A stretch of DNA of 64,000 nt from Roseibium sp. Sym1 (GTDB lineage: Bacteria; Pseudomonadota; Alphaproteobacteria; Rhizobiales; Stappiaceae), in NCBI RefSeq assembly GCF_027359675.1, contig NZ_CP114786.1, positions 930,001 to 994,000 of the forward strand, read 5' to 3'. Below the pieces are notes generated by a model. It did no database searches and had not been told where the DNA came from. It saw only the letters and a list, made by a program, of their open reading frames with translations. Of this stretch, positions 1-64,000 are shown in pieces. The stretch's first letter is position 1. Every line of letters starts with the position of its first letter. The translations under genes and the position numbers were made by a program.

Positions 1-1
1 T

Positions 2-3000
2 TTGGATCGGCCCAACCTTATCAAAGCACTCGACCCGTATTTCAAGGGATTCCCGGGAGAGAGCGTTGTTTGCATTCATGGCGAAGAAGGCTGCGGCAAA
101 TCATGGACAGTAATCCAATCCTGGCTGGCGCAGACCGACAAACCTCTCTTGGCATTTGCCACACCGGATGAATTTTCAGACACGGCCACGCAAGATGAGA
201 TTCAAAAGCTCCTGATCGCAAAGCTTCAGACCCAAACCGGCGACGACAAAGTTGATGCAAGCGCGACCAGATGGGGCCAACGGTTCAAGGGTTGGAAAAA
301 CGCTGATAAGCCTGCTCGGCCACGCTTCGTGCTCGTTATCGACGGAATAAATCAACGCCCCAAACGGTTATGGGGCAGAATTATCGACAGCGTCGCCACC
401 TATGCAAACTTGCACGGCGGGTGCGTTATGTTCACGACACGCACGCACTACTTAGAAAGCCGAGTCAGGAAAGCGCTGACCAGCGTGTTCAAGGGTATTC
501 TGGTTCCCAAATGGAGTGCATCCGAGCGGGACGACATACTCAAGCAAAACAACGTCCCGATAAATACGCTTAGCCCATCTGTTGCCGAGTTTCTTAGAAA
601 CCCCCGCATCTTGTCGATCGCACTCGATGTGTTCGGCAAAGATGTTACGGCTTTTGAGGAGTTGAGTATCGAAAGGCTTCTTCTTGAACACATTATGGCG
701 GGCGTGAAGCTGGACTTCGGGAACGATCCTGTCGAGTTCTTTGAGCATTTGCGAGCCCACGCGAAAACCCTGATGGAGCGGGTAAAAAGTCAGATCAGGG
801 ATGACCTTCACATTTTTGAATCTCATGTTCCTGCGGTCGCTGATGGTCGCTTCTTCAGTCCAGTGAAAGGCGAGCCAAGAAAGTATGAGCTAAGCGAAAA
901 TGGCCTGACGCTGGCCCTCGGGCTTTCGATCATCGAAAATCTGCGGCGGGCGGAACGTAACAACCGAGATCTGCATGATGCTCTAAAAGAGATTCTTGAA
1001 CCTATCGAGGCTCTGGACAAGACCGCCGCTGCGGTTGCTGCTGCGATCACAGTGTGCGCGGCAGACGATGACGAATACTCGCCTGAGATTGCAAAAGCTC
1101 TCATTCAAGGCTTCTCGGAGTTGCAAAACCCTCCTTCGGAAACGCTGGCAGCCCTTGTCAGTTTTGCCAAGGCAAGACCTTTGACGTTTGCCGAGACAAC
1201 GCGGGATCTTTGTTTGCAAGGCGGACATCAATCCAACTTCGATTGGATACAAGCTTCCTTGGTTGAAGCAGCAAAATCTGACGACGTTTTTGTCCTGGTT
1301 GCGGACGAAGTTCGGCGGTGGCTGCGGATGTATTCGCGCGATCCGGAACGCCGAATGCACGCTCATCCCAGTCGCGATCCAGCCGAAAAAGTTGCGCAAG
1401 AAAGGGAAAAACGTCAGGCAGAAATCGAAGGTGCGATTGCGTCATTTACACCCGCGGAGCAAAAACGCTTCGAGCGCCTAGTAGAGTCGGCGGGAGATTT
1501 AGACACGCTGTCCCAGACGGCGTTTCTCGTTTTGGCAGGCAAAAAACTGGCACAGTTCGCTGACGCCCTTTCCGATTGGAGCTTTGCCAACGCAATCAAC
1601 AGTTCCTATCAGGTACCCACAAAAGACTTTCTCGCCCTTGTCGGATTTAACCGTTGCGATTGGTCCGAGACGCGCGCCGAACTGCTGAAAGCGAGTGAAG
1701 ATTTGGCCGGCGATGGCGCCTCAAAAGCAGGAAAATGGGCACGGCTCAAGATTTTGCGTTCAACAGGCGCTTCCGATGATGACCAATTGGCTGAAGAGCT
1801 TTGGAAAGAGCTTCGAAAAGACTGGTCGCACCATTTTGTTTTTGAAAACTCCGATGACATCGCTGAGCCCTGCGATCCAGGTGCACATGCACCCGCAAAA
1901 CTTGATGAAGTTGTGCAGCGCTATCAAGACCTGGATGTAGCACTGCTGCGCCAACAGATGGGACAAACGGCACAGGACCACACACTGGTCGATGACAGGC
2001 CGGTTGTCGCCCGCTTTGCGCTGGATGCTGCCATCGAAAAACATAGAGAATTGGCAGACGATGTTCTTGGTCGGACTGGATTTCCGTTGCGACAAGGTTT
2101 GTTGGAGCTGCGCAAGCACAACGTAATCCTCAAGCCCGAGCAAGCGCGCAAGCTAATTGCCAAATGGAAAGAAGCTCAAACACATGGCGAAACGCAGGGA
2201 TTGTCGAAGGACGATGCAATCCTAGTTCAGTATGAATTGCTTGTCGCGTTCCCCTTTCTTGAAGCTGCCGAGCAACTGGAAATCCTACTGGATACGCGAG
2301 AGGATCAGCCACTACTTTTGGACGTTCTTGATGAAATCAAGTCCCTGGATACCGACACTATCGACTCTCAATTGACTGAAGCCCGTGCGTCTGGCTCGGC
2401 ACACAAGCAGCACCTCCTTCTGGAAATCGTTGCAGCTACTGGCACAGAAATCTCGAATGAGATGTGCAGTTTTGCGTGTTCCCTAATCTCTTCAAAGAAC
2501 GATCGACTTCGGGCTAGCGCAATTGGCCTCGCTGCCCGCTCTGAAAATTCCGATCTTCTCAATGCTGTCGCAAAGAGCGATTGGACGAGCGGTCCTTCTG
2601 AGGAAAAGGACAATTTCGAAGCTTGGTATGGTTCTCTCGCCTTACTCAAGGCGGCAGAAGCAGGTTTGATCGACAGCACTGAGATTCTAGACCGGATATC
2701 GCCCAGATTGTATGGACGTGCAGCGATCATTCTGAAGGGACAAGTCGCGCAAGAAATTGTCCGTCTCGTTGATGCTTCTATCCGTTGTGCGGCGGGTCTG
2801 CCCGAGGCGCTGATTGCTCCCGAAATAGAACTTGAGGCTGAAGAATCCAGGCGCGAGGAACCAGTGCGTTTTTCTATTTCAGAGAAAGAGCACCCCTCGG
2901 CAACCCCGCAGGACTTTTTCAAGAGAGTTTCTGAAAGCAATGAGGAATTTCGCGAGCGGCAAAATAGAAATTATGATGCCTTTATCGCCTTCAGAGAGGA

Positions 3001-3862
3001 ACTCACGGCGGCCAAAGCCCATATTGTCCTTGATCGCCTCACACCCGAAGAGTTCGCAGCGATTATTGAAGCTGATCCCACCGTTGCCCAGCGGTGGTTC
3101 AACCTATTTATGGATCTGAACGATGCCAAGTTACCGGCGGTACACAACCTGATTTTGCTGCTGGCCGGAGCAATCGGCAATTCCGATCCCGAAAAAGGCG
3201 CAGCGCTGCTAGAGCGAATAGCTCATAGTCGTCCGTTGGTAAGATTCACCTACGGCAAGAACGGCGTCGATCTGGGTTCAAAAAGCGCATGGTCGTGTGA
3301 CAGTTCCCCAGCCCTTGACGCAATGCGCCGAAAGCGGCTCGACAGCGCAGCTACTGATCAGGCCATCGCAGTGGAGGCTTTGTCTGCCTTGCAATGCGGA
3401 CAAGGTAACTTTCTGGAGAAGTATGTTGATGAACAGCTCGCACGCGCCGAACCGGCAGAAATTGCGCGGGCGATTATGATTGTCGGATACAGTGATCAAA
3501 GCCATCGCAATGATCAGATACTAGCCAAGTTTGAAGACAGCGCCGGGCTCCCTGGCAGGGCATATGCAGTGGCTGGTGCCGCGTATCGCCGCAATGTCTG
3601 GGCGCGTCACTGGTTCGAAGCCATGTGCAAGACTGACGATCCAGCCGATTTTTGGCAGGCTGGCGTCCTGTTCACGCAATGTGCTGATGGTAGATTTGGA
3701 GTGTGGAGAGACGAGTTTGAACAATCTGGTAAGATGATTTCATTGTTCAGTGCCGGCGTTGGCAGCGACTTGAAGCATCGATATGAAAAAAGAAGCAAGG
3801 AACGTGAAAAAAAGCTTTTTGGACAAGATGCACCTGCGCCGATTTTCGTCCAACAGGATTGA
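2..3862 (+). CDS. STAND/NACHT-like P-loop NTPase, 5' end cut by window edge
   Basis: At least 1286 residues are visible; the frame is open to the left edge, so the true N-terminus, possibly an effector domain, is missing. A Walker A motif, GEEGCGKS, lies at about residues 27-34 and a Walker B motif, FVLVIDG, near 108-114. A sensor-like TTR follows near residue 150 and an NPRIL motif near 199, as in NACHT/STAND ATPases. The remaining ~1000 residues are helical and leucine-rich, consistent with a repeat-type sensor. In this family the NTPase oligomerises on recognising a ligand and activates an effector; many bacterial members are antiphage (family knowledge). The position in a mobile element fits a defence role, which is inference. 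A hairpin-rich non-coding region follows at once. Confidence 0.7.
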   Translation: MDRPNLIKALDPYFKGFPGESVVCIHGEEGCGKSWTVIQSWLAQTDKPLLAFATPDEFSDTATQDEIQKLLIAKLQTQTGDDKVDASATRWGQRFKGWKNADKPARPRFVLVIDGINQRPKRLWGRIIDSVATYANLHGGCVMFTTRTHYLESRVRKALTSVFKGILVPKWSASERDDILKQNNVPINTLSPSVAEFLRNPRILSIALDVFGKDVTAFEELSIERLLLEHIMAGVKLDFGNDPVEFFEHLRAHAKTLMERVKSQIRDDLHIFESHVPAVADGRFFSPVKGEPRKYELSENGLTLALGLSIIENLRRAERNNRDLHDALKEILEPIEALDKTAAAVAAAITVCAADDDEYSPEIAKALIQGFSELQNPPSETLAALVSFAKARPLTFAETTRDLCLQGGHQSNFDWIQASLVEAAKSDDVFVLVADEVRRWLRMYSRDPERRMHAHPSRDPAEKVAQEREKRQAEIEGAIASFTPAEQKRFERLVESAGDLDTLSQTAFLVLAGKKLAQFADALSDWSFANAINSSYQVPTKDFLALVGFNRCDWSETRAELLKASEDLAGDGASKAGKWARLKILRSTGASDDDQLAEELWKELRKDWSHHFVFENSDDIAEPCDPGAHAPAKLDEVVQRYQDLDVALLRQQMGQTAQDHTLVDDRPVVARFALDAAIEKHRELADDVLGRTGFPLRQGLLELRKHNVILKPEQARKLIAKWKEAQTHGETQGLSKDDAILVQYELLVAFPFLEAAEQLEILLDTREDQPLLLDVLDEIKSLDTDTIDSQLTEARASGSAHKQHLLLEIVAATGTEISNEMCSFACSLISSKNDRLRASAIGLAARSENSDLLNAVAKSDWTSGPSEEKDNFEAWYGSLALLKAAEAGLIDSTEILDRISPRLYGRAAIILKGQVAQEIVRLVDASIRCAAGLPEALIAPEIELEAEESRREEPVRFSISEKEHPSATPQDFFKRVSESNEEFRERQNRNYDAFIAFREELTAAKAHIVLDRLTPEEFAAIIEADPTVAQRWFNLFMDLNDAKLPAVHNLILLLAGAIGNSDPEKGAALLERIAHSRPLVRFTYGKNGVDLGSKSAWSCDSSPALDAMRRKRLDSAATDQAIAVEALSALQCGQGNFLEKYVDEQLARAEPAEIARAIMIVGYSDQSHRNDQILAKFEDSAGLPGRAYAVAGAAYRRNVWARHWFEAMCKTDDPADFWQAGVLFTQCADGRFGVWRDEFEQSGKMISLFSAGVGSDLKHRYEKRSKEREKKLFGQDAPAPIFVQQD

Positions 3863-3906
3863 TCTAATTTATTCCGCTATCATTGATTTGCACGGTTCGG
3901 CGCAAG

Positions 3907-4357
3907 TGGAGAGACATATCTCCAAGCCCTGTGAGTGGTTTCAAGGGGCGCGATAGCCCTTTGATCGGGTTCAGCGTCGATACGCTGACGGCATCCAATC
4001 TGCGGAAGGTTGGTCAGGTTTCCAAAGGGCACGAAGGCTCATTGGTCGATGGGACGGTTCCAAGGAAGGGCAGCACGAATGCTCCCTTCCTGGTCAGGAT
4101 TGCATAAGGGCAGGAACGCCCTTTGCTCTCGATGAAATCGTCTCCATGAAATGGTCTGGGGTCTTGGGTACAGGAACGCCGCCCAAGTCGATGGGTGCAG
4201 GGAAAGCGAAGTTTCCCGCGAGTGGCTCAATCCGGCGATACGGGTTGGATGGCTCTGAAACGGGTTCAATACCCTGGAAGAGCCAAGGCTAGAGGGTCCA
4301 CGGGAGAGCGCAGCGTCTCCCTGGCAAGATCGGCGGGGTACTACCCCGCACATCTTG
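3907..4357 (+). ncRNA. Candidate large structured RNA: about 15 consecutive hairpins
   Basis: This gap between the NTPase gene and the resolvase has no credible ORF but is packed with short hairpins. Loops are at 3913-3918 (GACATA), 3950-3955 (GCGATA), 3977-3982 (TCGATA), 4001-4007, 4031-4036 (ACGAAG), 4075-4080 (ACGAAT), 4112-4117 (AGGAAC), 4134-4136, 4148-4150, 4172-4177 (AGGAAC), 4206-4211 (GCGAAG), 4235-4240 (GCGATA), 4266-4270, 4308-4315 and 4340-4342. Six loops share N-CGA-(A/T)-N. Four stems (second, fourth, fifth and twelfth) contain a non-Watson-Crick pair that is G-U on the + strand but A-C on the other, which favours a + strand transcript. Not recognised as a known RNA class. Protein-binding DNA hairpins are the alternative. 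Confidence 0.55.
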
Positions 4358-4413
4358 CGACTGAGAGATAACGGAATTTCCCGCGAAAACAGACCATAAA
4401 GGACAAGTACACC

Positions 4414-5031
4414 CTATTCTACGGCATTAGCACCGATTCGGTGTATGCTGCGCCGCAAGGTACTGGCTGACACTCCGAAACGCGCCGCAGCTTCATCCGG
4501 CGATTTGCCTCTCTCCTGCATATAGGATTGCGCTTCAAGAACCTGCTCATCCGTCAAGCATCTTGGCCTTCCGATTTGAGCACCCCGTTCACGTGCCGCC
4601 ATTAAGCCAGCACGGGTGTTTTCCCGGATGAGATTGCGGGAGAATTCGGCAACGGCAGCGAAGACATGAAAGACGAGCTTTCCTCCGGATGTTGTCGTAT
4701 CGATCCCTTCCGTCAGGGAGCAAAACTGGACCCCGTTCGCGTCAAGCCGCGTGATAAGATCGGCAAGGTGCAACACCGAACGCCCCAATCGATCCAGCTT
4801 ATAGACGACCAGGGTATCCCCTGCCGCTAATGCGTGCAGCGCCTTATCGAGACCGGGCCTCTCGGCCAATGCTCCCGAAAGGCCGCGATCCTGAAATATG
4901 CTTTTGCAACCTGCCTGTTTCAGCGCGTTGAGCTGAATATCCAGCTTTTGCTCGTAGGTCGAAACGCGCGCATAGCCGATCAACCTGCCACTTTGCGCAT
5001 TTGGCAATGTCGATGGGTGCCAGTGTTTCAT
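4414..5031 (-). CDS. Small serine recombinase (resolvase/invertase family)
   Basis: The 205-residue protein has the resolvase catalytic domain, with the nucleophile Ser24 in YARVSTYEQ, the YKLDRLGRS segment and the helix-E region, followed by a C-terminal helix-turn-helix (AAARFGVSASTLRRSI). That length and layout match Tn3 resolvases and Hin/Gin-type invertases. It would cut and rejoin DNA at a nearby res or inversion site, resolving cointegrates or flipping a segment. The start is chosen because AAGGAAA precedes the ATG. Perfect palindromes lie just upstream at 5053-5072 and 5180-5205 and could be its sites. It differs from the 528-residue recombinase at the tRNA end, so the element has two recombination systems. 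Confidence 0.85.
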   Translation of the reverse strand: MKHWHPSTLPNAQSGRLIGYARVSTYEQKLDIQLNALKQAGCKSIFQDRGLSGALAERPGLDKALHALAAGDTLVVYKLDRLGRSVLHLADLITRLDANGVQFCSLTEGIDTTTSGGKLVFHVFAAVAEFSRNLIRENTRAGLMAARERGAQIGRPRCLTDEQVLEAQSYMQERGKSPDEAAARFGVSASTLRRSIHRIGANAVE

Positions 5032-5052
5032 GGAAATTTCCTTTCGGGCCTA

Positions 5053-5072
5053 GCAAAACCGATCGGTTTTGC
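5053..5072. promoter_or_regulatory. Perfect 20-bp palindrome upstream of the resolvase gene
   Basis: The arms are GCAAAACCGA and its exact reverse complement with no spacer, 22 bp before the resolvase start codon. Candidate recombinase-binding site or autoregulatory operator. Confidence 0.5.
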
Positions 5073-5112
5073 AGGTCCGTCATGGTGATGTCTCCGGAGG
5101 CCGCAACGGCGG

Positions 5113-5138
5113 ATAAAAAGCCCGAAAAACAGGGCTCT
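5113..5138 (-). terminator. Terminator-like hairpin, leftward
   Basis: Stem AGCCC/GGGCT (5119-5123 with 5132-5136). On the - strand it is followed by five T residues. It lies between the resolvase start and the secreted-protein gene and would stop leftward transcription before the resolvase, or attenuate it. Confidence 0.35.
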
Positions 5139-5179
5139 TTCTAAAGTGTTTCTTTTCCAAAATTTACATAAATGCAGCA

Positions 5180-5205
5180 TAGTCAAAATCCATCAGTTTT
5201 GACTA
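5180..5205. promoter_or_regulatory. 9-bp inverted repeat between resolvase and secreted-protein genes
   Basis: The arms TAGTCAAAA and TTTTGACTA are perfectly complementary across an 8-bp spacer. With 5053-5072 it makes a two-palindrome intergenic region of the kind where resolvase res sites or operators are found. Nothing else is evident between 5206 and 5369 except the ribosome-binding site of the next gene. Confidence 0.4.
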
Positions 5206-5369
5206 CACCTATTACTGCGACAGATAAAGCATTACCTCTCGATAGGACAAGTAATAAAATTGCTAAAAGTTTGCATTTTGTTGTTAAATGCTCTAATGTT
5301 CTGGCAAATAATAAACAAAAAAGAAATGTCGAGGGTGTGTCTGACGCAATTATTGATGCGAGGACACAA

Positions 5370-5951
5370 ATGGCACAAGCCAAAGAAAATAGAATAGCTG
5401 GAAAATTGCTGGGCGCTGGTCTTGCGCTCTCGGCTGCGTTTTCACCTATGGCCGCAACTGCGCAGGACGCTACGCCGGTCAATAGTCTCGAAACCGTCGA
5501 CACGGTTCTGTGCCACGATGACAGGACATATCTCGCGAAAGACGGCTGGAACTCCGAAACTGCCGATTTGTCATGCGCTACACATGCCGCGAGCGAATAT
5601 GCCGAAAGCCACCACGGCGTTGGCATTCTTATTCATGTCGGCCAGGATCTTCCGTATGGCGACCTTACTGCTGATAAATTAGGTCAAATCCTAGTCAGCA
5701 AATTCAAAAAGGAATACGGCACTGACGCCCAATATTTCCTCAGACAGAACGATGCCCGCGCAACCGCCATCAACTATCATCTCGGCGAGTTTATGTATGG
5801 CGCGGTTGAAAGCAGGGTCGATATGGACCTCAAAGAAGCTCTCGCCGCCATGCCTGAAGCGGCAGGTTTGTTGAATCTAATCTGGGAAGAAAAAGTCGCT
5901 AGTAACGAGCAAGCGCTTGACCTTGGTACCGCGCCACAACCGGGCGGATAA
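5370..5951 (+). CDS. Secreted/periplasmic protein of unknown function
   Basis: The frame is open from 5172, but the ATG at 5370 is preferred: GAGG precedes it by 6 bp and it gives a clean signal peptide, with a charged MAQAKENRIAGK head, a hydrophobic stretch and an ATA-QDA cleavage site. The protein is then 193 residues. The mature part contains two cysteines early on (VLCHDD and LSCATH), suggesting a disulphide for the periplasm. No family is recognised. The stop codon abuts the stop of the convergent coiled-coil gene, and a 12-bp palindrome (GGATAATTATCC, 5946-5957) spans both stops. Confidence 0.6.
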   Translation: MAQAKENRIAGKLLGAGLALSAAFSPMAATAQDATPVNSLETVDTVLCHDDRTYLAKDGWNSETADLSCATHAASEYAESHHGVGILIHVGQDLPYGDLTADKLGQILVSKFKKEYGTDAQYFLRQNDARATAINYHLGEFMYGAVESRVDMDLKEALAAMPEAAGLLNLIWEEKVASNEQALDLGTAPQPGG

Positions 5952-6890
5952 TTATCCCGCCATTTCCGGTTTAATCACCGGGCTTTGTTCCGGCTGTGGT
6001 GTCGGTTGTTCGGATGGCGGTGCGGCGGCAGTCTGGAATTGATCCACAGCCTCTCCCTCCAGTTCTCCGAGAAGTCCGCTTAATGCATCTTCACTTCGAG
6101 TTACTCTGCTATCGCTGTCGAAGTCATTGTCTTGTAGATCATCCCGTCCGCCTGAACCTAGCTGATCAACTTGCATTACATCCTTCGACTCTCGAATGAG
6201 GGCGATTGCGCCCTCAACCGAGGCGGTGGCAGCTTCGCGGGTAGACGCGCTTATTGCACCTGTTTCCGCAAATTCTGACTTCGCAACATTAGCTTGCTCA
6301 ACCAAACGCTCTTTTTGGTCTTCTAATTCACCTTTTATGTGCTCCAATGTTGCAACGTCATTACCGAATTGATCAACACGCTCTTCCATGATCGCGGTCA
6401 AGATTTCTTCCGCGTCGTCGTCTTTCGGGTCAAATTTACGGCCTGTTTTCGCTTCCCACGCCTTGATCGCGTCAACCACTTCAGGGTTTTCAAGAAGGTC
6501 ATCGACGCTGGCTGTGCCATTTTGCAAGGCATCAATGGCATCACTCAGAACATCAATCTTCGCTTCCAGGGCTTTGATTTGGTCGTTGGTGCGATCAATC
6601 TCTTTGTTTAATGCATCAATTTGCTGTTGTAGCAGCGCGAGGAACATCTGATCCTCAGCCCGCTCTTTCGCTTCTTTTTCGGCTTTTTCCTGTGCGGAGC
6701 CCTGCGCCTTTTTCGATGCGGCAGCAGTCCCTAGCTGAACGCTTTCGATGGAGCCGCTTTTCTGACCGTGCTGGATGTCATCAGCTTCCTTGCGCGTTCG
6801 GGCAGCTTGAATAAGGGCGTGCGCCACGTCTTCGGCTATGACCGAACCAAAGCGCTCTGTGAGCGAACCTTGTTCCCCTAATTCCTTCAT
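5952..6890 (-). CDS. Coiled-coil protein of unknown function
   Basis: 312 residues from the ATG at 6890, chosen because GGGGA precedes it by 6 bp; a start at 6905 is possible but has no such site. Residues ~65-135 form a long heptad-patterned coiled coil rich in Glu, Lys, Ala and Gln. A second helical segment lies near 170-215, and the C-terminus is low in complexity and rich in Pro and Gln. There is no signal peptide, membrane segment or catalytic motif. The acidic soluble coiled coil suggests a structural or partner-binding role, which is a guess. It converges exactly on the secreted-protein gene. Confidence 0.55.
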   Translation of the reverse strand: MKELGEQGSLTERFGSVIAEDVAHALIQAARTRKEADDIQHGQKSGSIESVQLGTAAASKKAQGSAQEKAEKEAKERAEDQMFLALLQQQIDALNKEIDRTNDQIKALEAKIDVLSDAIDALQNGTASVDDLLENPEVVDAIKAWEAKTGRKFDPKDDDAEEILTAIMEERVDQFGNDVATLEHIKGELEDQKERLVEQANVAKSEFAETGAISASTREAATASVEGAIALIRESKDVMQVDQLGSGGRDDLQDNDFDSDSRVTRSEDALSGLLGELEGEAVDQFQTAAAPPSEQPTPQPEQSPVIKPEMAG

Positions 6891-6989
6891 AATATTTCCC
6901 CACACATCCCCGCAACCTCGTTAAAATGGGCGCGCTTGGTGTGCTGATAGTAAATATAGAAGGAAATAGTTAATATTTATTATGGAAAA

Positions 6990-7003
6990 GATAAAATTTT
7001 ATC
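6990..7003. promoter_or_regulatory. Perfect 14-bp AT palindrome
   Basis: GATAAAATTTTATC is self-complementary. It lies in the very AT-rich gap between the coiled-coil gene and the candidate small RNA, at promoter distance from both. Candidate operator; AT-richness makes chance palindromes more likely here. Confidence 0.3.
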
Positions 7004-7040
7004 TATTTTTAACCATATATTACATTATGGGTACTATGAT

Positions 7041-7122
7041 TACCTTGTGCGGTGGCAATCCCCTTCGCACAATATACACGAAAAAACTAAAGGCAGCTCC
7101 CACCAGAGAGCTGTCTTTTTTC
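7041..7122 (+). ncRNA. Candidate small RNA ending in an intrinsic terminator
   Basis: The first hairpin pairs TTGTGCG (7045-7051) with CGCACAA (7066-7072) around a 14-nt loop. The second pairs GGCAGCTC (7092-7099) with GAGCTGTC (7108-7115) and runs straight into TTTTTT. No ORF lies upstream on this strand within range, and AT-rich sequence with possible -10 elements precedes it. The arrangement resembles short regulatory or plasmid antisense RNAs. The 5' end is uncertain. Confidence 0.5.
7092..7122 (+). terminator. Rho-independent terminator
   Basis: 8-bp stem (one G-U pair) with an 8-nt loop, followed by six T residues. It ends the candidate small RNA and insulates the gene that follows. 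Confidence 0.7.
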
Positions 7123-7242
7123 TAGCATTACGTTATGTTCATATTCATATTTTTACTTTGAGAAGACAGAATTATCTATGCATAAGGAAGTTCTTTCACA
7201 AATTTCTTCTAATTTTATTATGAAATATATTATAATAATAAT

Positions 7243-7602
7243 GTGGAAGATTACGTAAGCCCGCTTAGTGTATTCAATGGAGATCTAGATAATCAATCGT
7301 TATCTGATGCAAAGAAGCTCATCGATAGTTTGAGCCAAGCTGAAAAAGTTGAAATTGCCGACTATTTGGCAGGCCAAATTCAGAGATCCGATTTAGATTA
7401 TTTATTGCAGCTCCCTATTGAGAATTTATCTCCTGACGAGAAGCAAATCATATTAGATGCTTGGAAACCTTCAATCTCTGCCCCACTTCCCAATGAAGAA
7501 CAAACGCCTCGGGAAAGGCTCATTCAGCTACGCGCTGAGGAAGTCAGAGAAAGCATTTGCGATGAATATGCGAGAGAACATTACCGCGTAGAGCCGGATT
7601 AG
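7243..7602 (+). CDS. Small acidic protein, unknown
   Basis: 119 residues read from a GTG, the only reasonable start: the ATG two bases earlier leads to a stop within six codons, and no other start lies between it and the upstream stop. There is no good ribosome-binding site, so confidence is limited. The protein is soluble, strongly acidic and helical (DAKKLIDSLSQAEKVEIADYL; LSPDEKQIILDAW), with no recognised domain. Its end overlaps the end of the convergent HTH gene by 4 bp. Confidence 0.5.
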   Translation: MEDYVSPLSVFNGDLDNQSLSDAKKLIDSLSQAEKVEIADYLAGQIQRSDLDYLLQLPIENLSPDEKQIILDAWKPSISAPLPNEEQTPRERLIQLRAEEVRESICDEYAREHYRVEPD

Positions 7603-8624
7603 GCTCTAGACTTTCCTGTATTTTGAAGCGGCTCAAGAAATAGAGCCTTTGCAGTTGCGGTGATTATGGCGTTTTCCAACTCCTGCATAGTTTCACGAAA
7701 CTCTTTAATCCAACTCTTATTATATTGTTTCAGGTCTTCACTCGTTGCTTCCACATCGAGATATCTACAGGTTCGATGCATTAAGGTGAAAAGATCGAAG
7801 TAAGCGGGTGCGATTAGGGCTTGAAAATAGTAGCCCATAGCCACATCCGCCGGCATTGTATTGTTCCGGTAGAAATCGCAGTAGTTTGAGAACAGTAACC
7901 AATCCATTGTCGAAAGCGCCGAAAGTACTTTTGCCGGACATGTATCACAAGTCTTGAATCTGGTCTCTATGCGACTATCCAGCCCTTCCATGGGACGCTT
8001 GATGTATTTTGTAATAACCTCATCGTGAATCCATGGTCTATAGGGTTCTATGTACATGGTTTCATAATTGTCTTTTTTAAATGCACGATTGAGCGCCAGC
8101 ACATCTACGGAGCCGTATTCTCTCTTCGTCTCACGTACTGAGGGGCCGATAGGGCATCGCGTCAAACAAGCATGGATAAGATCAAAATTGTAGGAAAGTC
8201 TCTGCGCAGACTCTGTCTGCTGATTTTCAAGTCTAATATCGCGACTGAAATTTTTCTGCTTTTTCCTCAGGTCGGGCGTGGAAATGTGAGCGACCCAATA
8301 GCTATTATATATTGTGTGTATGACATTGGCGACATGTAGAGCGCCTGGTTGTCTCACATTGGCGTCTTTTTTTCTCAGCAAAACAAAACGCTCATGCAAC
8401 AGCGTGTAGATATGCTGCATCCAAATTGAATCATTGACGAACCGCATGCGCAGGGAATGGGCAATTGTACGAATTCGATATTCGGACAGTCCTGTTTCTT
8501 CTGCGATAGACGCGTATGACGCTCCCATCAAAATCGGAAAAATGAGTTTGAGAAACTGCGCTTCGGACAGTTTCGAGCCTTTGTAGTAGCGATTGCGAAT
8601 TCGGTAATTGCGAACCATGTGCAC
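7599..8624 (-). CDS. Unknown protein with N-terminal helix-turn-helix
   Basis: 341 residues from a GTG, or 339 from the ATG at 8618; no strong ribosome-binding site decides. Residues ~15-60 look like a helix-turn-helix (ASYASIAEETGLSEYRIRTI), and the body is helical and rich in aromatic residues. Two cysteine pairs (CLTRC; CDTCPAK) could bind metal. No family is recognised. It faces the coupling-ATPase operon across a 362-bp gap that carries four TGGGGCA repeats, so it may be the regulator or initiator acting on those repeats; that is inference from position. Confidence 0.55.
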   Translation of the reverse strand: MHMVRNYRIRNRYYKGSKLSEAQFLKLIFPILMGASYASIAEETGLSEYRIRTIAHSLRMRFVNDSIWMQHIYTLLHERFVLLRKKDANVRQPGALHVANVIHTIYNSYWVAHISTPDLRKKQKNFSRDIRLENQQTESAQRLSYNFDLIHACLTRCPIGPSVRETKREYGSVDVLALNRAFKKDNYETMYIEPYRPWIHDEVITKYIKRPMEGLDSRIETRFKTCDTCPAKVLSALSTMDWLLFSNYCDFYRNNTMPADVAMGYYFQALIAPAYFDLFTLMHRTCRYLDVEATSEDLKQYNKSWIKEFRETMQELENAIITATAKALFLEPLQNTGKSRA

Positions 8625-8691
8625 TGACCAAGTTTATCAGCATCCCCCATATCAGAGAATTTCGGGGAAAGACAGTGCGAGAATTTATCAC

Positions 8692-8762
8692 TGGGGCATT
8701 ATTAGTTTCAGAAATTGGGGCAATCTGAGTGATTTTGGGGCAAGAAAAACGTGTTTGGGGCA
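8692..8762. repeat. Iteron-like array: four TGGGGCA direct repeats
   Basis: TGGGGCA occurs at 8692-8698, 8716-8722, 8736-8742 and 8756-8762, with start-to-start spacing of 24, 20 and 20 bp, about two helical turns. A degenerate fifth copy, CGGGGAA, lies at 8663. The array is in the divergent gap between the HTH gene and the coupling-ATPase operon. Phased direct repeats of this kind are typical of replication-initiator iterons or cooperative operators. The rest of the gap (8763-8986) shows no clear signal. Confidence 0.6.
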
Positions 8763-8986
8763 GAATTTCGTAAGCGAATAAGCATACGATACATCTTTAG
8801 TGATATCGGGGGAATATTAGTGCGACGGTGATTGCGGGAGCCGTATTCCTAAGGTTTTCTCAAACTCATGATCCGTCGTTGTAACGGTGATGGCTGCGAC
8901 AGGCCAACCAACTAACAAAGTTACAGACTTCCCTAACGGGACATCAATGTCGCTCGCGCTATCGCGGCGGTCAACGGGAGACGTGT

Positions 8987-9052
8987 ATGCAAGACTACCT
9001 CAACATACTTGCTAGCATTACTCCTCATATTTCCATGAGCAAGGACGGCTGA
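8987..9052 (+). CDS. Possible 21-residue leader peptide
   Basis: An ATG preceded by GGGAG at 6-bp spacing opens a 21-codon frame whose TGA ends one base before the ATG of the coupling ATPase. The ATPase itself has no strong ribosome-binding site of its own, so translation may be coupled through this short ORF. The peptide (MQDYLNILAS...) has no recognised motif. Confidence 0.4.
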   Translation: MQDYLNILASITPHISMSKDG

Positions 9053-9053
9053 T

Positions 9054-10856
9054 ATGGCGCAGTTCGTCCAGCAAGTCATCGATATCGGCGTCCCCGTTGC
9101 CGAAACCATTGTAATTGGCGGAACCGCAAATATTGCCCTGCGCACGGTGGTTTTCACTACACTGCGAATTTTTGGCGCATTCGATCCGCGATGGGACAAA
9201 AAGTGGCCCCGCCTGCCTTGGAGATGGCCATACCTGCGCCTCTGGATTCGTTTCCAGGAATGGAAAGAAGAGAATTTCAAGCAAGGCAAAGCCAGCGCTG
9301 GAAAATCCGGAGCATTAACTCAACTCGCCTTGCGATACGAGGAAGGCAACAGCCTGATTGGGCGCGTACGCTTGCCGCTTGGCATTCCCCATTACAGCCT
9401 AATCGGCGAGAAATCGGAACGGCATAAGCTCTATATCGCGTCTTCGCGGTCGGGGAAATCGTTGCAGGTTCAAACTGAACTTGCCCATATGCCGCAAGAC
9501 GCATGCGCACTGATCGTTGACCCGACTGCCAACCATACAAATCAAGTCCTTATCCCACTTGAACGGCGCGGACATGAGCTCTGTGCACTAGACCCGTTGG
9601 GATTACTGGACCGCCCATCTCAATCCATCAATTTCATCGCCCAAATCGATCTGATCAACGCACGGCTTGGCCAAGACCGGACAACGATATTGTGCGACCG
9701 TATTGCAAACCTGTCCTTCCCTGAAAGTAGCAACGAGAAGCCATTCTTTCGCGATATGGGACGCGAGGGATGGGCGCGAATTATCCTTTTCGCGAAAATC
9801 ACCAACAAAAATGCAGCCATGCTGGATGCACGCCGTCTGGTCTTGGTCGGCTTCATTGAGGATGCTGACGGTGATCCCGTGCTTGCAATGGCATTGCTCT
9901 GGGAGGCGATGCTGGCTTGCGATGCCTATGACGGTCACGTGTCGTCTTTTGCTGCGCAGATGATTGCGATGGACGAACGTACACGTGAGAATGTCCTCGC
10001 GACGATCCGCAGTAAAACGGCGTTTTGGGACCACGAACAGGTCAAATCGGTTTCCCGATCCAATGATGTCAATCTTTGCGACCTCAAAGACCCCGACAAA
10101 AATCTCATAGTTTCCCTGCCTGTCACTGTCGGGGAAATGCGCACGACCCTGAGGCCCTGGGTGGGCGGCATCATTTCTTTGTCGCTCGCGGTCATGGAAT
10201 GGATTCCCGGTGACCTAAAAACCAAGACACGGTTTGTGATTGAAGAGATTCAGGCTCTTGGTGAAGACGCGTTGCAGGGCGTGGGCGAAGCCTTTCCTCT
10301 CATGGCTGGCCAAGGCGTCTCTTTGACAGCCGTAGGTCAAGACTTGCCAGGTCTGCGGAAAGCCTTCCCAAAAGACTACAAATCCATGATCGGGAACGCG
10401 CAGCACGTGATTTTCATGGCGACGAATGACCATGAAACTTACGAGTACATCGCCAACCACGTCTTTGGGCAGAAGACCGTCAAACGGAAGAAATGGAGAA
10501 TCCCATTTCTTTGGACGGTTAGCAGCAAAGAAATCCCCGTCATCACTCCGGATCAGGTTCGGCGGTTTCTAGAGGCGGGACGGAACAACGCCATTGTTCT
10601 TCGCAATGGCAAGCGCTCCATGATGGTTAAAACAGCCCTCAGCTACAGAGTGTTACCGGTCTGGATGATCGACCCCAGCCGCGACCATCGTGAAACACGT
10701 GCCCGTGCTTGGTTTCGAAAGGTCTGGGAAGACTTCACGGCGCGGTGTGCTGAACGCCCTGAACCTATCACCGACATTCCACTTCCGCTCACCGGGACGG
10801 CCAAGCTCGAAGCGCTTGCTCGCTCGGTAGCGGCAAGCCGCCACCCTGAAACTTGA
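9054..10856 (+). CDS. VirD4/TraG-like type IV coupling ATPase
   Basis: 600 residues with the coupling-protein layout: a hydrophobic N-terminal stretch (~12-42), Walker A SSRSGKS at ~130-136, the VDPTANHT strand that VirD4 proteins use after the P-loop, and the C-terminal block with Walker B-type FVIEEIQALG followed by GVSLTAVGQDLPGL. Coupling proteins feed relaxase-bound DNA or protein into a type IV channel at the inner membrane. Oddities: Walker B has EE instead of the usual DE, only one weak membrane segment is visible, and neither relaxase nor channel genes are present. It heads an operon of five genes with strong ribosome-binding sites. It could serve mobilization through a helper system or a non-conjugative task. 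Confidence 0.75.
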   Translation: MAQFVQQVIDIGVPVAETIVIGGTANIALRTVVFTTLRIFGAFDPRWDKKWPRLPWRWPYLRLWIRFQEWKEENFKQGKASAGKSGALTQLALRYEEGNSLIGRVRLPLGIPHYSLIGEKSERHKLYIASSRSGKSLQVQTELAHMPQDACALIVDPTANHTNQVLIPLERRGHELCALDPLGLLDRPSQSINFIAQIDLINARLGQDRTTILCDRIANLSFPESSNEKPFFRDMGREGWARIILFAKITNKNAAMLDARRLVLVGFIEDADGDPVLAMALLWEAMLACDAYDGHVSSFAAQMIAMDERTRENVLATIRSKTAFWDHEQVKSVSRSNDVNLCDLKDPDKNLIVSLPVTVGEMRTTLRPWVGGIISLSLAVMEWIPGDLKTKTRFVIEEIQALGEDALQGVGEAFPLMAGQGVSLTAVGQDLPGLRKAFPKDYKSMIGNAQHVIFMATNDHETYEYIANHVFGQKTVKRKKWRIPFLWTVSSKEIPVITPDQVRRFLEAGRNNAIVLRNGKRSMMVKTALSYRVLPVWMIDPSRDHRETRARAWFRKVWEDFTARCAERPEPITDIPLPLTGTAKLEALARSVAASRHPET

Positions 10857-10869
10857 AAGGAGAAATAAA

Positions 10870-11868
10870 ATGAAACTTAATTCTGGTCGCTATATTCCGC
10901 CGACAGTTGCCTATGATCTTTTGGCACATCTATCGCTGTTCAGATCGATAGCAGAGAACCCAAACATCAAAGGACCTGCGATATTAATCATGCAAGGGCC
11001 GGCCGGCTCCGGCAAGACGTCCACAATCCGGCATCTTTGTAACCATATCTGTGCGCCCCTGTACGAACTTCACGGCAAGGACATGGTTTCGCAATGGGAG
11101 GGCCAAGGCACCAAAGCACTTGAACGAAAAATCATAGAAGCCGCCAACGACCCAAGCCCGTTTCAGCCTGTTGTCCTGCTGGACGATGCCGAAATGGGTG
11201 GCCTTCGCGTCGATGAGCGCTTTACCGGCACAGTGAACAACAACGCCTCGTCCGGTTGGCTCATGCAATTTGCGAACAACCCCAGAGAGTTGCTTGTCGA
11301 ATCCGATACGGGGACAAGGCGAACGATCAGGCTTAAGCGCCCTCCTGCTCTTATTATGATCGTTAACAACATCTCGGCACTTCATTCCCCACTGGTACGT
11401 GAGGGACGTGCCGCGCTATGCACCCTTGATCCAAGAGGTGCCGATCTACAAAGAGTGATTGCCGGTATGTTTCCCAAGCTGTCCGTTCGTCAGGCCGGAC
11501 AATTGGTGAACAAGTTTCCTGATAAATCGGTCGCGTTCTTTGCCGAATTGGTCAACGACCTCGCAAAACAGGCGGCAATGAACTGCGCTCGTGATGCGAG
11601 CTTTGATTTCCTCAGCGTTGATTGGAAGCACGCAGCAGCTTCGATTGTTGATGCCTCAAACGGTGCCACGTATCCGCAGCTAGTGGCTGCCGGTGAAAAG
11701 CTGGCTGCGCAATCACGGAACACCAACTTTGTGAACCAGGCGAAGCCGGTTCAAGAGGACGCCAATTCGCTCATCGGGCAGGAAGGCTTCCACAACTACG
11801 GCAACGGCGCGCTTCATCCTGCAAATGAGGAACTGCCGCAGCCGCACATCCCTCCCGTGAAAATTTAA
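10870..11868 (+). CDS. AAA+ ATPase
   Basis: 332 residues; AAGGAG precedes the ATG. Walker A GPAGSGKT is at 43-50, the AAA pore-region signature SQWEGQG near 74-80, Walker B VVLLDDAE at 101-108, and sensor-1 Asn in IMIVNN near 163-167. The core resembles classical AAA remodelling ATPases of the Rubisco-activase or TRIP13 kind. The last ~60 residues look disordered. It follows the coupling ATPase by 13 bp and precedes an unrecognised 195-residue protein, suggesting a motor with dedicated partners. What it remodels is not evident. Confidence 0.75.
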   Translation: MKLNSGRYIPPTVAYDLLAHLSLFRSIAENPNIKGPAILIMQGPAGSGKTSTIRHLCNHICAPLYELHGKDMVSQWEGQGTKALERKIIEAANDPSPFQPVVLLDDAEMGGLRVDERFTGTVNNNASSGWLMQFANNPRELLVESDTGTRRTIRLKRPPALIMIVNNISALHSPLVREGRAALCTLDPRGADLQRVIAGMFPKLSVRQAGQLVNKFPDKSVAFFAELVNDLAKQAAMNCARDASFDFLSVDWKHAAASIVDASNGATYPQLVAAGEKLAAQSRNTNFVNQAKPVQEDANSLIGQEGFHNYGNGALHPANEELPQPHIPPVKI

Positions 11869-11885
11869 CTGAAAGGAGAAGCCCC

Positions 11886-12473
11886 ATGGCAATGGTGCAA
11901 ACAAAAGCGCGAGTATGGAACCTAACAAGAAATCAGTTACTGCAGGGCGTGGCGCGGCGATTTTTCGAGATCGCGGCGGATCACGGCAAGGATTGCGATT
12001 GGTATCTTGAACGCATCGACGTGATGCTCCGCATGGAACTTATCGAGTTCTACTATCTGGTCGTATTCAAGGCTGATGAACCCATCGCGGGTGCAAAGCT
12101 CTGTTTTGATTGGAAGCGCCACACCGCCCTCGTTGAATCGATGGGTGAGTTTTTCGATCCTGAAAAAATCAACCAGTTCGGAACAACGGACTCCATCGCC
12201 GACACGATGCAGGCTGTTCGTGCCTATGTAGATGGGCTGTTCGAGCACTGCGGCGCAACCCGCGTCGAGGTCTGGTACAGCGTGCGCGATGATCAGATTA
12301 AAACACTCGGCTCCGAACGGGTCGATCAGTTGCTGGACGTTAGCAGGTCTGATGAGGCTAAGAAAAAGTCCTCTGAGAGATGGGCAAAAATCATGAAAGC
12401 CAAAGCGGACAAGGGCGCGAAACGCGTCTCCACGCTCGGCGATCTTCCCGAAGCTTCATTCGACATCTGGTAA
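11886..12473 (+). CDS. Unknown protein in coupling-ATPase operon
   Basis: 195 residues, with AAGGAG before the ATG. The first ~100 residues run helix, helix, then two strands (LIEFYYLVVF; AGAKLCFDW). A strand near 135 (TRVEVWYSV) follows a helix, and the C-terminal ~50 residues are Lys-rich. No family is recognised with confidence. The order of elements loosely recalls bacterial HORMA proteins, whose partners are TRIP13-type AAA ATPases like the preceding gene. That is a hypothesis from pattern only. Confidence 0.6.
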   Translation: MAMVQTKARVWNLTRNQLLQGVARRFFEIAADHGKDCDWYLERIDVMLRMELIEFYYLVVFKADEPIAGAKLCFDWKRHTALVESMGEFFDPEKINQFGTTDSIADTMQAVRAYVDGLFEHCGATRVEVWYSVRDDQIKTLGSERVDQLLDVSRSDEAKKKSSERWAKIMKAKADKGAKRVSTLGDLPEASFDIW

Positions 12474-12485
12474 GGAGAGATAATC

Positions 12486-13019
12486 ATGGACGACATGATG
12501 AAGAGACTGTTTGACGACCTGGATACGTCGTTGAGCGTTATCGAAGCCCGCTTCACGGGCGGAATGGACTCGCCGGTTCTGCCCGACGATTTGACAGATC
12601 AGCTCGGTAATTCCGTCTCAAATGATGAGGCAGGATCGGAAAGTGGAAACGATCAAACAGGGGATGTATCCGGCAAGATCTCAGCCCTGAATGACCGTTT
12701 CCGTCAGAACCAGTCAACCGCCGATGACGAAATCAAAGGTCGATGGATCTTAGGAGATGATATAGAGGAACTTCCCGGTCCGACAAAGGCTGCGATCAAG
12801 AAAAAGGTCCGCGAATATGCGGACTTTGAGGAGTTCCCGCTCCATGATCGCGGTACATTTGAATATCGGAGCAAGGACAAGTCCTTCCCCATCATCTGGA
12901 TGATCAAAGCCTATGAGGATGAAACCCTCGCCAAAGAGGTCGAGCATCCTGAAGACCCCGCTCAGAGCTATCGGGTTTTGCTGCTCGATCTTTCCGATGA
13001 AACAGGCGAGGAGGATTAA
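12486..13019 (+). CDS. DUF3768 family protein
   Basis: 177 residues, with AAGGAG before the ATG. The first ~60 residues are acidic and likely disordered. Residues ~63-170 match the DUF3768 pattern: ALNDRFR, then a segment about the inter-helix LPGP, then REYADFEEF, DRGTFEYR, a strand with IIWMIKAYED and a terminal DPAQSYRVLLLDLSDE. DUF3768 proteins are small proteins of unknown function, common on alphaproteobacterial plasmids. Being inside this operon ties the family to the coupling and AAA ATPases, at least by co-transcription. Confidence 0.7.
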   Translation: MDDMMKRLFDDLDTSLSVIEARFTGGMDSPVLPDDLTDQLGNSVSNDEAGSESGNDQTGDVSGKISALNDRFRQNQSTADDEIKGRWILGDDIEELPGPTKAAIKKKVREYADFEEFPLHDRGTFEYRSKDKSFPIIWMIKAYEDETLAKEVEHPEDPAQSYRVLLLDLSDETGEED

Positions 13020-13022
13020 TCC

Positions 13023-13358
13023 ATGACCAACAGACCGATTGCAAAGTTTCAGGAGTTCCCTGCGGAAATCTCGCTGTTCGAACAGGAGAGCGAGAACGGC
13101 CCCTGGCTGAACGCTCAAGTCAGCAAGATCTACAAAGAGGGTGAGGACTACAAGCGAGCGAATAACTTCAACCGCAATGATCTGCTGAAACTGCACACCC
13201 TCGTTCCGCAAGCCATTGAACGGATGCAGTCATGGGAGCTGGAGCAAAGGCAGGCGCGGTCCCAATCAGACAGCCGAGACATCGATAGTCTGAAAGAACG
13301 CGCCCGAACGCGAAGGACCGCACGCGGACAGTCGCAAAACCACGAGGAAACCCCGTGA
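13023..13358 (+). CDS. Small plasmid-type conserved protein
   Basis: 111 residues starting 3 bp after the previous stop, with GAGGAGG upstream. The N-terminal ~65 residues read like the short beta-rich proteins often found on alphaproteobacterial plasmids: a strand EISLFEQ, then GPWLNAQVSKIYK, then NNFNRNDLLKL. The rest is charged and helical. Function unknown. Last gene of the operon. Confidence 0.6.
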   Translation: MTNRPIAKFQEFPAEISLFEQESENGPWLNAQVSKIYKEGEDYKRANNFNRNDLLKLHTLVPQAIERMQSWELEQRQARSQSDSRDIDSLKERARTRRTARGQSQNHEETP

Positions 13359-13416
13359 TGACTTTAGTGCGTGCTCCGCAGTGAGCCTATATGCTGCCCT
13401 GCAGTAGTAAGCGATT

Positions 13417-13452
13417 GAAATTGATCATGAATTTGCGCTCCTGATCAATTTC
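13417..13452. promoter_or_regulatory. 11-bp inverted repeat in recombinase promoter region
   Basis: GAAATTGATCA (13417-13427) and TGATCAATTTC (13442-13452) are exact complements across 14 bp. An AT-rich segment with several possible -10 hexamers follows at 13456-13472. A second perfect hairpin, TCAATT/AATTGA, is at 13534-13549. Together they suggest an operator and a structured leader controlling the recombinase operon. The remaining part of the 290-bp gap shows nothing clear. Confidence 0.5.
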
Positions 13453-13648
13453 GGGATATACTATACTTATGGTTGTATTTTACATAGTGAAATCAGCCTA
13501 AGCCGGGACGCAAAACGTCTTTGGGGGCACGTCTCAATTGAAAAATTGAAGTAGCTGGTCAGCACGCACCGCGTAGCTGAGACAGGTGGAGTTTGCCTGA
13601 AGCAATTCACGGCTAGGCAGTCCACATCAACAATGAGGAGAGCTAGAG

Positions 13649-14010
13649 GTGAGCGATATACAAGCCCCAACCATTCCTGAGCTTGATGGAGCAATAGAGA
13701 AGAACCGAGAAAGGCTGCCGACACTTCGCACCATCGAAATCGATTTCGACCGATACGCAGCTATCCTTGATGACCCGGAGCTAACTGAGGATCAGTCGGA
13801 ACAAATCATTTTGGCGCTTTGGTCTATTGTTACCAGTTTTCTCCGGCTAGGATTCAATATTGATCCTGTTCAGCAGGCATGTGGACAAGTTGAAAATGAG
13901 CTTGATTTGGCGCGAATTCTTGATTCGCCTGAGCTAAAATCAGTTAATGCAAAAAGAAATGTAGAGGGTCCCAGCCGAAGAGGATCGGCAAAGACCGGAA
14001 AGAGTGAGAC

Positions 14011-14023
<13 letters not shown>
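13649..14023 (+). CDS. Small protein overlapping the large recombinase
   Basis: 124 residues from a GTG, with GAGGAG 15 bp upstream and GAG nearer. Its end overlaps the recombinase start by 13 bp, so the two are translationally linked. The protein is acidic and mostly helical with no recognised domain; a basic tail (KRNVEGPSRRGSAKTGK) could touch DNA. It may be a recombination directionality factor or simply a coupled accessory gene; the evidence is position only. Confidence 0.55.
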
Positions 14024-15623
<1,600 letters not shown>

Positions 15624-15775
15624 ACGTTCCGTATGAGCGCCGGTTTGGGTCCCCGGCGTCGATGGAGGCGGAACATAGTCACACCTCCTCACAAGATCAA
15701 GCAGAAAATCTCACCAAATTCCGCGCGCCTTGTGGAAAACGCCGGACAGGGAAAAACCCCTGCCCGATCAATATC

Positions 15776-16168
15776 TTACTGATCCGAGTCCTCGTCGATT
15801 TCAACGCGGATGCCCGGAACCTTGTCTTCATCCTCATCGTCTTCGTCGATAAAGACGTCGTCGTCCGAGCTGTCGTCGTCATCCTCGAGCTCGACGTCGT
15901 CATCTTCCAGGTCCGGCACGTCGTCGCCGCCTTCGGCTTCCGCGTCGGCCTCTTCCAGGGTGACGATTTCCGGAGCAGCGGCGTCGTCCTCTTCTTCATC
16001 TTCCTCGGGGGCCTCTTCCACCTTGGCCGCCTTGGCCGCGCGGGAGGTCATGACCGCCTCGAACACGGTGCCGCATTTCGGGCAGGTGATCGGTTCGCGG
16101 TTGAGATCGTAGTATTTGGCGCCGCAGCTCGGGCACAGCCGCTTTGTGCCAAGTTCAGGTTTTGCCAC
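15776..16168 (-). CDS. FYDLN-acid family zinc-ribbon protein (TIGR02300)
   Basis: 130 residues from the GTG at 16168, which gives the usual VAKPELGTKR start and has GAAGGG 8 bp upstream; earlier starts lack this. The N-terminus has a CPSCGAKYYDLN...CPKCG zinc ribbon, followed by a long run of Asp and Glu. The family is confined largely to Alphaproteobacteria and its function is unknown. Neighbouring tRNA-Ala and aroA are its usual companions, so this marks the return to core chromosome. Confidence 0.9.
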   Translation of the reverse strand: MAKPELGTKRLCPSCGAKYYDLNREPITCPKCGTVFEAVMTSRAAKAAKVEEAPEEDEEEDDAAAPEIVTLEEADAEAEGGDDVPDLEDDDVELEDDDDSSDDDVFIDEDDEDEDKVPGIRVEIDEDSDQ

Positions 16169-16435
16169 TGTGCTCACCCTTCGTAGTTGTTGGACGACTT
16201 GAATTCGTGGGCAGCCCCATAGCCTCAAGAGGTTTCCCTGTCAAAGGCAAATCAGGGCAAATTCGTTGCTTGCCCCATTGTTCTGCATGTTGCGGGTTAA
16301 ATTTCAAGCACCAGACAGGTTTATCCCAAAAGACCCGACGGGCGCTCCGGATCTCCCGGGGGCGAGAAATGCACCCGGAGCAGATGACGAAGCCGGATCA
16401 GCGTGATAGGACGTGACACCTTTTGACAACCGACG

Positions 16436-16454
16436 AGGGTCAGGTCCTGACCCT
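16436..16454. promoter_or_regulatory. 9-bp inverted repeat just before aroA
   Basis: AGGGTCAGG and CCTGACCCT are exact complements around a single base, ending 20 bp before the aroA start. Candidate operator or translation-controlling hairpin. The rest of the 306-bp gap from 16169 shows no clear promoter. Confidence 0.4.
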
Positions 16455-16456
16455 GA

Positions 16457-18453
<1,997 letters not shown>

Positions 18454-18724
18454 AGGACGTGGGGCTCACCCCTGGTGTGCCCCTGTTCGCGCATCCGGAG
18501 CAATACCGGCCGAGGCCGGCAGTTCTTGTTCAAGAACGAAACCGAATTTCGGCAGGACGCACCACAACTTGCGCCCTGTGACGAGACCGGATTTTCCGGC
18601 TCCCGCCCCGCCGGCCCGCTTTTTGAGCGGAAGGATCAGCGAGAACGCGATCCCGGGAGACTGAACAATCCGGAGTGCAACACCAACCCGCCGGCGGCGC
18701 GCCTGAAGGCGCCAGGAGAAAGAC

Positions 18725-20425
18725 TTGACTGATTTTAATCCCTCCACCGAGGATTTTGCGGCTCTTCTCGAAGAGTCCTTCGTCCAGAACGACCTTTACG
18801 AAGGTGCTGTTGTCAAAGGCACCGTCGTTGCCATCGAAAAAGACCTCGCCGTCATCGACGTCGGCCTGAAGGTCGAAGGCCGCGTGCCGCTGAAGGAATT
18901 CGGCGCCAAGGGCCGCGACGGCGAAATGGGTGTCGGCGACGAAGTTGAAGTTTACCTGGAGCGTGTCGAAAACGCTCTCGGCGAAGCTGTTCTGTCGCGC
19001 GAAAAAGCACGCCGCGAAGAAAGCTGGGTTCGCCTCGAAGTTGCTTTCGAAGCCAACGAAAAAGTCAACGGCCAGATCTTCAACCAGGTCAAGGGCGGCT
19101 TCACCGTCGATCTGGACGGCGCCGTGGCCTTCCTGCCGCGTTCCCAGGTGGACATCCGCCCGGTGCGCGACGTGACCCCGCTGATGCACACCCCGCAGCC
19201 GTTCCAGATCCTGAAGATGGACAAGCGCCGCGGCAACATCGTCGTGTCCCGCCGTGTCGTTCTGGAAGAAACCCGCGCCGAACAGCGTTCGGAACTGGTC
19301 CAGAGCCTGGAAGAAGGTCATACCGTGGAAGGTGTGGTCAAGAACATCACCGATTACGGTGCGTTCGTCGACCTCGGCGGCATCGATGGCCTGCTGCACG
19401 TCACCGACATCGCGTGGCGCCGCATCAACCATCCGTCGGAAGTTCTCACCATCGGCCAGACCGTCAAGGTGCAGATCATCCGCGTCAACCAGGAAACCCA
19501 CCGTATCAGCCTCGGCATGAAGCAGCTTGAGACCGATCCGTGGGATGGCATCGAAGCCAAGTACCCGATCGAAGCCAAGTTCACCGGCCGCGTGACCAAC
19601 ATCACCGACTACGGTGCGTTTGTCGAGCTGGAGCCGGGCATCGAAGGCCTGATCCACGTTTCCGAAATGTCCTGGACCAAGAAGAACGTCCATCCGGGCA
19701 AGATCGTGTCCACCTCCCAGGAAGTCGAAGTGATGATCCTGGAAGTCGACCCGGTCAAGCGCCGCATTTCGCTGGGCCTCAAGCAGACCCTGCAGAATCC
19801 GTGGGATGCGTTCGCAGAACAGTTCCCGATCGGCACCGAAGTCGAAGGCGAAGTCAAGAACAAGACCGAATTCGGCCTGTTCATCGGCCTCGACGGCGAC
19901 GTGGACGGCATGGTCCACCTGTCCGACCTCGACTGGAACCGTCCGGGCGAGCAGGTCATCGAAGAGTTCAAGAAGGGCGACATGGTCAAGGCCGTCGTTC
20001 TGGACGTTGACGTCGACAAGGAGCGTATCTCCCTCGGCATCAAGCAGCTCTCCGGCGACCCGATGGATTCCGGCGCTGCCGGCGAACTGCGCAAGAACGC
20101 CGTCGTGACCTGCGAAGTCATCGAAGTCAAGGACAGCGGCCTGGACGTCAAGATCGCGGACAGCGACCTGACCGCGTTCATCCGCCGTGCAGACCTTTCC
20201 CGCGACCGCGAAGAACAGCGTCCGGAGCGGTACTCGGTCGGCGACAAGTTCGACGCCCGCATCACCCAGTTCGACAAGAAGACCCGCCGGGTCACCGTGT
20301 CGATCAAGGCCCTGGAAATTGCCGAAGAGAAGGAAGCTGTCGCACAGTACGGCTCTTCCGACAGCGGCGCTTCCCTTGGCGACATCCTGGGTGCCGCGCT
20401 GAACAAGCAGGGTGGCGACGAGTAA
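18725..20425 (+). CDS. rpsA: 30S ribosomal protein S1
   Basis: 566 residues with six S1 RNA-binding repeats, most clearly GVVKNITDYGAFVDLGG, GRVTNITDYGAFVELEPG and GEVKNKTEFGLFIGL. It binds mRNA leaders at the 30S platform. The start is a TTG at 18725, with GGAGA 7 bp upstream and the usual F-N-P-S...EDFAALLEESF N-terminus; no ATG lies nearby in frame. The 271-bp gap before it is a GC-rich leader with several small hairpins, as expected for autogenous control, but no specific element is recognised. Confidence 0.97.
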   Translation: MTDFNPSTEDFAALLEESFVQNDLYEGAVVKGTVVAIEKDLAVIDVGLKVEGRVPLKEFGAKGRDGEMGVGDEVEVYLERVENALGEAVLSREKARREESWVRLEVAFEANEKVNGQIFNQVKGGFTVDLDGAVAFLPRSQVDIRPVRDVTPLMHTPQPFQILKMDKRRGNIVVSRRVVLEETRAEQRSELVQSLEEGHTVEGVVKNITDYGAFVDLGGIDGLLHVTDIAWRRINHPSEVLTIGQTVKVQIIRVNQETHRISLGMKQLETDPWDGIEAKYPIEAKFTGRVTNITDYGAFVELEPGIEGLIHVSEMSWTKKNVHPGKIVSTSQEVEVMILEVDPVKRRISLGLKQTLQNPWDAFAEQFPIGTEVEGEVKNKTEFGLFIGLDGDVDGMVHLSDLDWNRPGEQVIEEFKKGDMVKAVVLDVDVDKERISLGIKQLSGDPMDSGAAGELRKNAVVTCEVIEVKDSGLDVKIADSDLTAFIRRADLSRDREEQRPERYSVGDKFDARITQFDKKTRRVTVSIKALEIAEEKEAVAQYGSSDSGASLGDILGAALNKQGGDE

Positions 20426-20460
20426 GATTTCGGCCTCTCTTCAAGAGAGCTGAAACGAGA

Positions 20461-20489
20461 AAGCCCGGCGGGAACGCCGGGCTTTTTTT
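20461..20489 (+). terminator. rpsA terminator
   Basis: 9-bp GC-rich stem AGCCCGGCG/CGCCGGGCT with a GGAA loop, followed by seven T residues, 36 bp after the rpsA stop. Confidence 0.9.
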
Positions 20490-20532
20490 GTGCCGGCACC
20501 TGCCGGCAGCGCCATGGAAAGCACAGCCGCTT

Positions 20533-21207
20533 CTAAGCGGTCTTGAGGCCGTAATTTTTCACCGCGCCGAGCACGTCACTGATCTCGCCGTCCGACAGAA
20601 TGTGCGGCTTGCCGATGGTGCGGCTGAGGATATAGGCGCGCGCAAGCACCTCCAGCTCCTCCAGACGCCAGAGGCCCTTTTCAAGGGTCTCTCCGGTGAC
20701 GACCGCCCCGTGGTTGGCCATCAGGCAACCGCTGCGCTGCGCCATCGCGGCCACCACTTCCGCGGCAAGCTCCTCGCTGCCGAACAGCGAATAGCCCGCC
20801 AGCGGCACGGTGTTTCCGCCGAACAGCGCGATCATGTAGTGACAGGCCGGGATTTCTTCCCGGTTGATCGACAGCGCCGTGCAATGAACCGGATGCGCAT
20901 GGACCACGACATGCATCTCCGGCTTGGCCCGCAGCAGGGCCAGGTGGAACTGCCACTCGGTCGAGGGGGGATAAGGTCCTTCCGGGTCTCCGTCTCCGTC
21001 GAGCGGCAGGGACGCGAGCATGTCCGGCGTCATCCGGTCATAGGGGATGCCGGAGGGCGTGATCACCATGCGGTCGCCGGCACGGGCCGAAACATTTCCG
21101 GACGTGCCCTGGTTGATGCCACGGCGGTTCATGTCCAGGCAGGTGTCGATGATCGCCTGACGGAGGTCGGGCGTGTCGCGGTAGGGCGGTTTGAGCATTG
21201 TTGTCAC
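20533..21207 (-). CDS. Class II aldolase, probable 5-deoxyribulose-/methylthioribulose-1-phosphate aldolase
   Basis: 224 residues of the class II aldolase/adducin family: GTSGNVSAR phosphate-binding motif near residue 40, zinc-binding HAHPVHC near 95 and a third His in ANHGAVV near 157. Family members cleave L-fuculose-1-P or similar ketose-1-phosphates. Here it is the last gene of an operon with mtnK and mtnA. That matches the DHAP shunt, in which the aldolase splits 5-deoxyribulose-1-P to DHAP and acetaldehyde (or methylthioribulose-1-P to a methylthio-aldehyde). Substrate choice is inferred from neighbours. Its start overlaps the regulator's stop by 4 bp. Confidence 0.85.
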   Translation of the reverse strand: MTTMLKPPYRDTPDLRQAIIDTCLDMNRRGINQGTSGNVSARAGDRMVITPSGIPYDRMTPDMLASLPLDGDGDPEGPYPPSTEWQFHLALLRAKPEMHVVVHAHPVHCTALSINREEIPACHYMIALFGGNTVPLAGYSLFGSEELAAEVVAAMAQRSGCLMANHGAVVTGETLEKGLWRLEELEVLARAYILSRTIGKPHILSDGEISDVLGAVKNYGLKTA

Positions 21208-22196
21208 GCGAGGTTGAGCATTTCAGCGGCGGTTTCGGAACAGGTGGCGACATGGGTGGCGTAGCCGCCGCGGATGGCGGCCAGCATCGGCCTGGCCCGG
21301 TTTTCACCGGATCCGACCAGAAGGCCCATGTCCTTGCCGCGCATCTGGTCCAGGGTGACGGCGATCATGCGGTCCTCGATCTCGCGGTTGAGACCGTTGC
21401 CGTCCTGATCGATCAGGCGGCCGCAGATGACGCCGGTGGCGCCCCGTTCCGCGCAGGCGCCGACTTCCGAGGGGTCGAGCAGCCCGGTATGGACCACATG
21501 GCTGTCCTCGGTGCAGGTGCCGCAGGCAAACAGGGTCTTGTTGCAGTCGGCAACGGCCTCGAGCTGCATGCGGATCACCGGCTCCTGCTTGAGACGGTCG
21601 ACGAGATCCCGGTCCGACAGCAGCAGGGGCACATGCAGGTTGACGCAGTGCGCCCCGTAGCGGCGCGCAAGGGTCGCGGAGCAGGTCTCCGCCGCGAAGC
21701 CGAGCGCGGCGGGCCGCGACCCGACAAGCTGCACGACGGTCAGGTCGTCAACCGTGATCCTCGGGGCCGCTTCCGCGACCCTGTAGACGGTCTCCCCCCA
21801 GGCAACCCCGAGACGGTCGCCGGGTTCGAGCAGGCTGGGCAGCCAGTCGGCCACCACGCGGGTCACCCGGTCGAGCGAGGGGTCCGATCCGCCCGGCGCG
21901 GACGGAACGACGATGGCATCCTGCAGTCCGAAACGTTCGACAAGCCGCCGGGCCAGATCCTGGTTGCGGAAGATGTCGCTGTCCAGGCTGATGCGCACGT
22001 AGTCGCGCCGGCGCGCCTCGGAGAGGTAGTTGACGACCGTCGCCCGCGAAATGCCGAGACGCTCGGCAATCTCGTTCTGGTTCATGCCTTCCTGGTAGTA
22101 GCACCAGGTGACTTCGATGATCGCCTCGTCCTGCGAGCGGGCGCGCATGGCCGCCTTGCCTTCCGGCGGCCGGAACTTGCCGGAGCCGCCCGTCAT
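21204..22196 (-). CDS. SorC/DeoR-type sugar-responsive transcriptional regulator
   Basis: 330 residues. The N-terminal helix-turn-helix is [30 protein letters not shown]. The rest is a SorC-type sugar-phosphate sensor domain, with a [13 protein letters not shown] segment and a C-terminal [17 protein letters not shown]. Such regulators usually repress and are released by the phosphorylated sugar. The gene is inside the salvage operon, overlapping both neighbours by 4 bp, so it is made together with the enzymes. A perfect inverted repeat at 24616-24630 in the divergent promoter region is its likely operator. Confidence 0.88.
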
Positions 22197-23302
22197 GCGC
22201 TCTCGGCAAGCTTGCTGAGGTCCGGGAAAAGACCGGCCAGACCGTCGGCGCTCGCCTCGCAGACGCCGCGTTCCGTGATCAGGCCGGTGACCAGGTGATT
22301 GGGCGTCACGTCGAAGGCCGGGTTGCCGCCGGGCGTTCCGGCGGGCGTCACCTGCACCTGGCCGATGGCGCCGGTTTCCGTCAGGCCCTGAATGTGGGTC
22401 ACTTCCCGTTCAAGCCGTTCCTCGATCGGGATTTCGGCGACACCGTTGTCGACCGCCCAGTCGATGGTCGGCGACGGCAGCGCGACATAGAAGGGCACGT
22501 TGTTGGCGTGCGCCGCCAGGGCCTTCAGATAGGTGCCGATCTTGTTGCAGACATCGCCGCGGCGGGTGGTGCGGTCGGTTCCGACGATCACCAGGTCGAC
22601 CTGGCCGTGCTGCATCAGGTGGCCGCCGGCATTGTCGGTGATGTAGGTGTGCGGGATGCCGTGGCTGCCCAGCTCCCAGGATGTCAGGGCCCCCTGGTTC
22701 CGGGGCCGGGTCTCGTCCACCCAGACATGGATCGGGATTCCGGCATCATGGGCCTGGTACATCGGGCTGGTGGCCGTGCCCCAGTCGACCGTCGCGATCC
22801 AGCCCGCGTTGCAATGGGTCAGGATGCGCACCGGTTCGCCGTCCTTCTTCCCGGCTGCAATTTCACGAATGATCTCCAGGCCGTTCCGGCCGATGCTGCG
22901 ATTGATCTCGACATCCTCGTCCGAGATTTCGTGGGCAAGCTTCAGGGCCGCCGCGGCACGGTCGGATTCGGACAATGCCTTCAGGTGGGCCCGGCAGCGG
23001 CTGAGTGCCCAACGCAGGTTGATGGCCGTCGGGCGGGTCTTGTCGAGAAAGGCAAACGCTTCATCAAGATGGGCGTCCGACGGATCGAGCCGGGCGGCCA
23101 GGGCCATGCCGTAAGCGGCCGTCGCGCCGATCAGCGGTGCGCCGCGCACACGCATCTCGACGATCGCGTCGGCGAAATCCTGCAACGTGTCCACCTGCTG
23201 GACGCGGAAGTCGTGCGGGAGCCAGCGCTGATCGATGATCTGCAACGCCTTTTTGCCGTCATCCCACCAGAGGGAGCGGTAATGCGTGCCGTTGACCTTC
23301 AT
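22193..23302 (-). CDS. mtnA: S-methyl-5-thioribose-1-phosphate isomerase
   Basis: 369 residues. It converts the aldose-1-phosphate of methylthioribose (or 5-deoxyribose) into the ketose-1-phosphate. Family signatures are [16 protein letters not shown], the catalytic Cys in [18 protein letters not shown], the catalytic Asp in IVGTDR and the C-terminal NPAFDVTP. Length is typical. It overlaps mtnK upstream and the SorC gene downstream by 4 bp each. With the kinase and aldolase it forms a full route from a free 5-modified ribose to central metabolism. Confidence 0.95.
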
Positions 23303-24561
23303 GGGATGTCCTTTGCGTTAAAGCGGCGGGCAAGATCGAGAAGTCTTTCGGGACTGCCGAGCGCTTCCGACGTGTGAACGAGTTCGGCGCCCATCGCGAG
23401 ATTGCGCGCTTCCAGGCGGCGTTTCAGATCCGTGTCCCGGATGTCCTCGAAATCGGCATTGTGGGCGAGCGACAGGGTGCGCCGGTGCATCTCGATGCCG
23501 CAAAAGCCGTAGGCTTCGGCCCGGATTTCGGCAAGAAGGGCCAGGCATGCCGCTTCCGACGACTGTCCCTGGTCCTCGAACAGGGCCGCCGGGTAGAGCA
23601 TGCCGGTGCGCTCCGTTGCCCACAGGTGCCGGAACTCGGCCTCGAACGTGGCGAACACCTCGTCGATCACCGACAGGATCCAATCCTGGTATCCGGCAAG
23701 CTCCGCCGCGCTCCGGTGCGCCGGCTGGCTGAAATAGGCCATCAGGAAATTGGCCACCAGCATGCCGAGATCGAACCCCATCGGGCCGTATTGCACGAAT
23801 TCCGGGTCGATGACCTTGCTCTCTCTGTCCGTCGACATGATCGAGCCGCTGTGAAGGTCGCCGTGGACCATGGTTTCCGTGTTCGAGGCGAATTTCATCA
23901 GCAGGTGCTGGACGCGCGCCTTGAGCTTTGCATCACCGCGCAGCCCGTCCACCACCGGATCGAGCCCCTCGGTGTGATGGTTCATCTCCGCATCGTAATA
24001 GGGATCGGTGAAGACCAGGGCCTCGGTGATCGCCGGGATCTCGACATTGCCGGAAAACAGGCCGACATCCTTTTTCTTGTCCGCGCTTTTCATGGACAGT
24101 TCGGAGCCGCGAAAGGCGGTGCGGGCGCAGAACCGGCCGAGGAAACTCCCAAGCCCGTCCACACGCTCGCCATCGATCAGCTTGCGGCGCAGGATCCTGT
24201 GGGGCGACAGGAACTCCATCACGATCAGCGCCTGCGCCTCATCGAAATGATGGACCTCCGGCACGGCACCCGGGTCGCGCTGCGCCTGGCGCACCAGCGC
24301 GTTGTTCTCGTAGAAGGCCCGGTAGAGCGGCAAGGGCCAGCTGTCGCCGACCAGCCGGACATAGGGCAGGGCCTGCTTGACGATGACCGCGCCCTTCGGC
24401 CCCTCGACGATAAACACCAGGTTCAGGTTGCCGTCGCCGACTTCCCTCACCTGCCACTGCGAAGGGTCGGATCCGATGCGTTCGGCAATGGCGGGAACCG
24501 TTGAAAGACGTCCGCCGAGTTCCTCCGGCGTCAACGGCCGGTACTGGTCTGGATTATCCAT
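23299..24561 (-). CDS. mtnK: S-methyl-5-thioribose kinase
   Basis: 420 residues from the ATG at 24561, which has GGAGGAAAG upstream and the usual [15 protein letters not shown] start; an upstream start at 24603 adds 14 unlikely residues. Choline/aminoglycoside-kinase fold: [11 protein letters not shown] loop, [10 protein letters not shown] with the ATP-binding Lys, the catalytic [10 protein letters not shown] and [15 protein letters not shown]. It phosphorylates methylthioribose at C1; such enzymes can also take 5-deoxyribose. First gene of the leftward operon, divergent from the ABC transporter. Confidence 0.94.
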
Positions 24562-24615
24562 CCTGTTGTTCTTTCCTCCCGATTTGCCCCGAATAAAATG
24601 CAACCTTATTCAAAA

Positions 24616-24630
24616 GTCAACACTGTTGAC
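24616..24630. promoter_or_regulatory. Operator: perfect 15-bp inverted repeat
   Basis: GTCAACA-C-TGTTGAC lies in the divergent region between mtnK and the ABC transporter. Its right arm is part of a rightward -35 box (TTGACA) and its left arm part of a leftward TTGACT. One protein bound here would shut both promoters. Likely site of the SorC-type regulator. Confidence 0.7.
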
Positions 24631-24654
24631 AAATGACTATTTTGCATGTTGTAA
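24626..24654 (+). promoter_or_regulatory. Promoter of the ABC transporter operon
   Basis: TTGACA at 24626-24631 and TTGTAA at 24649-24654 are separated by 17 bp, 46 bp before the first start codon. The -35 box overlaps the inverted-repeat operator. Confidence 0.6.
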
Positions 24655-24699
24655 CGGATTTCAAGCGAGAGAAAAACTCGTCCGGAACTGGGAGGAAAG

Positions 24700-26250
24700 G
24701 TGGTAGAGGTCACCTGCAAACTGAGCGGGCTGGAGAAGTCCTTCGGGCGGAATCACGTTCTGCGCGGCATCGATCTGGAGCTGCGTGCGGGCGAGGTTAC
24801 GGCACTGATGGGCGCCAACGGCGCTGGCAAGTCGACGCTGGTGAAGATCCTGTGCGGCTACCATTTCGCCGATGCCGGAGCGCTCACGCTTGGCGGTGCG
24901 CCCTATGAGCCGGCCGATGCCGCCGATGCCATTTCCAAGGGTGTCGTCACCGTGCACCAGTCCATCGACGACGGCGTCATTCCCGACCTGGACGTGGCCA
25001 CCAACCTGACGCTGGACAGGCTGACCGAACCCGGCGCCGGTCTCTTCGTGAACGACCGCAAGCTGCGCCGGCAGGCCAGCGAGGTGGCGCAGGGCATGGG
25101 CCTGACCATGGACGTGCGCACACGGGTTGCGGATCTCGACGTCGCCGACCGCCAGATGATCGCGATCGCACGGGCCATGGCGCGCGCACCAAAGCTGCTC
25201 ATTCTGGACGAACCGACCTCTTCCCTGTCCGCCTCCGAGGCCGAGCGCCTGTTCGCGCTGATCGACCGGCTCAGGGCGGAAGGCGTCGCCATTCTCTACA
25301 TTTCCCACCGCATGTCCGACATCCGCCGGGTTGCGGACCGGATCGTCTCCATGCGCGACGGCGCGATCTCCGGTCTCTTCGAGACGGAACCGCTCGACTA
25401 TGTCGGCGCGGTCAATGCCATGCTCGGCCACCAGATGACCGAGGTCGATATCGACCCGGTGAGCGGCGGCAAGGCCGTCCTGGAACTGGACGGCCTGCGA
25501 CTGTTCGAGGACAGCCCGGCCATCAGTCTGGCTGCCCGCGAGGGTGAGGTGATCGCGGTGACCGGGCTTCTGGGCAGCGGCACCACCGAACTTGCCGAGA
25601 TCATTTTCGGCCTCGCCGCGCCCGCCGGCGGCAGCATGCGGCTCGACGGCACGCCCTACAGTCCCTCCGGTGCATCCGATGCCGTTGCCAGGGGCGTCTT
25701 CATGTCGCCAAAGGACCGCGCGGTGAACGCGGTGGTGGCGGATTTCGACATCGCCAACAACATGACCCTGCCCTTCCTGAAGGCCTTCAGCCGGTTCTCC
25801 TTCCTGAGCGAGCGCGCGCAACGGCAGGCGGCCAGCGACATGATCGACAGGATCGGGGTTGTCTGCCAGAGCGACCGGGACGGCATCGGCACCCTGTCCG
25901 GCGGCAACCAGCAGAAGGTGATGATCGGCCGGTGGCTGCTCAAGGCCTCGCGTGTGCTGCTGCTGGACGAGCCCTTCCAGGGGGTCGATATCGGCGCGCG
26001 CCGCGACATCGGCCAGTACATTCGCCAGAGCGCCGCGGGGCGCACCACGCTCGTCTTCGTCGCGGAAATCGACGAAGCGCTCGAAATCGCCGACCGGATC
26101 ATCGTCCTGAACGAGGCCGAGATTGCCGGCGAATACATCAACCGAAATGTCGACCTGAACAGCCTTGTCGCCGATGTCTCCGGTCCCGGCCGGCCCCAGA
26201 CCAACGGCGCGGACCCGGATCAGGCACAAACGCAGGTCATGGCGGGATAA
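24700..26250 (+). CDS. Sugar ABC transporter, double ATP-binding protein (RbsA type)
   Basis: 516 residues with two ABC cassettes in tandem, as in RbsA/XylG. The first has an intact Walker A, GANGAGKST (~45), a short VADLDVADRQM signature region and LLILDEPTSSL Walker B. The second has the degenerate P-loop GLLGSGTTE usual in this family, signature LSGGNQQKV and LLDEPFQGVD. Start is a GTG with GGGAGGAAAG 5 bp upstream. It energises uptake through the permease that follows. By neighbourhood the cargo is 5-methylthioribose, 5-deoxyribose or a similar nucleoside-derived sugar. Confidence 0.93.
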   Translation: MVEVTCKLSGLEKSFGRNHVLRGIDLELRAGEVTALMGANGAGKSTLVKILCGYHFADAGALTLGGAPYEPADAADAISKGVVTVHQSIDDGVIPDLDVATNLTLDRLTEPGAGLFVNDRKLRRQASEVAQGMGLTMDVRTRVADLDVADRQMIAIARAMARAPKLLILDEPTSSLSASEAERLFALIDRLRAEGVAILYISHRMSDIRRVADRIVSMRDGAISGLFETEPLDYVGAVNAMLGHQMTEVDIDPVSGGKAVLELDGLRLFEDSPAISLAAREGEVIAVTGLLGSGTTELAEIIFGLAAPAGGSMRLDGTPYSPSGASDAVARGVFMSPKDRAVNAVVADFDIANNMTLPFLKAFSRFSFLSERAQRQAASDMIDRIGVVCQSDRDGIGTLSGGNQQKVMIGRWLLKASRVLLLDEPFQGVDIGARRDIGQYIRQSAAGRTTLVFVAEIDEALEIADRIIVLNEAEIAGEYINRNVDLNSLVADVSGPGRPQTNGADPDQAQTQVMAG

Positions 26251-26259
26251 CAGCACCAG

Positions 26260-27273
26260 ATGAACAAGAACGCACTCGAACTCGCCATCCGATACGGTTT
26301 CCTCGTCCTGCTGTTCGGGCTGGCCGTCTTCTTCAGCCTCTATGCCAGCGGCTTTGCCAGCCCGCGCTCGGCCGTCTTCATCTTCCAGTCGGTCGCCATC
26401 ACCGGCATCCTGGCGCTCGGCGTCACCTGCACGCTGGTGGTCGGCGGTTTCGACCTGTCGATCGGCTCCGTGGCGACCTCCGCCCTGATGCTGTCCGCCT
26501 ATTCCATGGTGATCCTGGAGCAGTCCGCCTTCGTCGCGGTGGTTCTGTGCCTGGCGATGGGGGCGTTTGTCGGCCTCGTCAACGGGCTGCTTATCGTGAA
26601 GATGCGCGTGCCCGATCTCCTGGCAACGCTCGGCATGATGTTCCTGCTGATCGGTCTGCAGCGTATCCCGACCCAGGGCAATTCCATTGCCACCGGCATG
26701 AGCCTGCCCGACGGCTCCGTTGCCGAAGGCACGTTCTCGGCGGCCTTTCTCTGGCTCGGACGGCACCGGTTCGACCTGTTCCTGGACCGGCTTCTCCCGG
26801 TCCCGGTCGTGGTCTTCCTGCTGATCGCCCTGATCGTCTGGCTGTTCCTGGGCTACACCCGCCACGGCCGGTTGATGTATGCCATCGGGTCCAACGAACG
26901 CGCGGCGGGCCTCGTCGGCACCAATGTCCAGCGCTACAAGATCATTGCCTACATGATCTCAGGCATGCTCGCCTCCGTCGGCGGCATCCTGCTGGCCGCG
27001 CGGCTCGGCCGGGGCGACATTGCCTCCGGCAACAACCTGCTGCTCGACAGCGTCGCTGCTGCCCTGATCGGCTTTGCCGTTCTGGGCGCTGCCCGCCCGA
27101 ACGCGTTCGGCACGGCAGCGGGCGCGCTGTTCGTCGGCATTCTTCTCCAGGGGCTCACGATGATGAATGCCCCTTACTACATGCAGGATTTCGTCAAGGG
27201 CGCCGTGCTCGTCGCCGCCCTCGTTTTCACATTTTACCTGTCTTCGCGCCGCGGCGGCAGGCGAACAGCGTGA
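26260..27273 (+). CDS. Sugar ABC transporter permease (RbsC type)
   Basis: 337 residues with about 8-10 hydrophobic segments and the family's conserved ALGVTCTLVVGGFDLSIGS near residue 62 and the EAA-like GSNERAAGLVGTNVQRYK loop near 210. It lies 9 bp after the ATPase gene and forms the membrane channel of the same importer. Confidence 0.93.
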   Translation: MNKNALELAIRYGFLVLLFGLAVFFSLYASGFASPRSAVFIFQSVAITGILALGVTCTLVVGGFDLSIGSVATSALMLSAYSMVILEQSAFVAVVLCLAMGAFVGLVNGLLIVKMRVPDLLATLGMMFLLIGLQRIPTQGNSIATGMSLPDGSVAEGTFSAAFLWLGRHRFDLFLDRLLPVPVVVFLLIALIVWLFLGYTRHGRLMYAIGSNERAAGLVGTNVQRYKIIAYMISGMLASVGGILLAARLGRGDIASGNNLLLDSVAAALIGFAVLGAARPNAFGTAAGALFVGILLQGLTMMNAPYYMQDFVKGAVLVAALVFTFYLSSRRGGRRTA

Positions 27274-27310
27274 CGCCGAAAGAGCGCCACTCAGAATGGG
27301 AGGAAGCAAC

Positions 27311-28354
27311 ATGTTGAGACGTGAATTCATGAAGCTCGCGGTCGCCGCCGGGCTGGGACTGTCCGGGGGCAACGTCGCGCTCGCGGCCGACATGCCGGCA
27401 CCGTTCGACAAGCCGGAAGACGTCAAGATCGCGCTGGTGCGCTACCTGTCGACCGGCGATTTCTTCCAGTCCTATCTTTCCGGCGTCGAACGCCAGGCGG
27501 AGGCCCTCGGGGTCGACCTGCGCGTTCTGGACAGCCGCCAGGATGCCGCGCTGCAGGCCGACATGGTCGACCAGGCGATCGCGCTCGGGGTCGACGGGAT
27601 CATCATCCAGCACGGCCTGACGGAATCCATGAAAGCCGCGGCCCAGCGCGCTGTCGATGCCGGCATCAAGGTCGTCGCCTTCGACGTCAATGTCGAGAAC
27701 GAAGCGGTTCCACAGGTCGAGCAGTCCGACTACCTGCTCGGCAAGCTGGCCCTGGAACAGGCCATCAAGGACAATGGCGACAGCTTCACCGCCGGCTATG
27801 TCTACGTGCCGGGGATTGCGCCGCTCGACCGCCGCGACGTCGCCTGGAAGGAAGTCAAGGAAGCCAATTCGGGCATCACCGAAGCGGCCATGTTCGGCAC
27901 GCTCGACAACCCGATCGCCAACTCGGTCGCCAACCAGGCCCGGTCCGTCCTGCAGGCTAACCCGACCATCAATGTCGTGTTCGCGCCTTATGACGAATTC
28001 GCCAAGGGCGTGAAAATCGCCGTCGACGAGGCCGGCCTCAACCAGGACATCTCGATCTATTCCGCGGATGTGTCGACCGCCGATATCTCCGCGATGCGCG
28101 AACCCGATTCCGCCTGGAAGGCCACGGTCGCGACCAACCCGGCAGTTGTCGGCGAGGTCTGCGTGCGCACGCTCGCCCTGATGCTGGCCGGCGGCGACCC
28201 GGGCAAGCAGGTGGTGGTGCCGCCGACCCTGATCACGCAGGCGTTCCTGAACGAGCAGGATGTCAGGAACATGGACGACCTCGGCAAGAAGATGCCTCAG
28301 TTCCAGCACGCGGACGTTTCCGTCGCCGAATGGATCCCGCTGCCCGCGCGCTGA
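27311..28354 (+). CDS. Sugar ABC transporter substrate-binding protein
   Basis: 347 residues from the ATG at 27311 (GGGAGGAAG upstream). N-terminal signal MLRREFMKLAVAAGLGLSGGNVALAA directs export, with a Tat-like RRxF start. The mature part is a type I periplasmic-binding fold of the RbsB/LsrB group: VALVRYLSTGDFFQSYLSG-like first strand-helix, GVDGIIIQHG, and DAGIKVVAFDVNVENE. It captures the sugar in the periplasm. Last gene of the importer operon, followed by a terminator. Confidence 0.92.
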   Translation: MLRREFMKLAVAAGLGLSGGNVALAADMPAPFDKPEDVKIALVRYLSTGDFFQSYLSGVERQAEALGVDLRVLDSRQDAALQADMVDQAIALGVDGIIIQHGLTESMKAAAQRAVDAGIKVVAFDVNVENEAVPQVEQSDYLLGKLALEQAIKDNGDSFTAGYVYVPGIAPLDRRDVAWKEVKEANSGITEAAMFGTLDNPIANSVANQARSVLQANPTINVVFAPYDEFAKGVKIAVDEAGLNQDISIYSADVSTADISAMREPDSAWKATVATNPAVVGEVCVRTLALMLAGGDPGKQVVVPPTLITQAFLNEQDVRNMDDLGKKMPQFQHADVSVAEWIPLPAR

Positions 28355-28410
28355 TCCCGCAACCGCAGTTGGGCGACGCGCCACGCGCTCGTCAATCCCG
28401 CAACCAGCAA

Positions 28411-28434
28411 GCCCGGCATTTCTGCCGGGCTTTT
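28411..28434 (+). terminator. Terminator of the ABC importer operon
   Basis: 8-bp stem GCCCGGCA/TGCCGGGC with a TTTC loop, followed by TTTTG, 56 bp after the substrate-binding gene. Confidence 0.85.
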
Positions 28435-28515
28435 GTTGATTGCGCCCGAACGCGCGGGCCTGCGCACATGAGCCGGCCGAAATTCCTGGAACGGCGGCCC
28501 GGCATGCTCCGGGGC

Positions 28516-29181
28516 TCACTTGACGACCTGGGTCGTCCAGGTCCCGTCGGCGTTCAATGTCACATCGATAACCGAATACCCGCTCGAGAAATCACACAAA
28601 GCGGCGGCGACGCTGGAGCTGGCAAATTCCAGCACCGAGCCGGGAAGCGTGTTCCCCGTTGCCACATAGTATTTGTGCAAAGGCTGACACTCGGTGACGC
28701 TGTTCGGCATTGCGTGGACGAAGTTCGAGAGCGTGACGCCTCCGTTGACATTGACCGCGGTGCCGATGTTGTAGATCTTGGGCGGTGCGAAGGCGGGCAT
28801 CGTGATCCGGAAGGCGCCTCGCTGCACATCGAACCCGGCGGTTGGCAGAGACAGTCCGAGCGGCGTCACGCTCGCTTTCGTTGTGTCCAGGGAAGACCCC
28901 GAGCCGCCCGAAAGTTCGATCGGCCGGCTTGCCGAGGCGAATCCCGAGGCAGCCCCGATAACGGGTGAGCTGGTTGCTTCCTGGAGCCCGGCATAAAACT
29001 GCGCATCGATCTGGAAGGTCAGAATCGACCCGGTCTCTGCATAGCTTCCCAAGGCCTGACTGTAGAGGCTGTTGCTGTAAACCACAGGGCTTCCAGAGAA
29101 AACAGGCGGCTGTTGGAAGATCGTAAAATAATTTGTCCGAGCCTCGTTGTTTTTGACATTAATCGTGTAAACACTGCCCAT
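28516..29181 (-). CDS. Uncharacterised beta-rich protein
   Basis: 221 residues, no signal peptide, starting MGSVYTINVKNNEART. Strand-rich, with many Ser, Thr and Gly residues, a FTIFQQPPVFSG segment and two Cys near the C-terminus. The opening resembles small uncharacterised proteins that start with a Y-x-I-N-V-K-N motif; no function is known to me. It is a monocistronic gene between the ABC importer and the monooxygenase, pointing left. The 220-bp gap to the right (29182-29401) shows no feature beyond its GC-rich leader. Confidence 0.6.
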   Translation of the reverse strand: MGSVYTINVKNNEARTNYFTIFQQPPVFSGSPVVYSNSLYSQALGSYAETGSILTFQIDAQFYAGLQEATSSPVIGAASGFASASRPIELSGGSGSSLDTTKASVTPLGLSLPTAGFDVQRGAFRITMPAFAPPKIYNIGTAVNVNGGVTLSNFVHAMPNSVTECQPLHKYYVATGNTLPGSVLEFASSSVAAALCDFSSGYSVIDVTLNADGTWTTQVVK

Positions 29182-29401
29182 TATTGCACCTCCCCGGAAA
29201 ACCAGATCCTGGACGGACAGTGCTCGTCACGAGGGTCGCACCTCTCCAGCCCGGGGAAGCCTAATGTACACGCCTGGGAAATTCGACCTGTAATTGTCTG
29301 GTCGGAAAAATCTACTTTAGCGCGGCAGCGGGGACAGGTCGCTGCAGGCCCGGACCGGGCGGTGGTCGCCTCGGCTTCGCGGGCGCCGCCCCGATGCAGG
29401 T

Positions 29402-31336
29402 TCAGGTCTGAGGCAAAAGGATCGGCTCGAAGAAGTCCGCAAGTTCTCCATGGGCGTCAAGCGGCAGCACGTCGGCGACATACTGGTCCGGCCGCACGAT
29501 CACCAGGCAGCCGGCCTGGCGGTCGATGCAGCGCAGGTCGAAGATGTCGGGGCCGTTTTTGAGGTCCGGGCAGAACATCTTCTCGTAGTCGCGCAGACCG
29601 TAGCGGCCCTTGGCCGGCAAGAGGGCCGGATGCATGTCCTCAGGGGAGAGATCGCGAAAGCCCTGCTGGAAGACTGCGCGCAGATCGATGATCGAATCCG
29701 GGTCCTCTCCCGGCTTTGTGTGTCTGAGGACCGGTGACGCCGGCGCGGTTTGCAGAAAGTCGCACAGACCGTGGATTGCCGAGCTCTTGTCCGCCGGATC
29801 TCCGGCACCGGCAAAGGCATAGAGGCGCCAGCGGCCATCAGCACTGACTGTGTGGCCGAGCTGCAGCGGCTTGCCGTCGGCGAGGCGGACCACCGGTGCC
29901 GACTGGAACCGCATGCCGATGGGGAAACCCGTGGCAAGGTGCTGGTATGTTCCTGTTCCGGTCAGCAGCGACGGCTGGTAGCGCGTGGCGGTGCCCGCGG
30001 TGTAGCGGCCGTGCTGGACGAAATATTCCTGCACTTGTGCCGGCTCGACTCCGTCCGGATGCTCGGCGGATTTCACCGGGGCGCTGACCATGCGCGACCA
30101 GTCCCGGTCGAAATCGATCAGGTTCTGTGCAATCGCCTGGCGCTCGGCAGAATAGCTTGCCAGCAGCTGCGGCGCGCTGCGCCCGGTCAGGACATGGGCC
30201 AGCTTCCAGCCGAGATTGAACGTGTCCTGCATGGAGACATTCATGCCCTGCCCGGCCTTGGGACTGTGGGTGTGGCAGGCATCGCCCGCGATGAAGACCC
30301 GCGGCAGGCGCGTGCCGGTCTCCCCGTCCGAAACGTCGTCGAACTTGTCGCAAATCCGTTGGCCGATCTCATAGACCGACCACCAGGCAACTTCCTTCAC
30401 ATCGAGCGAGTGCGGATGGAGGATCCGCCTTGCGGCATCGATCAGATGGTCAACGGTGATGTTGCGGCTGGAAACCCGCTCGTCCGGGTTGAGCTTGTCC
30501 AGTTCCACGTAGATGCGCACGAGATAACCACCCTCGCGCGGGATGATCAGGATGCTGCCCTCGCCTGACGACTGCACCAGCGACTTGAACCGGATATCGG
30601 GAAAGTCGGTGACGGCGAGCACGTCCATCACACCCCAGGCCTGGTTGGCGCTGTCGCCCTTGAGCTCCCGGCCGAGAGACTTGCGCACCGTGCTGCGTGC
30701 GCCGTCGCAGCCGACGACATATCTTGCCCGGACGGTTTCCACTTCACCCTCATGACCGGCATCGGTGCGCTCGAGCCGGACCGTGACGGCGGTGTCGCCC
30801 ACGGGCGCGGCCGCGTCGATTTCCAGCCCTGCAAGACGGCGGGAATAGTTGGGTTCCAGCCGGTTGGGCGAATTGCGCATGATCTCCAGGTAGAAATCGT
30901 GCACCCGGGCCTGGTTCAGGATCACATGCGGGCATTCGGACAGCCCGTCCTCGACATCCTGGACCCGGCCGCTGCGGGCAATCACCTGCGGATTGTCCGG
31001 GTCCGGCTTCCAGAAGGTGACCTCGTTGACCTGGTAGGCTTCCTTTTCCAGCCTGTCCGCGAATCCGAAGGCATGGAACATTTCCATGGTGCGGCAGGCG
31101 ACCCCGTCCGCCTGGCCCAGTTCCAGCGGGCCGGGTTTCTGTTCGACGATCCGCGTGCGGATGTCCGGAAAGGCCGAGAGCTGCGCCGCAAGGGTCAGCC
31201 CGGCCGGGCCGCAACCGACGATCAGAACGTCCACCTCCTCCGGGAGCGTGTCCGTATCGGCACGCGCGGCCGGGTTCCGGGTTTCCTCGAAGATCACCGG
31301 ATCGCCGGTCTGAAAGCCGTTGAGGTGGAATTGCAT
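29402..31336 (-). CDS. mobA: FAD-dependent 3-hydroxybenzoate 4-monooxygenase (MobA type)
   Basis: 644 residues from the ATG at 31336, chosen for GAGGAG upstream and the characteristic MQFHLNGFQ start; the frame is open further up without support. FAD-binding motifs are DVLIVGCGPAGLTLAAQL near residue 33, VVGCDGARSTVR in the middle, and FIAGDACHTHSPKAGQGMN near 360. A C-terminal thioredoxin-like domain ends in RPDQYVADVLPL. It belongs to the phenol hydroxylase/MobA flavoprotein group that turns 3-hydroxybenzoate to protocatechuate using NADPH and oxygen. Substrate is by resemblance to MobA and by the divergent MarR gene; not proved. Confidence 0.85.
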   Translation of the reverse strand: MQFHLNGFQTGDPVIFEETRNPAARADTDTLPEEVDVLIVGCGPAGLTLAAQLSAFPDIRTRIVEQKPGPLELGQADGVACRTMEMFHAFGFADRLEKEAYQVNEVTFWKPDPDNPQVIARSGRVQDVEDGLSECPHVILNQARVHDFYLEIMRNSPNRLEPNYSRRLAGLEIDAAAPVGDTAVTVRLERTDAGHEGEVETVRARYVVGCDGARSTVRKSLGRELKGDSANQAWGVMDVLAVTDFPDIRFKSLVQSSGEGSILIIPREGGYLVRIYVELDKLNPDERVSSRNITVDHLIDAARRILHPHSLDVKEVAWWSVYEIGQRICDKFDDVSDGETGTRLPRVFIAGDACHTHSPKAGQGMNVSMQDTFNLGWKLAHVLTGRSAPQLLASYSAERQAIAQNLIDFDRDWSRMVSAPVKSAEHPDGVEPAQVQEYFVQHGRYTAGTATRYQPSLLTGTGTYQHLATGFPIGMRFQSAPVVRLADGKPLQLGHTVSADGRWRLYAFAGAGDPADKSSAIHGLCDFLQTAPASPVLRHTKPGEDPDSIIDLRAVFQQGFRDLSPEDMHPALLPAKGRYGLRDYEKMFCPDLKNGPDIFDLRCIDRQAGCLVIVRPDQYVADVLPLDAHGELADFFEPILLPQT

Positions 31337-31558
31337 CGCGCCGTCTCCTCGCCCGGTCCCACGGACCGCCCGCCTGCCGGGCAGGCGGTCCGTCAGCCGT
31401 TTCATGTGGTTGGTGGCCGTACGTCCGCCTCGGAACGACGACCCGTTTTCTTGATGGGGCCACGCGAAAAGGTGCCGGTCTTTGCCGCCGGTATCGGCTT
31501 CCCGCTTTCGGCTTTCCGCCTTCGATGCACGAACAGGCATCGACAGCGGATAATTATG

Positions 31559-31583
31559 CAGTATACTGATGATCAGTATGCTG
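31559..31583. promoter_or_regulatory. Operator in the mobA–MarR divergent region
   Basis: ATACTGA (31563-31569) and TCAGTAT (31573-31579) are perfect complements across 3 bp; with one mismatch the arms extend to CAG and CTG at 31559-31583. A related half-site, TCAGCAT, is at 31594. Typical size and symmetry for a MarR dimer. Confidence 0.7.
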
Positions 31584-31629
31584 TCAAATATAATCAGCAT
31601 ACTTCCTTTTTAATTGCCGGGAGCGCACA

Positions 31630-32100
31630 GTGACAGACCTCAAGGACATGCCGGGCCACTTGATCCGCCGGATGCAGCAGATTGCCGTCGCCGTGTTTCA
31701 TGCGGAAGTGGAAGAGACCGGCATCGATATCACGCCGGTGCAATATGCGGCTCTCGTGAGGGTCGCGGGGAATCCGGGCATCGACCAGGTGACCCTTGCG
31801 GGCCTGATCGCCTATGATCGAACCACCATTGCCGGCGTGGTCGACAGGCTGGTGCAGAAAGGCTTCCTGACACGAGAAGTCAGTGCGAAGGACCGCCGGG
31901 CCAAGGTCCTGCACCTGACGGGCGCGGGCGAACACGCCCTGAACGTGCTGACCCCGGCCGTGAAAAAAGCGCAGTCGGTAATGCTGCGTGGTCTTGACGA
32001 CACCGAGGCCGGCGAATTCATGCGACTGCTGCGAAAGGCCATGGAAGCCGTGAACGACCTCAGCAGGGCGCCGCTGCGCGGGCTGCCGCCGAAAGACTGA
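31630..32100 (+). CDS. MarR family regulator, probable MobR
   Basis: 156 residues from a GTG. The winged-helix core is VTLAGLIAYDRTTIAGVVDRLVQKGFLTREVSAKDRRAK, the classic MarR DNA-recognition helix plus wing DRR. It lies divergent from the 3-hydroxybenzoate monooxygenase gene with a palindrome between them. That is the arrangement of mobR–mobA, where MobR represses mobA until the aromatic substrate binds. The name follows from that arrangement. Confidence 0.85.
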   Translation: MTDLKDMPGHLIRRMQQIAVAVFHAEVEETGIDITPVQYAALVRVAGNPGIDQVTLAGLIAYDRTTIAGVVDRLVQKGFLTREVSAKDRRAKVLHLTGAGEHALNVLTPAVKKAQSVMLRGLDDTEAGEFMRLLRKAMEAVNDLSRAPLRGLPPKD

Positions 32101-32239
32101 GCGCCTCCACACGCTGGTCGGGGCCTTGCCCGCCGCCCTTTGACATTTGCGGCCACTTCTTTAGGCTGGACGGCACGACGAGCACCTGCATAGACGCGGC
32201 CTCAAAACTCACCCACAAGACAGAATTGCGATAGGCACC

Positions 32240-32668
32240 ATGACCGAAGCCAAAGCCGGCGACACGGTTCAACTTCATTACAAGGGCACGCTGGACGACG
32301 GCTCCGTCTTTGACAGTTCCGAAGGACGGGACCCGCTTGAATTCACAGTCGGCTCCGGACAGATCATTCCGGGTCTCGACAAGGCCATTCCGGGCATGAA
32401 GGTCGGCGACGAAAAGACCGTCCGGATCGAGGCGGACGAAGCCTACGGGGCCCACAACCCGGCAGCACGCCAGGCCGTGCCGCGGTCGAACATTCCGGAC
32501 AACGTACCGCTCGAAGTCGGCATGCAGCTCCAGGCCCAGACCGAAAACGGCCAGATGATGACCGTCGTTGTCGCCGAAATCGCCGAAAACGAAGTGGTCC
32601 TGGACGCCAATCACCCGCTGGCCGGCAAGGCCCTGACCTTCGCCATTCAGCTGACCGGGATCAGCTGA
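32240..32668 (+). CDS. FKBP-type peptidyl-prolyl isomerase (SlyD/FkpB-like)
   Basis: 142 residues, cytoplasmic. Opens with the FKBP strand AGDTVQLHYKGTLDDGSVFDSSEGRDPLEF and GSGQIIPGLDKAIPGMKVGDEKTV. An insert-in-flap stretch (AYGAHNPAARQAVPRS) follows as in SlyD-like enzymes, but the His-rich metal-binding tail of SlyD is absent. Catalyses proline cis-trans isomerisation and acts as a chaperone. Stands alone, closed by a terminator. Confidence 0.92.
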   Translation: MTEAKAGDTVQLHYKGTLDDGSVFDSSEGRDPLEFTVGSGQIIPGLDKAIPGMKVGDEKTVRIEADEAYGAHNPAARQAVPRSNIPDNVPLEVGMQLQAQTENGQMMTVVVAEIAENEVVLDANHPLAGKALTFAIQLTGIS

Positions 32669-32689
32669 TCCGGTTGGAGCGCAATGACA

Positions 32690-32722
32690 AAGGCCCCGCA
32701 TTCACCTGCGGGGCCTTTTTTC
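32690..32722 (+). terminator. Terminator after the FKBP gene
   Basis: 11-bp stem AAGGCCCCGCA/TGCGGGGCCTT with a 6-nt loop, followed by T residues. It also shields the convergent TRAP operon. Confidence 0.88.
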
Positions 32723-32765
32723 TTGCATGCACGGCAAGCAGGTTCAGCCCTGGCCGCGGCGGGCG

Positions 32766-33812
32766 TCAGTCCATGTAGATGCTGCCATTGGCCTTCTCGA
32801 CTTCCGCCTTGAAGCTTGCCAGCAGTTCGTTGGCCTTCGGGTCGAGATTTTCCGCGACATGGGTCTCGAAGGCCGGCTGGGCAGCGGCGGCCATTGCAGC
32901 GCGCTGGTCGGCGGAGAGCGCCGTCACTTCCATCTTGTCCATCAGCCCGGCAAGGCCGCGGTCGGACGCTTCAATGATGCGCGACAGGCCGCGGCTTGCC
33001 GAGACGCAGCTCTCGGCCGCGTAGCGCAGGGTCTTCTGCTGGTCTTCGGTGAGGCCTTCATAAAAGTCCCGGTTGACCATGAAAGTGTAGGGCGAGAACA
33101 GGTGGTTGGTCAGCGTCAGGTATTTCTGCACTTCCGAAAACTTGGCGAAGGAGATGATCGGCACCGGGTTCATCTGGCCGTCGATCACGCCGGTCTGCAG
33201 GCCGGAATAGACCTCGCCCCAGGAGAGCGGGTAGGCCTGGGCGCCGAGCGCCTGGACGATGGTCTGGTGAGACGGCAGTGTCATGGTACGGATGCGAATG
33301 CCGTCGAAATCCTCGACCGAAGCGATCGGCTGCTTGGAGTTGGTCACCGCGAAGAAGCCACCCGTGTCCGGAAAGCCGAGCACGACGACATCTTCGAGCG
33401 TCGCCTCGATGTCTGCAGCAAGCGCCTTGCCGAAGGCGCCGTCGAAGACTTCATAGGTCGCCGCGTTGTCTGCGAAGGCGAAGGGCAGGTTGAGAACGTC
33501 GATGCGCGGGTAATAGCTGGCCAACGCGCCGGTCGAGGTCAGCGTGGCCTGAAGCACGCCGTCGCGGACATGCTGGACGTGTTCGGCGGCGGAGCCGAGC
33601 TGGTTGGACCCGAACACTTCCACGTCGACGGCGCCATTGGTGTCGGCCTCGACGATGTTGGAGAACACGGCCGTACAGGCGTGAGCCGGATTCTCGAACG
33701 GATCGGTCTTGTTGTCGTGCCCGAACTTGAGCACCTTGCCGTCGGCAAGCGCGCTTCCGGCCATCAGCGATGCGACGAGGCCCGCGGCCAGTCCCTTGGC
33801 GATGGTTTTCAT
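32766..33812 (-). CDS. TRAP transporter substrate-binding protein (DctP family)
   Basis: 348 residues from the ATG at 33812 (GGAGAGAG upstream). Signal peptide MKTIAKGLAAGLVASLMAGSALA. Mature protein has the DctP features: GHDNKTDPFENPAH start, YYPRIDVLNLPFAF, a GIRIRTMTLPSH strand whose Arg usually holds the ligand carboxylate, and the WGEVYSGLQTGVIDGQMNP motif. Periplasmic. Substrate unknown; the arginine and family suggest an organic or sugar acid. Last gene of the leftward TRAP operon, downstream of the two membrane subunits. Confidence 0.92.
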   Translation of the reverse strand: MKTIAKGLAAGLVASLMAGSALADGKVLKFGHDNKTDPFENPAHACTAVFSNIVEADTNGAVDVEVFGSNQLGSAAEHVQHVRDGVLQATLTSTGALASYYPRIDVLNLPFAFADNAATYEVFDGAFGKALAADIEATLEDVVVLGFPDTGGFFAVTNSKQPIASVEDFDGIRIRTMTLPSHQTIVQALGAQAYPLSWGEVYSGLQTGVIDGQMNPVPIISFAKFSEVQKYLTLTNHLFSPYTFMVNRDFYEGLTEDQQKTLRYAAESCVSASRGLSRIIEASDRGLAGLMDKMEVTALSADQRAAMAAAAQPAFETHVAENLDPKANELLASFKAEVEKANGSIYMD

Positions 33813-33854
33813 GTCTCTCTCCACTTCCTCTGTCAGGTTTTTGGTTTTGAGGTG

Positions 33855-35138
33855 TTACGGGACGAACCCGAAGGCGCGCGGCAGAAACAGTGCCGCGCTT
33901 TCCCAGAAGGCAAACAGGAACAGAACGGCCACTTCCGCGGCCAGGAACGGCCCCAGCTTGATGGCGATCCGTTCCAGCTTTTCTCCGGTGACCGATGAAA
34001 GAACGAACAGGCAGGCGCCGACCGGCGGTGTCATCAGGGAGATGTTGAGGGCCAGCACGAAGATGATGCCCGCGTGAATAGGCTCCAGCCCGACCTGCGC
34101 GGTGAGCGGCACCAGCACCGGGGCAAGGATGATCAGGATGGCGGTGATATCCATGACCATGCCGACAATCAGCAGGAAGCCGATGATGATCGCGATCACC
34201 AGGTAGCGGTTGTCGGCCATCCCCAGGATGGTCTCGGCCAGCATCTGCGGGATGCGCTCGAAACTCATCCACCAGCCGAGAATGCCGGCAAAGGCGATGA
34301 TGACGAAGATCACGCCGGTGATCCGGGCCGTGCGCACCAGCATGCTGTAAAGCGCCTTCATGGTCAGCGTCCGGTAGACGAAGGCGCCGATGAAGAGCGC
34401 ATAGGCAACGGCAATCGAGGCCGCTTCGGTCGGCGTCACGACACCGCCCAGAATGCCGCCGAGGATGATCACCGGCATCAGGAGGGCGGTGAGCGAGGAC
34501 ACGAAAACCTGGCGGATTTCTCTCAGGTTCGCCCGGCGCTCTGCCTTGGGCAGGCTGTTGCGCGTGGCGCCGAGGGCAATCACCGCCATGCAGACGCCGC
34601 AGATGATCAGGCCCGGCAGGATGCCCGCCGCGAACAACCCGCCGATCGAGACCCCCATCAGCGAGCCGTAGACAACCATCAGCCCGGAGGGTGGAATGGT
34701 CGGGCCGATGATCGAGCCGGCGGCGGTCACCGCGCAGGCATAGTCGCGGCGATAGCCTTCCTTGACCATGGCGGGCACCAGGGTGCGCCCGAAGGCGGCG
34801 GCATCCGCGGTCGCCGAGCCGGTCAGGCCGGCGAAAAACACCGAGGCCAGCATGTTGGTATGCGCAAGACCGCCCCGGAAATGACCCACCAGCACCTGGG
34901 CGAGACGCACCAGGCGGTCGGTGATGCCGGTCTGGTTCATGATCTCGCCGGCCAGGATAAAGAACGGCATCGCCAGGAACGGGAAGATATTGAGCCCGTT
35001 GAAAATCCGGCTCGGACCGATCGCGAGGAACTGGCCGCCCCCCATGTCGATCAGACCGATCACCCCGGCCGCACCGATGGCAAAGCCGATGGGCATGCCC
35101 AGAAGAACAAAGCCGATGAAAACAGCTGCGACGATCAT
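33855..35138 (-). CDS. TRAP transporter large permease (DctM family)
   Basis: 427 residues, about 12 hydrophobic segments. Family hallmarks: MPIGFAIGAAGVIGLID at the N-terminus, PFFILAGEIMNQTGITDRLV, FFAGLTGSATADAAAFGRTLVPAM and TPPVGACLFV near the end. It is the sodium-coupled transport subunit. It overlaps the small subunit gene by 4 bp. Confidence 0.93.
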   Translation of the reverse strand: MIVAAVFIGFVLLGMPIGFAIGAAGVIGLIDMGGGQFLAIGPSRIFNGLNIFPFLAMPFFILAGEIMNQTGITDRLVRLAQVLVGHFRGGLAHTNMLASVFFAGLTGSATADAAAFGRTLVPAMVKEGYRRDYACAVTAAGSIIGPTIPPSGLMVVYGSLMGVSIGGLFAAGILPGLIICGVCMAVIALGATRNSLPKAERRANLREIRQVFVSSLTALLMPVIILGGILGGVVTPTEAASIAVAYALFIGAFVYRTLTMKALYSMLVRTARITGVIFVIIAFAGILGWWMSFERIPQMLAETILGMADNRYLVIAIIIGFLLIVGMVMDITAILIILAPVLVPLTAQVGLEPIHAGIIFVLALNISLMTPPVGACLFVLSSVTGEKLERIAIKLGPFLAAEVAVLFLFAFWESAALFLPRAFGFVP

Positions 35139-35644
35139 GCGGAGGCCTCCCCGAACGGAGGTGTGTCGAGATGTGTGCCCGCGTCGCGGATCATGGCGAG
35201 CACGGTCTGGATGCTGGCCAGTGCCGCTGCCACCGGGATGGCCGCGTAGAAAGGCTGCAGGCTGACGCCGAAGATCATCGCCTGGCGCCTGGCACCACTT
35301 TCGGCAAAGCCCAGGCCAAACCAGAAGACATAGAGAAACAGGGCCAGGATACAGAGATCGATCGCAATCAGGACCGGTCTGCGCAGCCCAAGCGGCACGC
35401 GCATGATCGCGGCGGTCAGCCCGATATGGTCGCGGCGGGCGATGCCCGAGGAGACCGCCAGCATCGCCGCCCAGATCATCAGATACCGCGCGATGATTTC
35501 CGGCCAGGGCAATTGCCAGTGAAAGAAATAGCGATCAACGACGCCCAGCCAGACATCTAGCACCAGCAAAGCCATCAGCACGGCCACAACGGCTTCAACG
35601 CCCCTGTTCAGTTTCATGCTGGAATTGGCGGCCCAGTCGCGCAT
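35135..35644 (-). CDS. TRAP transporter small permease (DctQ family)
   Basis: 169 residues from the ATG at 35644, preceded by GGTGGGGG; the frame is open to 35707 but that start would overlap the operator. Four membrane helices, with the conserved WPEIIARYLMIWAAMLAVSSGIARRDHIG. Partner of the large permease in the inner membrane. First gene of the operon, divergent from the RpiR regulator. Confidence 0.9.
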   Translation of the reverse strand: MRDWAANSSMKLNRGVEAVVAVLMALLVLDVWLGVVDRYFFHWQLPWPEIIARYLMIWAAMLAVSSGIARRDHIGLTAAIMRVPLGLRRPVLIAIDLCILALFLYVFWFGLGFAESGARRQAMIFGVSLQPFYAAIPVAAALASIQTVLAMIRDAGTHLDTPPFGEASA

Positions 35645-35660
35645 GTATCCCCCACCTGCA

Positions 35661-35792
35661 AAATGTATCTTAATTACATTTTCAGAGGAGAAATCGCTTT
35701 TCGTCAAGCCATTTTTGTTTTTAAGTTACATTTCAACCGTGGTTTGAGCTATTTTCAGACCTGCGTTGACGAAAATCTGTAATCAAATTACA
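35661..35792. promoter_or_regulatory. Two inverted repeats between TRAP operon and RpiR gene
   Basis: AAATGTA (35661-35667) pairs with TACATTT (35675-35681). TGTAAT (35778-35783) pairs with ATTACA (35787-35792). A half-site GTTACATTT lies at 35724-35732. All share the core TGTAA/TTACA. Candidate binding sites of the adjacent RpiR regulator, controlling both directions. Confidence 0.6.
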
Positions 35793-35816
35793 AATGCCGC
35801 AATCAGGGAGACCCGC

Positions 35817-36740
35817 GTGCAGGCGAAAATCAGAACGCCATCCGGCGACAGTTCGAGCGGCCAGGCCGCCATAGACCTCATCTCGGCTCTCCGCGACCAT
35901 GACGGCCGCTTCCCGGCCCGGGAACAGAAGGTGGCGGACTACGTCCAGGAACACCTGTCCGACATCTCCGACATGACCATCGCCCAACTGGCCAAGGCCG
36001 CCGGCGTCAGCACGCCGACCGTGGTCCGCTTCTGCCGCACGCTCGGCTGCGACGGGTTTCGCGAGTTCAAACTGCGCCTGGCACAGAATCTCGCCGTCAG
36101 CCTGCAATATATTTCCGCCCCGACGAACAGCGAACAGGTGGCAAGCGACACCGCCATCGACCGGGTTCTGGGCGCGCTTTACGCCACGGCCAACGTGATG
36201 CGCGGCCAGGTGGACCCCGGCGTTCTCGAACAGGCCGTTGCCGGGATTTCCGAGTGCAGGCAGCTGGTGGCGGCCGGCATCGGCGGCGGATCGTCGATGG
36301 TTGCGAACGAGGCGGCCAACCGGTTCTTCCGGCTCGGCATTCCCTCCGTCGCCCTGGAGGACAGCTACCTGCTGCAGATGCGGGCGGCGACGCTCGGCCC
36401 GGACGACGTGCTGCTGTGCGTCTCGGCGAGTGGCGAGGCGGAGGAACTTGTCAGCGCCGCCGAGATCGCCGGCGGCTATGGTGCGACGACCATCGCCATC
36501 GCTCCCAAGGGATCCAGGCTCGCGCAGATCTGCAGGACCGCGATCCTGGTCGACCTGCCCGAGGACCCGGACATCTACAAGCCGACGGCGTCGCGTTACG
36601 CCCATCTGATCATCGTCGACGCCATCGCCATGTCCGTCGCCCAGGCACGCACCGCCACAACCACCGAAAACCTGCGCCGCATCCGGGCCTCCCTCACCGC
36701 CTTTCACGGCCGGACAGGTCCGCAACCGCTCGGCGACTAG
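35817..36740 (+). CDS. RpiR family transcriptional regulator
   Basis: 307 residues from the GTG at 35817 with GGGAG 7 bp upstream; an upstream TTG at 35766 is less likely because it would put the inverted repeat inside the gene. N-terminal RpiR helix-turn-helix (DMTIAQLAKAAGVSTPTVVRFCRTLGCDGFREFK) and C-terminal SIS sugar-phosphate-binding domain (DDVLLCVSASGEAEELVSAAEIAGGYGAT). Divergent from the TRAP operon, it probably controls uptake in response to a phosphorylated sugar or sugar acid. The ligand is unknown. Confidence 0.88.
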   Translation: MQAKIRTPSGDSSSGQAAIDLISALRDHDGRFPAREQKVADYVQEHLSDISDMTIAQLAKAAGVSTPTVVRFCRTLGCDGFREFKLRLAQNLAVSLQYISAPTNSEQVASDTAIDRVLGALYATANVMRGQVDPGVLEQAVAGISECRQLVAAGIGGGSSMVANEAANRFFRLGIPSVALEDSYLLQMRAATLGPDDVLLCVSASGEAEELVSAAEIAGGYGATTIAIAPKGSRLAQICRTAILVDLPEDPDIYKPTASRYAHLIIVDAIAMSVAQARTATTTENLRRIRASLTAFHGRTGPQPLGD

Positions 36741-36902
36741 GGTACAGCCCAAAATTTGCGCTTTCTGTCACCGATCGGGCCCGGCTTGCCTGAAACTGCC
36801 GTATTCTGATGCGAAAGTTTCACATGCCGATTGCATTTCCGGCAATGGTCACCCTATGTAGGTTGTTGGTTTTCAATGCTCTTGTCCGGGGACACGTAAT
36901 TC

Positions 36903-37889
36903 ATGTCTGTAGATATCGATGCGCTCGTGGATAGACGGCGGCTGAGGCGCAAGGTGACTTTCTGGCGGATCGCCACCTTTGTTGTCATCGCCATCGCGCT
37001 TGTCGCCGGCATCCTTTATGCGTCCGGCGCATCGGAATTGTCCAAGCGCACGGCCCATGTGGCCCGCATCCCGGTCGAGGGTGTCATCATCGAGGACCGC
37101 AAGGCGCTCAAGATGATCGAGAAGATCGCCAAGTCCGACGCGGTCAAGGGCGTCGTCATCTCGATCAATTCCCCCGGCGGCAGCACCACGGGCGGTGAAG
37201 CGCTCTACGAGGCGCTGCGCGGCCTGTCGGAGAAAAAGCCGGTCGTGGCGGAAATCCGCACCGTCGGCACGTCCGCCGGCTACATGGTCGCCCTTGCCGC
37301 CGACCACATTGTCGCCCGCTACAACTCGATCACCGGGTCGATCGGTGTCCTGTTCCAGTTCGGCAACATCCAGAAACTGCTGGACACCGTCGGTGTCGAG
37401 ATGGAAGCCGTCAAGAGCGCTCCGCTCAAGGCCGAACCCGACTTCTATTCCCAGACGAGCCCGGAGGCACGGGCAATGCTCCAGAGCCTGGTCGAGGACT
37501 CCTATGACTGGTTCGTCGGCCTTGTCGCGGAGCGCCGCGCTCTCGAGCCGGCGAAGGCCCGTGAACTGGCCAACGGCCGCATCCTGACCGGGCACGACGC
37601 CCTGTCGGAAAAGCTCGTCGACGGCATCGGCGGTGAGGAGGCCGCGATCGCCTGGCTCGAGAGCGAGCGGGGCGTGGCCAAGGACCTTCCCGTCGTGACC
37701 TGGTCGACAAACGAGAACCTCGAGGAGCTTCCATTCTCCTCCCGTGTCTCCCGAGAATTCGGAAAAGGTATCGGATCTGTCCTTCTGGACCCGATTAATG
37801 ACGCTAAGGGGCTGATTCCACGAGGTCTTACGCTTGACGGGCTCGTATCCGTTTGGCAGGCTTCTGACGCGGCAGACAATAATCACTAG
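36903..37889 (+). CDS. sppA: Signal peptide peptidase SppA, S49 family
   Basis: 328 residues. One N-terminal membrane helix (~22-43) anchors the protein with the catalytic part outside. Motifs: VVISINSPGGSTTGGEAL, catalytic Ser in VGTSAGYMVALAADHI near 127, GSIGVL, and catalytic Lys in SAPLKAEP near 180. It degrades leftover signal peptides in the membrane. Short (36K-type) form, as in most bacteria outside enterics. It is 15 bp before ihfB and likely co-transcribed. Confidence 0.93.
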   Translation: MSVDIDALVDRRRLRRKVTFWRIATFVVIAIALVAGILYASGASELSKRTAHVARIPVEGVIIEDRKALKMIEKIAKSDAVKGVVISINSPGGSTTGGEALYEALRGLSEKKPVVAEIRTVGTSAGYMVALAADHIVARYNSITGSIGVLFQFGNIQKLLDTVGVEMEAVKSAPLKAEPDFYSQTSPEARAMLQSLVEDSYDWFVGLVAERRALEPAKARELANGRILTGHDALSEKLVDGIGGEEAAIAWLESERGVAKDLPVVTWSTNENLEELPFSSRVSREFGKGIGSVLLDPINDAKGLIPRGLTLDGLVSVWQASDAADNNH

Positions 37890-37904
37890 GCGAGGGGGCT
37901 CTTC

Positions 37905-38204
37905 ATGATCAAATCTGAGCTTGTTCAGCATATTGCCGAACAAAATCCGCATCTCTATCAGCGGGACGTTGAAAACATCGTCAACGCCATCTTGGATGAG
38001 ATCACTGAGGCGCTCATGCGCGGCGACCGTGTCGAACTTCGAGGCTTCGGCGCGTTCTCCGTAAAGAACCGCCCCGCCCGTATCGGACGCAATCCGCGCA
38101 CCGGTCAGAAGGTGGAAGTGGATGAGAAATTCGTGCCGTTCTTCAAGACCGGCAAGGAAATGCGCATCCGTTTGAACGATGGTGTGGATCACGGCGACGA
38201 CTGA
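37905..38204 (+). CDS. ihfB: Integration host factor beta subunit
   Basis: 99 residues; HU/IHF fold: [32 protein letters not shown] helices, [27 protein letters not shown] arm with the DNA-intercalating Pro. It bends DNA together with IhfA, acting in recombination, replication and transcription. The beta rather than HU identity follows from sequence and from the sppA neighbour. Confidence 0.96.
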
Positions 38205-38268
38205 TTGCACCTGCCGAGCGATCCCATCTAGAATGACGCCGTGATCTGACAAGTTCCGGGAGAATGCA

Positions 38269-38634
38269 GTGACCCGTTTCATCAAGAGCATGATTTTGTT
38301 CGCAGTCGCGGTGGTCCTGGTCCCTCTGTCCGTGGCCAACCGGCACACGGTGTCGTTGTCCCTGAACCCGTTTGATCCGGCCGATCCGCGCCTGACCGTT
38401 ACCGACATCCCGTTGTTCTGGATCATTTTCGCCAGTCTTGGCGTCGGCATCGTCGTCGGTGGACTGGGAGCCTGGGCCAGGCAGGGCCGCTGGCGCAAGG
38501 AAGCCCGCGTGAAACGCCGTGAAGCCGCCAAGTGGCACAAGGAAGCCGACCAGCTGCGCGAGATGCAGACGTCCGCCCAGCCGGCGGGCGGCGTCAAGGG
38601 ACTGACAGGGCCAGGCAACCGCTCGGCTGCCTGA
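38269..38634 (+). CDS. LapA-domain membrane protein
   Basis: 121 residues from a GTG with GGGAG upstream. Two membrane helices (~6-22 and 42-65) joined by a loop, then a charged coiled tail (RWRKEARVKRREAAKWHKEADQLREM). This is the LapA/DUF1049 layout; in E. coli LapA works with LapB in lipopolysaccharide assembly. It follows ihfB, as in many Proteobacteria. Confidence 0.85.
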   Translation: MTRFIKSMILFAVAVVLVPLSVANRHTVSLSLNPFDPADPRLTVTDIPLFWIIFASLGVGIVVGGLGAWARQGRWRKEARVKRREAAKWHKEADQLREMQTSAQPAGGVKGLTGPGNRSAA

Positions 38635-38646
38635 CCGGCCGATACC

Positions 38647-39555
38647 ATGCGGATTATCTCCAGCGATGAGATCGATGCCTGCCTCGACGACAGGTCCGTG
38701 CTCGAGACCCTGCGCCGGGCGTACCGGTCCAACACCGTCGTGCCCCGGACCGCACCCATGCCGCTCACCCGGCTCGGTGGCCTTAGCGGAGCCCTGTCGC
38801 TGCAACCGGCCTGGACCGATTTCGCCGCCCAGGGAGATGTCAGCCGTGGCTATATCGGTTGCGCACTGGCGCTCGACCTTCCGGAAAGACCGGGTCCGGC
38901 GGCCAGTCTCTATGTTCTTTTTTCCGGCTCCACCGGCCAGCCGATCGCCCTTCTTGACGGCATGCGTCTGACGGTCTGGCGAACCTCGGCTCTGCACGCG
39001 CTCGCGGCAAGTTACCTGTCGCGGGAAGACACTGCCCGGCTGCTGGTCATCGGCGACGACCCGCGCCTGCCGCGCCTCGTCTCCGCCTATGCCGATGTCC
39101 GGAACCTGACCTCGATCCTGCTCGCCGGGACAGCCCCGGAAACCCAGAAACGCATTGCCGGCCTGCCCGGGCTCAAGGATGTTCATGTCGGCGTGACGAG
39201 CGAGATCCACGCCGCGCAGGAAGGAGCCGACCTCATCTGCATCGCCGGGCCGGAAAGCGGGTCCGGAACCCACCACGCACTGACCTATCTCGACCCGCCC
39301 GCAGGCTGTCACGTCGATGTGATCGATCCGACGGCACAGCTGCCGACAGACCTCCTGGAAGAGGCTCGCCTGTTCACCTCGGATCTCTCGGCACCGCCGC
39401 GGAGCGAGCTCGAATGGGCGGCAGACCTGAGGGAACTGACCCATGGCAACAAGGCAGGCCGCCGGTATTACGGCCAGAGAACATTGTTTCTCCCCGGCCC
39501 CGGCACGGGCCTTGCCGACCACGCCCTTGCCGCACACATTTTTTTGAGAACCTGA
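38647..39555 (+). CDS. Ornithine cyclodeaminase/mu-crystallin family protein
   Basis: 302 residues. Rossmann-type NAD(P)-binding half around TARLLVIGDDPRLPRLVSAY, preceded by the LDGMRLTVWRTSALHALAASYL substrate half typical of the family. Members act as ornithine cyclodeaminase, alanine dehydrogenase or ketimine reductase; which applies cannot be told. The glycine-rich loop is weaker than usual (VIGDDP instead of GxGxxG), so activity may differ. 12 bp after the LapA gene. Confidence 0.8.
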   Translation: MRIISSDEIDACLDDRSVLETLRRAYRSNTVVPRTAPMPLTRLGGLSGALSLQPAWTDFAAQGDVSRGYIGCALALDLPERPGPAASLYVLFSGSTGQPIALLDGMRLTVWRTSALHALAASYLSREDTARLLVIGDDPRLPRLVSAYADVRNLTSILLAGTAPETQKRIAGLPGLKDVHVGVTSEIHAAQEGADLICIAGPESGSGTHHALTYLDPPAGCHVDVIDPTAQLPTDLLEEARLFTSDLSAPPRSELEWAADLRELTHGNKAGRRYYGQRTLFLPGPGTGLADHALAAHIFLRT

Positions 39556-39697
39556 CCTCTGGAACTTGCTGCGCAAGACACCACATAGCGGCGACAGGGG
39601 GTTGCGCCGAAAACGCGCACGTCGAACAAGGGCCATACACCGGCACCGGAGTGACGCGCCTGTTTTCGAAAAAAGCCGTTTTGCAAAGGAAAACGTC

Positions 39698-39790
39698 ATG
39701 CTGACGACACTTGCTTACTCGGCAAGCCTTCCGGCGATCGCGATCGGGCTGATCTACTGCGTGTCGGCGACCACCGGGCTTGTCTATTAA
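39698..39790 (+). CDS. Predicted 30-residue single-span membrane peptide
   Basis: ATG with AAAGGA 7 bp upstream. The product is almost entirely hydrophobic (LPAIAIGLIYCVSATTGLVY at the C-terminal end) and would form one membrane helix. A strong terminator follows 52 bp later. Too short for standard gene finding; the ribosome-binding site, the hydrophobic design and the terminator support it as real. Confidence 0.55.
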   Translation: MLTTLAYSASLPAIAIGLIYCVSATTGLVY

Positions 39791-39842
39791 CGTGCCACGC
39801 CAGGGTGCCTCTTCGGAGACCTCCGCGGCTCCACGGGAAACG

Positions 39843-39873
39843 AAAACGCCGGCTACCATGAGCCGGCGTTTTT
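39843..39873 (+). terminator. Intrinsic terminator after the small membrane peptide gene
   Basis: AAAACGCCGGCT pairs with AGCCGGCGTTTT around a 6-nt loop, with T residues following. In the rest of 39791-40113 I see nothing else. Confidence 0.85.
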
Positions 39874-40113
39874 CATTCCGGCAGCTGTTCGACGGGCCTC
39901 CGCACGCCTGAATCCGGCCCCGGACCCGCCCGCGCCGGGAGGCCCGTAGCGTGAAGGGGCACCGTACCTCCAATGTTGACGCAGCCGCTCATGTTGCTGT
40001 CGCAAAATCATACCCGTCAGCGCAGACTTGGTCCCATATTCGATCCTTGAGCTTCGGGAGTTGGCAAGTCTACGATGGCATCGCTTTTCTGACAGGGAGC
40101 TAGGCACGGTCCA

Positions 40114-40608
40114 ATGAGAATTCGAACTGGTCTCGATGCGACGGATATCCGCATCCTCGGCGCGGTCCAGAAATACGGGCAGCTGAGCAAGACGAAGCTG
40201 GCCGAAATCGTGAACCTGTCAGCGACACCGTGCTGGGCACGGTTGACCCGCCTGCGCGCAGAAGGTTTTATCCGCGGCTACCATGCCGACATCGCCCTCG
40301 AGCGCGTTGTCGACGTGACACGGGTTGTCGTGACCGTGTCCCTGGAACATCACCGAAAATCAGATTTCGACCGGTTTGAAAACCATATCAGGACTGTCGA
40401 CGCGATCATCAATTGCGTCGCGACCGGCGGCGGCACCGACTATGTCATGACGGTTGTCACCCCCAACCTGGCCAGCTTCCAGGAGCTCATGGATGATCTT
40501 CTTGCAGCGGATCTGGGCATCGACAGATACGTGACCTATTTCGCCACGCGCCTGATCAAGGCCGTGCAGCCCAACCTTGGCAAGCTCGTATCACCGCCCA
40601 AACGCTAG
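40114..40608 (+). CDS. Lrp/AsnC family transcriptional regulator
   Basis: 164 residues. N-terminal helix-turn-helix (LDATDIRILGAVQKYGQLSKTKLAEIVNLSATPCWARLTRLRAEGFI) and a C-terminal ligand-sensing RAM domain (CVATGGGTDYVMTVVTPNLASFQELMDDLL). Such proteins bind amino acids. It lies 255 bp before the DmdA/GcvT-like gene in the same direction and may control it. Confidence 0.9.
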   Translation: MRIRTGLDATDIRILGAVQKYGQLSKTKLAEIVNLSATPCWARLTRLRAEGFIRGYHADIALERVVDVTRVVVTVSLEHHRKSDFDRFENHIRTVDAIINCVATGGGTDYVMTVVTPNLASFQELMDDLLAADLGIDRYVTYFATRLIKAVQPNLGKLVSPPKR

Positions 40609-40718
40609 GTGACGGACATGCGGAGCATATTCGACGACATGCGACGCGGAAATGACCCGATTTTCGGGCGGCGCTGCCAGTCGTTTATTTGTCACGATAG
40701 CCTAGAGCATGTCTGATT

Positions 40719-40734
40719 GGGCTGAGATCAGCCC
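40719..40734. promoter_or_regulatory. 7-bp inverted repeat between Lrp and GcvT-like genes
   Basis: GGGCTGA and TCAGCCC separated by two bases. Candidate operator, or a weak terminator after the Lrp gene; no T-tract follows. Nothing else is clear in the gap. Confidence 0.35.
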
Positions 40735-40863
40735 TGAAAACAGTCTGCTCGGTCTGACAAAACGCCAATTTTCAGGCCACACGTTCAGACCAAAAGCCCT
40801 ATTTCCTAGTGCATCAGCAACACCGCTGCGGGCCATGCCCAATGATCAAATGGGTGGAGGAAA

Positions 40864-42006
40864 ATGATGCAAGCTCGTGAGTTCGGCTTTGGAACCCAAG
40901 TCCGGAAATCTCCCTATTTCGACGCGACCATACGTTGGGGCGCACAGGGATTTTCGGTCTATAATCATATGTATATCCCGCGGGATTTCGGCAATCCGGA
41001 GCAGAATTTCTGGAACCTGGTGAACGACGCCATCCTGTGCGATGTCGCGGTGGAGCGCCAGGTCGAGATCACCGGGCCCGATGCCGCCAAGTTCACGCAG
41101 CTGCTGACCCCGCGCGATCTGTCGACCATGGCCGTCGGACAGTGCAAATACGTGCTGATCACCAACGCCTATGGCGGCATCCTCAACGACCCGATCCTGC
41201 TGCGCCTCGGCGAGAACCATTTCTGGCTGTCGCTCGCCGACAGCGACATCCTGCTGTGGGCGCAGGGCGTTGCCGTGCATTCCGGCCTTGATGTCACCAT
41301 CACCGAGCCGGATGTCTCGCCCCTGCAATTGCAGGGCCCTAAATCGGGTGAAATCATGCGCGCCCTGTTCGGCGACGCGATCATGGACCTGCGCTATTAC
41401 TGGCTGCGCGAGCTGGACCTGGACGGCATCCCGCTGATCGTGTCGCGCACGGGCTGGTCCAGCGAACTCGGCTATGAAATCTACCTGCGCGACAGCGCCT
41501 ATGGCGACATTCTCTGGGAACGGATCATGGCGGTCGGCGGCCCGCTCGGCCTGAAGCCGGGACATACCTCGACCATTCGCCGCATTGAAGGCGGCATGCT
41601 TTCCTATCACGCGGACGCCGATATCAACACCAACCCATTCGAACTGGGATTGGACCGGCTCGTCAATCTGGACACTGATGCGGAGTTCATCGGCAAATTC
41701 GCGCTGCAGCGCATCCGGGACAACGGCGTGACCCGCAGGCAGGTCGGCCTGATTATGGACGGCGCACCACTGCCAGGTCCGAACACCGCCTTCTGGGTCA
41801 TTCATCGGGACGGGCAATGTGTCGGCAAGGTGACCTCGGCCGTCTACTCGCCGCGCCTGGAGAAAAACATCGCTCTGGCCATGGTGTCGGTCGACTGCGC
41901 CGATATCGGCACACCGCTCGAGGTTGAAATGCCTTTCGGCGTGACAGGTGCCACTGTGGCAGAGCGGCCATTCTTCGACCCCAGAAAAAAGCTCGCAGCC
42001 GCCTGA
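40864..42006 (+). CDS. GcvT-family aminomethyltransferase, DMSP-demethylase-like
   Basis: 380 residues; GGAGG precedes two adjacent ATGs (40864 and 40867). Folate-binding GcvT fold: VYNHMYIPRDF, DVAVERQVEITGPDAAKFTQLLTPRDLS, GGILNDPILLRL, SRTGWSSELGYEIYL and the C-terminal TSAVYSPRLEKNIALAMV. It resembles DmdA and related tetrahydrofolate-dependent demethylases more than glycine-cleavage GcvT, as no gcvH/P genes are present. DMSP, glycine betaine derivatives or a similar methylated compound are candidate substrates; not resolved by sequence reading. Followed by an OsmC gene 41 bp on. Confidence 0.75.
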   Translation: MMQAREFGFGTQVRKSPYFDATIRWGAQGFSVYNHMYIPRDFGNPEQNFWNLVNDAILCDVAVERQVEITGPDAAKFTQLLTPRDLSTMAVGQCKYVLITNAYGGILNDPILLRLGENHFWLSLADSDILLWAQGVAVHSGLDVTITEPDVSPLQLQGPKSGEIMRALFGDAIMDLRYYWLRELDLDGIPLIVSRTGWSSELGYEIYLRDSAYGDILWERIMAVGGPLGLKPGHTSTIRRIEGGMLSYHADADINTNPFELGLDRLVNLDTDAEFIGKFALQRIRDNGVTRRQVGLIMDGAPLPGPNTAFWVIHRDGQCVGKVTSAVYSPRLEKNIALAMVSVDCADIGTPLEVEMPFGVTGATVAERPFFDPRKKLAAA

Positions 42007-42047
42007 ACTTGTGAAACCGGGCAGGACCCAGCAAGGAGGCTGAGAAC

Positions 42048-42497
42048 GTGTCAGATCTTTCGATCGCGCTGCATTGGCAGCGCACCGAGGCCAATCTAAA
42101 GGCCGGCGAATACTCCAATGCACATCTGGTGCAGTACAATGCCGGTCATGAAGTCCAGGTGGACGCCGCCCCCGATTGGGGCGGCGATCCCGAGCACACC
42201 AATCCCGAACAGGCGCTCGCAGCAGCCCTGTCCAGTTGCCACATGATGACGTTTCTGGCCCTGTCGGCAAAGGCGGGCTGGCCGGTCGCGAGCTATCACG
42301 ACCGCGCGGTTGCCCATCTCGGCAAGAACGAAAAGGGGCAGATGTCCGTGACGCGGATCGACCTGAATCCCGTTGTGCACTTCGACACCGGCTTTGCAGT
42401 CGACACCGAGAAGCTGGACCAGATGCAGGAGCGCGCGCATCGCTACTGCTTCATCGCCAACACGCTTGCCGACAGTGTCGAGATCAACGTTCTTTGA
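42048..42497 (+). CDS. OsmC/Ohr family peroxiredoxin-like protein
   Basis: 149 residues from a GTG with AAGGAGG upstream. The two conserved cysteines are present: ALSSCHMMTFL near residue 65 and HRYCFIANTL near 134. The family reduces organic hydroperoxides using these thiols. Likely co-transcribed with the preceding demethylase-like gene. Confidence 0.88.
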   Translation: MSDLSIALHWQRTEANLKAGEYSNAHLVQYNAGHEVQVDAAPDWGGDPEHTNPEQALAAALSSCHMMTFLALSAKAGWPVASYHDRAVAHLGKNEKGQMSVTRIDLNPVVHFDTGFAVDTEKLDQMQERAHRYCFIANTLADSVEINVL

Positions 42498-42536
42498 CCG
42501 TTGGGCCCGGAAGGCTCAACAACGAATAAAATGATA

Positions 42537-42566
42537 AAAGCCGGTTCTCTCGAACCGGCTTTTTGC
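42537..42566 (+). terminator. Terminator after the OsmC gene
   Basis: AAAGCCGGTTC pairs with GAACCGGCTTT across a TCTC loop, with further T residues. It separates the operon from the convergent VOC gene. Confidence 0.88.
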
Positions 42567-42593
42567 TTGCCAAAAGCAGCGAGCGTTTCCGGC

Positions 42594-42983
42594 TCAGCCC
42601 GCTTCCGCGGCCGGGGTCATCCACCCCTGAACGGCGCCGCCGACATCCTTCAGGATCGCAATCCGGCCGATGCCCGGCACGTCAAAGGGCGGGCGGATCA
42701 CCTCGCCGCCATGGGCCTTGGCCAGATCAAGGCGCTCGTCGACATTGTCGACGGCGATATAGGATATCCAGTGCTCGGGAACGCCTTCGAATTGCGGGCC
42801 GGCCATGGGGAAGAGGCCTCCCACCGGCTTGTCGCCCAGATTGGCCACCACATAGGTGCCCTCTTCCATCGGCATTTCGGTAAAGGACCAGCCAAGCGTC
42901 TTGCCGTAGAAGTCACGCGCCTTCTGCGTGTCCCGGGTCATCAATTCGTTCCAGTAGAAAATCCCGTGTTCGGCCATTTCCAT
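42594..42983 (-). CDS. Glyoxalase/VOC superfamily protein
   Basis: 129 residues with two beta-alpha-beta-beta-beta halves: GIFYWNELMTRDTQKARDFYGKTLGWSFTEM and HWISYIAVDNVDERLDLAKAHGGEVIRPPFDVPGIGRIAILKD. Metal-binding fold used by glyoxalases, dioxygenases and resistance proteins. Specific function not evident. Confidence 0.85.
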   Translation of the reverse strand: MEMAEHGIFYWNELMTRDTQKARDFYGKTLGWSFTEMPMEEGTYVVANLGDKPVGGLFPMAGPQFEGVPEHWISYIAVDNVDERLDLAKAHGGEVIRPPFDVPGIGRIAILKDVGGAVQGWMTPAAEAG

Positions 42984-43069
42984 CTCCCTGCCGATTTTTT
43001 TTCGAGCAACAGTATCTTAGCGCCGCCCGCGGGACAGACCTGTGACAAATATCAAGGGTTCAGTCCGGT

Positions 43070-43678
43070 TCAGGATTTGCGGCCCCGATAGCCCGGCAGC
43101 GTCCAGCCGCGCTGGATCGCCCCGCCGCGCAGCACCAGCGCCACGCCACCGGCCGCGACCATGCACAGGATCTGCGGCAGCCCAAGCTGTACCAGCAGCA
43201 CGTAGCTGCCCGCGCCGGCAAAGGCCGCGCTGACATAGATCTCGGATTTGACAATGGAGGTCGGTTCACCGGCGATCGTATCCCTAAGGACTCCGCCGAA
43301 AGTCGCCGTCGATACGCCCATCAGGACCGCAACCAGGATGGTGTCGCCGACCGTCAAGGCCTTGGCCGCGCCCATGACCGAATAGGCGGCAATGCCGATT
43401 GCATCAGCCCAGCGGAGCGGTTTGCTCAAGGTCTCGATCCAGTCGGCAAAGAACCAGACCAGGACGCTGACGACCAGACAGACCTGAAGGTAGGCCTCGT
43501 TGGCGACCCAGAACACCGGCACGCCGAGCAGCAGATCCCGGAGCGTTCCGCCGCCAATGCCTGTCAGGGTGGCAAAAAACAGAAAGGCGATGATATCCAG
43601 CTGCTTGCGCGAGGCCACGATGCCGCCGGTTACTGCAAAGATGGCCACGCCAAGATAGTCCAGCATCTGCAGCAGCAT
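43070..43678 (-). CDS. TRIC-type (UPF0126) membrane channel protein
   Basis: 202 residues with seven hydrophobic segments and two Gly-rich repeats, GIGGGTLRDLLLG and ATFGGVLRDTIAGEP. That is the signature of the UPF0126/YicG family related to trimeric intracellular cation channels. Predicted inner-membrane cation channel; physiological ion unknown. Confidence 0.88.
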   Translation of the reverse strand: MLLQMLDYLGVAIFAVTGGIVASRKQLDIIAFLFFATLTGIGGGTLRDLLLGVPVFWVANEAYLQVCLVVSVLVWFFADWIETLSKPLRWADAIGIAAYSVMGAAKALTVGDTILVAVLMGVSTATFGGVLRDTIAGEPTSIVKSEIYVSAAFAGAGSYVLLVQLGLPQILCMVAAGGVALVLRGGAIQRGWTLPGYRGRKS

Positions 43679-43726
43679 GGTGCCCCCGTTTTTTTCCGCC
43701 CTTTAGCCGGAATAACCTGCCTCACC

Positions 43727-43776
43727 GATTGTCATCCCGGTTTGACGCGTCAGCGTCAAGACCGGGACGACAAATC
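43727..43776. repeat. REP-like extragenic palindrome
   Basis: An almost perfect 50-nt inverted repeat: core TTGACGC/GCGTCAA around a GTCA loop, then CCCGGT/ACCGGG and outer GATTGTC/GACAAATC with single-base bulges. The TCATCCCGG element at one end is common in intergenic REP sequences of Alphaproteobacteria. It sits between the TRIC-like and grpE genes. Confidence 0.75.
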
Positions 43777-43820
43777 GAGATGGCTTTGGCGTCCAACGGT
43801 TGTCGGGTCAGTACAAATAA

Positions 43821-43856
43821 AAAGGCCACCCCCGCATCTGACGAGAGTGGCTTTTT
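43821..43856 (-). terminator. grpE terminator (bidirectional shape)
   Basis: GGCCAC pairs with GTGGCT (one G-U) around a long loop, with A residues on one side and T residues on the other, 24 bp after the grpE stop. Confidence 0.7.
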
Positions 43857-43879
43857 CAAAATATGTGGCTGGTCAGCCG

Positions 43880-44512
43880 TCAGGCGCTTTTGTCGACCGT
43901 CTGGCCGGCGTCGCCTGCCGGAGCCGCCTGGGCGACGTCCTTCGGGCCGCCCTTGGAAACGCCGACCATGGCCGGACGCAGCACGCGCTCGCCGATCACG
44001 TAACCGGCCTGCACCACCTGGACCACCGTGTTGTTCGGCACCTCGGTGTTGGGAACCTCGAACATGGCCTGGTGGAAATTCGGGTCGAACTTATGGCCCT
44101 CAGGGTCCAGTTTCTTGACGCCGTTCTTTTCCAGCTGGTTGAGGAGATCGCGCTCGATCATCTCAACGCCCTCGATCAGGGAGGCAACACCGGCGTCGGC
44201 GTTCTTGCGGTCGTCTTCCGGCAGGGCTTCCAGTGCCCGGCGCAGGTTGTCCGACACCGTCAGCATGTCGCGCGCAAAGCTGGACACCGCGTACTGGCGG
44301 GCGTCCTTGATTTCCTTCTCGGTGCGGCGGCGTAGGTTTTCCATCTCCGCCATGGTGCGCAGGGCGCGATCCTTCAGATCGGCATTCTCGGCCTGCAGCG
44401 CCTCAACCGGATCGACGGCAGCTTCGCCAGCATCGCCCTGGCCGTCAGCCGCTTCGGTTTCCGGCGTCACATCCGCCGGCTGTTCTTCCGGGGTTTTGTT
44501 GTCGTCACTCAT
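43880..44512 (-). CDS. grpE: GrpE nucleotide-exchange factor
   Basis: 210 residues. A disordered acidic head (~1-30), a long coiled-coil stalk ([32 protein letters not shown]) and the C-terminal beta domain with [53 protein letters not shown]. It releases ADP from DnaK. Single gene here; hrcA is not adjacent. Confidence 0.96.
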
Positions 44513-44656
44513 GAATGTTCCGTTTGGCTCAATCTCTTTGCGGCTGCTTTATACCAATTGCAGGCCTTTTCAAAGCGGATCGGCGGACAGGCTTTCGCTT
44601 ATCCGCCGGACGCGCTCATATGGTCTGCCACCGGTCGGCCGCAGGCAGACATGCGA

Positions 44657-44977
44657 TCAGAGGGCGCTCTTGATCCAGTCGGACAGCTTGCCTTTCGGTG
44701 CGGCACCGATCTGGGTGGCCATCGGCTCGCCGTCCTTGAACAGGATCAGCATCGGGATCGACCGGACGCCGTATTTCATGGCCATGTCCTGATTCTCGTC
44801 GATGTTGAGCTTGGTGATTTTCACCTGGCTGCCCATCTCCTCGGAGATTTCTTCAAGCGCCGGCGCAATCATCTTACAGGGACCGCACCATTCGGCCCAG
44901 AAGTCGACGACGACCGGGCTGTCGGATTTCAGGACTTCCGCTTCAAAGGAAGCGTCGGTGACTTGCGTGGTTGCCAT
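44657..44977 (-). CDS. trxA: Thioredoxin
   Basis: 106 residues, cytoplasmic. Active site [13 protein letters not shown] at ~29-41 and the cis-Pro in [12 protein letters not shown]. General disulphide reductant. It follows addA by 85 bp on the same strand, the usual alphaproteobacterial order. Confidence 0.96.
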
Positions 44978-45062
44978 AACAGGATCTCGTAGTTTTTGTG
45001 TGCGCGCCTACCCGATGCAAGCGCGTCAGTTGGCACGAACGTAGGAAGCGAGAGGCGCCCCG

Positions 45063-48000
45063 TCAAGCGGCTGTGCCGTCAGGCCGCAACCCTGCGAAGG
45101 TCTCGTCGAGCAGTTCCGCCGGGATTTCCATCAGCGAAGGTCCCGCGGTCCACAGAAGGGCCGCGCAAATCTCCCTGCCCGGGTAAATCCGCTTCAGCAT
45201 TTCCCTGTAGACACAAAGCTGCGCGCGGTATTCCAGCGGCACGCCCTCGACCTCGGCCGGCGGTTGAAGATTGGTCTTGTAGTCCACGATCACAACCCGG
45301 TCATCCTCCACAAGAAGACGGTCGACCTGACCGGAAATCTCCACCTCGGTGCCGTCATTTGCCCGAATCGTCCCGACCAGCGGCACTTCGGCACGGGCCC
45401 TTGCGGAAAACAGGGCGGCGAAGTCGGGCCTTTCCAGAATCGCGGTTACCTCGTCCAGAAGCCGCGAACGGCGGTCTTGAAATTCAGGCTTCAGCGCCTG
45501 GACAAGAAAGGCTTCGGAAGCAGTCCTCCTGTCCGCTGCAGGCCGGTCCGGCAGGAGCTCAAGCAGGCGGTGGACCAGCCGTCCGCGTTCGAGCGGCCAG
45601 GAAGCCGCGTCCCTGCCGGCCTGCAGGCGCGACACGGCCGGAACAGGTTCGATCCCGTCTTTTTCCTCCATGGCCTCGAAGGCCCTTGATGGCTGCAATC
45701 GCTTTTTCTTCGGCAGCGAACGCACGGGTTCCGTCAGCCATGCCGGCAGCGGCCCGGCGCTGTCCGGCACGACCGGCGCCGCATGACCACCTTCCGCCGC
45801 CCCGCTGTCAGCATGTTCGGGATCCTTGTGCCAGCGCCAGGCGGTGACCTCGCCATCCGGTCCGGTGAGTTCGCGCGCTTCCGGTTTCAGCGCGCGGGAA
45901 ACCATCGAGTACCAGCAGTCTTCATGGGCGCCGCGCTTCGGCTCCCAGCCGCAGACCACAAGGCGATCCTCGGCGCGCGTCAGCGCCACGTAGAGCAGCC
46001 GCCTGTACTCCTCCTGCTGGGTGGTGCGCAGCCCGTCGACCGCGTCGTCATGCCAGGGCAAGCGGTCGGTCTTGGGCGGCAGCCAGACCAGCGCGGGCGG
46101 CAGCAGATCGTTGTCAAGGCGCTGGCGCGGCAGAAACGCCGGATCGTGGATGGCACTCACCGGCGGCGCGCCCGGGTCGACCAGGATCACGATCCGCGCT
46201 TCCAGCCCCTTCGAGCCGTGCACAGTCATGATCCGGACCATGCCCTTGGTGTTGGTCAGTTCGCGCTTGATCTCGGTGGGCGCCGCCGCCATCCAGGCGA
46301 GGAACCCTTCCAGGCCCGGCGTGCCCGCCTGCTCATAGGCGATCGTCAGCGCAAGAAATTCGTCGAGCACGTCGTCGACCTCGACCCCGAGCCTTGCCCG
46401 GAAGGCCCGGCGGCCGCCATCTGCACCAAGCAGCCTGGCATAGAATTCATAAGGCGGCACGAAGTCGGCGCGGGAACGCCAGTCTTCCAGTGTCGATCTG
46501 ACACCGCGCCACAGGCCGGATGTCTCGGAGCGCCTGACCAGCATCTGCCAGAGCGTGCCCGGCCGGATCTTGTCCGGTGTCTCGCGCGCAATGTCGAAGA
46601 GGTCGTCATCGTTCAGGCCGAAGAGCGGGCTCTTCAGGACGCAGGCGAGCGACAGGTCGTCTTCGGGCAGCAGCAGGAACCGGCCGAGCGCCGCCAGGTC
46701 CTTGACGGCAACATGGTCGGTCAGCACCAGCCGGTCGCTGCCGGCGGCCGGAATGTCCAGCTCCTTGAGTTCCCGGTTGAGCGCCTCGACAAAGGGGCCG
46801 CGCTTGCGCACCAGGATCATGACATCACCCGGGTCCGCCGTGCCCTCCCGCATCCACTGCCCGATCTCGGAGGCAATCCGCTTCGCGACCTTGAGCATCG
46901 GGCTGCCCGTGCCGACGTGATCGATCGGCTCGCGCCAGTCATCCGGCTCCTCGATTTCGGCTTCCGCCTCCAGCGGCCACAGGTCGACGATGCCGGCGTC
47001 CCGGCGGATCGCCTCGTGCACCGGCGCCCGCACGTCCTGGGAAAGGCCCGTGTGGGCACTGGCATCCTCGAACACCTTGTCGACGGCGCCGAGCACGTCC
47101 GGTGTCGAACGGAAGGACAGCTGCAGGTTGACGGAATGGAATTCCCGCTTCGCCTCGCCCGCCTTCTGCTCGAACTCCCGGCGCATGGCATCGAAATAGG
47201 CCGGAACGGCACCCTGGAATGAATAGATCGACTGTTTCTCGTCACCGACCGCAAACAGGGTGCGCACCCGCTGGTGCGCACCCTCGCCGGTGAAGAATTC
47301 GGCGGCCAGAGCAGTCACCACGTCCCATTGGCGCGGGCTGGTGTCCTGGGCTTCGTCCACCAGGATGTGGTCGAGCCCCTGGTCCAGCTTGTACTGCACC
47401 CACAGCGCGGCATCGGATTTCTGCAGGAGTGTCGCGGTCTTGACCACCAGGTCTTCGAAGTCGAGATAACCGCGGGCGGTCTTGGCCCGCTCGTAATGGC
47501 GGATGACCGCGTCGGCAAGGCGCAGCAGCGACGCAGTGCCTTCATAGGTGACGACCTTGCGGCGCGCGTCCAGAAGGGTGAGCAGACGCCCCTGCTCGGC
47601 TTCCAGCGCCTCGACCATCTGCGGAAAATCGGCGGCAAGTTTCTTGGTGGCCAGCGCCTTGCGCGGCTCCAGCTTGGCGGTCAGGAAAATCGCCAGCCAG
47701 GCTTCCCGGAACGCGGTGGGGTCCGACAGGGCAGCTGCATCCACCAGCGCCTGGCCCCGCGCCTGATCCGTCTTCGTTCCCAGGTTCAGCGCTTCCGCAT
47801 AGGCGCGGCAGATGCCCATGTCCAGCGGGCAGTCGTCCTTGAAACGCCGATCGAATTCCGAAAGCCGGAGCGACGGATCCACCTCCAGCAGACCGGCCAG
47901 TTCATCGAGCGCAGCCTCCAGCCCGTCGGCATCATTGGTCCAGCGGCGGAAGGCGTCCCGGCTCTGGATCAGTTCGTCCAGCGCCTTCTGGGCACCGCCG

Positions 48001-48572
48001 TCGCTCATCAGCTCGATCACCGAGGCCAGCCCGCGGCCATAGGCACTGTCCGGATCCGTTTCCGCGGCGTGCAGAACCGTGGCGCGGGATTCTGCCATCA
48101 GTTCCGCGGCCACCCGGTCGTCCAGCACCGCAAAATGGCCTGCGACATTCGCCTCCAGCGGAAACTGGTGCAGCAGGGCTTCACAGAAGCCGTGGATGGT
48201 CTGGATCTTCAGGCCGCCCGGCGTTTCCAGCGCCCGGGCAAACAGGCGCCTTGCCATGGCGAGACGGGCCGCGTCCGGCCTCAGTCCCTCGATGTCCTCA
48301 AGCTCTTTCGACAGGGCCTCATCGTCCCTGGTCACCCAGTCGCCGAGAATGCGAAAGACGCGGGTCGCCATTTCCGCCGCGGCGGCCTTGGTGAATGTGA
48401 GGGCGAGAATGCGGCTCGGATCGGTGCCGTCGAGCAGGAGCCGCACGACCCGGCGCGACAATACGAAGGTCTTGCCGGATCCGGCATTGGCGCTCACCCA
48501 GGCGGAGGCCCGCGGACGCGAGGCGAGGTCCTGGCGCTCGCGGGTCAGCTGCGGGATCTGGAAGCCGCTCAT
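45063..48572 (-). CDS. addA: Helicase-nuclease AddA
   Basis: 1169 residues from the ATG at 48572, which overlaps the addB stop by 4 bp. UvrD-type superfamily 1 helicase: Walker A SANAGSGKTFVLSRRVV near residue 30, Walker B-type HILVDEAQDTSPRQWDV, VRIMTVHGSKGLEARIV and LLYVALTRAEDRLVV. C-terminal PDDEXK nuclease: ISGQVDRLLVEDDRVVIVDYKTN. Works with AddB to resect double-strand breaks for RecA loading, the RecBCD equivalent. Confidence 0.96.
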   Translation of the reverse strand: MSGFQIPQLTRERQDLASRPRASAWVSANAGSGKTFVLSRRVVRLLLDGTDPSRILALTFTKAAAAEMATRVFRILGDWVTRDDEALSKELEDIEGLRPDAARLAMARRLFARALETPGGLKIQTIHGFCEALLHQFPLEANVAGHFAVLDDRVAAELMAESRATVLHAAETDPDSAYGRGLASVIELMSDGGAQKALDELIQSRDAFRRWTNDADGLEAALDELAGLLEVDPSLRLSEFDRRFKDDCPLDMGICRAYAEALNLGTKTDQARGQALVDAAALSDPTAFREAWLAIFLTAKLEPRKALATKKLAADFPQMVEALEAEQGRLLTLLDARRKVVTYEGTASLLRLADAVIRHYERAKTARGYLDFEDLVVKTATLLQKSDAALWVQYKLDQGLDHILVDEAQDTSPRQWDVVTALAAEFFTGEGAHQRVRTLFAVGDEKQSIYSFQGAVPAYFDAMRREFEQKAGEAKREFHSVNLQLSFRSTPDVLGAVDKVFEDASAHTGLSQDVRAPVHEAIRRDAGIVDLWPLEAEAEIEEPDDWREPIDHVGTGSPMLKVAKRIASEIGQWMREGTADPGDVMILVRKRGPFVEALNRELKELDIPAAGSDRLVLTDHVAVKDLAALGRFLLLPEDDLSLACVLKSPLFGLNDDDLFDIARETPDKIRPGTLWQMLVRRSETSGLWRGVRSTLEDWRSRADFVPPYEFYARLLGADGGRRAFRARLGVEVDDVLDEFLALTIAYEQAGTPGLEGFLAWMAAAPTEIKRELTNTKGMVRIMTVHGSKGLEARIVILVDPGAPPVSAIHDPAFLPRQRLDNDLLPPALVWLPPKTDRLPWHDDAVDGLRTTQQEEYRRLLYVALTRAEDRLVVCGWEPKRGAHEDCWYSMVSRALKPEARELTGPDGEVTAWRWHKDPEHADSGAAEGGHAAPVVPDSAGPLPAWLTEPVRSLPKKKRLQPSRAFEAMEEKDGIEPVPAVSRLQAGRDAASWPLERGRLVHRLLELLPDRPAADRRTASEAFLVQALKPEFQDRRSRLLDEVTAILERPDFAALFSARARAEVPLVGTIRANDGTEVEISGQVDRLLVEDDRVVIVDYKTNLQPPAEVEGVPLEYRAQLCVYREMLKRIYPGREICAALLWTAGPSLMEIPAELLDETFAGLRPDGTAA

Positions 48573-51500
48573 GCACCTTCCTCCGAACCGAGAGCCCATT
48601 CCTGGGTCCGCGCCAGGTGATCGTAGTCGCCGTCCATCTGCCGCTCGCGCATGACACGGGCGCGGGACAGGTAGCCGGTCTCCTCCCTGGCATAGTGCGC
48701 GATCAGCTGCTCCAGCCGGGCCCAGGCATCCTCGATCAGGTCTTCCAACGCCGTTTCCTTGGGGTTGCGTGCAACCTCGATGACCGGCTCGACACCGCCC
48801 TTGAGCTGCAGATACAGGAGTTCGGTGACGGCGATGTCCGCGGGCACGTCCTTGAAACCGAAGCGCTTGACCATGGCCGCTTCCAGCGACAGCTGGGGCG
48901 ACAGCAGCGCATCGACCTGCTTCTGCGACGGCACCTGGCCGGTCTTGTAGTCGATCACCGACAGGCCGCCGTCGTTCAGCAGGTCGATTCGGTCGGCCCG
49001 GCCGCGCAGGCGGAAGTCGAAGCCGGGCAAGGCAAGCGCGACGCCGCCACCGATCTCGAGATACCTCTCGGCAACCGCTTTCGACCGCCTCGCCTCATAG
49101 GCGACGAACCCGGCGGCGATCTTCTGGAACCGGGGCCACCACAGGGCACGGATCGCGGGAAACGCGTCCAGGGGCACGAACAGCTCTTCGCCGATCCCGA
49201 TCAACGCCTGGACAGCGCTGTCGTCGAAAGGGCCTGTCCAGGTCATCAGGAACCTGGCCAGCGCCTCATGGATGAGGTTGCCCTTGTCTGCGGCGCCGGG
49301 TTCACCGCCAATCGGATCCACCGGCTGCAACTCGAGCACGTGGCGGGCATAGATCGCATAAGGGTCACGGATCAGCCGCTCGATCTCGGTGATCGACAGA
49401 GAGTGCGGGCGGGCGGCCAGCGGCGGGCGGGGGGCCGGTCTCACGGCGGGACGGACCGGTCCCTCGGCGCGGTCGAGCTGCGCCGCAAGCCGCGTATAGA
49501 CCGCGCCGCGCCGTTCCAGCTCCCCGGTCAGTTCGGGTCCGGCCAGTGTTGTCAGACGCTGCAGCCAGCGCGAGGCAACGGTTGGTGCGCCATCCGCGCG
49601 CGCCGTGCGCGACAGCAGCACCCGCTTCGCGCCAAGTCCCTGTGCGAAATCGTGGGCGGCCGCACCAAGCCGGCGCTCCGGAGGCTCCAGGCCCATGTCC
49701 CGTTTCATCGGCCGGTTCAGCCAGGGGTCGTTGCGCGTGCGCTGCGGCCAGACCCCTTCATTGAGACCGCCCAGGATCATGAAGTCGAAATTCTGGAGCC
49801 GCGCTTCCATCGGTCCGAGGATCTGGACCCTGGTGTCGCCCGGCAGCCGGCGGCGTACCGCCTGGCCGGCCATCAGGGCGGGCAGCACGGACGGCCACTC
49901 GCCGGGCGGAATTTCCAGACCGCTTTCCCCGGCCTCCAGAAGCCCGGTCAGGAATTGCGCCAGCGCCTCCCCGGCCTCGGCCGCGTAAAGTTCCGCCGAG
50001 GATCCGGTCTCATCGACCGTGACCGCTTCAACCACCTCGACAAGACGGCGGCTCAGCTCCGACAGGTCGACCGGCTCGTTGTCCGCGGCCAGCTCTTCCA
50101 GCGGCGACAGCGCCGCCGCAAGGCGCTCGACAAGCTCCGAAATCACGTCCCAGTCGGCCTCGTGGATCTTCTTCCAGCGCGGGGTGTGCGCCGTTTCGGC
50201 GCTCTCGCGGCTGGCCGCCACGGCCTGTTTCAACCCGCCGGTTCCGGACCGGGCACGCGGTCCGCGAATGACACCGCGCTCCAGCGCCCGGGCCGCGGAG
50301 CGGATGTCCTTGACCGGCAGCCCGAGCCGCGTCAACGGGTGTTTCAGCAAGGAAAGAAGATCGATCGGCTCACAGCCGTTCAGCGCCAGCTTGGCGCTCA
50401 GGATGGCCAGGATCGCGGGAGCCGTCTGGTCAAGCGGCCGGCCGGCGCTGTCGTCGACCTGGATGGTCCAGCGGGCAAGCTCGGCGGCAACGCGGCGGGT
50501 CAGCATCCGGTCCGCCGACACGAGCGCGGCCGCTTCGCCCAATTCGATCGCCTCGCGCAGGGCGATGGCAATGCTCAGGGCTTCGTCCGCCTCGTTGCGC
50601 GCCGTCATGATCGAGACGCCTTCAAGAGCCTTGGCACGCTCGTCCTGCGGCCGCCGGTCCAGAAATCCGGTCCAGCCGTCCGAAGTCTCTGCCGGACGGA
50701 GCGCCTCCGAAACCAGCTCCTCACGCAGCAGCAGGGCGGTGTCCGGCGCGGGTCCGAGCACACCGACCGCTTCCCTTGCGGCGCCCAGCCGGGCCAGAAG
50801 CTGCTTCATTGAATATTGCGGATGGGACGGCAGGGTGAGCTCGGCGGGGGCACCGGTTCCACGGGTGGACCGGGCCTTTTCGCCACGCTGCCCGAGCACT
50901 GTCCAGGAACGGGTATCCATGAACCTGTCCAGCCCGGGAAGGACGATGGCACCGTGCGGCAGCGCGGCAACCACCTTCAGAAGCTCCGCCGTCGCGGGCA
51001 CGGAACCGGTGACACCGGCGACGATCACGGGTCCGCGCTGCGGTGTTTCGCCCAGGCGCCGTGCCTCGCGCCGGATCAGCGCCGAGCGTCGGGCCTTCGG
51101 GTCCATCTGGCCGCGTTCGGCCAGATGCGCCGGCCAGGCCTCTCGCACGATCTGCAGGAAGTCGAGGGTGATCTGCCAATAGCGGGCGTAGTCGTCGGGC
51201 ACCAGACCGGCCAGGTCGGTCCAGTCGGCTTCTTCGGTCTCGACTTCGTCCATCAGGGCCAGGAGGTCCCCGGCCAGCCACGCGGCATCCGCCGTGGAGG
51301 CGGGCAGCCCCAGCGGTTCGTCGGATCGCAGGCTGAGAGCCTCCCGGCGCAGCATGCCCTTCCACGCCTTGACCAGCCGTGTCATGGCCAGGTGCCGTTC
51401 CAGCAGCGGCATCGCCGGCGGCAGGGGTTCCAGGTCGGCATCGCCGGTCAGGCCCTGCAGGTCCTCGTCCGCATCGCCAACCGGGCGGATTGCCGGCAGG

Positions 51501-51715
51501 AGCACGGGACGGCCGCCAAAGCGCTGCTGGAACAGCTCCGGCAACAGGCGCGCTGCCCGGCGGGTCGGCAGGTAGAGCGTAGCATCCGCCAGAAGCAGCG
51601 GGTCGTCAAGCGGCCGGAAACCCGGCACCAGGGTACCATCGACCAGCGTGTCGACGAGGGTTTTCAGAAAGGGAACCGAGGGCGGGACGGACCAGAGACG
51701 CGTTGCATCCGCCAT
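48569..51715 (-). CDS. addB: Double-strand break repair protein AddB
   Basis: 1048 residues. Alphaproteobacterial AddB type: inactivated helicase-like body with LPTRRAARLL near the N-terminus and GGLNEGVWPQ. The C-terminal nuclease has RGRADRIDLLNDGGLSVIDYKTG. Partner of AddA. Starts 2 bp after the murU stop, so transcription and translation run through. Confidence 0.95.
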   Translation of the reverse strand: MADATRLWSVPPSVPFLKTLVDTLVDGTLVPGFRPLDDPLLLADATLYLPTRRAARLLPELFQQRFGGRPVLLPAIRPVGDADEDLQGLTGDADLEPLPPAMPLLERHLAMTRLVKAWKGMLRREALSLRSDEPLGLPASTADAAWLAGDLLALMDEVETEEADWTDLAGLVPDDYARYWQITLDFLQIVREAWPAHLAERGQMDPKARRSALIRREARRLGETPQRGPVIVAGVTGSVPATAELLKVVAALPHGAIVLPGLDRFMDTRSWTVLGQRGEKARSTRGTGAPAELTLPSHPQYSMKQLLARLGAAREAVGVLGPAPDTALLLREELVSEALRPAETSDGWTGFLDRRPQDERAKALEGVSIMTARNEADEALSIAIALREAIELGEAAALVSADRMLTRRVAAELARWTIQVDDSAGRPLDQTAPAILAILSAKLALNGCEPIDLLSLLKHPLTRLGLPVKDIRSAARALERGVIRGPRARSGTGGLKQAVAASRESAETAHTPRWKKIHEADWDVISELVERLAAALSPLEELAADNEPVDLSELSRRLVEVVEAVTVDETGSSAELYAAEAGEALAQFLTGLLEAGESGLEIPPGEWPSVLPALMAGQAVRRRLPGDTRVQILGPMEARLQNFDFMILGGLNEGVWPQRTRNDPWLNRPMKRDMGLEPPERRLGAAAHDFAQGLGAKRVLLSRTARADGAPTVASRWLQRLTTLAGPELTGELERRGAVYTRLAAQLDRAEGPVRPAVRPAPRPPLAARPHSLSITEIERLIRDPYAIYARHVLELQPVDPIGGEPGAADKGNLIHEALARFLMTWTGPFDDSAVQALIGIGEELFVPLDAFPAIRALWWPRFQKIAAGFVAYEARRSKAVAERYLEIGGGVALALPGFDFRLRGRADRIDLLNDGGLSVIDYKTGQVPSQKQVDALLSPQLSLEAAMVKRFGFKDVPADIAVTELLYLQLKGGVEPVIEVARNPKETALEDLIEDAWARLEQLIAHYAREETGYLSRARVMRERQMDGDYDHLARTQEWALGSEEGA

Positions 51716-51717
51716 TC

Positions 51718-52452
51718 TCAGGCAGCACTCTCGCGCACGGCGTATTCCGCCGCCCGAATGGCATCAGGGGTTCCGATATGCAGCCAGAGGCCTTCCATCT
51801 GGACGCCGAACAGACGGCCGTTCTCGATCGCCTTGTCGAACAGCCCGTTCATGGAGAAGGGTCCGTCCGGTGCGCCGTCGAACAGGCGTGGATGAAGGAT
51901 GGCCGCACCGGCATAGGCAAAGGGCGTGACCCCTTTTTCCGGTCTGCGGGTGAGCCCCCCGTCCCGAGCCATGTCGAAATCGCCCCGTCCGGAATAGCCT
52001 ATCGACTTCACCGTCTCGGCAATCAGCAGCAAGGCATCCATGCGGGTATCGTCCCAGGCATCGATCATGTGTTCCAGGTTCGGCTTGACGCCCTCGATCC
52101 AATAGCAGGTATCGGCGTTGAGCTGGAAGAACGGCTGGTCGCCCAGCAACGGCAGTGCCTTCTTGATTCCGCCCCCGGTATCAAGCAACTCGTCCCGTTC
52201 GTCCGAAACCACGATGTCCATATCCTTCCGGTGCCGGACATGGACCTCCACGAGATCGGCCAGGTAATGCACGTTGACGACGCAGGATGTCACGCCAGCG
52301 GCTGCCAGCCGGTCCATGCCATGGTCGATCAGGGCCTGGCCGTTGACCTCGATAAGCGGCTTCGGCGTGGTCGCCGTCAGCGGGCGCATGCGCTTGCCGA
52401 AGCCGGCAGCCAGAATCATGGCTTTGGAAGGACGGAACCGCGAATGTGTCAT
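51718..52452 (-). CDS. murU: N-acetylmuramate-1-phosphate uridylyltransferase (MurU type)
   Basis: 244 residues from the ATG at 52452 (MTHSRFRPSKAMILAAG). Nucleotidyltransferase fold: AMILAAGFGKRMRPLTATTPKPLIEVNGQALI, LLDTGGGIKKALPLL and FFQLNADTCYW. Annotated often as mannose-1-phosphate guanylyltransferase, but its place right after an AmgK-type kinase points to MurU, which charges recycled MurNAc-1-P to UDP-MurNAc and bypasses fosfomycin-sensitive MurA. The assignment rests on neighbourhood and family. Confidence 0.85.
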   Translation of the reverse strand: MTHSRFRPSKAMILAAGFGKRMRPLTATTPKPLIEVNGQALIDHGMDRLAAAGVTSCVVNVHYLADLVEVHVRHRKDMDIVVSDERDELLDTGGGIKKALPLLGDQPFFQLNADTCYWIEGVKPNLEHMIDAWDDTRMDALLLIAETVKSIGYSGRGDFDMARDGGLTRRPEKGVTPFAYAGAAILHPRLFDGAPDGPFSMNGLFDKAIENGRLFGVQMEGLWLHIGTPDAIRAAEYAVRESAA

Positions 52453-52494
52453 CGTTTTTCTCAAATGTGGGGCCGTCGGCTGACTGAGCAGGGT

Positions 52495-54021
52495 TCAGGG
52501 CCGGAAGCGTGCGTACCAGTCTTTCAAATCCGACAGGACCGGCCTGTCAAGCACCCGGTCGAGATAGCCTAGCATGCGCGGCAAATGGCTCAAATATGCC
52601 GGCTTGCCATCACGCATTGCCAAGCGGACGAAGATCCCGAGGATCTTGGTGATCCGTTGCGCGGCCATCACCGCATAGGCCTCAGAAAACCGCTCCTGAT
52701 CGAAATCGGAAGACTGCCTTTTCCTCGCCGAGACATAGGCATCGAAGAGGTCCGATTCCAGATCCTTCGGGATGTCGGTGCGGGCATCCAGAAGCAGAGA
52801 AGCAACATCATAGGCGACAGGTCCGATCACCGTATCCTGGAAATCGATCAGGCCGATCCGGCCGGTGCCGGACGCGCCGTCCTGCCAGAGCAGGTTGGGC
52901 GAGTGGAAGTCGCGCAGCACCCAGCCGGTCTGGGCGGAGCCAATCACGGCGAGCGCAGCCCGCCACAACAGTTCGAAATCGCGCCTGGCGGCGTCTTCCG
53001 CCGCCTTGCCGGTCACATGCGGCACATACCAGTCCAGAAACAGCGATGCCTCGGCGATCAACGCATCATGGGAATAGGCGGGAACCGTATAGGAACTTCC
53101 GTCCGCAAGCGGCACCGCTTGCGGCCAGTCCTGTGCATGCAGGCCGGCCAGAAGGTCCACGGCGGCATGATAGCGCCCGGGCACCGGCTTGCCGTCCTCC
53201 ACGATGGTTTCACGGCCCAGGTCCTGCGACAGGATGAAGCCCGCCTCCAGGTCCGCGGCATAGATCTCCGGCGCGAGGAAACCGCGGCGGCGCAGCTCGG
53301 AACCGATCGCGACCACCGCCCGGCAGTCCTGCGCCAGGTGAACCTTGCGCATATAGGCGCGCACCGGCTCCGGCACGGACGTCCCCTTGAAGGGCCAGCG
53401 CATGAGCACAGCCCCCTGCGCGCCCGTGTCGACCGTCTCGAAGGTGCGCAGGGACGCGTCCCCCGCCAGAAACCGGCGACCGGCCCCGCCATGGCCTGCG
53501 GAACGCAGGAAGGCCCGGGTCGCAAGGGTCTCGCCGACGCGGTCCTGCCAGTCCGACCGATCCGAGAAGAAACGGAAGACCCGGCTGTCGGCCTCGTCCG
53601 ACGGTTGGGAAATCTGGATCCAGAGCGCATCGGCCGGCAGCAGGTCCGCCGCCTTTTCCGGCCATTCGATCAGTGCCGCCCCGGTCTCCAGAAGATCGTC
53701 CAGCCCGAGCTCCTCGATCTCCTCCGGCTCTTCCAGGCGATAGAGATCGAAATGCGACAGGTCGAACCGGTCGAACGCATAGGTCTGAACAAGTGTGAAG
53801 GTCGGGCTGGGGACCTCGAGGTCCGGTTCTCCGGAAAAGGCGCGTAACAGAGCCCGCGTGAAGGTCGACTTGCCCGCACCGAGATCTCCGGACAGGCAGA
53901 TGACGTCGCCGGGCCGCAGGATCAGCGCCACATCGTTGGCAAGGAGACGTGTTTCCGCCTCGTCGGAAATGTTCAGGGTCAGGAATGCCGCCGGCAAGGG
54001 CCTCAGGTCGTGGTCTGCCAT
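52495..54021 (-). CDS. Fusion of TsaE ATPase and AmgK-type sugar kinase
   Basis: 508 residues. Residues ~1-150 are TsaE, with Walker A SGDLGAGKSTFTRAL (G45-S52), and FDLYRLEEPEEIEELGLDD; TsaE is needed for the t6A37 tRNA modification. Residues ~170-508 are an aminoglycoside-phosphotransferase fold: VLRDFHSPNLLW catalytic loop and LIDFQDTVIGPVAYDVASLL. That half matches AmgK, the anomeric MurNAc/GlcNAc kinase of cell-wall recycling, with MurU encoded next. The fusion is known in Alphaproteobacteria. 8 bp after divL. Confidence 0.9.
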   Translation of the reverse strand: MADHDLRPLPAAFLTLNISDEAETRLLANDVALILRPGDVICLSGDLGAGKSTFTRALLRAFSGEPDLEVPSPTFTLVQTYAFDRFDLSHFDLYRLEEPEEIEELGLDDLLETGAALIEWPEKAADLLPADALWIQISQPSDEADSRVFRFFSDRSDWQDRVGETLATRAFLRSAGHGGAGRRFLAGDASLRTFETVDTGAQGAVLMRWPFKGTSVPEPVRAYMRKVHLAQDCRAVVAIGSELRRRGFLAPEIYAADLEAGFILSQDLGRETIVEDGKPVPGRYHAAVDLLAGLHAQDWPQAVPLADGSSYTVPAYSHDALIAEASLFLDWYVPHVTGKAAEDAARRDFELLWRAALAVIGSAQTGWVLRDFHSPNLLWQDGASGTGRIGLIDFQDTVIGPVAYDVASLLLDARTDIPKDLESDLFDAYVSARKRQSSDFDQERFSEAYAVMAAQRITKILGIFVRLAMRDGKPAYLSHLPRMLGYLDRVLDRPVLSDLKDWYARFRP

Positions 54022-54029
54022 CCGGCACC

Positions 54030-56540
54030 TTATTCCGCGGCGGCGGTGTCCGCCAGCTCGGGCCGCGCGGGAAATGCGCAGGTCACCGTCGTGCCTTTTC
54101 CTTCGGCGGACTGAATGTCGACCGTGCCGCCATGGAGTTCGACAAAGCTCTTGACGATGGCAAGGCCGAGGCCGGCGCCCTGGCGCCGCGCGCCGGTATC
54201 ATGACCGACAAAGCGGTTGAAGACCTGGGTCAGGATCTCGGCCGGAATACCGTAGCCGTGATCCTTGACGACGAAGGTCACGTTGCCGTCCTCGCGGCTG
54301 CAGCTGACATCGACGACGCCGTCGGCTTCCGAATAGCGCACCGCATTGGCAATCAGGTTGAACAGGACCTGGCGCAGGCGTTTTTCGTCGGCAACCATCA
54401 CGCCGATATCGTCGGGCACGTGGGTGCGCAGGTTGATCCGGGTCTCGGCGATCCGGTCCTTCAGCCCTTCGACCGCGGCCTCGACCGTGGCGGCTACGTC
54501 GACCTCGCCGAGGTCGAGCTCCATGATGCCGGCATCCAGCGTCGCAAGGTCCAGGATATCGTTGATAATGGCCAGCAGCGCCGAGGACGAGGACTGGATA
54601 TAGTCCGCATATTCGCTCTGTTTGTCCGACAGCTCGCCGAATTTCGGATCCGCCAGCAATTGCGCGAAGCCGATGATGTTGGTCAGCGGCGAACGCAGCT
54701 CGTAGGAGACATGCTGGATGAAGGCGTTCTTGATCTGGTCGGCCTGTTCCAGTGCCTCGTTCTTTTCCAGAAGGGCCCGTTCCACGTTGACGCTGTCGGA
54801 CACGTCGACAAAGGTCACCAGCGTGCCGCCATCCGGCAGCGGGACAGTGGCATAGTCCAGGACATCGCCATTGTGGCGTTCCAGGCGATTCACATTCTGG
54901 GTGCGGTTGTCGAGCAGACCGGTGACATTGCCGGCGAGCCGTTCCCAGGCCTCGCGCTCCGTTTCGCTGAGCGTGCAGGCGGAAACCACTTCCTTGACAT
55001 GCGGCAGCTCAGCAAGCCGGTCCTCTTCCAGGTCCCAGATCCGGCCAAAGGCGGGATTCCACAGGCGCAACCGCCCGTCGGAGCCGAACACGGCAACGGC
55101 TTCGGACAGATTGTCGAGCGTTTCGCCCTGGACCCGTGTCAGCGCATTGTAGCGGCTTTCGAGGTCGAGCTGTTCGGTGACGTTCTCGTAGATATAGGTG
55201 ACGCCGCCCTGCGGATGCGGGTTGGCAATGACACGCAGGGTGCGGCCGTCCGGCAGGTGCCACCAGCTTTCCCGCGCCTCGACCGACTGGTAGCTGTCCA
55301 GCATCTTGTTGCGCCAGACCCGGTAGTCGGCCTGCTCGGGCAGCTTGCGCGCCGCCCTGAGCGCGTCGAGCACGGCTCCGTCTTCCGGACGGCTTTCCAG
55401 GAAGGCCGGGTCCAGATCCCAGAGCTGCTTGAAGGCCGCATTGTAGAATTGCAGCTTGCGGTCGGAACTGTAGATGGCAACCGCCGCAGCCAGCTGGTCG
55501 AGCGTACGGCCATGGAAATCCTCGGCCCTGCCGAGTTCCTTCTTCGCCTGTTCCAGTTCGCTGATGTCCACGGCAAGGCCGGCACCGCCGACATTGGCGT
55601 TGACATCGGTGACCTCGAACACGCAGCGCTCGCCGGACGCGACGATCGGGATACGGGCGTTGAAACAGCCGTCCTCGTCGCGCTGCACGGCCATCGCCGT
55701 ACGGGCCGCCGCATCGAGGAACGTCGCACCCTCCTTGATCGCGGTTTCGGCATCCGGCATTTCGACAGCTTCGGCATAGGCCTGGTTCGCCCAGATCAGG
55801 TTGCCTTCCGCGTCCCTTTGCCAGGCGGGCGCGGGCATGGCGTCAAGCAGAGCATGCAGCATGTGCAACTCGCCGGAAATCTTGGCGTTGCGGGCGGCGA
55901 GTTCCGCCTGCATCTGCCGTTCACCGGTCAGGTCCCGCAGGCGCAGCACCACGGCGCCGCCCGTGGTGCGGCCAAGCGCTTCCACATAGCTGCCGGTGCG
56001 GGTCTTCAAGGTGGTGGTAAAGGTTTCGCCGGTACGGAACAGCGTGTCCAGATACCGCTCCAGGTCACCGGCGCATTTGGCCGTCAACCAGCTGCCGAAG
56101 GCCAGCAGTTGTGCCGGCGGACGCGGAACGCCCGACTTTTCCGGGAGCACGCCCCAGATCTGCGGCATGGCGCCATTGCCCGTCCATACGATCACGCGCT
56201 GCTCATCGGTGTTGAGCATCGCTTCCAGCCGGTCAACGCGGAATTTCAGGTCGCCCTTTTCCTTTTCCAGGGCGCCGGTCTGCTGTGCAGAGTGATTGCG
56301 CAGCCGGACCAGGGCGACAGCCGCCGTGACGGCAAAGGCGCACATACCGCCTAACGAACCGAAAAGAATCATGGTATCGGGAGAGATGGCAGCGGTTGTA
56401 TCGGCAAGCATATCGGCTGCCGCCGGTCCGGCGAACAGACTCGCGCCTGCCAGCGCGGTGCCGCTCAGCTTGACCGATTTCAGACTCCATTCTCGCCACG
56501 TCGCGCGTGGCCGCGCGCCGTCCGTGCTGCCTTTCGGCAT
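54030..56540 (-). CDS. divL: DivL-type PAS sensor pseudokinase
   Basis: 836 residues. A membrane segment near 55-80, several PAS domains (~100-560), then a histidine-kinase core. The H-box reads HVSYELRSPLTNIIGF: the phospho-acceptor His is Tyr613, the mark of Caulobacter DivL. The ATP-binding part looks intact (NLIANAVRYSEADG, DHGYGIP, GAGLGLAIVKS). DivL senses phosphorylated DivK and controls CckA, hence CtrA and the cell cycle. It heads the operon with tsaE/amgK, murU and addBA. Confidence 0.9.
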   Translation of the reverse strand: MPKGSTDGARPRATWREWSLKSVKLSGTALAGASLFAGPAAADMLADTTAAISPDTMILFGSLGGMCAFAVTAAVALVRLRNHSAQQTGALEKEKGDLKFRVDRLEAMLNTDEQRVIVWTGNGAMPQIWGVLPEKSGVPRPPAQLLAFGSWLTAKCAGDLERYLDTLFRTGETFTTTLKTRTGSYVEALGRTTGGAVVLRLRDLTGERQMQAELAARNAKISGELHMLHALLDAMPAPAWQRDAEGNLIWANQAYAEAVEMPDAETAIKEGATFLDAAARTAMAVQRDEDGCFNARIPIVASGERCVFEVTDVNANVGGAGLAVDISELEQAKKELGRAEDFHGRTLDQLAAAVAIYSSDRKLQFYNAAFKQLWDLDPAFLESRPEDGAVLDALRAARKLPEQADYRVWRNKMLDSYQSVEARESWWHLPDGRTLRVIANPHPQGGVTYIYENVTEQLDLESRYNALTRVQGETLDNLSEAVAVFGSDGRLRLWNPAFGRIWDLEEDRLAELPHVKEVVSACTLSETEREAWERLAGNVTGLLDNRTQNVNRLERHNGDVLDYATVPLPDGGTLVTFVDVSDSVNVERALLEKNEALEQADQIKNAFIQHVSYELRSPLTNIIGFAQLLADPKFGELSDKQSEYADYIQSSSSALLAIINDILDLATLDAGIMELDLGEVDVAATVEAAVEGLKDRIAETRINLRTHVPDDIGVMVADEKRLRQVLFNLIANAVRYSEADGVVDVSCSREDGNVTFVVKDHGYGIPAEILTQVFNRFVGHDTGARRQGAGLGLAIVKSFVELHGGTVDIQSAEGKGTTVTCAFPARPELADTAAAE

Positions 56541-56696
56541 ATTGTGATCCCCTTACGCCGCTTTCCCCGCTTTCGCGGGCTGCAGCCCCCGGTTTCTGGG
56601 AGCAAATCAAAGACATCCGCCTCCTGGCCTTTGATTCGTCTAAACCATAACCTTTTTGAGAATCACGCAGAAGAGTCCGTAACTGAAAAGTTAACA

Positions 56697-56731
56697 GGAC
56701 CCTTAAAATTCAAGGGTCCTGCATTTTTTTG
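56697..56731. terminator. Hairpin downstream of ahcY
   Basis: AGGACCCTT pairs with AAGGGTCCT around a 7-nt loop. On the + strand seven T residues follow shortly after. It lies 55 bp past the ahcY stop and would end ahcY transcripts; on the - strand its T-tract is weak (GTTAACTTTT). The rest of 56541-56785 shows nothing definite apart from the divL leader. Confidence 0.55.
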
Positions 56732-56785
56732 TTCACATACCCGAATCGGGGCGCTTACCACATCTAGTAGCACCCCTCTTCAAAA

Positions 56786-58174
56786 TCAGTATTTGTAGTG
56801 TTCCGGCTTGAACGGACCGGTCTTGTTAATCCCCAGATATTGAGATTGTGCGTCCGTCAATTCGGTTAACGTCACGCCCAGCTTCTCCAGATGCAGGCGG
56901 GCAACCTTCTCATCAAGATGCTTCGGCAGCACGTAGACCTCGTTCTTGTACTGGTCGCCCTTGGTGAAGAGTTCGATCTGCGCCAGAACCTGGTTGGTGA
57001 AGCTGGCGGACATCACGAAGCTCGGGTGGCCGGTGGCGTTGCCGAGGTTCACGAGGCGGCCCTGGGACAAGAGGATCATGCGCTTGCCGTCCGGGAACTC
57101 GTACATGTCGACCTGGTCCTTGACCGGGCGCAACTTGGTGTTCTTCAGGGCGGCAACCTGGATCTCGTTGTCGAAGTGGCCAATGTTGCAGACGATCGCC
57201 ATATCCTTCATGCCACGCATGTGGTCGAAGGTGATGATGTCCTTGTTGCCCGTCGCGGTGACATAGATGTCGCCCTCGGGCAGGACCTGTTCCATGGTCT
57301 TGACCTCGAAGCCGTCCATGGAGGCCTGCAGGGCACAGATCGGATCGATTTCCGTCACGATCACGCGGGCGCCGGCACCGGCCAGCGACTGGGCGGAGCC
57401 CTTGCCGACATCGCCGTAACCGCAGACGACGGCGACCTTGCCCGACATCATCACGTCGGTGCCGCGGCGGATGCCGTCGACCAGCGATTCACGGCAACCG
57501 TAGCGGTTGTCGAACTTGGACTTGGTGACACTGTCGTTGACGTTGATCGCCGGGAACGGCAGCGCGCCCTTCTTCTGCATTTCATAAAGACGCAGAACGC
57601 CGGTGGTGGTTTCTTCCGAAACACCCTGGATCAGCTCTTTCTGCTTGGTGAACCAGCCCGGGTTGGCGGCCATGCGCTTCTTGATCTGCGCGAACAGGCA
57701 CTCTTCTTCCTCGGAGGCCGGGTTCTCGATGATGTCGGTTTCACCGGCTTCCACGCGCGCACCCATGAGGATGTACAGCGTCGCGTCGCCGCCGTCGTCG
57801 AGGATCATGTTGGCGCCGTCCGGGAAATCGAAGATCTTGTCGGCGTAGTCCCAGTACTCCTCCAGGGTCTCGCCCTTGACGGCGAAGACCGGAACGCCGG
57901 AAGCCGCGATGGCCGCGGCGGCCTGGTCCTGGGTGGAATAGATGTTGCACGATGCCCAGCGGACTTCCGCGCCCAGCGCAACCAGGGTCTCGATCAGCAC
58001 GGCCGTCTGGATGGTCATGTGCAGGGAGCCGGCGATGCGGGCGCCCTTGAGCGGCTTGGATGCACCGAATTCTTCGCGGCAGGCCATCAGACCCGGCATT
58101 TCATGCTCGGCAATCTCGATTTCGGTACGGCCCCAGTCTGCGAGCCCGATGTCTTTGATAATGTAGTCGGTCAT
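56786..58174 (-). CDS. ahcY: Adenosylhomocysteinase
   Basis: 462 residues. Hydrolyses S-adenosylhomocysteine to adenosine and homocysteine, with bound NAD. Signatures: [39 protein letters not shown], the NAD loop [16 protein letters not shown], and the C-terminal [10 protein letters not shown]. The ~40-residue insertion near 150-190 is usual for bacterial forms. AGGA lies 7 bp before the ATG. It has its own promoter with a palindrome. Confidence 0.97.
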
Positions 58175-58311
58175 GAAAGTGTCCTGCTGTTTGAACCAGC
58201 CTTGAATGCCAGATCATGAGAGGTGGCCGCCCGGGCGATGCGCCTCCCGAATGGGGCGTCCCGGCGGCCGCAAGCCGATTTCCGAAGACTGCTCCGGAAA
58301 TCCTGTGGCGC

Positions 58312-58366
58312 GTTATAACGCCGCCGGGCACATGACGCAATAAAGATATAAAGAATTCTTTATATC
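58312..58366 (-). promoter_or_regulatory. ahcY promoter with upstream 22-bp palindrome
   Basis: On the - strand TTGCGT (58340-58335) and TATAAC (58317-58312) are 17 bp apart. A perfect 22-bp palindrome, arms GATATAAAGAA and complement, lies at 58345-58366, 5 bp before the -35 box. The 5' leader (58175-58311) has a hairpin TTTCCG/CGGAAA at 58280-58300 and GC-rich stems but does not match the SAH riboswitch core as far as I can see. ArsR-type SAM/SAH regulators are plausible binders; no such gene is in the window. Confidence 0.6.
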
Positions 58367-58391
58367 ATTTGAACGTCGATACCTATCAGGG

Positions 58392-59483
58392 TTAAGGAAG
58401 CTCTTCCAGCAACTCCCATGTCACGGAAAGATCGCCCTCCGCCTGTGCGGACAGATAGACCACCGTAACGGCCTGCTCCGGCAAATAGCGGATGTCGGCC
58501 GAGAATCCGGTATCGCTGCCCGAGTGACCCAGGACCTCGCCAAGACCGGCGAGTGTCCCGATTTCGATGCCCATGCCGTAGCCTTCGCCTGAAGGATCCT
58601 CAAGGAGCCGGTCGAGGCTGTCGTCGTCCAGGAGAGCACCGTCCACGAAGAGCGCCTTGTAGAAGCCGGCAACTTCCGCGGCCGTCGTCACGAGCCCGCC
58701 ATCGCCGAAGCCGTAGCCCGTCAGATAAGCATCCACCGGCTCCGGTCCCTTGCCGAAATCCTCAAAGCCCTGCACGAAGTCACGGGGACCGACGCCATAG
58801 CCCAGGAGCCCGGTGCGGTTCAGCCCTGCCGGTTCAAGGAGCCGTTCAGTGAACACCTGGAGCATCGGGGCTGCCGCCGCTTTTTCAAGAACGAGCTGCG
58901 CAAGCAGGTAGTTGGTGTTGGAATAGTCGAATCCGGTGCCCGGTTCGAACAGGCGCGGCGCGTCAGCGACGCTGAGAATGGCCTTTGTCAGAATGTCCCG
59001 GGCGGCAACACCCGCATGTGCATCGGCGATGCTCGAAAGGAAGTAGGCATCATCGAGATAGTCCGGTATGCCGCTCGTCATGGTCAGCAGCATCGCAATG
59101 GAAATGCCCTCAAGTCCCTTGAGGCCGGTCACGACCTCGGGCGGAAGCCAGTTCGGCGCCGGGTCATCAATGTCGAGACGGCCCGCCTCGTCCAGCTGCA
59201 TGAGGGCAACCGCCAGATAGAGTTTCGAGACGGACGCGATCAGGAAGCGGTCTTCCACATTGGCCACCGGGCCGCCCATGCGCGCCCGTCCGCAGGCAAG
59301 TCCCGCGGTTTCTCCGGCGATATCCAGAAAGAGAACCTTGGCGGGTCCGTCGGCGGGACAGTCAGCGGAGGCGAAATCATTGAGAAATTCGCCGACCTCC
59401 CCCGCCCGCGGCGCGGCCGGCAGGACCACCGCCGCCATGACCGCCAACCACACCATCAGGAGGGGAGCAAGCAACGGCGGCAT
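58392..59483 (-). CDS. Exported serine hydrolase, beta-lactamase class C family
   Basis: 363 residues from the ATG at 59483 (GGAAAGGAA upstream). Signal peptide MPPLLAPLLMVWLAVMAAVVLPAAPRAG. Catalytic SxxK is SVSK near residue 83-86 of the precursor, followed by YSN in FDYSNTNYLLAQLV and a C-terminal HSGSDTG. Family members are peptidases or esterases of the periplasm; real beta-lactamase activity is unlikely without further evidence. Confidence 0.85.
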   Translation of the reverse strand: MPPLLAPLLMVWLAVMAAVVLPAAPRAGEVGEFLNDFASADCPADGPAKVLFLDIAGETAGLACGRARMGGPVANVEDRFLIASVSKLYLAVALMQLDEAGRLDIDDPAPNWLPPEVVTGLKGLEGISIAMLLTMTSGIPDYLDDAYFLSSIADAHAGVAARDILTKAILSVADAPRLFEPGTGFDYSNTNYLLAQLVLEKAAAAPMLQVFTERLLEPAGLNRTGLLGYGVGPRDFVQGFEDFGKGPEPVDAYLTGYGFGDGGLVTTAAEVAGFYKALFVDGALLDDDSLDRLLEDPSGEGYGMGIEIGTLAGLGEVLGHSGSDTGFSADIRYLPEQAVTVVYLSAQAEGDLSVTWELLEELP

Positions 59484-59564
59484 CAGGCATTCCTTTCCCG
59501 TTGGTCCGGCCCGGTCAGGCAAGCAGGCGGAAAGGCAGGTCTCGCGCCCCGGGATCCCGCCCGG

Positions 59565-60872
59565 TCAGCTGTACAGATCCGCGCGGGACGGCGGCATGCT
59601 GGACGGCCCCTTGGTGCGCCGGGTCGCCACTGTCTGGAAAATGCCGATCGAGCCGCGCTCGAACCCGAGCGAGACGCCGATCAGATAGGCGAGCCAGAGG
59701 CGGTACTTGTGTTCGCCGATCTCGGCGACGGCCTCGTCCTTCACCGCCATCAGGTTCTCCGCCCACAGCCGGGTGGTGCGGGCGTAGTGCTCGCGCCAGG
59801 CCTCGACATCATGGACCTCGAAGCCGTGCGCTTCCAGGTTGGTCAGGGTCCAGCCGATATGATCGACCTCGCCGCCGGGGAAGATGTAGCGGACCAGTGC
59901 CTGGTATTCCGGCTTCTTGCGGCGGAAGGCTTTCAGGTCCTTCTTGCCCCGCCGGGTGATGGCATGGTGGAGATAGATGCCGCGCGGCTTGAGCAGGCGG
60001 TTCACGCTCTGGAAGTAATTGTCGTAATTGTCGAGACCGACCGCCTCGAACATGCCGATCGACGAGATCTTGTCGAACTTGCCCTTCATGTCGCGGTAGT
60101 CGATCAGTTCCACGGAAACCTTGTCCTCAAGGCCGCGCTCCGCAATCCGTTCCCTTGCCAGCTTCAGCTGTTCCTCGGCCAGCGTCACACCGACGGCGGT
60201 GACGCCGTAATGCTCGGCGGCATGGCAGATCAGTGCGCCCCAGCCGCAGCCGATATCGAGCATGCGCTCGCCGGGCTTGAGGCGCAGCTTGCGGCAGATC
60301 ATGTCCAGCTTGTCTTTCTGGGCCGTCGCCAGGTCGTTCGACCAGTCGGAGAAATAGGCGCAGGTATAGACCATCTCCGGGTCGAGAAAGCGCCGGTAGA
60401 ACTCGTTGGAGACATCGTAGTGAAAGGCGATGTCGTCCTTGCGGCTGCCCGAGCTGCGGTCGGCCGCCTCGCCCGCGTCAAGTCCCTCGGCCGCCCGGTT
60501 GGCGGGTTTGCCCTTGCCGCCCCACAGCAGCGGCAGGGCGCTCTTCAGGAGCAGGCCCTTGTTCAGACGCCTGCGAATTTCCCGCCCCTTGATGGCCGGG
60601 CGCTTTTCCGCAAAGTCGAAGATGCTGCCACCGCGCGGGTCGAGATCGCCGGCCGCGTAGAGATCGATCACGGTCTTGATCTTGGGGCGCCGCAACAGCC
60701 GGGTCAGGGCGGTCTCCGACAAGGCCAGTCTCAATCCGTCCACGGGCGCGTCCGCCGGAACACGCGACCCGTCCCACAGTTCGAACGCGAATTCGAGTTC
60801 AAGAGCCTCGTGGATATGCGCCAGCGCCTGGCGCGCAGCGGAAATCAGTCGGTCCTCGGGATGGCTCGGCAT
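59565..60872 (-). CDS. Cyclopropane-fatty-acyl-phospholipid synthase family methyltransferase
   Basis: 435 residues. N-terminal lipid-binding region, then SAM-binding MLDIGCGWGALICHAAEHYGVTAVGVTLAEEQ and the FDKISSIGMFEAVGLDNYDNYFQSVNRLLKPRG, HHAITRR and EYQALVRYIFPGGE motifs of the Cfa family. It transfers a methylene from SAM to unsaturated acyl chains of membrane phospholipids, or a related methylation. Several Cfa paralogs exist in Alphaproteobacteria, so the exact role is not fixed. Confidence 0.88.
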   Translation of the reverse strand: MPSHPEDRLISAARQALAHIHEALELEFAFELWDGSRVPADAPVDGLRLALSETALTRLLRRPKIKTVIDLYAAGDLDPRGGSIFDFAEKRPAIKGREIRRRLNKGLLLKSALPLLWGGKGKPANRAAEGLDAGEAADRSSGSRKDDIAFHYDVSNEFYRRFLDPEMVYTCAYFSDWSNDLATAQKDKLDMICRKLRLKPGERMLDIGCGWGALICHAAEHYGVTAVGVTLAEEQLKLARERIAERGLEDKVSVELIDYRDMKGKFDKISSIGMFEAVGLDNYDNYFQSVNRLLKPRGIYLHHAITRRGKKDLKAFRRKKPEYQALVRYIFPGGEVDHIGWTLTNLEAHGFEVHDVEAWREHYARTTRLWAENLMAVKDEAVAEIGEHKYRLWLAYLIGVSLGFERGSIGIFQTVATRRTKGPSSMPPSRADLYS

Positions 60873-60975
60873 CAGATCACGGCCTCATGACAAAATGGTA
60901 TCGACGGCAAGGAGAAACGCCGGCCGCAGGCGGCATTCGATGAGCGCCGCATCGTGGCGATGAGGTTCATCAAAA

Positions 60976-61260
60976 TCAATCTTCTTCGCCAAAGCCGTTT
61001 TCGACCAGAGCCGCAATCGCGGCCAGCGCCGCGTCGGCTTCGGAACCGCTGACGCTAACCCTGATGCAGCAGCCGGGACTGGCCGCCAGCATCATCAGGC
61101 CCATGATCGAGGTTCCGCCAACGGTCTGACCGTCCTTCGACACCTGAACATCGGCCTGGAAGGTCTCGACAAGCTTGACGAGTTTCGCGGATGCCCTGGC
61201 ATGCAGTCCGCGCCGGTTGACGATGGTGAGGTCTTTTTCGAAAACGGTCTGGGCTGTCAT
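60976..61260 (-). CDS. ptsH: HPr phosphocarrier protein
   Basis: 94 residues. The phosphorylated His is in NRRGLHARASAKLV and the regulatory Ser in TSIMGLMMLAASPG, so HprK can modify it. No sugar-specific EIIB/EIIC is nearby; this is the regulatory PTS of Alphaproteobacteria, part of a phosphorelay that signals carbon and nitrogen state. 8 bp after the EIIA gene. Confidence 0.95.
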   Translation of the reverse strand: MTAQTVFEKDLTIVNRRGLHARASAKLVKLVETFQADVQVSKDGQTVGGTSIMGLMMLAASPGCCIRVSVSGSEADAALAAIAALVENGFGEED

Positions 61261-61268
61261 TCTTCTTG

Positions 61269-61673
61269 TTAGTTCTGTCCCGACAGCACCTGGCTGGCCA
61301 CGGAGATGTATTTCTGCCCCGCCTGCCGGGCTTCATCGACCGCGTCCGCCAGATCGCGGTCGGAACGGACGCTTGCCAGTTTGATCAGCATGGGCAGGTT
61401 GACGCCCGCGACCACTTCCACCGACTTGCTGTCCATGACCGAGATCGCGAGGTTGGAAGGCGTGCCACCGAACATGTCCGTCAGCAGCACGACGCCCTTG
61501 CCGGAATTCGCGGCTTCCACGGCCGCCAGGATATCCTGGCGCCGCTGCTCCATGTCGTCATCCGGACCGATGGAAATGGTTTCGACCTGTTCCTGGGGAC
61601 CGACAACATGTTCCAGCGCCGCCTTGAATTCTTCAGCGAGGCGTCCGTGGGTCACAAGTACAAGTCCGATCAT
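61269..61673 (-). CDS. PTS EIIA component, mannose type
   Basis: 134 residues. Phospho-acceptor His in GLVLVTHGRLAEEFKAALE near residue 9, and GVVLLTDMFGGTPSNLAI, both typical of EIIA-Man (ManX/PtsM). It accepts phosphate from HPr but has no transport partner here; regulatory use is likely. Between hprK (136-bp gap) and ptsH. Confidence 0.93.
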   Translation of the reverse strand: MIGLVLVTHGRLAEEFKAALEHVVGPQEQVETISIGPDDDMEQRRQDILAAVEAANSGKGVVLLTDMFGGTPSNLAISVMDSKSVEVVAGVNLPMLIKLASVRSDRDLADAVDEARQAGQKYISVASQVLSGQN

Positions 61674-61809
61674 GCGTCGTTTAGCCTGATTATCGAGTGC
61701 GGTGAGCTCTGGACCCCGAGGGGGATCCGGACGGAGCCGGGCGTTTATCAGTCTGATGCACTCTCTTCAACCGTTTCCTCAGTTGCAAGCAAAAAACACC
61801 CGACATGCT

Positions 61810-62277
61810 CTAAATATAATCCGGTCCTTCCGGCCGCAGGCAGCGCAAAGCCCAGCGGATGAGCCGAAGCGCCCCGCCGGTGTCATTTTTCAGGCAGTGC
61901 AGGCGGGGCACCTGCACACCTTCAAGGCAGACCTCGTCGAGAGGTGTGTCCGGCAACCGCTCGAGCCGGTCCGGGTCTGTCAGATCAACAACAACACAGA
62001 TGTCAGCCACCGGTGTGAAAGAGGTGGTCACGACGCCGAACCCGCGCACTTCCATCCTGCCGCGGATCGCGTCCGGGACCTCGGCCAGCAACCGCCCGTC
62101 CCGGTTTTCGACGTGGACATAGTCGTCACCGACGAGCAGGCCAAGATTGCCCCTGCGCCCGGCGGCATGGATAAGCTCATCCGAAAGCGAGGACTTGCCG
62201 CTGCCGGCATCGCCGCGGATCAGAAGACCAACGGTTCCAAGCAACACGCAATTGGCATGAACGGCCGGCCGGGTCAC
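61810..62277 (-). CDS. hprK: HPr kinase/phosphorylase, short alphaproteobacterial form
   Basis: 155 residues, about half the Firmicute length: only the catalytic C-terminal domain. P-loop GDAGSGKSSLSDELI near residue 22, GLLVGDDYVHVE, and MEVRGFGVVT, the family signature. It phosphorylates the regulatory Ser of HPr. Start overlaps the chvG stop by 4 bp, tying the PTS to the ChvG/ChvI two-component system. Confidence 0.93.
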   Translation of the reverse strand: MTRPAVHANCVLLGTVGLLIRGDAGSGKSSLSDELIHAAGRRGNLGLLVGDDYVHVENRDGRLLAEVPDAIRGRMEVRGFGVVTTSFTPVADICVVVDLTDPDRLERLPDTPLDEVCLEGVQVPRLHCLKNDTGGALRLIRWALRCLRPEGPDYI

Positions 62278-64000
62278 TTGGCCGCCCCGACGGGCAGGTG
62301 GATGGTGAAGCGCGCGCCGGCCACTTTCTCCGTGCCGTCAGCTTGCGTCTCGAGCCGGTTGGTGGCTGTGATCGTGCCGCCATGCGCCTCGATGATCTGA
62401 CGGGAGATCGACAGGCCCAGACCGGAATTGTTGCCGAAGCCTTCGCCGTCCGGCCGGTCCGTGTAAAAACGTTCGAAGATACGTTCGGTGTTCTCCGCGC
62501 GGATCCCCGGGCCGCTGTCGTCGACGGTGATCTTGATCGACCGGCCTTCCCGGCTGAGGTCGACCCTGACGGTGCCGTGGGGCGGCGAGAAGGAACGGGC
62601 ATTGTCCAGAAGGTTGCTGATCACCTGGCCAAGGCGAATGTCATGCCCGGGCATCACGTAGGGTTTTGTCCCTTGCGCGTCGGCAACGGTCAGCTTGACA
62701 TCGGCCTCCTTCGTACCCGAGCGCTGGTTGGCGGCCACGGCCATGTTGCGCAGCAATTCGGCGAGATCGATCGGTTCGGCCTGGATGCGCGCCAGTTCCG
62801 CGTCGAGCCGCGACGCATCGGAAATGTCGCTGATCAGGCGATCCAGCCTTCGGACGTCGTGCTGGATCACTTCCATGAGCCGGTCCTGGGACTCCTTGGA
62901 CCGCGCCAGCGGCAGGGTTTCGACCGCGCTGCGCAAGGAGGTCAGCGGGTTTTTCAGTTCATGCGCAACGTCGGCGGCGAACTGCTCGATGGCGTCGATC
63001 TTGTTGTAGAGCGCATGGGTCATTTCGCGGAACGAACGGGCCAGATGGCCGATCTCGTCCTGACGATCGGAGAAGTCCGGAATTTCCTCGCGCGAGGTCG
63101 ATCCCCGGCGAACCCGGTCGGCCGCGGCGGCCAGCCTTCTGACGGGCCCGGCAATCGCACCGGCAAGGAGGATCGACAACAGGATGGTCACCGTCGCGGC
63201 GAACAGGAAGACCCGGATAATCGCGATGCGTTCGGCGCGCACGATGGCGTCGATGTCCCCGCCCTGGGTGGAGAGCAGCAAGGACCCCAACACCGCGCGA
63301 AACCGCTGGATCGGCACGGCAACGGAGACGATCAGCTCACCGCGCTGGGAGATGCGGGTGACGCTGGCAGGCGACCCCGCCAGGGCGGCCTCCACTTCCG
63401 GATAGGCGCGGCCGTCACCACCTCCGACTTCCTGATAGACCGGCAGGTCGCCCTGGCGCAGCCAGCGCTTGGTCCATTGCCACAGGCTTCCCCAGAAGCC
63501 CTCTTCCTCCGCATTGGGCGGCGGCAGGTCGAAACGCAGGATCTGGGCACTGGTGTAAAGATGGCGGCTGTCCAGGATCAGGATGCCCTCCGGATCGTAG
63601 ATCCTGGCGCGTGTCTTGGTCGGCGAGATCAGACGGCGCAGCACAGGTCCGACACGCTCCGGATTGATCGGGAAGTCGAGGCTGTCGAGGTCTTCCTGGG
63701 TCGGGGTGATGCTCTCGCCCGCCTGCAGCTGCAGCAGGCGTTCCGGGTCAACGGTAATCGTGCCCGTATCGACGGTTGCCGACGCCGCGATCGCGCCGGC
63801 GATGATCTCGCCCTGGGTCAGCAGGCTCTGCACACGGGCATCGATCAGTCCGGCGCGGAACTGGTTGAGATAGAGAATGCCGATCACGAGGGCGAGCAGG
63901 CCGACCAGGTTGATGGCAATGATCCGGCGTGTCAGCGAGGACAGCACATAGGTGCCGAAGATCCGGCCAAGCTGGCTGAGCAGGCGGCGCCGGATGCGCT
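62274..64000 (-). CDS. chvG: Sensor histidine kinase ChvG (ExoS), 5' end beyond window
   Basis: 557 residues from the GTG at 63947, but the frame is open to the window edge (upstream codons give RRRLLSQLGRIFGTY), so the true start is further right. Two membrane helices (near residues 7-25 and 240-265), a ~210-residue periplasmic sensor, HAMP, H-box FAADVAHELKNPLTSLRSAVE, N-box NLLDNARSF, DSGPGI and GLGLSIS. ChvG with ChvI responds to acid and envelope signals and, in Rhizobiales, is held by ExoR. chvI should lie just outside. Confidence 0.94.
   Translation of the reverse strand, partial: RIRRRLLSQLGRIFGTYVLSSLTRRIIAINLVGLLALVIGILYLNQFRAGLIDARVQSLLTQGEIIAGAIAASATVDTGTITVDPERLLQLQAGESITPTQEDLDSLDFPINPERVGPVLRRLISPTKTRARIYDPEGILILDSRHLYTSAQILRFDLPPPNAEEEGFWGSLWQWTKRWLRQGDLPVYQEVGGGDGRAYPEVEAALAGSPASVTRISQRGELIVSVAVPIQRFRAVLGSLLLSTQGGDIDAIVRAERIAIIRVFLFAATVTILLSILLAGAIAGPVRRLAAAADRVRRGSTSREEIPDFSDRQDEIGHLARSFREMTHALYNKIDAIEQFAADVAHELKNPLTSLRSAVETLPLARSKESQDRLMEVIQHDVRRLDRLISDISDASRLDAELARIQAEPIDLAELLRNMAVAANQRSGTKEADVKLTVADAQGTKPYVMPGHDIRLGQVISNLLDNARSFSPPHGTVRVDLSREGRSIKITVDDSGPGIRAENTERIFERFYTDRPDGEGFGNNSGLGLSISRQIIEAHGGTITATNRLETQADGTEKVAGARFTIHLPVGAAK

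Follow-up and report, generated by a model that had tools for sequence, protein, structure and literature searches.

A conserved two-hairpin core and a modular hairpin array that probably form the transfer-origin region of an integrative and mobilizable element in Roseibium

A run of hairpins in Roseibium sp. Sym1 probably represents the origin of transfer (oriT) region of an integrative and mobilizable element (IME), with part of the run acting as single-stranded DNA. The window, by which we mean the whole stretch of 64,000 nucleotides analysed here (positions 930,001 to 994,000 of contig NZ_CP114786.1), carries this run between a large open reading frame (2-3862, plus strand) and a resolvase gene (4414-5031, minus strand). 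Two parts can be told apart, both on the plus strand: a variable array at 3886-4293, delineated from local folding, shuffled controls and homologous modules with compensatory changes, and a conserved core of two hairpins that ends at a putative nick site. Judged from sequence comparison, the core is very probably an oriT; that the array works as single-stranded DNA is a separate and evenly balanced proposition. The structure, its covariation, the orientation of the modules and their fixed place beside genes for a relaxase, a coupling protein and an integrase are observed directly, and what is new fits best as a MOBP-like oriT that carries a long modular hairpin array.

The fold of the region is far more stable overall than chance would produce. 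The 551-nt intergenic sequence has a folding z-score of -4.5 on the plus strand and -4.4 on the minus strand, with none of 100 shuffles equally stable. When pairing is restricted to a span of at most 45 nt, positions 3886-4362 form 18 hairpin loops, 16 of them in the array, with an energy of -190.5 kcal/mol, compared with a mean of -142.6 kcal/mol (sd 8.0, best -166.2) for 200 dinucleotide shuffles. Hairpins with at least six pairs number 12 against 7.6 in shuffles (sd 1.9, maximum 12), a count that is high but matched by the best shuffle. A preliminary description of this DNA, made from its letters alone, had proposed about 15 consecutive hairpins, and this is borne out: 3886-4358 folds into about 15-18, far stabler than shuffled sequence. 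The span it gave, 3907-4357, does hold the hairpin run, which begins slightly earlier, at about 3886. Its six N-CGA-(A/T)-N loops, at 3950, 3977, 4031, 4075, 4206 and 4235, are all present (a looser test counts seven), and the repeat CAGGAACGCC is indeed exact at 4111-4120 and 4171-4180, 60 bp apart. Of the two AGGAAC loops it listed, that at 4112 is a clean hairpin loop; the one at 4172 forms no hairpin loop in any fold of the window, and its counterpart in homologues such as L002 and L027 is an apparent loop by eye. Together, the loops of the array modules read GCGATA, CGAT, ACGAAG, CGAA, AGGAAC or GCGAAG and are accompanied by conserved linkers.

The same description had recognized no known large RNA class, and the Rfam search it had named as a check agrees, with no match at the gathering threshold and, at E ≤10, a single uninformative match (10.7 bits, E 8.4). 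A search of 3700-4500 found neither a sigma-70-like promoter nor an intrinsic terminator, an absence that says little because shuffles expect only 0.4 and 0.7, respectively; nor was a terminator-like T-run found after the stems. Several other identities were considered and set aside. Integron attC sites were put aside together with the REP-like repeat and terminator cluster discussed below, given a single genome copy and no terminator-like site. We rejected a protein-coding region, as indels of one or two bases separate homologous cores and modules from one another, and the open reading frames at 3883-4107 (plus strand) and 4039-4353 (minus strand) look incidental. A sponge of GGA motifs for a CsrA/RsmA-type protein was dropped, since the AGGAAC hairpin loop occurs only once in the window fold and the other loops differ. 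As to a phage origin, the block at 4188-4370 had no match in the phage collection; a scan of viral contigs gave 10 stretches, of which two (L156 and L157) pass the core filter.

The hairpin stretch is single-copy in its own genome and has relatives on plasmids of Tritonibacter (84% identity over 56% of the query), Rhizobium, Bradyrhizobium, Sphingopyxis and Acidithiobacillus; the plasmid search returned 36 records at E ≤10, and among the 20 listed most are chance matches by their E-values. Thirteen of the 385 genomes of the class, the Roseibium genome included, match the stretch at E 0.001. A search of genome contigs with a pattern built from the last linker and loop gave at least 115 stretches, and a structure filter recovered cores from 70 of 148 sources, which reduce to 53 distinct cores of at most 72 bases (alignment A1). 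A covariance model of the core (R1) finds matches in 24 of 385 class genomes and in 17 of 398 genomes from the phylum, with three genomes (G000, the window genome, G107 and G189) counted in both searches. For analyses of neighbourhood we used 50 such hits, leaving out a weaker, overlapping, opposite-strand hit in G097 (one of 32 class rows) and three duplicates among 22 phylum rows; two of the 50 (G227:C80) share neighbours, and a few of the hit genomes also supplied rows of the model.

The core consists of two adjoining hairpins, T2 and T1. T2 (4294-4324), placed by pair counts in A1 and by R1, begins with GGATG and continues through an outer stem, a conserved bulged C and an inner stem to the loop GCGCAGCG. 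T1 (4325-4357), likewise supported by A1 and R1, is an inverted repeat immediately 5′ to the putative nick, in which a stem beginning CAAG and one ending CTTGC enclose a short loop near GTA-TAC; it is present in all 53 rows. The putative nick motif CATCTTGC occupies 4351-4358, with a proposed cut between 4357 and 4358. R1 matches 4294-4358 of the window with 67.7 bits. Across the 53 cores, 95.7% of paired cells hold standard pairs, against 86.1% in shuffled alignments and 35-52% with slid partners; changes on both sides occur at 11 of 23 pairs, the covariation score is 0.269 against 0.101, and RNAalifold recovers both hairpins unaided. The conservation of the T2 linker and loop is partly by construction, because the search pattern fixes part of both, and the stems were left free. 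Forty-four of the 53 cores carry CATCTTGC, and the others include CAGCTTGC (four), TGGCTTGC (three) and CACCTTGC (two). CATCTTGC departs at one base from the MOBP nick consensus (C/T)ATCCTG(C/T), and nine of the 53 cores deviate more.

In the window genome the core occurs once only, and no core lies beside mobC. Genome G237 holds two inverted copies about 1.5 kb apart (L036:9994-10057, plus strand, and L036:11528-11591, minus strand), near a serine recombinase. Plasmids of Methylomagnum (L166:8356-8434) and Desulfosarcina (L168:9201-9295) have an insert that enlarges T1, and the Methylomagnum insert repeats the T2 loop word AGCGCTAGC, a possible loop-loop contact.

Upstream of the core, the array is built of modules that repeat and vary, and which hairpins occur, and in what order, changes from locus to locus. 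By eye, homologues keep loops and linkers fixed as stems vary with compensation. Among the loci compared, arrays have differing 5′ ends, which abut unrelated sequence. Compensatory changes, which the preliminary description had proposed looking for in homologues, were found both in the core and in the module with a GGCGAWAC loop. For the latter (38 rows), 84.6% of cells are paired against 62.2% when shuffled, and the covariation scores are 0.622 and 0.199, respectively. Weaker figures come from the AGGAAC module, at 86.0% paired against 81.3%, where one of four pairs has changed on both sides in 34 selected rows. These rows (alignment A3) are 34 of 46 matches, the other 12 having been dropped by eye as lying outside arrays or having no inverted repeat, a selection that favours the structure.

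We surveyed arrays in two sets of loci: a 73-locus set, comprising the 70 core sources and L003, L029 and L033 added by hand, and a model-only set of 34 of the 50 whole-genome hits of the core model. Hairpin density ahead of the core, counted per 430 nt, is 4.5 in the larger set and 3.1 in the model-only set, compared with 1.7 in flanks. One or more of eight module motifs can be found on the plus strand in 58 of the 73 loci, on the minus strand in five and in a flank of like length in 10; the corresponding counts in the model-only set are 20, five and six, with two or more motifs in 10 of 34. Sliding-window z-scores in that set are weak over the array (mean about -0.5), compared with -2.8 to -3.5 over the core, and three loci (L189, L180 and L203) seem by eye to have almost no array. 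The core is constant; the array is common and variable, and it is not universal.

Two observations bear on which strand folds. Module 8-mers are almost confined to one strand; GGTGCAGG, for example, lies on the plus strand in 44 of 73 loci and on the minus strand in none of them. In addition, mismatches in array stems identified in a strand-neutral way comprise 57 G.T and 23 A.C, against 73 and 63 in flanks, an excess of G.T that is significant relative to flanks (Fisher p 0.014) and to base composition (p 0.003). The 34-locus set alone gives 12 G.T to nine A.C, which is not significant, and aligned pairs give 56 to 24, from related and hence non-independent rows. From the excess of G.T over A.C, the plus strand is likely the one that folds, as RNA or single-stranded DNA; taken with module orientation, this agrees with the earlier suggestion that the plus strand is the structured one.

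The neighbours of the core on small plasmids bear on what it may do. We considered eight plasmid records below 50 kb, leaving out the Gram-positive Staphylococcus warneri and Enterococcus italicus (E 0.1 and 2), and R1 finds the core in all eight. In six, mobC and a relaxase gene are no more than 0.6 kb away from the core, measured to the start of mobC, which the relaxase gene adjoins: Sphingopyxis pSREG01, Acidithiobacillus ferrooxidans pTF4.1, Methylomagnum pRS11DPr7, Frigidibacter pcai42B (with a small annotated open reading frame between), Desulfosarcina Do28_2 and Nitrosospira plasmid 1. The relaxases belong to PF03432 and the neighbouring genes are mobC/NikA-like. Two Acidibrevibacterium plasmids have no mobC or relaxase annotated in the 4-kb flanks. 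Among the 50 genome hits, 29 have a relaxase gene no further than 30 kb from the core, in either of two fixed layouts, namely upstream on the same strand (19 hits) or adjacent and divergent (10 hits); two hits have other layouts, and 19, some of them at contig ends, have no relaxase gene within 30 kb on the contig. By our estimate, which starts from the one to six relaxase hits found in most genomes, a random point would lie this close to a relaxase gene in a few per cent of cases. In the 19 upstream cases the distance from core to relaxase gene is 5.7-24.9 kb, unlike a textbook oriT. Twenty-four of the 50 have a large serine recombinase gene downstream, on the same strand. In the excerpted account of RP4, an inverted repeat likewise sits just 5′ of the nick, and the MOBP consensus is that given above (PMC3772185). 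We take the core to be very probably an oriT because of its linkage to mobC and relaxase genes, its MOBP-like motif and this placement of the inverted repeat. We describe it as working like a MOBP oriT and do not file it as a member of that class, because its motif departs from the nick consensus.

The array and core appear to be part of a larger element in the Roseibium chromosome. A script found an 11-bp direct repeat, GGAATGGTGGA, whose right copy (15544-15554, a putative attR) overlaps the 3′ end of a tRNA-Ala(GGC) gene (15548-15623, minus strand) and whose left copy lies outside the window, at G000:C1:916779. These repeats would delimit a putative element of about 28.8 kb; 11 bp is short, and other boundaries are possible. 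From the left, the order is a MobC-like gene (22.9 bits, just below the Pfam cut-off of 23.2), the relaxase gene (G000:C1:917376), a ParE-like gene, a DUF3800 gene (PDC-S51), PD-Lambda-4_A and the large open reading frame, followed by array and core, the resolvase, the coupling protein, an AAA ATPase and the serine recombinase. The large cargo frame (2-3862, plus strand), which may extend past the window start, had been called a STAND NTPase. It matches no family in Pfam, PADLOC or NCBIfam, and what stands of that label is a Walker-A-like GEEGCGKS in the translation. The neighbouring small resolvase was correctly named, as 4414-5031 matches PF00239 in Pfam; a relative occurs in 12 of the 73 array loci, the window included, within limited flanks. 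Further right on the plus strand are a T4SS coupling protein of VirD4/TraG type (9054-10856, PF02534, 5.4e-19), the adjoining AAA ATPase (10870-11868, PF00004, 4.2e-11) and a large, Ccr-like serine recombinase (14011-15597; PF00239, PF13408 and PF07508), which is far under the cut-off of the NCBIfam CcrB-like family and is probably the integrase of the element.

Several properties expected of an IME are thus found together: a recombinase at one end, the 11-bp repeat at both, and a relaxase with no T4SS of its own, as judged by VirB4 alone. VirB4-type PF03135 is absent from the element and has matches only on contigs C2-C5 of the genome. A relaxase and a coupling protein of its own and no VirB4 would make this a mobilizable element that borrows a T4SS. 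Elsewhere in the assembly, the coupling-protein and VirB4 scores of contigs C3 and C5 are identical (442.4 and 138.8 bits), which suggests duplicated or near-identical plasmids. Judged by gene order, the Roseibium element looks like a mobilizable one with anti-phage cargo between relaxase and oriT.

Defence genes also lie near related arrays and cores. The PD-Lambda-4_A protein of the element that carries the window array scores 296 bits (L040:15282-19190). On a Bradyrhizobium plasmid (L004:4434-7895), a partial array that lacks the core has an IetA/IetS pair immediately 5′ to it. On a Rhizobium etli plasmid (L170:5341-15078), a core has a type I restriction system and a KwaB-like gene as neighbours, and the surrounding sequence retrieved contains no related relaxase. 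In Rhizobium ruizarguesonis (L003:1133-8285), an array shares its island with a Shedu-type nuclease, a TIR gene and a DUF3800 gene.

Three parts of this account are inferred: the core would be nicked, the array would work as single-stranded DNA, and the array would serve a late step of transfer. The element's own MobC and relaxase would recognize the core and cut it at the MOBP-like motif. A plus-strand nick between 4357 and 4358 would send the DNA rightward, with the coupling-protein and recombinase genes leading and the relaxase gene, the cargo and finally the array entering last. The roughly 15 further hairpins 5′ of the nick would then form the trailing end of the T-strand, single-stranded in the donor only late in unwinding and in the recipient only late in entry. 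There, the array would most likely help to complete transfer by presenting the closing site to the relaxase, by providing priming or loading sites for second-strand synthesis in the manner of single-strand origins, or both; a trailing-end position would fit help with termination or second-strand priming. A bolder extension, which we put forward tentatively and consider somewhat doubtful, is that the array is a widespread and distinct part of the conjugative origins of a large family of mobilizable elements, modular and horizontally shuffled as single-stranded DNA (or RNA), and read by a dedicated factor where the transferred strand trails. Each module would then be a folded ligand with a fixed loop and a free stem, and the factor would terminate transfer or prime the second strand.

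The preliminary description had instead read the hairpins as a possible new structured RNA. A conserved, structured, single-stranded feature is well supported, and the covariation expected of a structured non-coding RNA is present, as it would be for structured single-stranded DNA. A free-standing RNA gene is unsupported, because the array ends in an oriT-like core that adjoins mobC and relaxase genes and has a stereotyped place in integrated elements. The main alternative, in which plus-strand array RNA is needed for mobilization in the manner of the sgm-sRNA of Salmonella Genomic Island 1 (SGI1) or provides a platform for relaxosome proteins, is unlikely in our view. It would account for covariation with conserved loops and linkers and for the G.T excess in aligned pairs, and there is precedent beside another oriT in SGI1 (PMC9299015, as excerpted). 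It sits poorly with array 5′ ends that differ among loci and abut unrelated sequence, with a conserved end that is the nick-like core itself and, as a weak test, with the absence of promoter- or terminator-like sites; in the excerpted SGI1 report, moreover, the oriT lies outside the sRNA core.

The hairpins could also be inverted repeats recognized as duplex DNA by MobC/NikA-type ribbon-helix-helix proteins, or cruciforms, and serve only relaxosome assembly in the donor. Passages on RA3 describe MobC binding to an imperfect palindrome by oriT, with further inverted repeats there (PMC4175270), and mobC lies near the core on plasmids. Yet stems that vary with compensation around fixed loops and linkers are the opposite of what duplex recognition predicts, which makes recognition by MobC less likely, and G.T exceeds A.C in aligned pairs; we regard this explanation as decidedly improbable. 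The least credible option, to which we give very little weight, is a decayed or selfish palindromic (REP-like) repeat or a terminator cluster with no role in transfer. It would suit the 19 of 50 core loci without a nearby relaxase and the coreless array pieces such as that of L004, but the single genome copy, the lack of any terminator-like site or T-run and a position and orientation conserved with respect to relaxase and recombinase all tell against it.

If the oriT reading is correct, core and array together supply a sequence-and-structure signature for the transfer origins of many integrated elements in Alphaproteobacteria and some neighbours, possibly including elements without a relaxase of their own. 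The signature would mark how anti-phage islands move between cells, and the array would allow the idea that a long folded single strand serves conjugation to be put to the test.

Among titles and available passages of the literature, with subscription papers mostly outside that range, we found no description of the core or the array; the comparisons below draw on excerpts of the sources cited. Like the oriT of MOBP (IncP/RP4-type) plasmids, the window core has an inverted repeat 5′ of a nick motif and, on plasmids, mobC/NikA-like and PF03432 neighbours. It differs in its one nick mismatch, two stacked hairpins, bulged C and long array, and in many integrated elements the oriT lies kilobases from the relaxase gene. 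Single-strand origins such as ICEBs1 sso1 and the sso of pBAA1 are orientation-dependent stem-loops for which structure is important (PMC4595007). The array resembles these in the nearly fixed orientation of stem-loops on mobile elements, a likeness by description, but has many more hairpins and interchangeable modules. The SGI1 sgm-sRNA, encoded between mpsA and oriT (PMC9299015), also comes from a region beside the oriT of a mobilizable island and is required for that island's transfer, whereas the SGI1 mobilization proteins are of another kind and its promoters and transcripts have been mapped.

In current IME terminology, elements with oriT and relaxase are iMOB and those with oriT only are iOriT (PMC11389934); the window element shares with IMEs an integrase, a putative oriT, a relaxase and a coupling protein, and it has no VirB4. 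In its excerpted passages, a 2017 review notes that no canonical relaxase-encoding IME had been reported from Proteobacteria, and it also mentions MobP-encoding IncP islands with some T4SS genes, Alphaproteobacteria included (PMC5704250). An oriT has also been published for pPDL2 of Sphingobium (PMC3516476). The nearest published likeness, within the excerpts available, is the predicted oriT of the Paracoccus MOBP5 plasmids pMARC2 and pAES4, a hairpin of a G-run and a C-run upstream of mobC (PMC3832669). It resembles T2 by eye, and is one short predicted hairpin for which those excerpts describe no array, whereas the window places its core at the end of a long one.
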